A stretch of DNA of 33,108 nt, from the NCBI GenBank assembly GCA_029572955.1, contig JAKPQE010000111.1:1-33108 (forward strand), given 5' to 3'. Made by a program: the position numbers and the translations under genes. Under the pieces are notes generated by a model. It saw only the letters and a list, made by a program, of their open reading frames with translations. It did not search any database and was not told where the DNA came from. The stretch is from Pseudomonadota bacterium (GTDB taxonomy: Bacteria > Pseudomonadota > Alphaproteobacteria > Rhizobiales > JAKPQE01). Below are positions 1 to 33,108 of the stretch, piece by piece. Every line of letters begins with the position of its first letter. Position 1 is the stretch's first letter.

Positions 1-1
1 C

Positions 2-415
2 TCGAAGGGCGACCTCGAGATCGACGGCGTGCGCCTCGACCTTGCCAAGGTCGAGGTGCCGATCTTCAATCTCGGCACCAAGGAAGACCACATCGCCCCG
101 GCGAAATCGGTGTTCACCGGCTGCGCCAAGTTCGGCGGCGAGGTCGAATTCGTCGTCTCCGGCTCCGGCCACATCGCCGGCGTCGTCAACCCGCCGGAGC
201 GCAAGAAGTACCAGTACTGGACCGATGGCCCGGCCGAGGGCACCTACGAGGACTGGCTGGCGAACGCCAAGGAGACCGCCGGATCGTGGTGGCCGCACTG
301 GCAGGAGTGGATCGTCGAGCACGGTCCCGAGATGACCAATGCGCGCAAGGCCGGCAATTCGCGCGCGCCGGCGATCGAGGCAGCGCCGGGCTCCTATGTG
401 AAGATGATGTCGTAG
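2..415 (+). CDS. phaC: Class I poly(3-hydroxyalkanoate) synthase, C-terminal part (5' end outside window)
   Basis: The open frame runs in from the left edge and ends in TAG at 413-415, giving about 137 C-terminal residues. PhaC polymerises (R)-3-hydroxyacyl-CoA into polyhydroxyalkanoate on cytoplasmic granules. Two signature blocks are visible: KEDHIAP, carrying the triad aspartate, and GSGHIAGVVNPP, carrying the catalytic histidine. Both match the C-terminal alpha/beta-hydrolase part of class I synthases. The nucleophilic cysteine lies upstream of the window. The tail, with GSWWPHWQEW and the final YVKMMS, also fits the family end. A strong hairpin terminator follows within 30 nt, so phaC is the last gene of its transcript. 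Family assignment is firm; the full length cannot be judged. Confidence 0.93.
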   Translation, partial: SKGDLEIDGVRLDLAKVEVPIFNLGTKEDHIAPAKSVFTGCAKFGGEVEFVVSGSGHIAGVVNPPERKKYQYWTDGPAEGTYEDWLANAKETAGSWWPHWQEWIVEHGPEMTNARKAGNSRAPAIEAAPGSYVKMMS

Positions 416-442
416 CCGATCCGCTCGCGCACGAGGGCAGCA

Positions 443-469
443 GGGGCCGCCGCGGCGGCCCTTTCGTTT
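443..469 (+). terminator. Rho-independent terminator of phaC
   Basis: A perfect 18-nt palindrome, GGGCCGCCG/CGGCGGCCC at 444-461, is followed by TTTCGTTT. It lies about 28 nt after the phaC stop codon. The pyrimidine tract is on the plus strand only, so it acts on rightward transcription. Confidence 0.75.
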
Positions 470-677
470 GCCGCGTCCCTCAGCGGTCGAGCGCCGGATT
501 GTGCTCGCTCGGCCCCTGATAGGGTCCCGGATCGTGCGACGGGCCGCCGCCCATGCCGGGCCCATGGGAGATTCGGAAAGTCGGGCCGTCGAGAACGCGG
601 TCTCGTGACGGCGCCGGATCGCGCAAGCAGCCGGTCCCCTCCCTCACGGCCAGGGCGGCATCGGGCCTCTTGCCGCA
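470..677. other. Gap between the phaC terminator and the TPR gene promoter
   Basis: No convincing gene is seen here. A 77-codon minus-strand frame (480-713) ends in a Gly/Pro-rich peptide (GPGMGGGPSHDPGPYQGP). Its codons are moderately GC-rich in third position, but no ribosome binding site sits at its start. I treat it as an unproven small ORF. Confidence 0.3.
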
Positions 678-707
678 CTTGATACTGCTACCTGCCACGA
701 CTAATGA
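678..707 (+). promoter_or_regulatory. Candidate promoter of the TPR gene
   Basis: CTTGAT (678-683) is followed by an 18-nt spacer and TAATGA (702-707), resembling a sigma-70-type promoter. The implied start near 714 leaves a leader of roughly 68 nt before the ATG at 782. This is pattern matching only. Confidence 0.35.
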
Positions 708-781
708 TTGCATTTAACACGCAACCTTCGCTAGCGCATTGCGGTGGCGGCATCCTCAATTTCCGTCCAAAGGAGGCGTTC

Positions 782-2716
782 ATGGTTCTCGAAGGACTGC
801 TCGTCCTTGCCGCGGCATCAATGACCGTGCCGCCGCCGGCACTGCCGGCGCTGCCTCCCATGGCGTTGATCGACGAATGCACCAAGAGCGAGCCGGAACG
901 GAGCGTCCCGGCCTGCACGCAGATCATCGATGCCATGCCCGAAGGACAGCCGCTGTGGATATCGGCGCTGTTCTTCAGGGGCCTCGCGCGTCAGAAGCTC
1001 GGCGACCACATGGCCGCGATCGCTGACTTTTCGGCCGTCCTTGCGGCCGATCCCGGCCGCCTCTCGGCACTTGCGGGGCGCGCCGACAGCTATCTCGGCG
1101 CCGGCCGGTTCGACGAGGCCATCGCCGATCTGGACGCGTTGATCACGGCCGAGCCGACGGTCGCGAGCCGCTACATCAACCGCGGCATCGCATTTTCGGA
1201 GAAGAACCGGCATGAGCGGGCGATCGCCGATTTCGACAAGGCGATCGAACTGGATCGCGACGAGCCGAGGGCCTACGAGAACCGGGCCACCGCGCTTCGC
1301 AAACTGGGTCGCTTCGCGCAGGCCGCCAGCGACCTCGACATCGCGATCGGTCTCGACGACGGGTATGCGGGGAGCTTTTTCGAACGCGGCATCTGCCACA
1401 CCGCGACGAGGCAGTACGACCTTGCGATCGCCGACTTCGACAGGGCGATCGCCCTCGATCCCGGCGACGCCATGGCCTACCGCGAGCGGGCGGTGGCCCA
1501 CGAGCTGACCGGCAAGCTGGACCTTGCACTGGCCGATTTCGACCGGGCGATCGAACTCGACCCGAATGACGCGACCGCTTTCGACAACCGCGGCGCCCTG
1601 CACGGCCGGCGGCGGCACTTCGATCTTGCCATCGCCGATTTCGACCGGGCGATCGCCCTCGACCCCGACTACGCCGAGGCGTTCAGCAATCGCGGCAACG
1701 CCTTGCTCCTGCAGCGCCAGTACAGCAAGGCGATCGAGGATTTCGACCGGGCGATTGCGCTCGACCCCGATCTTGCGCCCGCCCTCAGCAATCGCGGTCA
1801 CGCCCTCGTTCTCGCCGGAGAGCCGGCCCGCGGGCTGGTAGACCTCGACAAGGCCGTCGCGCTCGATCGGAAAAACGCCATCACGCTCACCGACCGCAGC
1901 CGGGCCCTGTTCGCGCTCGGGCGTGTGCAGGATGCCCTCGACGACGCCGACGAGGCGGTCCTCATCGAACCGGCCTATGCCCCTGCCTATGTCAGTCGCG
2001 GCAACGCCTATCGGGGGCAAGGCAAGCCGGCGCGCGCCATCCGGGATTTCGAGGTCGCCATCGCCCTTCTTCCCGACGATGCCGAAGCCCATGTGATGAA
2101 AGGCGCCGCGCTCGCCGATCTCGACCGCCACGACGCGGCCATTGCCAGCTATGGCGAGGCCATCCGCCTCACTCCCGCCGACCCAACCGCCTATTACAAC
2201 CGTGCGCTCGAACACATGGCAACCGGCAATGCCGCCGCCGCCGTCGAGGATTTCAGCGCGGTGCTGACGCTCGATCCGGGCGACTGGGAAGCCCGCCTGC
2301 AGCGCGGCAATGCCTTCTTCCGGCTGGGCGACCTGGCGCGAGGCGACGCCGATTTCGCCGCAGCCGGCGACATCGCCACGGACAAGACCGCGATGCTGAA
2401 CGCGCGCGGCTATTTCAATCTCTGGAACAACCGGGCAGACGAGGCCATCGCCGATTTCGAGACGGCGGTGTCACTCGCCCCCGAAGACTCTGCCTTCGCG
2501 CACAGCCTCGGCGAAGGCTATTTCCGCGCCGGGCGGACGGAGGATGCGCATCGGCAATGGCGCAAGGCCTGCGATCTCGCCTCCCCCGACGAGCGGCTCG
2601 CCTGGCAGGGTTCACTTGAGAAGAAAGGCTTCTATCGCGGCAAGGCCGATGGCAGTTGCGGGAAGGCGATGATCGACGCCTTCGCCGCCTGCACCAAAGC
2701 CGACTGCAACTTCTGA
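782..2716 (+). CDS. Exported TPR-repeat protein
   Basis: A 644-residue protein built almost entirely of tetratricopeptide repeats of about 34 residues, with the recurring core ADFDRAIALDP followed by A(Y/F)xNRG. Roughly 15 units can be counted from about residue 60 to 610. I chose the ATG at 782 because AAAGGAGG lies 5 nt upstream. An in-frame ATG at 704 would add 26 residues and has no such site. The N-terminus from 782 (MVLEGLLVLAAASM, then a Pro/Ala stretch) looks like a signal peptide, so the protein is probably periplasmic. The C-terminal 35 residues carry three cysteines (SCGK, ACTK, DCNF), consistent with a disulfide-stabilised cap. TPR solenoids bind proteins; the partner is unknown. 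It converges with argC, with 13 nt between them. Confidence 0.85.
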   Translation: MVLEGLLVLAAASMTVPPPALPALPPMALIDECTKSEPERSVPACTQIIDAMPEGQPLWISALFFRGLARQKLGDHMAAIADFSAVLAADPGRLSALAGRADSYLGAGRFDEAIADLDALITAEPTVASRYINRGIAFSEKNRHERAIADFDKAIELDRDEPRAYENRATALRKLGRFAQAASDLDIAIGLDDGYAGSFFERGICHTATRQYDLAIADFDRAIALDPGDAMAYRERAVAHELTGKLDLALADFDRAIELDPNDATAFDNRGALHGRRRHFDLAIADFDRAIALDPDYAEAFSNRGNALLLQRQYSKAIEDFDRAIALDPDLAPALSNRGHALVLAGEPARGLVDLDKAVALDRKNAITLTDRSRALFALGRVQDALDDADEAVLIEPAYAPAYVSRGNAYRGQGKPARAIRDFEVAIALLPDDAEAHVMKGAALADLDRHDAAIASYGEAIRLTPADPTAYYNRALEHMATGNAAAAVEDFSAVLTLDPGDWEARLQRGNAFFRLGDLARGDADFAAAGDIATDKTAMLNARGYFNLWNNRADEAIADFETAVSLAPEDSAFAHSLGEGYFRAGRTEDAHRQWRKACDLASPDERLAWQGSLEKKGFYRGKADGSCGKAMIDAFAACTKADCNF

Positions 2717-2729
2717 ACCTGCCCTTCCC

Positions 2730-3779
2730 TCACGGGAAGAGCGGCATCTGGCCGAGGCCGGCGGTCTCGTCGAGGCCGTAGCGCACGTTCATGTTCTGGA
2801 TCGCCTGGCCGCTCGAACCCTTGACGAGGTTGTCGATCGTCGAGACGACGATGGCGCGGCCGGGCATGCGGTCGGCGAAGACGCCGATGACGCAGTAGTT
2901 CGAGCCGCGCACCTGCTGGGTCGCCGGGACGACGCCCTTGGCGGCGACGCGGACGAAGGGCTCGCCGGCGTAGCGATCGGCGAGCGTCGCGCGGAGGTCG
3001 TCGGCGGTCGCGCCGTCGAGCTTGACGTAGCAGGTGACGAGTTCGCCGCGGCTCATCGGCACCAGATGCGGCGTGAAATTGACGATCACGTCCCTGCCGG
3101 CAGCGACGCTGATTTCCTGCTCGATCTCCGGCGCGTGGCGATGCTTGGCGACGCCATAGGGCGAGAGGCCCTCGCCGGCTTCGGAAAAGAGCGTGTTTTC
3201 CTTCAGGCCGCGGCCGGCACCGGAGACGCCGGACTTGGCATCGATGATGATCTCGGCCGGATCGATCTCGCCGGAATCGACGATCGGCAGCAGAGCGAGC
3301 AGCGTCGCGGTCGGGTAGCAGCCCGGGCAGGCGACGAGGCGGGCATTGCGCAGCGGCTCGCGGTAGTGCTCGGTGAGGCCGTAGACGGCTTCGCCCTGCA
3401 GCGCCGGGGCGCGGTGCTCGTGGCCGTACCATTCGGCATAGGTGTCCATATTGCGCAGCCGGAAATCGGCCGACATGTCGAACACGCGGATCTCGGGATA
3501 TTCGGCGAGGATCTTCGAGGTGATCTCCTGCGTGGTGCCGTGCGGCAGGCCGCAGAAGACGGCGTCGACCTTCGACCAGTCGGCATCCTCGACGCGCACG
3601 AGACCGGGCAGGTCGACATGGCCGAGATGCGGGAACACCGCCGCCATCGGCTTGCCGGCATGGGAATTGGCGGTCAGCACCGTGATCTCGGCATTCGGGT
3701 GGCCGAGGGCGAGGCGGACGAGGTCGGCACCCGTGTAACCCGATGCACCGAGCACGCCGATCCTGATCTTGTCTGCCAT
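2730..3779 (-). CDS. argC: N-acetyl-gamma-glutamyl-phosphate reductase
   Basis: Third enzyme of arginine biosynthesis: NADPH-dependent reduction of N-acetylglutamyl phosphate to the semialdehyde, in the cytoplasm. The 349-residue product is of usual family length. The N-terminal Rossmann motif GASGYTGADL starts at residue 11. The active-site block CPGCYPTA places the catalytic cysteine at residue 154, followed by the SGVSGAGRG loop and the HRHAPEIEQE segment typical of the C-terminal domain. The frame stays open upstream to 3920, but the ATG at 3779 gives the normal start MADKIRIGVLG and is preceded by GGAGA. The ureohydrolase gene lies upstream on the same strand, but a 304-nt gap with palindromes suggests the two are not tightly coupled. 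Assignment is secure. Confidence 0.97.
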   Translation of the reverse strand: MADKIRIGVLGASGYTGADLVRLALGHPNAEITVLTANSHAGKPMAAVFPHLGHVDLPGLVRVEDADWSKVDAVFCGLPHGTTQEITSKILAEYPEIRVFDMSADFRLRNMDTYAEWYGHEHRAPALQGEAVYGLTEHYREPLRNARLVACPGCYPTATLLALLPIVDSGEIDPAEIIIDAKSGVSGAGRGLKENTLFSEAGEGLSPYGVAKHRHAPEIEQEISVAAGRDVIVNFTPHLVPMSRGELVTCYVKLDGATADDLRATLADRYAGEPFVRVAAKGVVPATQQVRGSNYCVIGVFADRMPGRAIVVSTIDNLVKGSSGQAIQNMNVRYGLDETAGLGQMPLFP

Positions 3780-3941
3780 TTCCGTCTCTCCTTGCCAGCC
3801 CGGCGCGATCTCGCGGCCGGTGGCGCGGTCTAACGCGATTTCACCCTTGCTGCAATCGGCCGTGTCGCCGCGACCTTCATGCGCCCCCTCCCGACCTGCG
3901 CTAACGATTTGCCGTTGCACGACAAATCGAAGCTGCGGTTG

Positions 3942-4031
3942 CCCTCCCCCACGGGAGAGGGCTTTGCGCCCTGCTTCGTGGCAAGGCGCTGCCCCGCATC
4001 ACGGAACAAGCCCTCCCCTTCCTGGGGAGGG
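3942..4031. repeat. Pair of G/C-rich palindromes between speB and argC
   Basis: The 304-nt gap 3780-4083 holds no gene. It contains CCCTCCCC-TTCCT-GGGGAGGG (4011-4031, perfect 8-bp stem) and a related imperfect palindrome at 3942-3961 with the same CCCTCCC arm. The first is followed by further GGGAGGGGGCGGGAG. This resembles the short CCCTCCCC/GGGGAGGG intergenic repeats common in high-GC alphaproteobacterial genomes. No pyrimidine tract supports intrinsic termination. Confidence 0.55.
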
Positions 4032-4083
4032 TTGGGAGGGGGCGGGAGAGTTGGGAGCGCACCGGTCGGCGCAGGCGAACGCC

Positions 4084-5052
4084 CTATTTCCCGCCGCGAC
4101 GCTTCGAGGCGAGGAGCCCGAGATAGTGGTGGGCGACGGAGGCGCCGGCGATCGCGGTGATGTCGGCGTGGTCATAGGCGGGCGCGACCTCGGTCACGTC
4201 GGCGCCGACGATGTCGAGCGAGCCGAGGCCGCCGAGCACGGTCAGCGCCTCGCGCGTCGAAAGGCCGCCGGCGACCGGCGTGCCGGTGCCGGGCGCGAAG
4301 GCCGGGTCGAGGCCGTCGATATCGAAGGTGATGTAGGCCCTGGCGTCGCCGACGCGCTCGAGGATGCGGCGGATGACGCCGGGGGCGCCGAGGCCGTCGA
4401 TCTCGTGGGCGTGGATGATCTCGATGCCGAAATCGGCCGGCGCCTGGGTGCGGATGCCGATCTGGATCGAGCGGGCCGGATCGACGATGCCGTCCTTGAC
4501 GGCGCGGGCAACGAAAGTGCCGTGGTCGAGGCGCTCGCCGTCGTCGTCCCAGGTGTCCTGATGGGCGTCGAAATGGACCATCGCCAGCGGCCCGTGGCGC
4601 TCGGCATGGACCTTCAGCAGCGGCCAGGTGACGAAATGGTCGCCGCCGAGGGAAACGAGGGTCGCGCCGGAGGCGAGGATGTCGCGCGCCTGCGCGGCGA
4701 TCGCCTCTGGCGCTTCCCAGAGCCGGCCATAGTCGAAGACGGCGTCGCCATAGTCGACAACGGCGAAGTCCTCGAAGAGGTCGAAGCCGAAGGGATATTG
4801 CGGATCGCCGTCGAAGAGCGCCGAGGCGCGGCGGATCGCCTGCGGACCGAAACGGGCGCCGGGGCGATTGGACGTCGCGGTGTCGAGCGGAATGCCCCAG
4901 ACGACGGCGTCGACACCGGCAAGGTCGCGGGAATAGCGCCGGCGCATGAAGGAGAGCGCGCCGGAATAGGTCGGCTCGTGGCTGCCGCCCTTCAGAGGCC
5001 CAAGAAAGGCGTTGTCCGTCGGGCGCGGGCGCAAAGGATCGCGTGTCGTCAA
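4084..5052 (-). CDS. speB: Agmatinase-type ureohydrolase
   Basis: A 322-residue manganese ureohydrolase of the arginase/agmatinase family. It predictably hydrolyses agmatine, or another guanidino substrate, to putrescine and urea in the cytoplasm. The metal ligands are all visible: GGDHF (His139), HFDAHQDTWD (Asp162, His164, Asp166) and TFDIDGLDP (Asp244, Asp246). The only plausible start is TTG at 5052; no ATG lies in frame nearby upstream, and the next internal ATG would remove the conserved N-terminal LGPLKGG region. Exact substrate cannot be read: agmatinase, guanidinobutyrase and related enzymes share these motifs. It lies upstream of argC on the same strand, giving an arginine/polyamine theme. 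Confidence 0.88.
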   Translation of the reverse strand: MTTRDPLRPRPTDNAFLGPLKGGSHEPTYSGALSFMRRRYSRDLAGVDAVVWGIPLDTATSNRPGARFGPQAIRRASALFDGDPQYPFGFDLFEDFAVVDYGDAVFDYGRLWEAPEAIAAQARDILASGATLVSLGGDHFVTWPLLKVHAERHGPLAMVHFDAHQDTWDDDGERLDHGTFVARAVKDGIVDPARSIQIGIRTQAPADFGIEIIHAHEIDGLGAPGVIRRILERVGDARAYITFDIDGLDPAFAPGTGTPVAGGLSTREALTVLGGLGSLDIVGADVTEVAPAYDHADITAIAGASVAHHYLGLLASKRRGGK

Positions 5053-5226
5053 GGGGCTCTCGCTTTCGTCGGCTTCGTCTCGTCTCGACCCGCCCCTATA
5101 GCACGAACGGGCAGCGTTGCGGCGGTCGTCTCAGCAGAACACCCGCAGCGCGGCCGGCAATCCGTCACCTCAGAATTCGGATTCACCGTTGGTCCACACA
5201 GCAACACGATCGTTTGGTGGGGAAAA

Positions 5227-5286
5227 CTGAACCGATCGATACGATAACCTAGAATAGATGGCCAGACGGTGTAATCTCGGGATTAC
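5227..5286 (+). promoter_or_regulatory. Candidate promoter and leader hairpin of the AT-rich gene
   Basis: CTGAAC (5227-5232), a 17-nt spacer and TAGAAT (5250-5255) form a weak promoter candidate. Downstream lies a perfect inverted repeat GTAATC-TCGG-GATTAC (5271-5286), which would fall in the transcript leader or act as an operator. The rest of the gap 5053-5341 shows nothing further. Confidence 0.3.
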
Positions 5287-5341
5287 ATGATTGGCACCTC
5301 ATTTTTCAGGCCACGAGCGCTTTCATGACATGAGGCTTTCG

Positions 5342-6001
5342 ATGGACAGCATCAAAGAATTATTCGATGCGTTCTCGCAGAGAATTCGATCTCCGTTTTT
5401 TGGCTATATCGCTATCGCTTTCGTTGCTTCCAATTGGAAACCCCTTGCCTTCTTGATTTTCGGGGATGTTCCGATCGCCGAACGAATTGCCCATTTCGAT
5501 ACCGAGACGACATACCGGACTTTAGCTGTCTATCCGATAGTTGCTGGCATCATTGCTGCTGTGGCGAGCCCTTGGTTCTCCTACTTTGGCGCTTGGCTTG
5601 CGAAGAAACCGGTCACTCTGCGGAAGACGCTCGAAGTCCGTGCCGCGTCGGAAGTCGCGAGACTTCGATCCGAATTACGTGAATCTGCCAACAAGGAGGT
5701 CGATGAACTGATCCAATCCGCACTCAAGCAAGACGCCCAGCTTAGAAAGATCGAGAATGAACAACTTCGAGACGAACTTCAAAAACAAATATCTGCATCC
5801 AGGGATGTGAATTCAAGGAATAATAGCTTTTTTTCAGACGATTCCGGCGCGAGATCGCACAATAGCAACCCAGGAAAAAGCTCCAAGAAAATTCAACTCT
5901 TGCAATCCCTTGCAGAAAACGCTCGACAAATGGGAAAATATGAAGAAGCGTCGGCTTTGCTTCGTGAAGCACTGGCACTTGAAGAAGCCTCAAGAAATTA
6001 G
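5342..6001 (+). CDS. Unrecognised membrane protein with coiled coil, AT-rich
   Basis: I do not recognise a named family. The start at 5342 has TGAGG 6 nt upstream; in-frame ATG 5330 and TTG 5291 are weaker. The 219-residue product has two hydrophobic segments, about residues 20-41 (FGYIAIAFVASNWKPLAFLI) and 61-86. They are separated by a short loop with ERIAHFDTET. A charged helix likely to be a coiled coil follows (about 95-150). A Ser/Asn-rich linker comes next, and a C-terminal helix pair QSLAENARQMGKYEEASALL resembles one TPR unit. Base use is strikingly AT-richer than every neighbour, with runs such as TTTTTT and many A/T-ending codons, suggesting recent transfer. It stands alone between the ureohydrolase gene and the lipid kinase gene. 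A membrane-tethered adaptor is a guess only. Confidence 0.75.
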   Translation: MDSIKELFDAFSQRIRSPFFGYIAIAFVASNWKPLAFLIFGDVPIAERIAHFDTETTYRTLAVYPIVAGIIAAVASPWFSYFGAWLAKKPVTLRKTLEVRAASEVARLRSELRESANKEVDELIQSALKQDAQLRKIENEQLRDELQKQISASRDVNSRNNSFFSDDSGARSHNSNPGKSSKKIQLLQSLAENARQMGKYEEASALLREALALEEASRN

Positions 6002-6093
6002 ATTACTTAAACGCCATATCATTGAACAAATTCTCCTATCTTTATTTAACTATACCCATAGATAACTTAAGTCTCATTTTCCTGACACGTTAC

Positions 6094-7032
6094 TTACACA
6101 AGCACCCGGAGCGCCCCCGGTAGGACCTCGAAGGTCGCCGGGAGCTGGCCGATGGCCTCGCCGTCGATGTCGAGAAGAACCGCACCGCCGCGATTGTCCG
6201 GCGCCGGCTCGACCTGGAGGCGGCGGGCGCGGGTGATGGTGATCTGCGGGTGGGCGCGGTGGCGGCCGCGATAGACGAGCGAGAAGTCCTTCAGCAACGT
6301 CCATTTCGAGGCACCGCGCAGGACGATGACGTCGAGAGCGCCGTCGGCCGGATCGGCATCCGGCGCGATCATCATGCCGCCGCCGAAATAGCGGCAATTG
6401 GCGGCGACGACGAGCGCGGTGTCGATCTCGACCACGGGGTCGTCGTCGAGCTTGAGGCGGATGCGCTGGGTGCGATGTCCGAAGATGGCAAGGACGGTGG
6501 CGAGGAAATAGGCCGCCGTGCCGTTCAGCCACTGCCGGGCCGAGAGCGCCGCGACCTCGCGGTCGACGAGGCCGGAGATGCCGAAGCTCGCGATATTGGC
6601 AAAGAGGCGGGCGCCCGGCCGGCCGTCGCCATCGACCAAGCGGACGCGGCCGATGTCGATCGCCCGCGTCTTGCCGGCAAGGATCGCCGCGACGGCGACC
6701 TCGGGGTCGGCCGAAATGCCGAAATGGCGGGCGAAGTCGCCGCCGGTGCCGATGGGAACGACGCCGAATGCGACGCCCTCGGCAATGCCGCCATCCGGCC
6801 GACCAAGGCCGTTGACGGCCTCGTTGACGGTGCCGTCGCCGCCGACGGCGATGACCCGGCGGGCGCCGGCCGCAACCGCCGCGCCGACATGCCGGGTGAT
6901 GTCGCCATGGTCACGGGCGAGAATGTGGTCGAAGGCGCCGATGCGCTGGCCGAGCAGGCGCTCGAGGTCCGGCCAGGCCCTGCCGACGGAGCCGCCGCCG
7001 GCATGCGGATTGATCGCAACGAAGGTGTCCAT
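6094..7032 (-). CDS. Diacylglycerol/lipid kinase family protein
   Basis: A 312-residue member of the DAGK catalytic-domain family (DgkB/YegS type), which phosphorylates a lipid alcohol with ATP at the membrane surface. The N-terminus AINPHAGGG is the nucleotide-binding start. GGDGT at residues 64-68 is the family signature, followed by PIGTGGDFAR. The C-terminal half has the beta-sandwich with NCRYFGGGMMIAPDADPADG and the LDIDGE segment. Length is normal. The ATG at 7032 gives the standard family N-terminus, though the nearest purine-rich tract (GGGGAGGGGG) is rather far upstream. The lipid substrate (diacylglycerol, sphingosine-like or other) cannot be told from sequence. It converges with the AT-rich gene across a 92-nt AT-rich gap that shows no other element. 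Confidence 0.88.
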   Translation of the reverse strand: MDTFVAINPHAGGGSVGRAWPDLERLLGQRIGAFDHILARDHGDITRHVGAAVAAGARRVIAVGGDGTVNEAVNGLGRPDGGIAEGVAFGVVPIGTGGDFARHFGISADPEVAVAAILAGKTRAIDIGRVRLVDGDGRPGARLFANIASFGISGLVDREVAALSARQWLNGTAAYFLATVLAIFGHRTQRIRLKLDDDPVVEIDTALVVAANCRYFGGGMMIAPDADPADGALDVIVLRGASKWTLLKDFSLVYRGRHRAHPQITITRARRLQVEPAPDNRGGAVLLDIDGEAIGQLPATFEVLPGALRVLV

Positions 7033-7158
7033 GGCGGGCGGCGCGCCCCCTCCCCGTCTTTTTTTCCGAGAGTGCCGGCAAATCGGCGGCGCGCCAAGAG
7101 ACCGGTGAACGGCGTGCGCGTTTGCGCCGGCGTGTTCCGCCCGACCCGGCCCGTCCGG

Positions 7159-7782
7159 TCAGGCGGCCGGGACGCGGAGGGCGAGCGCCGTACCGGCCTG
7201 ATCGAGGCGCCTGAAGCCCGCGGCGATGAGATCGGCGGCGCAGCGCGTCGGCCCTTCCCAGCAGCCGACATCGTGCAGCACCACCACCGCTTCGGCGGCG
7301 AGATGACGGCGCCAGGCGGCGATGTCCGCGGTCACGGCGGCGTAGGCGTGGTCGGCATCGACGAAGAGCAGCGCGATCGATCCGGAAAAGGCATCGGCCG
7401 CCGCCACCGTCTCCATCCGCCAGGCTTCGACCCGATCACCGAGGCCGGCGCGGGCGATATTCGCCGCGAACACCGGGAAGGTGTCGACCGAGCCGTCGGG
7501 CAGGAGCGTTGCCGGATCGAAGAACTTTTCGCCGTGCTGGTGCTCCGGCGAGCCGCGGAACGTGTCGACGGCAAGAACGGTGTGGCCTTCGGGAAGGGCC
7601 GCGGCGAGCGCGACGGTCGAGCGGCCCATGTAGGAGCCGAGTTCGACGCAGCGTCCCTTCGCATGGCACTCACCGGCGAGGCGGTGGAGAAGCCGGGCCT
7701 CGTCGTTGTCGAGCCAGCCGGCAACGCCCGCGAGCTTGTCGATCCAATCCGGCGCGATGGTCTTTTTCTTCTTCCGGAACAT
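7159..7782 (-). CDS. Small class I SAM-dependent methyltransferase
   Basis: A 207-residue protein resembling the Methyltransf_24 / TylF-like group. Motif I appears as CVELGSYMGRSTVALAAAL (about residues 45-63), AVDTFRGSPE supplies the acidic residue binding the ribose of SAM, and LLFVDADHAY is the metal/active-site strand typical of this group. The lysine-rich start MFRKKKK is unusual but no membrane segment follows. The ATG at 7782 is preceded by a G-rich tract. It lies downstream of the rpsI terminator, so is probably transcribed separately. The acceptor substrate is unknown; such enzymes often modify sugars or small secondary metabolites. Confidence 0.78.
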   Translation of the reverse strand: MFRKKKKTIAPDWIDKLAGVAGWLDNDEARLLHRLAGECHAKGRCVELGSYMGRSTVALAAALPEGHTVLAVDTFRGSPEHQHGEKFFDPATLLPDGSVDTFPVFAANIARAGLGDRVEAWRMETVAAADAFSGSIALLFVDADHAYAAVTADIAAWRRHLAAEAVVVLHDVGCWEGPTRCAADLIAAGFRRLDQAGTALALRVPAA

Positions 7783-7890
7783 ACCGCCCCCCGCGCCTTT
7801 TCCGACGTCTTCTTGCCGATGCGGCGACGGCGAGCCTAACGCGATATCCCGCCGCGCACGAGGCCGGAGTGTCCGCCCGGCGGCACGATC

Positions 7891-7925
7891 CGCAAACGAA
7901 ACGGGGCGACCCGAAGGCCGCCCCG
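7891..7925 (-). terminator. Rho-independent terminator of rplM-rpsI
   Basis: On the minus strand CGGGGCGGCC-TTCG-GGTCGCCCCG forms a 10-bp stem with one G-T pair and a stable TTCG loop (7902-7925), followed by TTTCGTTT. It lies 25 nt after the rpsI stop codon. Confidence 0.88.
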
Positions 7926-7949
7926 CTCGAAAATCCGGATGGACGCCGA

Positions 7950-8435
7950 TCAGCGCTTCGAGAACTGGAAGCTGCGGCGGGCCTTGGCGCGGCCGTACTT
8001 CTTGCGCTCGACGACACGGTCGTCGCGGGTCAGGAAGCCGCCCTTCTTCAGGATCGAGCGCAGCTCCGGCTCGTAATAGGTCAGCGCCTTGGAGATGCCG
8101 TGACGCAGCGCACCGGCCTGGCCCGAAAGGCCGCCGCCGGCGACGGTCGCAACGACGTCGTACTGGCCCGAACGATTGGCGGCGACGATCGGCTGCTGGA
8201 CGATCATGCGCAGCACCGGACGACCGAAATAGACGGTGAAGTCCTTGTCGTTCACCGTGACCTTGCCGGTGCCGGGCTTGATCCAGACGCGGGCGACCGC
8301 GTCCTTGCGCTTGCCGGTGGCATAGGCGCGGCCGAACTGGTCGAGCTTCTGCACATGGACGGGCGCCTCGTTCTCCGGCGCGGCGGTGCCGAGGGCGGAG
8401 CCGAGATCACCGAGGGACTGGAGTTCTTCGGCCAT
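7950..8435 (-). CDS. rpsI: 30S ribosomal protein S9
   Basis: A 161-residue S9. The core from about residue 33 ([17 protein letters not shown]) through [19 protein letters not shown] to the C-terminus [17 protein letters not shown] is diagnostic. The basic SKR tail reaches the P-site tRNA in the ribosome. An N-terminal extension of roughly 30 acidic residues precedes the core, which is common in Alphaproteobacteria. It starts 2 nt after the rplM stop codon, so the pair is cotranscribed and translationally coupled, and it ends at the strong terminator at 7891-7925. Confidence 0.98.
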
Positions 8436-8437
8436 GA

Positions 8438-8902
8438 TCAGGCGCTCCTCTTGTTCTTGCCATTGAGGGCGCCGACGTCGAGCGCGACCGGCTGCTGCGC
8501 CTCGTGGGGATGCTCAGGGCCGGCATAGACCTTGAGGTTCTTCATCTGACGGCGGGTCAGCGGACCGCCCGGCATCATGCGCTCGACCGCCTTGACGACG
8601 ACGCGCTCCGGGAAACGACCCTCGAGGATGGCACGCGCGGTGCGCTCCTTGATGCCGCCCGGATGACCGGTGTGCCAGTAGTACTTCTTGTCGGTGTACT
8701 TGCGGCCGGTGAACACCACCTTCTCCGCATTGACGACGATGACATTGTCGCCGCAGTCGACGTGCGGGGTGAAGATCGGCAGATGCTTGCCGCGCAGACG
8801 CATCGCCACCAGAGCGGCGAGACGGCCAACGACGAGCCCTTCGGCGTCGATCACCACCCACTTCTTCTCGACTTCGGCCGGCTTCGCCGAAAAGGTTTTC
8901 AT
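8438..8902 (-). CDS. rplM: 50S ribosomal protein L13
   Basis: A 154-residue L13, an early-assembly protein of the large subunit. The start [19 protein letters not shown], the block [18 protein letters not shown], the HTGHPGG motif and [21 protein letters not shown] are all characteristic. It is first in the rplM-rpsI operon, with a clear promoter at 9000-9028 and a leader of about 90 nt that can form two G/C-rich hairpins. In E. coli this operon is autoregulated by L13 through its leader; whether that applies here is inference. Confidence 0.98.
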
Positions 8903-8937
8903 CAGAACCTACCCGTTCTTGTCGATAAAAGCGGAAA

Positions 8938-8980
8938 GCGCCGGCGTTTCCGGCCGGCGCCGCGACGGGGCCGAAAGGCC
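8938..8980 (-). promoter_or_regulatory. Two hairpins in the rplM leader
   Basis: GCGCCGGC (8938-8945) pairs with GCCGGCGC (8953-8960), an 8-bp stem with a 7-nt loop. GGCC-GAAA-GGCC (8969-8980 on the plus strand; TTTC loop in the RNA) forms a second hairpin. Both fall between the predicted transcription start and the rplM ATG, so they are candidates for translational control by a ribosomal protein. Confidence 0.4.
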
Positions 8981-8999
8981 GCCGTTCGTTCGGGGGCGG

Positions 9000-9028
9000 T
9001 GATAGCGGCGAACGAAATCGACGTCAAG
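9000..9028 (-). promoter_or_regulatory. Promoter of rplM-rpsI
   Basis: Reading the minus strand: CTTGAC (9028-9023), 17-nt spacer, CTATCA (9005-9000). This nearly matches the alphaproteobacterial housekeeping consensus CTTGAC-N17-CTATAT. The start would fall near 8993, about 90 nt upstream of rplM. Confidence 0.75.
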
Positions 9029-9071
9029 CGAAAACGCCCGAAAAACGCGCCGAAAAACAGTCGGTTATCAA

Positions 9072-9091
9072 TACGGTATGATATTACCGTA
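9072..9091. promoter_or_regulatory. Perfect 7-bp inverted repeat upstream of the rplM promoter
   Basis: TACGGTA (9072-9078) and TACCGTA (9085-9091) flank TGATAT. The element is AT-rich, unlike its surroundings. It lies 44 nt upstream of the rplM -35 box and just past the 3' end of the thioesterase gene. It looks like a dimer-binding operator; there is no pyrimidine tract for termination. Confidence 0.45.
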
Positions 9092-9094
9092 ACT

Positions 9095-9532
9095 TCACCC
9101 ACCCGCTTCCGGCGGAATGGCATAGGTGGCCGTGGCGTGGGCGACGAGGTCCTCGGTCGAGCGCGAGCGGACATAGGCCTCGACGACGGCGAGGCGCTTG
9201 CCGAGCTTCAGCAGTCTGCATTCGCAATGGATCCCCGACGGATCGGGTTTCCTGAGGAAATTGATGTTGAGGTTCGTCGTGACCGCGAGCGCGACCGGCC
9301 CGAGAGCGGCGAGGATGACGACATAGGCGGAGAGATCGGCGAGCGCCATCATGGTCGGCCCGGAGATCGTGCCGCCGGGGCGCAGGTGCCGGTCGTCGGT
9401 CTCCAGCCGCACCACGGCGCGGCCGTATTCGATCTCCTCGACGTGGTAGATGCGCCCGCCCTCGTGGATCTGCGGGAATTCCCGTTCGAGGAAATCCTCC
9501 ATCTCGGCCACGGTCATCTTCGCCTCGCCCAT
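9095..9532 (-). CDS. PaaI family (hotdog-fold) thioesterase
   Basis: A 145-residue hotdog-fold acyl-CoA thioesterase of the PaaI group, which hydrolyses acyl- or aryl-CoA thioesters in the cytoplasm. The central helix block TISGPTMMALADLSAYVVI and the strand VTTNLNINFLRKP are the recognisable family parts. The frame is open far upstream, to 10090, but the ATG at 9532 (MGEAKMTVAE) has AGGGA 5 nt upstream and gives normal length. It diverges from the crotonase gene at 9665, with 132 nt between. The shared CoA theme suggests related fatty or aromatic acyl-CoA metabolism, though not a shared transcript. Confidence 0.88.
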   Translation of the reverse strand: MGEAKMTVAEMEDFLEREFPQIHEGGRIYHVEEIEYGRAVVRLETDDRHLRPGGTISGPTMMALADLSAYVVILAALGPVALAVTTNLNINFLRKPDPSGIHCECRLLKLGKRLAVVEAYVRSRSTEDLVAHATATYAIPPEAGG

Positions 9533-9664
9533 GCGTCCCTGCCCTTCCCTTTTCGCGCCCGCCCGGGCCGCCGATGTCGTTCGGCCTCTTGTGGGGAGGC
9601 CATTCACCTGCGATCTTGTCGCAAAAGAAACCTTCGAACCAGTTCGAAACGGGAGGCTCCGACA

Positions 9665-10483
9665 ATGACGGGCGCAACGGCGGCAGTGGCGGCGGAGCCG
9701 CTGGTCCTTTCGGAAGTGGCGGACGGCATCGCCCGTCTCACGCTCAACAACGCGGCAAGGCGCAACAGCCTCTCGGAAGCCATGATGGCGGCCCTGAAGG
9801 CGGCGCTGCAGGCGGCCGCGGCGGATGCCGACGTTCGCGTCGTCATCATCGCGGCGGCAGGTCCGGTCTTTTCGGCCGGGCACGACCTCAAGGAGCTGAC
9901 CTCCCGTCGCGGCGACGGCGATCGCGGCCGGGCCTATTTCGACAAGATCATGCGCCAGTGCGCCGACCTGATGCAGACCATCGTGCATCTCACCCGCCCG
10001 GTGATCGCCGAGGTGCAGGGCACGGCGACGGCGGCCGGCTGCCAGCTCGTCGCCAGCTGCGACCTCGCGGTGACCGTCGACAGCGCCCATTTCTGCACGC
10101 CGGGCGTCAATATCGGCCTCTTCTGCTCGACGCCGATGGTCGCCCTGTCGCGCAACCTGCCGCGCAAGCGGGCGATGCAGATGCTGCTCACCGGCGACAT
10201 GATCGATGCCGGCGAGGCCGCCGACTGGGGCCTCGTCAACACGGTGGTGCCGGCCGCCGAGCTGCGCGCGACGACCGAGGCGCTCGCCGCCAAGATCGCC
10301 GCGAAGTCGAGCCTCACGGTCAAGACCGGCAAGGAGGCGTTCTATCGCCAGATCGACATGGGACTCGCCGATGCCTACGACTACGCGGCCAGCGTGATGG
10401 TCGAGAACATGCTCGCCCGCGACGCCGAGGAAGGCATCGGCGCGTTTCTGGAGAAACGCACGCCGAAATGGCAGGGCTGCTGA
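9665..10483 (+). CDS. Enoyl-CoA hydratase/isomerase family protein, ECHDC3-like
   Basis: A 272-residue crotonase-fold protein. The two oxyanion-hole segments are present: FSAGHDLKEL (residues 69-78) and VQGTATAAGCQLVASCDLA (117-135). Where true enoyl-CoA hydratases have two catalytic glutamates, this protein has Gln127 (CQL) and Gly147 (TPGVNIG). Together with GLFCSTPMVAL this matches the ECHDC3-like branch rather than FadB/EchA hydratases. CoA-thioester binding is therefore likely, but hydratase activity is doubtful. The ATG at 9665 is preceded by GGGAGG at good distance. A 111-nt gap separates it from the CoA-binding gene downstream. Confidence 0.9.
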   Translation: MTGATAAVAAEPLVLSEVADGIARLTLNNAARRNSLSEAMMAALKAALQAAAADADVRVVIIAAAGPVFSAGHDLKELTSRRGDGDRGRAYFDKIMRQCADLMQTIVHLTRPVIAEVQGTATAAGCQLVASCDLAVTVDSAHFCTPGVNIGLFCSTPMVALSRNLPRKRAMQMLLTGDMIDAGEAADWGLVNTVVPAAELRATTEALAAKIAAKSSLTVKTGKEAFYRQIDMGLADAYDYAASVMVENMLARDAEEGIGAFLEKRTPKWQGC

Positions 10484-10594
10484 GCGGGCGCACGAAGCTC
10501 TGCGACGCTCGCCATATTAGGTATCGCGAATATCCGGTCTGTGATATCTGAGGGTCGGGCGGCAAGAGAGCTTTGGGGGCGAGGCGAACCGGCC

Positions 10595-11122
10595 ATGGAT
10601 CACGACAACTACACAGACAGCTACATCCGCTCGATTCTCGAGGACGTGAAGACCATCGCGATGGTCGGCGCTTCGCCGAATACCACGCGGCCGAGCTACT
10701 TCGTCCTGAAGTACATGCTCGAGAAGGGCTACATGGTCTACCCGATCAATCCGGGCCAGGCCGGCAAGGAAATCCTCGACACGGAGTTCTACGGCTCGCT
10801 CACCGACCTGCCCGAGCCGGTCGACATGATCGACATCTTCCGCAACCCGGAAGCGGCCGGCGAAGTGGTCGACGAGGCGCTGAAGCTGGACCCGCTGCCG
10901 AAGGTCATCTGGATGCAGCTCCAGGTGCGCAACGACGAGGCCGCGGCGCGGGCCGAGGCGGCCGGCATCCGGGTCGTCATGAACCGCTGCCCGAAGATCG
11001 AATACGGCCGGCTCTCCGGCGAGATCAACTGGGCCGGCGTCAATTCGCGCACCATCTCGGCCAAGCGCCCGAAGCTCGCCGAGGGCTTCCAGCACCGCGC
11101 CCTGCCCGACGAAGGCAAATAG
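10595..11122 (+). CDS. CoA-binding (Rossmann-type) protein
   Basis: A 175-residue protein of the CoA_binding_2 / YccU family. The N-terminal half has the fold start KTIAMVGASPNTTRPSYFV and VYPINPGQAGKEI, then DMIDIFRNPEAAGEVVDEAL. MNRCPKIEY near the C-terminus is the conserved family end. I chose the ATG at 10595 (GAGG about 10 nt upstream) over the upstream GTG at 10541, because the shorter start fits the family. Its cellular role is not established, although related domains occur in succinyl-CoA synthetase and acyltransferase proteins. The bidirectional terminator at 11145-11169 ends it. Confidence 0.88.
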   Translation: MDHDNYTDSYIRSILEDVKTIAMVGASPNTTRPSYFVLKYMLEKGYMVYPINPGQAGKEILDTEFYGSLTDLPEPVDMIDIFRNPEAAGEVVDEALKLDPLPKVIWMQLQVRNDEAAARAEAAGIRVVMNRCPKIEYGRLSGEINWAGVNSRTISAKRPKLAEGFQHRALPDEGK

Positions 11123-11142
11123 GCGAGCACGCGCCGACAACG

Positions 11143-11170
11143 AAAAAGGCCCAGCAATGCCGGGCCTTTC
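11143..11170. terminator. Bidirectional terminator between the CoA-binding gene and aatA
   Basis: AAAGGCCC (11145-11152) and GGGCCTTT (11162-11169) pair across a 9-nt loop, with AAAAA on the left and TTT on the right. It can serve both converging genes. The loop allows two extra G-C pairs. Confidence 0.75.
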
Positions 11171-11192
11171 CGTCTGTGCGGGTGCAACCGGA

Positions 11193-12475
<1,283 letters not shown>

Positions 12476-12791
12476 GATGGCGGCCGGGAAGTTTGTGGCG
12501 CAAGCGGCCGAGAAGCCAGTCTGCCGCTCGGCACTGTGACATTCCCGCCGGCCCGCCGCGATATTTTCTGCAACACCTTGAACGGCCATTTGGCGATGAC
12601 GAGATCATCGCTCGAGCGTTGCAGACCGAATGCCCTGCGATCGGGTATCGGCGAGGTGCGACCGCCAGCCAGTGGCCACAGGCCGGGGTCGGCGGGGCGT
12701 CCTCGCCGCATGCCGAAGATCTGCCCGGAAGCACCGGCCGTGGCTGCGCCCTTCGAACACAGTTCATCCATTCACCGCGGGGACGACGCAG
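12476..12791. other. Divergent gap between aatA and the antiporter gene
   Basis: Over 300 nt with no supportable gene. Several long frames cross it on both strands, but none has a ribosome binding site or a recognisable product. It contains a locally AT-richer patch near 12560-12600 (GATATTTTCTGC, CCATTTGGCGATG) that may hold the antiporter promoter; I see no clear -35/-10 pair. Confidence 0.35.
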
Positions 12792-13742
12792 ATGGCTTGG
12801 CATATCGCACTGACCGTCGCCGGGCTGGTCTTTCTGTTCCTCGGCGGCGAAGGGCTGGTGCGCGGCAGTGTCGCGATCGCCGATCGGTTCATGATCTCCA
12901 AGGCGATCGTCGGGATGGTAATCGTCGGGTTCGGGACTTCGACCCCGGAACTGCTCGTCTCGGTCGACGCGGCCCTTGCCGGTGTTCCCGACATCTCGAT
13001 CGGCAATGTGGTCGGATCGAACATCGCCAACATCCTGTTGATCATGGGTCTGGCCGCGCTGATCGCGCCGATGGCCAACACCGACAAGACGATCCGCCGG
13101 GATGCCGTTCTCATGACGGCGATTTCGGCCGCGCTTCTGCCATTTCTTTTCCAGGGCGAACTCGCCCGGTGGCACGGCGTAGTCCTGCTGATCGCCCTCG
13201 TCCTCTATCTGCTCTATTCCTTGCGGCTGGCGCAGCAACAGCGGGTGTCGGCCTATTCCGGAGAGGTCGAAGTCGTCGAGGATATTCCTCTCTCGACGCC
13301 GACGGCGGTCCTGGTCGCGATTGCAGGTCTGGCCCTGCTGGTGTCCGGCGCTCATCTTCTCGTCGAAGGCGCCACCTCGCTTGCCCGCACCTTCGGCGTT
13401 TCCGAGGCCGTCATCGGTCTGACGATCGTTGCGGTCGGCACCTCGCTGCCGGAACTGGCCACCTCCGTCATGGCGGCGTTGCGGCGCCAGTCCGAAGTCG
13501 CGCTGGCGAACGTCATCGGCAGCAACATCTTCAATATCCTGGCGATCCTCGGCCTCACCGCGATCATCGTTCCGGTGCCGGTCGCGAGCGGCTTCATAAC
13601 CTTCGACGCTCCACTGATGGTCCTGATCGCCGGCTTGATGCTGGTCGTGGTCATCGCCACGGCGACCATCGGCCGATCGATCGGCATCGCGTTCCTGACG
13701 ATCTACGCCGCCTATCTGGCGGCTCAGGGAATTCAGAGCTGA
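12792..13742 (+). CDS. Calcium/sodium antiporter, CaCA family (YrbG-like)
   Basis: A 316-residue inner-membrane cation exchanger with about ten hydrophobic helices. The two alpha-repeats that form the transport path are plain: GFGTSTPELLVSV with GNVVGSNIANILLIMG in the first half, and AVGTSLPELATSV with ANVIGSNIFNILAILG in the second. The paired PEL glutamates are the ion-binding residues. A hydrophilic loop near residue 140-160 (RVSAYSGEVEVVEDIPLS) separates the halves. The upstream-open frame starts at 12630, but the ATG at 12792 gives a normal N-terminal helix and has GGGGAC about 8 nt upstream. Ion specificity (Ca2+, Na+ or K+) cannot be read from sequence. Confidence 0.93.
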   Translation: MAWHIALTVAGLVFLFLGGEGLVRGSVAIADRFMISKAIVGMVIVGFGTSTPELLVSVDAALAGVPDISIGNVVGSNIANILLIMGLAALIAPMANTDKTIRRDAVLMTAISAALLPFLFQGELARWHGVVLLIALVLYLLYSLRLAQQQRVSAYSGEVEVVEDIPLSTPTAVLVAIAGLALLVSGAHLLVEGATSLARTFGVSEAVIGLTIVAVGTSLPELATSVMAALRRQSEVALANVIGSNIFNILAILGLTAIIVPVPVASGFITFDAPLMVLIAGLMLVVVIATATIGRSIGIAFLTIYAAYLAAQGIQS

Positions 13743-13825
13743 TCTTTTTGCACGCGGGCGGCGCTGATCTACTCGCGCGGCCGGCAAGGATCGCCTCACG
13801 CCTGCAATCGCGCCGGAATCCGGGC

Positions 13826-13862
13826 AAAAAAAACCGGGCACGACATGAGGATCGTGCCCGGT
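13826..13862 (-). terminator. Strong intrinsic terminator, minus strand
   Basis: CCGGGCACGA (13834-13843) pairs with TCGTGCCCGG (13852-13861), extended by an A-T pair. On the minus strand it is followed by a run of eight T (13833-13826). There is no T run on the plus strand, so it does not serve the antiporter gene. The nearest minus-strand gene ends 205 nt away. Confidence 0.8.
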
Positions 13863-14015
13863 AAATGGATCGGCTTGCGCGCAGATGCGCAGCACAATCA
13901 CCTTCCAGAGGGGAACAGCTGAAAACATCCTGCGCCACGGGGAGGAAGACGCGGCTGCAGGAACCGGCTGTCGGGTTCTCGTTTCCCCCATTCGCCGGCA
14001 TCCAGCAAGCCGCAT
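13863..14015 (-). ncRNA. Candidate small RNA or long 3' UTR of the LysR gene
   Basis: This stretch lies between the LysR stop codon (14067) and the intrinsic terminator at 13826-13862 and encodes no convincing protein. Its minus strand carries pyrimidine motifs resembling anti-Shine-Dalgarno sites (CTTCCTCCCC near 13940, TTCCCCTCTGG near 13910) and a hairpin GCGCATCTGCGC. The terminator loop itself holds TCCTC. These are features of trans-acting alphaproteobacterial sRNAs, but I do not recognise a known family. The 5' boundary is arbitrary. A 44-codon frame with GAGG upstream (ATG near 14024) is an alternative. Confidence 0.3.
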
Positions 14016-14066
14016 GGCCGCATGTCAGGCATGCGGTTTCCTCATGGCTCGACCGCGATCGCGCGA

Positions 14067-14957
14067 TCAGAATGCCCAGTGCTGGGCCTTGGCCACCAGA
14101 AAATCGCGGAACGCATTGACCCGGGCCGAGTTCTTCAGCTCCTCCGGATAGACGAAATAGGTGTCGAAGCTCGGCAGCTCGGCATCGGACAGGATGGCGA
14201 CGAGGCTGGAATCGGCCTCGACCAGATAGTCCGGCAGCAGCGCGATGCCGATGCCGCGTTTGACCGCGTTGCGCAGCGCATAGACGTTGTTGATGCGCAG
14301 GGCCGCCTCGCGCGGCTTGTCGGCCTCGCGCCCGGCCAGTTCCAGCCAGTTCATGTCGGCGAGATGCGGCGGCGTCGGCTCGCCGAAGGTGACGATGCGG
14401 TGATGGTCGAGATCGTCGAGCGAGCGCGGATGGCCGAAGCGCTTGAGGTATTCCGGCGACGCATAGACGTGGAAGTGCACGGTGAACAGCCGGCGCATGA
14501 TGAGGTCGGGCTGCACCGGCTGGCGCAGGCGCACCGCGACGTCGGCCTGGCGCATGCCGAGGTCTAGTTCCTCGTCGTCGAGGAGGAGCTGCAGGTTGAC
14601 GCCCGGGAAGAGATCGATGAACTCGCGCAGGCGCGAGGTCAGCCAGGTCGAGCCGAGGCCCACCGTGGTCGTCACGCGCAGATTGCCGGTCGGCTGGTCG
14701 CGGGAATCGGTGAGACGGGTCTTCACCGCCTCGAGCTTCATCAATACCTCGTGGGCGGTGCGATAGAGCAGCTCGCCCTGCTCGGTGAGGATCAGGCCGC
14801 GGGCGTGGCGGTGGAACAGCGGCACCTTCAGCTCGGCTTCGAGCGCGCTCACCTGACGGCTCACCGCCGACTGGCTGAGAGCCAGCGCTTCACCGGCATG
14901 GGTGAAGCTGCCGGCCTCGGCGGCGGCGTGGAAGATGCGCAGCTTGTCCCAGTCCAT
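14067..14957 (-). CDS. lsrB: LysR-type regulator, LsrB/VtlR-like
   Basis: A 296-residue LysR-type transcription factor. The winged helix-turn-helix lies at residues 1-60 (MDWDKLRIFHAAAEAGSFTH, LSQSAVSRQVSALE), followed by a linker helix and the periplasmic-binding-protein-like effector domain (NLRVTTTVGLGSTWL onward). The start MDWDKLRIFHAAAEAGSFTHAG and its position beside trxB match LsrB of Sinorhizobium/Agrobacterium and VtlR of Brucella, which control oxidative stress, envelope or sRNA genes. The product contains no cysteine at all, notable because redox-active cysteines have been reported for a Sinorhizobium LsrB. A promoter candidate sits at 15021-15050. The LysR assignment is certain; the symbol rests on N-terminal similarity and synteny. 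Confidence 0.88.
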   Translation of the reverse strand: MDWDKLRIFHAAAEAGSFTHAGEALALSQSAVSRQVSALEAELKVPLFHRHARGLILTEQGELLYRTAHEVLMKLEAVKTRLTDSRDQPTGNLRVTTTVGLGSTWLTSRLREFIDLFPGVNLQLLLDDEELDLGMRQADVAVRLRQPVQPDLIMRRLFTVHFHVYASPEYLKRFGHPRSLDDLDHHRIVTFGEPTPPHLADMNWLELAGREADKPREAALRINNVYALRNAVKRGIGIALLPDYLVEADSSLVAILSDAELPSFDTYFVYPEELKNSARVNAFRDFLVAKAQHWAF

Positions 14958-15020
14958 CGACCGGCTCCCGTCGTTATCGGCACAGCATCGCGCGCCGACG
15001 CGCGCGCCGGCGGATGGCGC

Positions 15021-15050
15021 AGACTACATGCGCCGGTCCGCTCCTGCCAA
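15021..15050 (-). promoter_or_regulatory. Candidate promoter of the LysR gene
   Basis: On the minus strand TTGGCA (15050-15045), 18-nt spacer, TAGTCT (15026-15021), giving a leader of about 57 nt. It lies in the 105-nt gap after trxB, suggesting the regulator has its own promoter. Confidence 0.45.
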
Positions 15051-15062
15051 TGGGAAGCCGTC

Positions 15063-16055
<993 letters not shown>

Positions 16056-17099
16056 TCAGCGCGGACCGGGGTGTTGTCTGAAGGCCGCGTAGCGCTCGAG
16101 GATCGCGGCGGCGATGGTTGGCGTCGAATCTATGGTCTCGGTGACCCGGTTTTCAAGGTGACGTGTCGGACCGCCGCGCCACCACAGATCGATCAGCCCG
16201 GCCTCGGCCAGCCCTTCGAGGCGATGGCGGACGCGGGCGTCGGCGCCATCGGGCAGGTAGACGCGGACAGGCGCGCCGGTCGCCAGCGCCTCGTCGACCA
16301 TGTTGACCGAATCGCCGGAGACGACGAGCCCGTCGGCCAGGGCGAGCATCTCGGCATACGGGTTGTCGCCGGCGCCGTCCCACCAGAAATGCGGCCAGCC
16401 GTCGAGGGCGGCACGCAGCGCCGCGGCGAAGGCGGGCGGCGTGCGCCGCGATTCGGTGACCATGAAGCTGGCGGTCTCGTCTTCCCCGAAGGGCACCGAG
16501 ACCATGCCGGCGAAGGCGTCGAAATCGATATCGGTGTAGCGCACCCGGCGGCTGTCGCCGCCGAGCATCACAGCGATGCGCGGCCGCGGCAGGGCGGCGA
16601 TCTCCGGCCGCGGCGCGGCCCTTGCCGCGGCGAGCCGCGTCGGCGAGAAGCGATGCGGCGAGGTCGGCGTCGCGAGCACGTTCGGCCCGCGCAGGCGGTC
16701 GTGCGCCGGCACCCAGATGAAATCGGCCGCCCCTGCCCCGACCCGCGGGTCCTTGAGAAAGACGGTGAAGGTGCGCCCGCCGCTCGCCTCCTTGACGCGC
16801 TTCAGATAGGTGACGGCGCGCCGGCCCGAGGCGACGACGAGATCGGGAAAGGGCGGGCGGATCGGGCTGCCCGGCCGATCCGGCGCCTCGGCGGGATCGA
16901 TGCCGAACCACGGCATCGTCCAGACGAACGGCGCGCGCGGGGCAACGCGGCGGTATTCCGGCGCAAGGCCCAGCGCCTCGACGACGCCGAGGCACTGCAT
17001 CTCGTCGCCGGCCTTGCCGTCGGTCAGGATCCAGACGCTTTCGGGGCGCGCATCTTCGGCCACGACGACCCCACTCCTTTGGTTATCTTTTCGAATCAT
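16056..17099 (-). CDS. Mitochondrial fission ELM1-like family protein
   Basis: A 347-residue member of the ELM1 family (COG3660-type). The opening SVWILTDGKAGDEMQCLGV, the central IAVMLGGDSRRVRYTD and the late VSGDSVNMVDEALATGAPV are family hallmarks and suggest a GT-B-like, nucleotide-sugar-binding fold. The bacterial function is not established. Two starts compete: ATG at 17099, and GTG at 17063, which has AAAGGAG 10 nt upstream and would remove 12 non-conserved residues. I think the GTG is quite possible. It diverges from lrp and precedes trxB, an order often seen in Hyphomicrobiales. Confidence 0.85.
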   Translation of the reverse strand: MIRKDNQRSGVVVAEDARPESVWILTDGKAGDEMQCLGVVEALGLAPEYRRVAPRAPFVWTMPWFGIDPAEAPDRPGSPIRPPFPDLVVASGRRAVTYLKRVKEASGGRTFTVFLKDPRVGAGAADFIWVPAHDRLRGPNVLATPTSPHRFSPTRLAAARAAPRPEIAALPRPRIAVMLGGDSRRVRYTDIDFDAFAGMVSVPFGEDETASFMVTESRRTPPAFAAALRAALDGWPHFWWDGAGDNPYAEMLALADGLVVSGDSVNMVDEALATGAPVRVYLPDGADARVRHRLEGLAEAGLIDLWWRGGPTRHLENRVTETIDSTPTIAAAILERYAAFRQHPGPR

Positions 17100-17216
17100 G
17101 CGCGAATGTATTATTCCTGATCACAAACGCGCACAAATCTTATAGAGTCGCGGAACATTCGAAACAGCCATCGACCTTCGCCCCAGGCGTGCGGCGGTCG
17201 TGACGGAGAACAGCCG

Positions 17217-17684
17217 GTGAAGGTCAGGCTCGACGATATCGACTGGCACATCCTCAAGGAACTCCAGAACAACGGCCGCATCACCAATGTGGAGCTGGCG
17301 CGCCGGGTCGGCATTTCGGCCCCGCCCTGCCTCAGGCGCGTGCGCGCCCTGGAAGAGGCCGGCATCATCCGTGGCTATCGCACGCTGATCGACGAAAAGG
17401 AACTCGGTCAGGACGTGACCGCCTTCGTTCTCGTCGGCCTTTCCAGCCAGGCCGAGGCCGATCTCGTCGCCTTCGAGGAGCTGGTGCGGCGCTGGCCCTA
17501 CGTCCGCGAGTGCCACATGCTCTCCGGCGAGGTCGACTTCCTGCTGAAATGCGTGGCGCCCGACCTTCGGCATTTCCAGACCTTCATCATCGAAGAGCTG
17601 ACCAAGGCGGCTCATGTCGCCAGCGTGAAGACCATGCTGACGATCCGCCAGTCGAAGGACGAGGCGGCGCTGGCGATCGCCTGA
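17217..17684 (+). CDS. Lrp/AsnC family transcriptional regulator
   Basis: A 155-residue feast/famine regulator. The N-terminal helix-turn-helix (LDDIDWHILKELQNNGRIT, LARRVGISAPPCLRRVRALE) is followed by the RAM ligand-binding domain (VTAFVLVGL to about residue 145). It starts with GTG at 17217, with GGAG upstream. The 117-nt gap to the divergent ELM1-like gene contains TTATAG (17140-17145) as a possible -10 box. Such regulators usually bind their own promoter and an adjacent gene, so control of the ELM1-trxB unit is plausible. Ligand unknown; amino acids are usual. Confidence 0.93.
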   Translation: MKVRLDDIDWHILKELQNNGRITNVELARRVGISAPPCLRRVRALEEAGIIRGYRTLIDEKELGQDVTAFVLVGLSSQAEADLVAFEELVRRWPYVRECHMLSGEVDFLLKCVAPDLRHFQTFIIEELTKAAHVASVKTMLTIRQSKDEAALAIA

Positions 17685-17691
17685 GCCGCCG

Positions 17692-18432
17692 TCAGCCGTA
17701 GCGGTTCGGCCCCGGCGTCCCCTTCTGCACCATGAAGACCAGCAGGACGAGGAAGGCGGCGAGCATCGTGCCGAGGAACGCCAGCCCGACGACGAGGGCC
17801 GTCGTTTCGCTGTCGCCGCCCTCGATGACGGTGAGCGCCGGCATCGCCATGGCGAGGCCGAACGCGGCGACGAACGGCGCAAGCCCCAAGAGCAGCCACC
17901 AGGCGGAGCGGTCGGTGTCGTGCAGCCGGCGCACGGTGACCGACAGGCTGGGGACGAAGAGCGCGAGCCCGAGGACCGTCGAGACCGGCGTGAACTCGAT
18001 GTCGGGATCGAAGAGCGCGCCGTCGATCGCCAGCGTGACGACATTGGCGATCACGTAGAACAGCGCGAAGTACCAGTATTCCGACCGCGAACCGCGGCCC
18101 GAGAAGGTCGCGTATTTGCGCTTGAGGCAGGTGGCGACCGCCTCCTTGAAGCTCAGCGCCGGCGCCGGGCCGCCGGGGCCGATCGCCGCGCGGGCGCCCG
18201 GGGTCGGCCGGGCGGGGGCCGGTGGCGGCGGCGGTGTCGGCGAGGACGGCCGGGCCGGCGGGGCGAGTTCGGTCGCCTTGGCCTCGACCCAGTCGGCCAT
18301 GCCATCGGCCCACACGAAGGTATCGGCGCGCACCGCGCCGTTGCCGACCAGCGCCTCGATCTCGCTGCGCGAGAACGGGCCGCGCGGCTCGCGGCCGTCG
18401 GCGTAGTACCATTCGCGCGGGTCTTCGCTCAT
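17692..18432 (-). CDS. GYF_2-DUF805 membrane protein (copy A)
   Basis: A 246-residue two-domain protein. Residues about 6-52 form a GYF_2 domain (EWYYADGREPRGPFSRSEIE, FVWADGMADW), thought to bind peptides. A Pro/Ala-rich linker (about 58-90) follows. The rest is a DUF805 domain with four hydrophobic helices, preceded by the KYATFSGRGSRSEYWYF motif and including the VRRLHDTDRSAWW signature. The ATG at 18432 has GGGGGA upstream. The protein would place the GYF domain in the cytoplasm tethered to the inner membrane. It is a close paralogue of the next gene on the same strand, 116 nt away. Function of DUF805 is unknown. Confidence 0.85.
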   Translation of the reverse strand: MSEDPREWYYADGREPRGPFSRSEIEALVGNGAVRADTFVWADGMADWVEAKATELAPPARPSSPTPPPPPAPARPTPGARAAIGPGGPAPALSFKEAVATCLKRKYATFSGRGSRSEYWYFALFYVIANVVTLAIDGALFDPDIEFTPVSTVLGLALFVPSLSVTVRRLHDTDRSAWWLLLGLAPFVAAFGLAMAMPALTVIEGGDSETTALVVGLAFLGTMLAAFLVLLVFMVQKGTPGPNRYG

Positions 18433-18548
18433 CGGGCATTCCCCCTTCGGTCGCGGGCCGTGGTCCGCAACCTTTCGACGAGGAGACCGGATTCTCGGCG
18501 GCGGTGCAATCGGGCGGACCGGCGCGGCCCGCCCCTGCGGCGGCGCGA

Positions 18549-19238
18549 TCAGCCGAAGCGATTGCGCCCCTCGGTGCCGCGCTGCACGAGGAAGTAGATC
18601 ATCGCGATGAGGCCGAGCAGCGGAACGAAGACGATCAGCAGCCACCAGCCGCTGCGGTCGGTGTCGTGCAGGCGGCGCACGCCGGCGGCGATGCCCGGCA
18701 CGATCAGCGCGAGGCCGAGGACGGTCGAGACCGGCGCGAAGCTGGATTCGACGCCGACGATGATGCCGTCGATGACGCTGGCGACGATGTTCACCAGGAA
18801 ATTGAACAGCACGAAATACCAGTATTCGGAGCGCGAGCCGCGGCCCGAGAAGGTTGCGTATTTCTCCTTGAGGCAGGTGACCACGGCCTCCTGGAAGCCC
18901 ATCGAGGGCGCCGGGCCGCCGGGACCATAGGCGGCATCGTCGGCCTCGGCAGCGCCGCCCGAATAGGTGTAGCCGGCATCGCCGGCGAAGGTGCCGCGGC
19001 CGGCATCGCCGCGCGGCGCCATCGGGGCGGGCGGCGGCGCCGGCACCGCGGTGCCGGCGAGCTCGGTCGTGCGCATCTCGGCCCAGCCGTCCATGCCGGC
19101 GGCCCAGACCAGCGTGTCGGGCCGCACCACGCCATCGGCGATGAAAAGATCGATCTGCCGGCGCGGATAGGGTCCCTTCTGCTCGCCGGCGTCGGCGAAG
19201 TACCACTCGCGCCCGTTGGTTGCGTCCGTCATGGCCAT
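18549..19238 (-). CDS. GYF_2-DUF805 membrane protein (copy B)
   Basis: A 229-residue paralogue of copy A. The GYF_2 domain is REWYFADAGEQKGPYPRRQI to VWAAGMDGWAEM; the linker is Gly/Ala/Tyr-rich (GDAGYTYSGGAAEADDAAYG) rather than proline-rich. The DUF805 part shares KYATFSGRGSRSEYWYF, VSTVLGLAL and VRRLHDTDRSGWW with its neighbour. GAGGGGGGC immediately precedes ATG 19238; ATG 19232 is an alternative. This copy lacks the long extra loop between the last two helices of copy A. The shared core and divergent linkers point to an old tandem duplication. Confidence 0.85.
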   Translation of the reverse strand: MAMTDATNGREWYFADAGEQKGPYPRRQIDLFIADGVVRPDTLVWAAGMDGWAEMRTTELAGTAVPAPPPAPMAPRGDAGRGTFAGDAGYTYSGGAAEADDAAYGPGGPAPSMGFQEAVVTCLKEKYATFSGRGSRSEYWYFVLFNFLVNIVASVIDGIIVGVESSFAPVSTVLGLALIVPGIAAGVRRLHDTDRSGWWLLIVFVPLLGLIAMIYFLVQRGTEGRNRFG

Positions 19239-19429
19239 GCCCCCCTCGTTCGACTGCCGCTCCGATCGACTGATCCGCCTTACTGATCGCCGGCACACTT
19301 CGGAGTAGAGCGGATTTTTGGAAGGCCCGCAAACGGGATGACCGGCGGCCGGGACGACCCGCCAGTGCCGCGCACCGCCACGGACCCGCTACGCGTGTGA
19401 AATTTGCGAAACAAAACAGACGGAAGGGC

Positions 19430-19447
19430 GGTTAACGGGCGTTAACC
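19430..19447. promoter_or_regulatory. GGTTAAC-N4-GTTAACC inverted repeat
   Basis: A perfect 7-bp inverted repeat in the 334-nt divergent gap 19239-19572, 126 nt upstream of the gene at 19573. It contains two TTAA half-sites 6 nt apart. The CtrA consensus has 7, so this is CtrA-like but off by one. The rest of the gap has an AT-richer patch at 19400-19420 and no gene. Confidence 0.4.
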
Positions 19448-19572
19448 CAACATCACGGAATTGCCACAAACTCTGTCCGTCGGCGCCACATTGGGTCCCT
19501 ACCGTCGTCCCATTCGGCTGGCTCGATAGCAACATCGAAGCAAAGTCGAACGACACACGAAGGACGCAAGAG

Positions 19573-19980
19573 ATGACGGGACAGATCGAACGTACCGTGC
19601 CCGCCCCCGCCGGAACCGAATCGACCAGCGACGCCGCGCGCGGCCTCGGCCGGGCCTTCGCGGTCTGGGTGGCGGCAATCGTCCTCCTCCTCGCCTTCGG
19701 CTATGCGGCGATGGGCGAAGCGCAGTCGGCCGAGCGAATCGCCGTCCTCACGATGTCCGATGCGATCTCGCAAGCGAGCGGCCTTGCCGGCGCGGCCGAT
19801 CCGGTGACCACCGGCTCGGTGCCGGCCCGCACGGTGCACGGCATCCGCGCGCTCGAAAAGCACGACATCGCCTTCGGCGGCATCATGCTGCTGTTCTTCG
19901 CGATGAGCGCGGGCCTCTGGCGCCTGTGGCGCTCGACGATCAGCCGCATGACCTATCCGCGTGGCGGCCTGCGCCGCTGA
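19573..19980 (+). CDS. Small membrane protein of unknown function
   Basis: A 135-residue protein that I do not recognise. Residues about 28-47 (FAVWVAAIVLLLAFGYAAMG) and 101-120 (IAFGGIMLLFFAMSAGLWRLW) are membrane helices. The loop between them contains a polar stretch ending TTGSVPARTVHGIRALEKHD and, by length, is probably periplasmic. The C-terminus is basic (RSTISRMTYPRGGLRR), fitting a cytoplasmic end. AAGGACGCAAGAG precedes the ATG. The gene diverges from the GYF_2-DUF805 pair across a gap with a GTTAAC palindrome. GC and codon use match the neighbours, so it looks native. Confidence 0.7.
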   Translation: MTGQIERTVPAPAGTESTSDAARGLGRAFAVWVAAIVLLLAFGYAAMGEAQSAERIAVLTMSDAISQASGLAGAADPVTTGSVPARTVHGIRALEKHDIAFGGIMLLFFAMSAGLWRLWRSTISRMTYPRGGLRR

Positions 19981-20008
19981 CCGGCGCCAGGAGACGTCCC
20001 TCCCCTTT

Positions 20009-20500
20009 TCAGGCGGCGAGCCGCGCCTCGATCGCGGCGATCGCCGCCTCCGGATGGCCGAGCCCGGCAAGCGCCACCCGCCGGCCCGACTTCAGCTCCA
20101 GCACCACCGTCGCCATGCCGAAGCGGCCGGTCATCAGGCCGCGCCGTACCTCGAGGCCGACGATGTCGTCATAGGACCGGCGCTCGATGCGCCCGCCCGG
20201 GCGGCCGCTGTGAAAGGCGATGGTGTGGGCGTCGGCTTCCAGACGCACCGTCTCGAAGCGCAGGAAGGCGATGGCGACGAGGACCGGCGTCGCCACCAGC
20301 GCGACGACGAGGCAGAGCCGGGCGAGATCGCCCTCCCCCGCGCCGCCGAGTTCCAGCACCCCATAAGCGGCGAGATAGACCGCCGCCACGGCCGCCGGCG
20401 GGATGAACAGCGCCCAATGGCCGGCCGCCTTCGCCCGCCCGTCGTCGTGGCGGGCGGCGCCATGGTGCTCGGCAGACCTCGTTGCGTGTTCGTCGCTCAT
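20009..20500 (-). CDS. Membrane protein with bacterial PH-like domain
   Basis: A 163-residue protein if read from ATG 20500. A histidine-rich cytoplasmic start (DEHATRSAEHHGAARHDDG) precedes two hydrophobic helices (about 29-50 and 62-80). A C-terminal segment follows, RIERRSYDDIVGLEVRRGL to VVLELKSGRRVALAGLGHPE, that resembles the bacterial pleckstrin-homology (bPH/DUF304-type) strand pattern. No good ribosome binding site precedes any of the candidate starts (20500, 20533 or 20566), so the N-terminus is uncertain. It ends 28 nt from the convergent small membrane protein gene. Function unknown. Confidence 0.65.
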   Translation of the reverse strand: MSDEHATRSAEHHGAARHDDGRAKAAGHWALFIPPAAVAAVYLAAYGVLELGGAGEGDLARLCLVVALVATPVLVAIAFLRFETVRLEADAHTIAFHSGRPGGRIERRSYDDIVGLEVRRGLMTGRFGMATVVLELKSGRRVALAGLGHPEAAIAAIEARLAA

Positions 20501-20727
20501 GGCCAACGACAATACGGCGCGATGGGCCATCAGGGGAAGATGGAGCATCGCGGCGGTTCGCGGCATTGCGGCGGCGCTGCATCCGCGGCCCCGTCCGTTC
20601 GCCCCTCACGCCCTCGTGACATCGCTTGATTTGCCGGTCCCGCCTGCCGGCGCTAGCTCTCATGCCAGGGACAGTTCGGTTTTGCCGCGCGACGGATGCC
20701 GGCGCGAACGGGCGGGAGACGTGCATC

Positions 20728-21696
20728 ATGATCAGGCGGCGGCGCTGGGAAATTTCCGAGAACCTCGTCTCGCCCGCGGCGGCGATGTTCGACCGGCGGC
20801 GCTTCATCGCCACCGGCCTTGCCGCCATGGCCGGCTCGACGCTGCCGCTTCTCGGCTGCAACGAGAGCGTCGCCACCGTGCCGGCGACGCCCGACCCGAC
20901 CGCCGACCTCTATCCGGTGCCGGCCAATTCGGCATTCCGCCAGGCGCGAGCGCTGACGCCGATCGCCGATTCCGCCAAGTTCAACAACTACTTCGAATTC
21001 GGCTCGGACAAGCGGATCGCCGGCGAGGCGCAGGCGCTCGAAATCCGGCCCTGGGAAATCCGCATCGAGGGCCTCGTCGAGAAGGAGATGACACTCTCGG
21101 TCGACGACCTCATCCGGCGGATGCCGCTCGAGGAGCGCATCTACCGGCACCGCTGCGTCGAGACCTGGGCGATGGTGGTGCCGTGGACGGGCTTTCCGCT
21201 CGCCGAACTCGTCAGGCTCGCCCGGCCGCTCGGCTCGGCGAAGTTCCTCCTGATGGAGAGCTTCAAGCAGCCGAAGAACGCGACCAACCAGCAGGCCTAC
21301 TGGTATCCCTGGCCCTATCACGAGGGCCTGCGCCTCGACGAGGCGATGAACGAGCTCGCCTTTCTCGTCACCGGCGCCTATGGCCAGCCGTTGCTCAAGC
21401 AGTTCGGCGCGCCGCTGCGCCTCGCCCTGCCCTGGAAATACGGCTTCAAGTCGATCAAGGGCCTGACGCGCTTCCGCTTCCTGGAAAAGCAGCCGCGGAC
21501 GTTCTGGGAGAAGATCGGCGAGAACGAATACGGCTTCTGGGCCAACATCAATCCGCGCTTCCCGCACGACCGCTGGGACCAGGACGAGGAATGGATGCTG
21601 GGCACGCGCGAGGTGTTCGCGACCGAACTCTTCAACGGCTATGCCGAGGAGGTCGCGGCGATGTACGACCTCGAGGACCGCAAGTTCTTCTACTGA
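20728..21696 (+). CDS. msrP: Protein-methionine-sulfoxide reductase, catalytic subunit
   Basis: A 322-residue periplasmic molybdoenzyme (formerly YedY) that repairs oxidised methionine in envelope proteins. The Tat signal DRRRFIATGLAAMAG lies at residues 22-36. The molybdopterin-ligating cysteine is Cys143 in YRHRCVETWAMVVPWTG, and LPWKYGFKSIKGLTRFRF is another conserved block. I chose the ATG at 20728 (GGGAG 9 nt upstream) over upstream in-frame ATGs, because it places the twin-arginine motif normally. The partner membrane haem protein MsrQ, usually encoded just downstream, is absent: the next gene is on the opposite strand. MsrQ must be elsewhere or missing. Confidence 0.95.
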   Translation: MIRRRRWEISENLVSPAAAMFDRRRFIATGLAAMAGSTLPLLGCNESVATVPATPDPTADLYPVPANSAFRQARALTPIADSAKFNNYFEFGSDKRIAGEAQALEIRPWEIRIEGLVEKEMTLSVDDLIRRMPLEERIYRHRCVETWAMVVPWTGFPLAELVRLARPLGSAKFLLMESFKQPKNATNQQAYWYPWPYHEGLRLDEAMNELAFLVTGAYGQPLLKQFGAPLRLALPWKYGFKSIKGLTRFRFLEKQPRTFWEKIGENEYGFWANINPRFPHDRWDQDEEWMLGTREVFATELFNGYAEEVAAMYDLEDRKFFY

Positions 21697-21736
21697 CGGC
21701 GGTCGGGCCTGATGCCGCGACCTCGTCCGCGCTCCG

Positions 21737-22333
21737 TCAACGCCCGATGATGTTGCAGCGCAGCCAGCGCTCGATTTCCTTGTTGCCGGCCGACAGAGGC
21801 GGCCGCGGTGCGCCGACGATGCCCTCGCAGGAACCGCTCTTCGGCTTGGCGCCACCGGGCGCGGCAGCCCCGCCGCCCGCGGTCGGCACAACGCCACCGC
21901 CGATCGGCGCCGGCGCTCCGCCCTCGAGGCGGATGTAGCCGACCTGCCCGTATTCGGTGTCGATGACCGACAGATCTTCGCCGAACCTGTAGATCCGCCC
22001 CCAGAGGTTCAGCCGGCCACTGTGCGGCCTGACGCCGGAGTAGGTCCAGGTCCCGATCTTGCCGGCCCCTTCGTTGTAGCCGGTGACGGCCCAGTTGCCG
22101 TAGCTGAATTTCACCCGGTAGGTCTCGCGGCACTTGAGAGTGCCCATCGGGTCACCCGTGCCCTGCCAGCCCGCATCGTTCGGACAGGATGGCCCGGTGA
22201 AGTCGACATGGAAAGTCTCGCCGCCGGCGATCCGGTCCGCCACGGCGCCTGCTCCGGCCGGGTTGGGCTGGAGCGCTGAAAAAACGAGGCAGGCCGCCCC
22301 GGCCAACCCCTTGATGACGTTTTCGACGTTCAT
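21737..22333 (-). CDS. Putative exported protein of unknown function
   Basis: A 198-residue protein starting at ATG 22333, with GGAG 9 nt upstream. The first ~26 residues (MNVENVIKGLAGAACLVFSA, then AGAGA) look like a signal peptide. The mature part has TFHVDFTGPSCPND, KFSYGNWAVTGY and RLNLWGRIYRFGEDLSVIDT, a beta-rich pattern, followed by a Gly/Pro/Ala linker (about 140-165) and a C-terminal segment with SCEGIVG and RWLRCNIIGR. Four cysteines (two in the beta-rich part, two at the end) could form disulfides. I do not recognise a family. It sits downstream of carA on the same strand with a 99-nt gap. Confidence 0.65.
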   Translation of the reverse strand: MNVENVIKGLAGAACLVFSALQPNPAGAGAVADRIAGGETFHVDFTGPSCPNDAGWQGTGDPMGTLKCRETYRVKFSYGNWAVTGYNEGAGKIGTWTYSGVRPHSGRLNLWGRIYRFGEDLSVIDTEYGQVGYIRLEGGAPAPIGGGVVPTAGGGAAAPGGAKPKSGSCEGIVGAPRPPLSAGNKEIERWLRCNIIGR

Positions 22334-22432
22334 CTGCTCGATCTCCAGTGGAGCTTCGCACCGGTCGTGCGTGTCCACTGGCTATGGAGCGTGCAGGCGA
22401 GAGATTGCCCCGAGCGGCGGGCGCCGGCCCGA

Positions 22433-23650
22433 TCAGCGCTCGGCGAGCGCCGCCTCGCCCTTGGCTTCGCGGATGAGATTGACGAAGCGGGTGAAGAGGT
22501 AGTGGCTGTCGCGCGGGCCCGGCGAGGCCTCCGGATGGTACTGGACGGAGAACACCGGCCGGTCCTTCAGGCGGATGCCGCAGTTGGAGCCGTCGAACAG
22601 CGAGACATGGGTCTCCTCGACGCCGCCCGGCAGGCTGTCGCGATCGACGGCGAAGCCGTGGTTCATCGAGGTGATCTCGACCTTGCCCGTGGTGTGGTCC
22701 TTGACCGGATGATTGGCGCCGTGATGGCCCTGATGCATCTTCATGGTCGAGCCGCCGAGGGCGATCGCCAGCATCTGGTGGCCGAGGCAGATGCCGAACA
22801 CCGGCAGGCCGCTGTCGACGAGGGCGCGGATCTCGGGCACGGCATATGCGCCGGTCGCGGCCGGATCGCCCGGGCCGTTCGACAGGAACACGCCGTCCGG
22901 CGAAAGGTTGCGGATGGTCTCGGCCGAGGTCGTCGCGGGCACCACCGTGACGCGGCAGCCGGCGCCGGCCAGAAGCCGCAGGATGTTGCGCTTCACGCCA
23001 TAATCGACGGCGACGACGTGGTAGTCGGGTGCGGTCTGGGCGCCAAAGCCCTCGCCCCATTCCCAGGGGGTCTCGGTCCACTCGTACATCTGGGCGCAGG
23101 TGACCATCGGCACGAGGTCCATGCCGACGAGGCCGGGAAAGCCCGCCGCCTCGGCCTTCAGCGCGTCGAGGTCGAACCTGCCGTCCGGCGCGTGGGCAAT
23201 GACGGCGTTCGGCATGCCCTTCTCGCGGATGAGCGCGGTCAGCGCCCGCGTATCGATGCCGGAAATGCCGAGGATGCCGCGCTCTTTCAGCCAGGCATCG
23301 AGATGCTGCAGCGAGCGGTAGTTGGAGGGATCGGTGATCGAGGCCTTCAGCACCACGGCGCGCGCGCCGGCGGCATGGTCCATGTCGACGGTCTCGACGT
23401 CCTCGGCGTTGGTGCCGATGTTGCCGATATGGGGGAAGGTGAAGGTGATGATCTGGCCGGCATAGGACGGGTCGGTCAGGATTTCCTGATAGCCGGTCAT
23501 CGCCGTGTTGAAACAGACCTCGCCGACGGCCGTTCCCGTCGCGCCGAGCCCGTAGCCCTCGATCACCGTGCCATCGGCAAGAACGAGAAGCGCGGTCACG
23601 GGCGCCTCGGCCCATCCGTCGTCCGAAATTCCGGCGTTCGTCGCGGTCAT
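22433..23650 (-). CDS. carA: Carbamoyl-phosphate synthase, small (glutaminase) chain
   Basis: A 405-residue subunit that releases ammonia from glutamine for carbamoyl phosphate, feeding arginine and pyrimidine synthesis. The N-terminal CarA-specific domain (CFNTAMTGYQEILTDPSYAG) is followed by a class I glutamine amidotransferase domain. The nucleophile is Cys288 in FGICLGHQ, with His372 and Glu374 in YHPE completing the triad. The frame stays open to 23800, but the ATG at 23650 agrees with the promoter at 23772-23800 and leaves a leader of about 115 nt. carB is not adjacent in this window. The ribosome binding site is weak. Confidence 0.97.
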   Translation of the reverse strand: MTATNAGISDDGWAEAPVTALLVLADGTVIEGYGLGATGTAVGEVCFNTAMTGYQEILTDPSYAGQIITFTFPHIGNIGTNAEDVETVDMDHAAGARAVVLKASITDPSNYRSLQHLDAWLKERGILGISGIDTRALTALIREKGMPNAVIAHAPDGRFDLDALKAEAAGFPGLVGMDLVPMVTCAQMYEWTETPWEWGEGFGAQTAPDYHVVAVDYGVKRNILRLLAGAGCRVTVVPATTSAETIRNLSPDGVFLSNGPGDPAATGAYAVPEIRALVDSGLPVFGICLGHQMLAIALGGSTMKMHQGHHGANHPVKDHTTGKVEITSMNHGFAVDRDSLPGGVEETHVSLFDGSNCGIRLKDRPVFSVQYHPEASPGPRDSHYLFTRFVNLIREAKGEAALAER

Positions 23651-23771
23651 GTCCAGATACGTCCGTTGCGGCCGATATGGCCGTCCAAATCCTCGCCCGG
23701 GCCATGGAACACGGCCATCGCTGCGGCGGAAGTCGCAGCGGGAGGCTCGCCCCGGCATGCTGCGCGCGCGA

Positions 23772-23800
23772 AAGCTAGGCCAAAGGCGGGTCGCCGTCAA
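23772..23800 (-). promoter_or_regulatory. Promoter of carA
   Basis: On the minus strand TTGACG (23800-23795), exactly 17 nt, TAGCTT (23777-23772). This is among the best sigma-70-type matches in the window. It excludes the longer carA frame, whose start at 23800 would lie upstream of transcription. Confidence 0.75.
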
Positions 23801-23857
23801 CCTTTCACAGAAAATAGATTATCCTTATTTATCAGCGCGTTACGATTTCCACTCGGG

Positions 23858-23885
23858 TTGCGGCGAGCGCGCCTTCCGGCTATGC
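23858..23885 (+). promoter_or_regulatory. Promoter of yqeY
   Basis: TTGCGG (23858-23863), 16-nt spacer, CTATGC (23880-23885). The start would fall near 23892, 30 nt before the ATG. It is arranged back to back with the carA promoter. Confidence 0.5.
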
Positions 23886-23921
23886 TGTGCGCCGTTTTCG
23901 GGTCGTCTCGAGGGGGGCACC

Positions 23922-24371
23922 ATGCGAGAGGCATTCAACAGCGCGCTGAAAGATGCGATGCGCGACCAGGACAAGCGTCGCATGGCGACGCTGCGCCTGA
24001 TCACCGCCGCCATCAAGGACCGCGACATCGCGGCGCGCGGCGAAGGCAAGGAGCGCATCTCGGACGACGAGATCCTCGGCGTGCTTGCCAAGATGATCAA
24101 GCAACGCGAGGAGTCGGCCAAGATCTACGAGGAGGCCGGGCGGCTCGAACTCGCCGAGCAGGAGCGCGAGGAAATCGTCATCATCCGCACGTTCCTGCCC
24201 AAGCAGCTCGGCGAGGCGGAAGTGAAGGCGGCCTGCGCCGCGGTCGTCGCCGAGATCGGCGCTTCGGGCCTCAGGGACATGGGCCGCGCCATGGCCGAAC
24301 TGAAGGCCCGCTACGCCGGCCAGATGGATTTCGCCAAGGCCGGCGCGATCGTCAAGGAACTGCTGAAGTAA
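23922..24371 (+). CDS. yqeY: GatB/YqeY domain-containing protein
   Basis: A 149-residue, mostly helical protein of the YqeY family, related to the C-terminal tRNA-binding domain of the amidotransferase subunit GatB. Recognisable blocks are LKDAMRDQDKRRMATLRLITAAIKD, QREESAKIYEEAGR and the C-terminal GAIVKELLK. The ATG at 23922 has GAGGGGGG at good spacing, although the frame is open far upstream. Precise function is not established. Its position next to carA and upstream of dnaG-rpoD is common in Alphaproteobacteria; here four extra genes intervene before dnaG. Confidence 0.93.
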   Translation: MREAFNSALKDAMRDQDKRRMATLRLITAAIKDRDIAARGEGKERISDDEILGVLAKMIKQREESAKIYEEAGRLELAEQEREEIVIIRTFLPKQLGEAEVKAACAAVVAEIGASGLRDMGRAMAELKARYAGQMDFAKAGAIVKELLK

Positions 24372-24445
24372 CAGGGGCGACGCGCCTCCCCGGGGCTGCG
24401 GCGATGCAGCCGTCGACCGGCGCCGGCGGCGTGCGAGACTGCACG

Positions 24446-24521
24446 GGCATGCACCGGATGCATGCCGACGGAGACTGGATGTCGGAGCTCGTGTGATCGA
24501 CGCCCTTCCGCGTGAAGGGCG
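24446..24521. repeat. Two perfect inverted repeats after yqeY
   Basis: GGCATGCA-CCGGA-TGCATGCC (24446-24466) and CGCCCTTC-CGCGT-GAAGGGCG (24501-24521) are each 8-bp stems with 5-nt loops, within the 222-nt gap 24372-24593. Neither has a T run. They could be factor-dependent terminators or RNA-stabilising hairpins. No gene is supported in the gap. Confidence 0.45.
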
Positions 24522-24593
24522 AGACACCGTCGAGGGGTGATCGGCGCGCCTGATCGCACGAATTCGTTTTGCTCCGAACTCCGGAAAACTCCC

Positions 24594-25088
24594 ATGAAAA
24601 TCCGAGATGAAATCCCCGGGGATCACGCGGTCATCGGCCGCCTCGTTGCCGATGCCTTTCGCGACATGCCCCATGCGCAAGGCGACGAGGCAGGAATTGT
24701 CGACCGCCTTCGCGCCGCCGGCGATCTGACACTGTCGCGCGTCGCGGTCATCGCGGGCGAGGTCGTCGGCCACGTCGCCGCCTCGCCGGTAGCGATCGGC
24801 ACTCTCGAGGGCTGGGTCGGCATCGGCCCGGTCGCCGTGCTGCCGGCCTTGCAGCGGCAGGGCATCGGCTCGGCCCTGATGCGCGACGCGCTCGACCGGC
24901 TGAAGGCGATCGGCCCGGCGGGCGTCGTCCTCGTCGGCGAGCCCGCCTTCTACGGCCGCCTCGGCTTCGCGCCGGTCGAGGGGCTCACCGTCAAGGACGT
25001 GCCGCCCGAATACGTTCTTGCCGTGTCCTTCGGCGAGACGATCCCGCAGGGCGAGATCGTCTTCCATGCCGCCTTCGGGCTCGAATAG
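24594..25088 (+). CDS. GNAT family N-acetyltransferase
   Basis: A 164-residue acetyl-CoA-dependent transferase of the YhbS-like (COG3153-type) group. The acetyl-CoA-binding motif A appears as GPVAVLPALQRQGIGSALMRDAL (about residues 77-99), with the QRQGIG pyrophosphate loop. VVLVGEPAFYGRLGFAPVEG is the typical motif B with the FYGRLGF signature. The substrate is unknown. The ATG at 24594 has only a weak GGAAAA upstream; no better start exists. It begins the accessory segment between yqeY and dnaG but is separated from the ATP-grasp genes by 177 nt, so a shared pathway is only possible. Confidence 0.88.
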   Translation: MKIRDEIPGDHAVIGRLVADAFRDMPHAQGDEAGIVDRLRAAGDLTLSRVAVIAGEVVGHVAASPVAIGTLEGWVGIGPVAVLPALQRQGIGSALMRDALDRLKAIGPAGVVLVGEPAFYGRLGFAPVEGLTVKDVPPEYVLAVSFGETIPQGEIVFHAAFGLE

Positions 25089-25265
25089 GGATCCGGCCTC
25101 GTTCTGCGGGCAACCGACCGCCGGGCGAGGCCGGCAGGTCCGGCGGCGGGCGGTCGTTCGAACCCGAGCCCTCGCGGCCGCTGCCATGCGGCATGCGGTG
25201 CCTATCGCTTTTTTGCGCTATGATCGCCCGGCAATCGCGTTTCGGGTAAAGACCGCCGCCGCCCC

Positions 25266-26258
25266 ATGCAGTTCCAGCTCGCCAGACCCAATTCCCGGCA
25301 CAAGCCGCTCAACGACGCGATCCGCCTCGCCAACAAGGGATTCCTCGAACTCGCCATCTTCGGCAAGTTCCTCGCCGACCGGCGCCAGCTCCCGCTCGGC
25401 CTTCGCCAATACGGCCTCTACCGGACGATCCACCGCTTCAGCCTCCGGGAGACCGGGCGGTTTCCGAACCTCGTCGCCTGCGCGGACATCAACGATTTCG
25501 CCAACTGGATCAAGCTCTTCGATCAGGATCCGCTGATCGTCCAGTGTTCCGACAAGCTCGCTGCCCGCGACTATGTCGCCGCGAAGGTCGGACCGGACAT
25601 CCTCACGAGAATATTCCAGATCCACGAGCATTTTTCCGAGATCGACTTCGACGCCCTGCCGAAATCCTTCGTCATCAAGACCAACAACGATTCCGGCACG
25701 GTCATCATCGTTCCGGACAAGGACACGCTCGACCGTACCGAGGCCGAACGCCGCGTCGAGCGGGCCCTTTCGAACGTTTATGGCGCGGCCCACGGCGAAT
25801 GGGCCTATGCCCATATCACGCCGAAGGTCTTCGTCGAGGAGAGCCTTGCCAGCGCGGACGGAGTGCCGCCGCTCGACCATCGCTTCTTTGCCGCCGACGG
25901 CAAGGTCGGCTTCGCCGTCATCAGTTACGGTGGCCGCGACCCGCGCGAGCGCCGGGCCATCCTGGTCGACACGGACGGGCGCGACACCGGCCTCAACATC
26001 GGCGGCGGCATCCAGTTCGACGACTACCCGCTCCCCGCCAACTGGACGGAGATGATCGAGGTCGCCGAAAAGCTCGCGGCGGACTTCAAGATGGTGCGGG
26101 TCGATCTCTATTCGGCCGGCGGCGGCATCCGTTTCGGCGAACTGACCTTCTGGCCGAATGCCGGGGCGATGACCGGTCCCGACATCGTCCGCGTCGCGCC
26201 GCTCATCGACTTCGACCGCACGACCTTCAAGCCGCCCTATCGCCCGCGGCAGGGTTGA
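25266..26258 (+). CDS. TupA-like ATP-grasp protein (copy 1)
   Basis: A 330-residue protein resembling the ATPgrasp_TupA family, named after a teichuronopeptide biosynthesis gene. Such proteins are thought to form amide bonds, joining amino acids or amines to a carboxylated polysaccharide. Matching blocks in order are CSDKLAARDYVAAKVG (about 95-110), LPKSFVIKTNNDSGTVIIVPD, EWAYAHITPKVFVEE, and the metal-binding end VRVDLYSAGGGIRFGELTFWPNAGA. The usual DYKF segment is DHRFFAADGK here. A possible -10 box CTATGA lies at 25218-25223, but no clear Shine-Dalgarno site precedes ATG 25266. Its closest visible relative is the next gene. Substrates are unknown. Confidence 0.85.
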   Translation: MQFQLARPNSRHKPLNDAIRLANKGFLELAIFGKFLADRRQLPLGLRQYGLYRTIHRFSLRETGRFPNLVACADINDFANWIKLFDQDPLIVQCSDKLAARDYVAAKVGPDILTRIFQIHEHFSEIDFDALPKSFVIKTNNDSGTVIIVPDKDTLDRTEAERRVERALSNVYGAAHGEWAYAHITPKVFVEESLASADGVPPLDHRFFAADGKVGFAVISYGGRDPRERRAILVDTDGRDTGLNIGGGIQFDDYPLPANWTEMIEVAEKLAADFKMVRVDLYSAGGGIRFGELTFWPNAGAMTGPDIVRVAPLIDFDRTTFKPPYRPRQG

Positions 26259-26478
26259 GGGCCAGGCCGCTCCGCGGCCGTCGCGGCACGAGCCGGGCCG
26301 ATGTGTCGCGGCGATCTTTCGACCAATCCCCGTGCCGGACGTAGCGACCTCGCGGCGCGGCGTGCTATGCCCCGCGACAAGCCGGTCGAAAGCGCTCCCC
26401 CCCGCGCGTCGAGGCAAGTGCGGGGGACAGGTTCGCGCCGTCTCGCCGGCCTCGATCGAGAGGACGCAGCGCAGAGCG

Positions 26479-27444
26479 ATGCAGTCGATCATCAAACGAT
26501 CGCGGCAACTTCGGGAGCGGGCCGAGGCGGCCCTGCTCGATCTGCGCATCGGGCTGAAGTTCCGCTCCGACCGGCGCTACCTGCCGCTGACCGCCGGGCA
26601 TTTCGACCTCTACCGGACCGTCCACCGCCATTCGTATCGAGAACTCGGCCGCTTCCCCGATCTCGTCGCGTGCCGCGACCTCAACGACATGATCAACTGG
26701 TCGAAGCTGTTCGACCAGAACCCGGCAATGGTCGACTGTACCGACAAGCTCGGTGTGCGCGACTACGTCGCGGCCCGGGTCGGACCGCAGCATCTCACCG
26801 AGATCTTCCAGGTGCGGGACCATTTCGCCGGGATCGACTTCGAGGCGCTGCCGAAGTCCTTCGTCGTCAAGACCAACAACGATTCCGGCACGGTCATCGT
26901 CGTTCCGGACAAGGACGAACTCGATCGCGCCGAAGCCGAGCGGCTCGTCGAACGCGCCCTCTCGCAGGTCTATGGCGCGGCCCACGGCGAATGGGCCTAT
27001 GCCCATATCGTGCCGAAGGTCTTCGTCGAAGAAAACCTGGCGGATCAGAACGGGGCATCGCCACCCGACTACAAGTTCTTCTGCGCGGGCGGCAAGGTGA
27101 CCTACTGCTCGTATCTGTACGGTCGCGGCACTGCTCGGCGGGCCCAGGCAATCGACCCGATGGGCAACGACACCGGCCTCAATGCCGGGGGATTTCCTTA
27201 CGGGTCGCAATACTCCAGACCGGACAACTGGGAACGCATGATCGAGGTGGCCGAGACCCTTGCCGCCGACTTCAAGCTCGTTCGGGTCGATATCTATTCC
27301 ATCGGGGAAAGAATTGTCGTTGGAGAGATGACTTTTTGGCCGCTGGCCGGCGCCTTCAAAGGGCCCGACCTGCCTCAGATATCGCGGTTGATCGATTTCG
27401 ACCGCACCAGCGTCCGGCCGCCCTACCGGGCGAAAGACCGCTGA
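26479..27444 (+). CDS. TupA-like ATP-grasp protein (copy 2)
   Basis: A 321-residue paralogue of copy 1. Shared blocks include a near-identical LPKSFVVKTNNDSGTVIVVP, VYGAAHGEWAYAHI and LVRVDIYSIGERIVVGEMTF. This copy keeps the family's DYKFFCAGGK, which copy 1 has altered. The region after it (SYLYGRGTARRAQAIDPMGN) is unlike copy 1, so the acceptor pocket probably differs. I take the ATG at 26479 because it gives the same N-terminal layout. The frame is open to 26332, and the ribosome binding site is unclear (GAGAGG lies 16 nt away). A 220-nt gap without other features separates the two copies. It converges with the glycosyltransferase gene, 9 nt apart. Confidence 0.85.
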   Translation: MQSIIKRSRQLRERAEAALLDLRIGLKFRSDRRYLPLTAGHFDLYRTVHRHSYRELGRFPDLVACRDLNDMINWSKLFDQNPAMVDCTDKLGVRDYVAARVGPQHLTEIFQVRDHFAGIDFEALPKSFVVKTNNDSGTVIVVPDKDELDRAEAERLVERALSQVYGAAHGEWAYAHIVPKVFVEENLADQNGASPPDYKFFCAGGKVTYCSYLYGRGTARRAQAIDPMGNDTGLNAGGFPYGSQYSRPDNWERMIEVAETLAADFKLVRVDIYSIGERIVVGEMTFWPLAGAFKGPDLPQISRLIDFDRTSVRPPYRAKDR

Positions 27445-27453
27445 GGCCGGCCG

Positions 27454-28428
27454 TCACTTGCCGCTCGTCGAATTGACGGTCGCCGCGATACCGAAGAGCG
27501 AGAGCAGCGTCACGATGATCCGCCGCTGGCGCCGGGTGCGGCCGGGAATGCGGATCGCGCCGTCGTTCGCATGCTCGTCGAAGAGGTTGCGCGGGCACTC
27601 GCCGCGCCAGCCGGTGGCGCCGACACTGTCGAAAAGCTCGCGCAGCAGCGAATCCTCGGGCGGTCGCAGCGTCTTGTCGAGCTTCTGGCGCCGGAAGATC
27701 TCGTTCCACAGATGCAGGAAGGTCGCGCCGCGTACCCGCTCGCGCAGCACGGCCGTGCGGGTCGGCCGCATCAGGTCGAGCGCTTCGGTGTAGTGGACCG
27801 GATAGGCCGTCATCATCGGCGCGACATCGGCCATCAGGCCGTGGCGCTCGAAAAGCGCGGTGACGAGCTTCGGCCCCGTCTCGCCCCACCTCGATCCGCG
27901 GCCGATTTCCTCGCATCGGCGCAAGGCGTCGATGGCGGCGGGATGACCTGCCGGCAGTCGCAGCACCGCCGAGTTGGCCAGCCCCGACTCCTGGAAGGCG
28001 GCGAAGACCTCGCCGTCCGGAACGGTGTCGCCGACGAGGAAGACGTCGGTGTCGACCCACCAGCCGCCGCTTTCGGCCAGCAGCTTGTAGCGGAAGAGAT
28101 TGGCAAAGGCCGCCGGCGAGCCGGCGCCCTCGCGCGCTTCTTCGCCATAGGTGAAATAGCGCTCGGGCGGCAGGATCCGGGCGGCGTCGCACCGCTTGAC
28201 GCCGGCCGGAACCTCGAGATCGCCATGGTAGGTGTAGAGATGGAACTCGTGGCCCTTGCGCACGAAGGACGCAAGGCACGCCGCCTCGTAGGGCGTGAGC
28301 GGACCGCCGTGCCAGAAGGATTGGAAGGTCGCCAACTCGTTTGCCGTCTCGATAGTTCGAACCGTCTGGCATAAAACAGCCTGAAGCCGGGCGATTTCAA
28401 GCCCGCCAATCGACCCATCGTGCCGCAC
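27454..28428 (-). CDS. DXD-motif glycosyltransferase (capsular polysaccharide type)
   Basis: A 324-residue GT-A glycosyltransferase of the sugar-binding-DXD (GT32-like) group, often annotated capsular polysaccharide synthesis protein. The opening FQSFWHGGPLTPYEAACLASF, the RYKLLAESGGWWVDTDVFLV block with the metal- and nucleotide-sugar-binding DTD, and LHLWNEIFRR are recognisable. The C-terminus ends in basic residues and a hydrophobic stretch (RRIIVTLLSLFGIAATVN), perhaps a membrane anchor. The start is uncertain: GTG at 28428 opens the frame, but conserved sequence begins near residue 33, so TTG at 28335 is possible. It lies tail-to-tail with the ATP-grasp genes. Sugar donor and acceptor are unknown. 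Confidence 0.82.
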   Translation of the reverse strand: MRHDGSIGGLEIARLQAVLCQTVRTIETANELATFQSFWHGGPLTPYEAACLASFVRKGHEFHLYTYHGDLEVPAGVKRCDAARILPPERYFTYGEEAREGAGSPAAFANLFRYKLLAESGGWWVDTDVFLVGDTVPDGEVFAAFQESGLANSAVLRLPAGHPAAIDALRRCEEIGRGSRWGETGPKLVTALFERHGLMADVAPMMTAYPVHYTEALDLMRPTRTAVLRERVRGATFLHLWNEIFRRQKLDKTLRPPEDSLLRELFDSVGATGWRGECPRNLFDEHANDGAIRIPGRTRRQRRIIVTLLSLFGIAATVNSTSGK

Positions 28429-28468
28429 CGGTCGCGCACCGCCTGTCCCCCCGCCTCCCCCTTAGCCA

Positions 28469-28497
28469 CTGGCGCGCCGGCCCCTGCCTCCTATACT
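28469..28497 (+). promoter_or_regulatory. Candidate promoter of dnaG
   Basis: TATACT (28492-28497) is a strong -10 match, with CTGGCG (28469-28474) as a weak -35 at 17 nt. The predicted start, near 28504, is at or almost at the dnaG ATG (28506), which has no Shine-Dalgarno site. Confidence 0.5.
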
Positions 28498-28505
28498 GTC
28501 CGGCC

Positions 28506-30437
28506 ATGCGCTATCCGTCCGGCCTTCTCGAGGAAATCCGCACGCGGCTTCCGATCTCGGAGGTCGTCGGCCGGCGCGTGACCTGGGACCGGCGCAAGTC
28601 GCAGCCGGCCAAGGGCGACTACTGGGCCTGCTGCCCGTTCCATTCGGAAAAGACGCCGTCCTTCCACGTCGACGACCGGCGCGGCATCTACAAGTGCTTC
28701 GGCTGCGGCGCCTCCGGCGACATGTTCAAGTTCCTCACCGAGACCGAGGGCCTGTCGTTCCCCGAGGCGGTGGAACGGCTCGCGTCCGATGCCGGCGTGC
28801 CGCTGCCCGCCCCCGATCCGCGTGCCGCCGAGCGCGAGGAGAAGCGGGCGAGTCTCTACGACGTGATGGAGCTGGCGACCCGGTTCTTCGAGGAGTGCCT
28901 TTCCGGCCGTGCCGGGGCGGCGGCGCGCGGCTATCTTGCCGGGCGCGAACTCGGCCCGGCGCTGCAGAAGAAATTCCGCCTCGGCTACGCGCCGAACGAC
29001 CGCTCGGCGCTCAAGACCTTCCTTGCCGGCAAGGGTGTCACGGCCGAGCAGATGGCCGAGGCCGGGCTCGTCGTCTCCGGCCCGGACATCGCGGTCTCCT
29101 ACGATCGCTTCCGCGACCGGGTGATCTTCCCGATCACCGACCTGAAGGGCCGCGTCATCGCCTTCGGCGGCCGGGCGATGTCGGCGGACCAGCCCGCCAA
29201 ATACCTCAACTCGCCGGAAACGCCGCTCTTTCACAAGGGCGACGTGCTCTACAACGGCGCCGAGGCGCGGCGGGCGGCGGCGCAGGGCGCGACGATCATC
29301 GCCGCGGAAGGCTATGTCGACGTCATCGCCCTCGTCGCCGCCGGTTTTGCCGGCGCCGTCGCGCCGCTCGGCACGGCGCTGACGGAAAACCAGCTTCGCC
29401 TGCTGTGGCGCTTCTCGCCGGAACCGGTGCTCTGCTTCGACGGCGACGCGGCGGGCCTGCGCGCCGCATCGCGGGCGATCGACCTCGCCCTGCCGCTGAT
29501 CGAGCCCGGCCGCAGCGTGCGCTTTGCGCTTTTGCCGCAGGGCCAGGACCCGGACGACCTGATCCGCGCCGCCGGCCGACAGGCGATGGAGGACGTCGTC
29601 TCGGCGGCCCGGCCGCTCGCCGACATGCTGTGGCGGCGCGAGGCGGAGTCCGGCGTCTTCGACACGCCGGAGCGGCGGGCGGCGCTGGAAATGCGGATCG
29701 GCGAACTCGTCCGCGCCATCGCCGACGAAACGGTGCGCCGGCACTATCACCAGGCGCTCGGCGAGCGGCTGCGCGCCTTCTTCGGCGCAGACACCGAAAG
29801 CCGCGGGCAGCGCGGCGGGCGCGGCGGGCAGCGCCGCACCGGCGAGCGCGGCCGCGGCGGCCGGGCGAACGAGCCGGCGACGGCGAGTTCGAGCCTGCTC
29901 GGCCATCCGATGCTGGCGCGCGAATACCGGGCGCCGTTGTCGCGCCGCGAGGCGGTGCTGGTCGGTGCGGCGATCAACCACCCCGGCCTCGTCGACCGGC
30001 ATTTCGACGAATTCGCCTCGCTCGAGATCGCCCCGGGCGATCTGGAACTGGTGCGCCGCACGATCGTCGCGGCGGTGTCGGAAGATCACGGCATCACGTC
30101 GGTGGCGCTGCGCGAGCGGATCGCCGGCGCCGGCGCCGGGCCGACGCTCGAGGCGATCGACCGGATGCTCGTCTCCTGCCGCGAGTGGTACGCCAAGCCC
30201 GAGGCCGACCCGCAGGACGCAGAGGAAGCCTGGACGCAAGCGCTGATCTTGCACAAACGGGCGCACTCATTACATAAGGAACTCAGAGCCGCCGAGCTTG
30301 CCCTCGCCAACGATCCGAGCGAGGAGAACTTCGCCCGGCTCATCGATATTCAGGCCGAGCTGGCACGGGCCGATGGCACGGAGGCTTTGAGCGAAGGTTT
30401 CGGCGTGAGGTCCGGCCGATCGGGGCGGACATTTTGA
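28506..30437 (+). CDS. dnaG: DNA primase
   Basis: A 643-residue primase that makes RNA primers at the replication fork. The N-terminal zinc-binding domain has Cys43, His46, Cys64 and Cys67 (CCPFHSEKTPSF, YKCFGCGASG). The RNA polymerase core follows with YLNSPETPLFHKG, then the TOPRIM domain with Glu268 (AEGYVDVIAL) and Asp312/Asp314 (CFDGDAAG). Residues about 432-455 are an Arg/Gly-rich linker (RGQRGGRGGQRRTGERGRGG), unusually basic. The C-terminal helicase-binding domain occupies roughly 480-643. It is followed by rpoD on the same strand, the classic primase-sigma arrangement, but with a 270-nt gap containing separate control sites. Confidence 0.98.
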   Translation: MRYPSGLLEEIRTRLPISEVVGRRVTWDRRKSQPAKGDYWACCPFHSEKTPSFHVDDRRGIYKCFGCGASGDMFKFLTETEGLSFPEAVERLASDAGVPLPAPDPRAAEREEKRASLYDVMELATRFFEECLSGRAGAAARGYLAGRELGPALQKKFRLGYAPNDRSALKTFLAGKGVTAEQMAEAGLVVSGPDIAVSYDRFRDRVIFPITDLKGRVIAFGGRAMSADQPAKYLNSPETPLFHKGDVLYNGAEARRAAAQGATIIAAEGYVDVIALVAAGFAGAVAPLGTALTENQLRLLWRFSPEPVLCFDGDAAGLRAASRAIDLALPLIEPGRSVRFALLPQGQDPDDLIRAAGRQAMEDVVSAARPLADMLWRREAESGVFDTPERRAALEMRIGELVRAIADETVRRHYHQALGERLRAFFGADTESRGQRGGRGGQRRTGERGRGGRANEPATASSSLLGHPMLAREYRAPLSRREAVLVGAAINHPGLVDRHFDEFASLEIAPGDLELVRRTIVAAVSEDHGITSVALRERIAGAGAGPTLEAIDRMLVSCREWYAKPEADPQDAEEAWTQALILHKRAHSLHKELRAAELALANDPSEENFARLIDIQAELARADGTEALSEGFGVRSGRSGRTF

Positions 30438-30454
30438 GGGACTGGGGCAAACAG

Positions 30455-30473
30455 GGTTAATTCTGATTTAACC
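30455..30473 (+). promoter_or_regulatory. CtrA-type site upstream of rpoD
   Basis: GGTTAA-N7-TTAACC: two TTAA half-sites exactly 7 nt apart (30457-30460, 30468-30471) followed by C. This fits the CtrA consensus TTAA-N7-TTAAC and is also a perfect 6-bp inverted repeat. It begins 18 nt after the dnaG stop codon, between dnaG and rpoD. Confidence 0.5.
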
Positions 30474-30608
30474 GCTTGGGTTTAGTTCCTGGGAAAGGCT
30501 TGCGCGACGGCGCGGGTGACCGGGAAAACCGGATACTGACAGGGCAGGCTGGCACCGCATGGACGGGCCGGCCTTCTTGCGGCTTGCGGCTAAGGTTTTT
30601 CCCCGATC

Positions 30609-30638
30609 CTTCTGGAATTGCGGCGGGCGTGCCTCTAT
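30609..30638 (+). promoter_or_regulatory. Candidate promoter of rpoD
   Basis: CTTCTG (30609-30614), 18-nt spacer, CTCTAT (30633-30638), giving a leader of about 63 nt. The match is imperfect; a heat-shock (sigma-32) reading of the same boxes is also possible. Confidence 0.35.
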
Positions 30639-30707
30639 GTGTCTGCCGCAGCGAACCTGGCGAGTGGGTGTCCACTTCCAACGTGACTGCTCTAGTGGGG
30701 CGAGCGA

Positions 30708-32693
<1,986 letters not shown>

Positions 32694-32715
32694 TCGATCT
32701 GGCGGACCTTTCTCC

Positions 32716-32841
32716 GCCGATCAGCTTGTCCTTCTCGCTCGTCCCGGCTTCGCCGGCGCCCGAAGCGCTGATCTTGTCATTCGGCCGATCAGCTTGTCCT
32801 TCTCGCTTGTCCCGGCTTCTCCGGCGCTCGAAGGGCTGATC
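32716..32841. repeat. Two tandem 58-nt elements with GATCAGC/GCTGATC ends
   Basis: Copies at 32716-32773 and 32784-32841 match at 54 of 58 positions and are spaced 68 nt apart. Each starts GCCGATCAGCTTGTCCTTCT and ends GCTGATC, so the ends are inverted repeats. Internal arms CTTC/GAAG and CCGG/CCGG could extend a hairpin. A further small hairpin, GGCGGA-N6-TCCGCC (32701-32718), directly precedes them. They lie between the two rpoD tails and resemble REP-type palindromic repeats; I cannot say whether more copies exist in the genome. Confidence 0.7.
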
Positions 32842-32846
32842 TCGAA

Positions 32847-32923
32847 AGATCGAGGCGAAGGCCCTCAGGAAGCTGAAGCACCCGAGCCGCAGCCGCAAGC
32901 TCCGCAGCTTCCTCGACAACTGA
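32847..32923 (+). pseudogene. Displaced second copy of the rpoD 3' end
   Basis: This 77-nt segment repeats rpoD 32617-32693 without indels. The first 43 nt (32847-32889) are identical. The next part encodes the same residues RSRKLR with different codons (CGC/CGG, AGC/TCG, AAG/AAA, CTC/CTG), and the final FLDN-stop is identical again. The frame has a TGA just upstream (32837-32839) and no start, so it is not translated. It keeps a terminator hairpin 27 nt downstream, suggesting this is the original tail and the one now attached to rpoD is a replacement. Confidence 0.85.
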
Positions 32924-32949
32924 GCAAGAGCGCCGTCCGCAACGAATTC

Positions 32950-32967
32950 GGGCCCCTTTCGGGGCCC
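32950..32967 (+). terminator. Probable former rpoD terminator hairpin
   Basis: GGGCCCC-TTTC-GGGGCCC is a perfect 7-bp stem. The expected T tract is missing: GTCAGACTG follows instead, where the insertion sequence appears to begin. The terminator may have been cut by the insertion. Confidence 0.55.
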
Positions 32968-32981
32968 GTCAGACTGCTGAC

Positions 32982-33009
32982 AAACCCCTGGTGTTGGCCG
33001 GGGGTTTTT
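32982..33009 (+). terminator. Terminator hairpin inside the IS left end
   Basis: AAACCCCTGG (32982-32991) pairs with CCGGGGGTTT (32998-33007), one T-G pair, 6-nt loop, with TTTTT ending at 33009. It lies just upstream of the transposase start and would block read-through from rpoD into the transposase gene. Confidence 0.65.
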
Positions 33010-33022
33010 GATTCAGTGGGTC

Positions 33023-33108
33023 ATGCTGAAGGAACCTGGACCTGAACAACTGGCGATCGAGATGGTGACGCTCGATCAGCTTGTTCCGCGCGATCACCTG
33101 TTGCGCCG
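33023..33108 (+). CDS. IS1182-type transposase, N-terminal fragment (continues outside window)
   Basis: The frame from ATG 33023 reads MLKEPGPEQLAIEM, then VTLDQLVPRDHLLR to the window edge, 28 residues. The QLVPxDHLLR block is the conserved N-terminus of IS1182/IS5-group DDE transposases. The GPEQLAIEMVTLDQLV part favours IS1182. Only GTGGG is available as a ribosome binding site. Whether the gene is intact cannot be judged. Confidence 0.75.
   Translation, partial: MLKEPGPEQLAIEMVTLDQLVPRDHLLR

Follow-up and report, generated by a model that had tools for sequence, protein, structure and literature searches.

T1 and T2, two tandem genes in the 33,108-nucleotide stretch of DNA analysed here (the window), are a duplicate pair of TupA-like ligases, and we think it fairly likely that they are amide ligases modifying the envelope glycan on which the adjacent GT32-like glycosyltransferase also acts, where they would cap a uronic-acid carboxylate with an amine or amino acid. 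The pairing of TupA-like ligases with a GT32-like glycosyltransferase, which are fused to one another in two relatives, looks new; the chemistry is known elsewhere. The full set of T1, T2 and glycosyltransferase was found in the window's genome only.

A ligase pair and a glycosyltransferase in the yqeY–dnaG gap

The original prediction placed two tandem TupA-like ATP-grasp genes and a DXD glycosyltransferase between yqeY (23922–24371, plus strand; PF09424, 162 bits) and dnaG (28506–30437, plus strand; TIGR01391, 414 bits), and the open reading frames and Pfam scores confirm this arrangement. All three frames are open at the coordinates given here. T1 (25266–26258, plus strand, 330 aa) scores 94.8 bits and T2 (26479–27444, plus strand, 321 aa) 101.6 bits against PF14305, for which the cut-off is 25; these are the only two matches to this family in a genome-wide Pfam search of the window's genome, and 0 of 14 control genomes matched. 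The start of T2 was taken as the ATG at 26479 by alignment to T1, its ORF opening upstream at a GTG (26332). The two proteins are 63% identical over 307 aa and are sisters in the tree (SH-aLRT 100). Since homology is full-length, chance is excluded for the calls of T1, T2 and the glycosyltransferase.

The AlphaFold2 model of T1 (pLDDT 91.8) has an ATP-grasp fold, and the nearest solved folds include the amide or peptide ligases LysX/ArgX (Foldseek E 1.4e-6), RimK and Ddl. Superpositions on D-Ala ligase (VIA Z 13.5, rmsd 3.5, 211 aligned) and ArgX (VIA Z 12.5, rmsd 3.6, 211 aligned) were about tied. LysX/ArgX, RimK and D-Ala-D-Ala ligase share this fold with T1 but act on other substrates, and are ~8–18% identical to it in the fold alignments listed. 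Sequence searches against solved structures yielded nothing convincing: T1 alone gave 0 matches, and a three-row ligase profile gave two unrelated ones (E 1 and 1.6).

Tail to tail with T2 lies the glycosyltransferase (27454–28428, minus strand), a DXD protein of Gb3_synth/Gly_transf_sug type with 324 aa when read from the first GTG; its true start is uncertain, and the conserved part starts near 28320. The match to Gb3_synth (PF04572) is weak and only narrowly over the cut-off (24.8 against 22.3 bits), and the GT32 label that we use for this family (PF04572/PF04488) is one that we take to be the CAZy class. The D102-x-D104 motif is invariant in a 10-sequence alignment of homologues, the window's glycosyltransferase included. 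The AlphaFold2 model (pLDDT 87.2) resembles UDP-sugar transferases, with the glycosyltransferase domain of the SetA effector as best Foldseek match (E 9.4e-8), followed by YeGT and glycogenin (E ~1e-5); these presumably all have the GT-A fold, to which the structural matches were only moderate (TM about 0.4). A second copy with 60% identity lies elsewhere in the genome, beside two GT4 genes.

The insertion site of this set is incidental, because the yqeY–dnaG gap carries other cargo in relatives. The gap measures ~1.4 kb, 0.1 kb, 3.7 kb and 5.4 kb in the four relatives examined (G001, G014, G006 and G007, respectively), with different content in each, and G001, which belongs to the same family as the window's genome, has no TupA-like match. 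On account of this variability we reject a link to DNA replication, and the significance first attached to the replication neighbours is not supported. In the window the gap also holds a GNAT acetyltransferase gene (24588–25088, plus strand; PF13508/PF00583), at most a possible partner of the ligases. A tRNA that might point to an integration site was sought in the window with ARAGORN, which detected none, and the GC content of the gap shows no clear departure that would indicate a recent insertion. Between 24300 and 28600 there was no match to a sigma-70-like promoter, and terminator-like sites numbered 4 against 2.6 expected.

Divergence of the two ligases

Twelve residues that are invariant in 26 other homologues (T1 numbering: L84, D96, K97, L131, K138, Y181, E191, G212, P257, D280, E292 and T294) are all retained by both T1 and T2. 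Alignment A4 omits L149, a frame-broken relative with two overlapping frames. As neither copy lacks the invariant residues, the original prediction is not refuted by its own test, that one copy might lack ATP-binding residues. The reported difference between DHRF and DYKF is likewise real: the DYKF lysine is kept in T2 and in 19/19 close relatives, and is replaced by arginine in T1; with these two copies set aside, 24 of the 26 aligned homologues have it (the remaining rows have one R and one E). The changes private to T1 are H48Q, I79A, K206R, C209A and R223G. As T1 has arginine at this otherwise near-invariant position, the substrates of T1 and T2 may differ; judging from the alignment, T1 has diverged in the DYKF strand and a nearby loop, and its amine or acceptor is probably not that of T2.

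Distribution and association in other genomes

TupA-like ligases are scattered across many phyla. Any TupA-like gene was found in only 30 of 397 genomes. Of the 30 matching genomes of this order, 5 have two copies within 6 kb of one another (the window's genome counts in these figures), so the two-ligase arrangement is less exceptional than was supposed. Matches in plasmids (133 records) and in phages (two unannotated records) were all below 60% identity, and none of the 79 plasmid records that matched the fusion query covered 80% of it, so that this search revealed no plasmid-borne fusion.

The functional link proposed between ligases and glycosyltransferase is strengthened by three genomes of the same order, in one of which the two are near neighbours and in two of which they are fused. 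In G176, whose genes are the closest relatives in the order sample (ligase 43–45%, glycosyltransferase 46% identity), a cassette at L040:7104-10399 comprises GT32-like, SHMT-like and TupA-like genes, with glycosyltransferase and ligase 1.3 kb apart; it differs from the window in having a single ligase, an additional SHMT-like gene and a different insertion site. In G334 (L122:9161-10912) and G038 (L123:5841-7592), a single ORF of 584 aa joins a glycosyltransferase of the window's type (39% identity) to a TupA-like ligase. These fusions differ from the window in being one polypeptide with a single ligase domain, which the tree places in another TupA clade than T1 and T2; the association may thus have originated repeatedly. 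The glycosyltransferase part at L122 was detected by BLAST and HMM and had no Pfam match at E 0.001. Altogether, when the window's own gene is counted, 4 of the 14 closest glycosyltransferase matches are fused to a TupA-like ligase or lie less than 3 kb from one, even though only the 30 of 397 genomes noted above have any such gene. In a class sample of 385 genomes, the fusion profile was matched at 1e-20 by seven genomes, the window's included, and no match spanned both fusion domains.

A profile search of genome contigs returned no relative with two rows and 27 ligase loci with three. We counted neighbours at 18 of these loci, leaving aside the nine more distant ones (L150–L158). The 64 neighbour proteins or pieces included 12 Glycos_transf_1, 6 Polysacc_synt and 3 PGA_cap. 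Polysaccharide genes thus abound around these 18 loci, and the original prediction is not refuted by its test that the pair might mostly occur apart from such genes; the exact pair, however, was seen in the window's genome only. At L140 (Bradyrhizobiaceae), the ligase lies beside TRAP-transporter and acyltransferase-SGNH genes, not glycosyltransferases. The window's genome itself has two UDPG_MGDP_dh genes over the cut-off on contig C117, with glycosyltransferase genes nearby, and two Poly_export genes; PF03721 matches below the cut-off on C25 and C130 were excluded.

Comparison with known systems

The closest functional parallel is Cj1438 of the Campylobacter jejuni HS:2 capsule, described in two reports as a TupA-like ATP-grasp domain and a glycosyltransferase in one polypeptide, in which the C-terminal TupA-like domain amidates capsular glucuronic acid with serinol-phosphate or ethanolamine-phosphate after its incorporation into the chain (PMC11800379, PMC11800397). 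On that description, the view that TupA is known only from a teichuronopeptide pathway is out of date, and the suggestion of an amide-decorated glycan gains support, by analogy, from the glucuronate amide ligase activity that assays showed for a TupA-like domain (PMC11800379, PMC11800397). The likeness of T1 and T2 to this domain, Cj1438C, is one of description. Cj1438 has a GT2 partner and lies in a capsule cluster with amine-supply genes, whereas the window has a GT32-like partner, separate genes and a duplicated ligase, with no amine-supply gene recognised adjacent. In the open-access PMC literature, Cj1438C was the only assayed TupA-like ligase found, and no report of a GT32–TupA pairing was found.

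Alternative explanations

One may postulate that glycosyltransferase and ligases are independent neighbours that have only an insertion site in common. The glycosyltransferase is on the strand opposite to T1 and T2, in a gap that varies among relatives, and its type also occurs without a ligase: among the 14 closest matches, the remaining 10 lack a TupA-like gene within the DNA examined, as do 14 other phylum-sample genomes with this type within 1.5 kb; conversely, a GT32-like gene is absent from the flanking DNA examined at 27/27 relative ligase loci. The HMMs behind these neighbour checks were built from five sequences each, with G176, G334 and G038 among them; the 397-genome TupA-like search and the search that gave the 14 closest matches are independent of them. 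The two fusions and the G176 cassette nevertheless tie this glycosyltransferase type to TupA-like ligases, and we regard mere proximity as unlikely.

Nor do we favour a scenario in which T1 is decaying or regulatory and T2 is the sole active copy. The loss of the DYKF lysine and the terminal branch of T1, more than twice that of the slower-evolving T2 (0.6 versus 0.25), would fit such a scenario; however, T1 is intact with all 12 invariant residues, dN/dS between the copies is 0.41, and lysine to arginine is a conservative change seen in one other aligned row, which makes decay improbable. A third scenario follows Bacillus halodurans TupA, the namesake of PF14305, with the ligases joining glutamate or polyglutamate to polyglucuronate as in the teichuronopeptide (TUP) polymer. 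A Lyngbya protein closely related to T1 and T2 is fused to a PGA_cap domain, and is included in the three PGA_cap neighbours counted above. Teichuronopeptide is described as the polyglutamate–polyglucuronate product of an alkaliphile (PMC8153356). At E 0.001, PGA_cap matched 7/14 control genomes but nothing in the window's genome, for which completeness is 98.7%; this scenario therefore appears very unlikely.

Proposed function and implications

Under the favoured reading, amidation of an envelope glycan, the glycosyltransferase would transfer a sugar from a UDP-sugar to a cell-envelope glycan, in which the ligases would spend ATP to activate a uronic-acid carboxylate. The activated carboxylate would then be joined to an amine, either an amino acid or an amino alcohol, much as the Cj1438 domain does in the Campylobacter capsule. 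T2 retains the common active-site segment, and T1 would use a different amine or acceptor. The substrates, order of steps and division of labour between T1 and T2 are those that we infer, and because the genes sit among housekeeping genes, their context does not name the glycan, which may be a polysaccharide, an LPS core or a glycolipid.

A more speculative proposal, which we consider rather doubtful, is that GT32-like and TupA-like proteins form a small mobile unit, operating outside polysaccharide clusters, by which an envelope acceptor (perhaps LPS core or a glucuronosyl glycolipid) receives a uronic acid that is amidated at once, with the duplicated ligase having shifted to a second amine to give a two-amide code on one sugar. 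A glucuronosyl-diacylglycerol taurineamide, reportedly found in Hyphomonas, may exemplify such a glycolipid.

By naming a partner enzyme, the fusions and the cassette provide a testable reaction for an orphan TupA-like group, and because one member of the duplicate pair has an altered active-site segment, comparing the two could show what determines the choice of amine or acceptor. Acidic glycans lose negative charge when capped by amides, which is generally relevant to how they bind metals, adsorb phages and are recognised by the immune system.

Genomic context of the ligase–glycosyltransferase locus

In the window, the interval between yqeY (23922-24371) and dnaG (28506-30437) holds four genes: a GNAT acetyltransferase (24588-25088, + strand), the tandem TupA-like ATP-grasp ligases T1 (25266-26258, + strand) and T2 (26479-27444, + strand), which score 94.8 and 101.6 bits against PF14305 (cut-off 25), and, on the opposite strand, a DXD glycosyltransferase (27454-28428, − strand) with a narrow match to PF04572; 10 bases separate the stop codon of this gene from the T2 stop codon. 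T1 and T2 are the only PF14305 matches in the 3.76-Mb assembly, which is 98.7% complete with 3.6% contamination. The window is one entire contig, and its carA, yqeY, dnaG and rpoD match those of G001, one other genome of the family, at 68-86%, which speaks for the contig being the organism's own. G001 carries these four genes in the same order with a yqeY–dnaG gap of about 1.4 kb, and as the sole other family genome compared it has no TupA-like match; it is 84% complete, yet this interval is present. The gap spans 3.7 kb in G006, 5.4 kb in G007 and 0.1 kb in G014, and the placement of the ligases and glycosyltransferase here is incidental. Elsewhere in the window, two minus-strand open frames (21740-22378 and 17124-18044, the latter possibly not a gene) had no Pfam match at E 0.001.

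Comparison of the two ligases

T1 and T2 are 63% identical across 307 residues and form a sister pair (SH-aLRT 100; end branches 0.6 and 0.25, respectively) in a quick tree without bootstrap; dN/dS between them was 0.41 using our own Nei–Gojobori script. Across 26 other TupA-like proteins, 12 alignment columns do not vary, and T1 and T2 both retain all 12. A T1 model built with the TupA-like alignment (mean pLDDT 91.8) had LysX/ArgX and RimK, ATP-grasp carboxylate-amine ligases, as its top Foldseek matches, and VIA-align placed D-Ala-D-Ala ligase on top (Z 13.5, rmsd 3.5, 211 residues) with ArgX approximately tied (Z 12.5). Both copies look functional.

The original prediction stressed DHRF in T1 versus DYKF in T2, and this is a genuine copy-specific change, because position 206 is lysine in 19/19 close relatives and 24/26 aligned rows. 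Among 77 columns at least 80% conserved in those 19 relatives, T1 differs at 15 and T2 at 11, with 10 common to both; the T1-only changes are H48Q, I79A, K206R, C209A and R223G, the last three mapping to the DYKF strand and the loop past the next strand. The K-to-R change itself is mild.

Distribution and neighbors of TupA-like ligases

Our order sample contained 48 TupA-like matches in 30 of 397 genomes (E 1e-10), and in five of the 30, counting the window's own, two copies fall inside 6 kb. Tandem copies were also seen in G625, on a Pseudanabaenaceae contig and on an Abditibacteriota contig; in an Abditibacteriota MAG (L153:237-4347) four TupA-like genes stand in tandem. Near relatives of the pair, at 34-51% to T2, come from Cyanobacteriota, Kiritimatiellota, Thermodesulfobacteriota, Verrucomicrobiota, Pseudomonadota, Bacteroidota and others, a scatter that suggests horizontal spread. 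At 18 such loci, the 64 neighboring proteins (in two cases the N-terminal portion of the ligase's own ORF) include, among the best 25 of 60 families, glycosyltransferase group 1 (12), Polysacc_synt (6) and PGA_cap (3), together with sugar epimerases/dehydratases and ABC transporters. At one locus, L140, the scanned ligase neighbors included no glycosyltransferase. In Saprospiraceae (L142) a relative is fused to a GT2 domain, and in Lyngbya confervoides (L133:6897-9023) one is fused to PGA_cap, an arrangement reminiscent of polyglutamate–glucuronate chemistry.

Association with a GT32-like glycosyltransferase

The glycosyltransferase model (pLDDT 87.2) matched UDP-sugar transferases, led by the GT domain of SetA, an effector, and followed by YeGT and glycogenin (TM ~0.4). 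The closest matches in the order number 14 (E <1e-30) in 12 genomes, the window's included, and for four of them (in the window, G176, G334 and G038) a TupA-like ligase either shares the ORF or lies no more than 3 kb away. In G176 the two flank a divergent SHMT-like gene (L040:8113-9501; PF00464, 60.5 bits), a candidate amine supplier, to which the window's genome has a single match at 27% identity. In G334 (L122:9161-10912) and G038 (L123:5841-7592) they are fused into proteins of 584 aa that are 51% identical; at E 0.001 Pfam names the GT part of the G038 protein and not that of G334. By eye, from translations, the fusions' surroundings look unrelated: a polyamine-type ABC transporter in one, a Trk-type transporter and dcd in the other. 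The other 10 matches, including the window genome's second copy, had no TupA-like gene in the DNA examined, at least 1.5 kb per side except on one 3.4-kb contig that ends early.

The fused ligases fall not in the 21-row clade holding T1 and T2 (SH-aLRT 100) but in a separate, small group (SH-aLRT 99), which suggests that this GT type joined TupA-like ligases more than once. Weighing against repeated joining, none of 14 other genomes with this GT type in the phylum sample had a TupA-like match within 1.5 kb, none of 27 loci of T1/T2 relatives had a GT32-like gene in the DNA examined, and the class sample and plasmids yielded no fusion; the association has therefore been observed in a single order.

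Possible product

Elsewhere in the genome, two UDPG_MGDP_dh genes on contig C117 score over cut-off and enclose glycosyltransferase, epimerase, FkbM-methyltransferase and borderline sulfotransferase genes; there are two Poly_export genes; and a small island on C53 (L121:4254-10307) has the second GT32-like gene (60% to the window's), two GT4 genes and transposase genes. PGA_cap has no match in this genome, which speaks against a polyglutamate product.

TupA had been described as known only from a teichuronopeptide pathway, which holds for the name but not for the family. According to two papers (PMC11800379, PMC11800397), the C-terminal TupA-like domain of Cj1438 from C. jejuni NCTC 11168 couples glucuronic acid, through its C6 carboxylate, to (S)-serinol-phosphate or ethanolamine-phosphate, acting after glucuronic acid transfer to the growing chain, UDP-GlcA not being a substrate. 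This domain is the nearest tested precedent. Galacturonic acid amides of lysine and threonine are discussed for Proteus O antigens in another source (PMC7767033), and a title in a reference list names a glucuronosyl-diacylglycerol taurineamide from Hyphomonas. Amide-ligase chemistry is already known; the literature searched contained no report of a GT32–TupA pairing or fusion. On balance we favor, with some reservation, a duplicated TupA-like amide ligase and a GT32-like transferase acting together, in which the pair would form amides on an envelope uronic acid.
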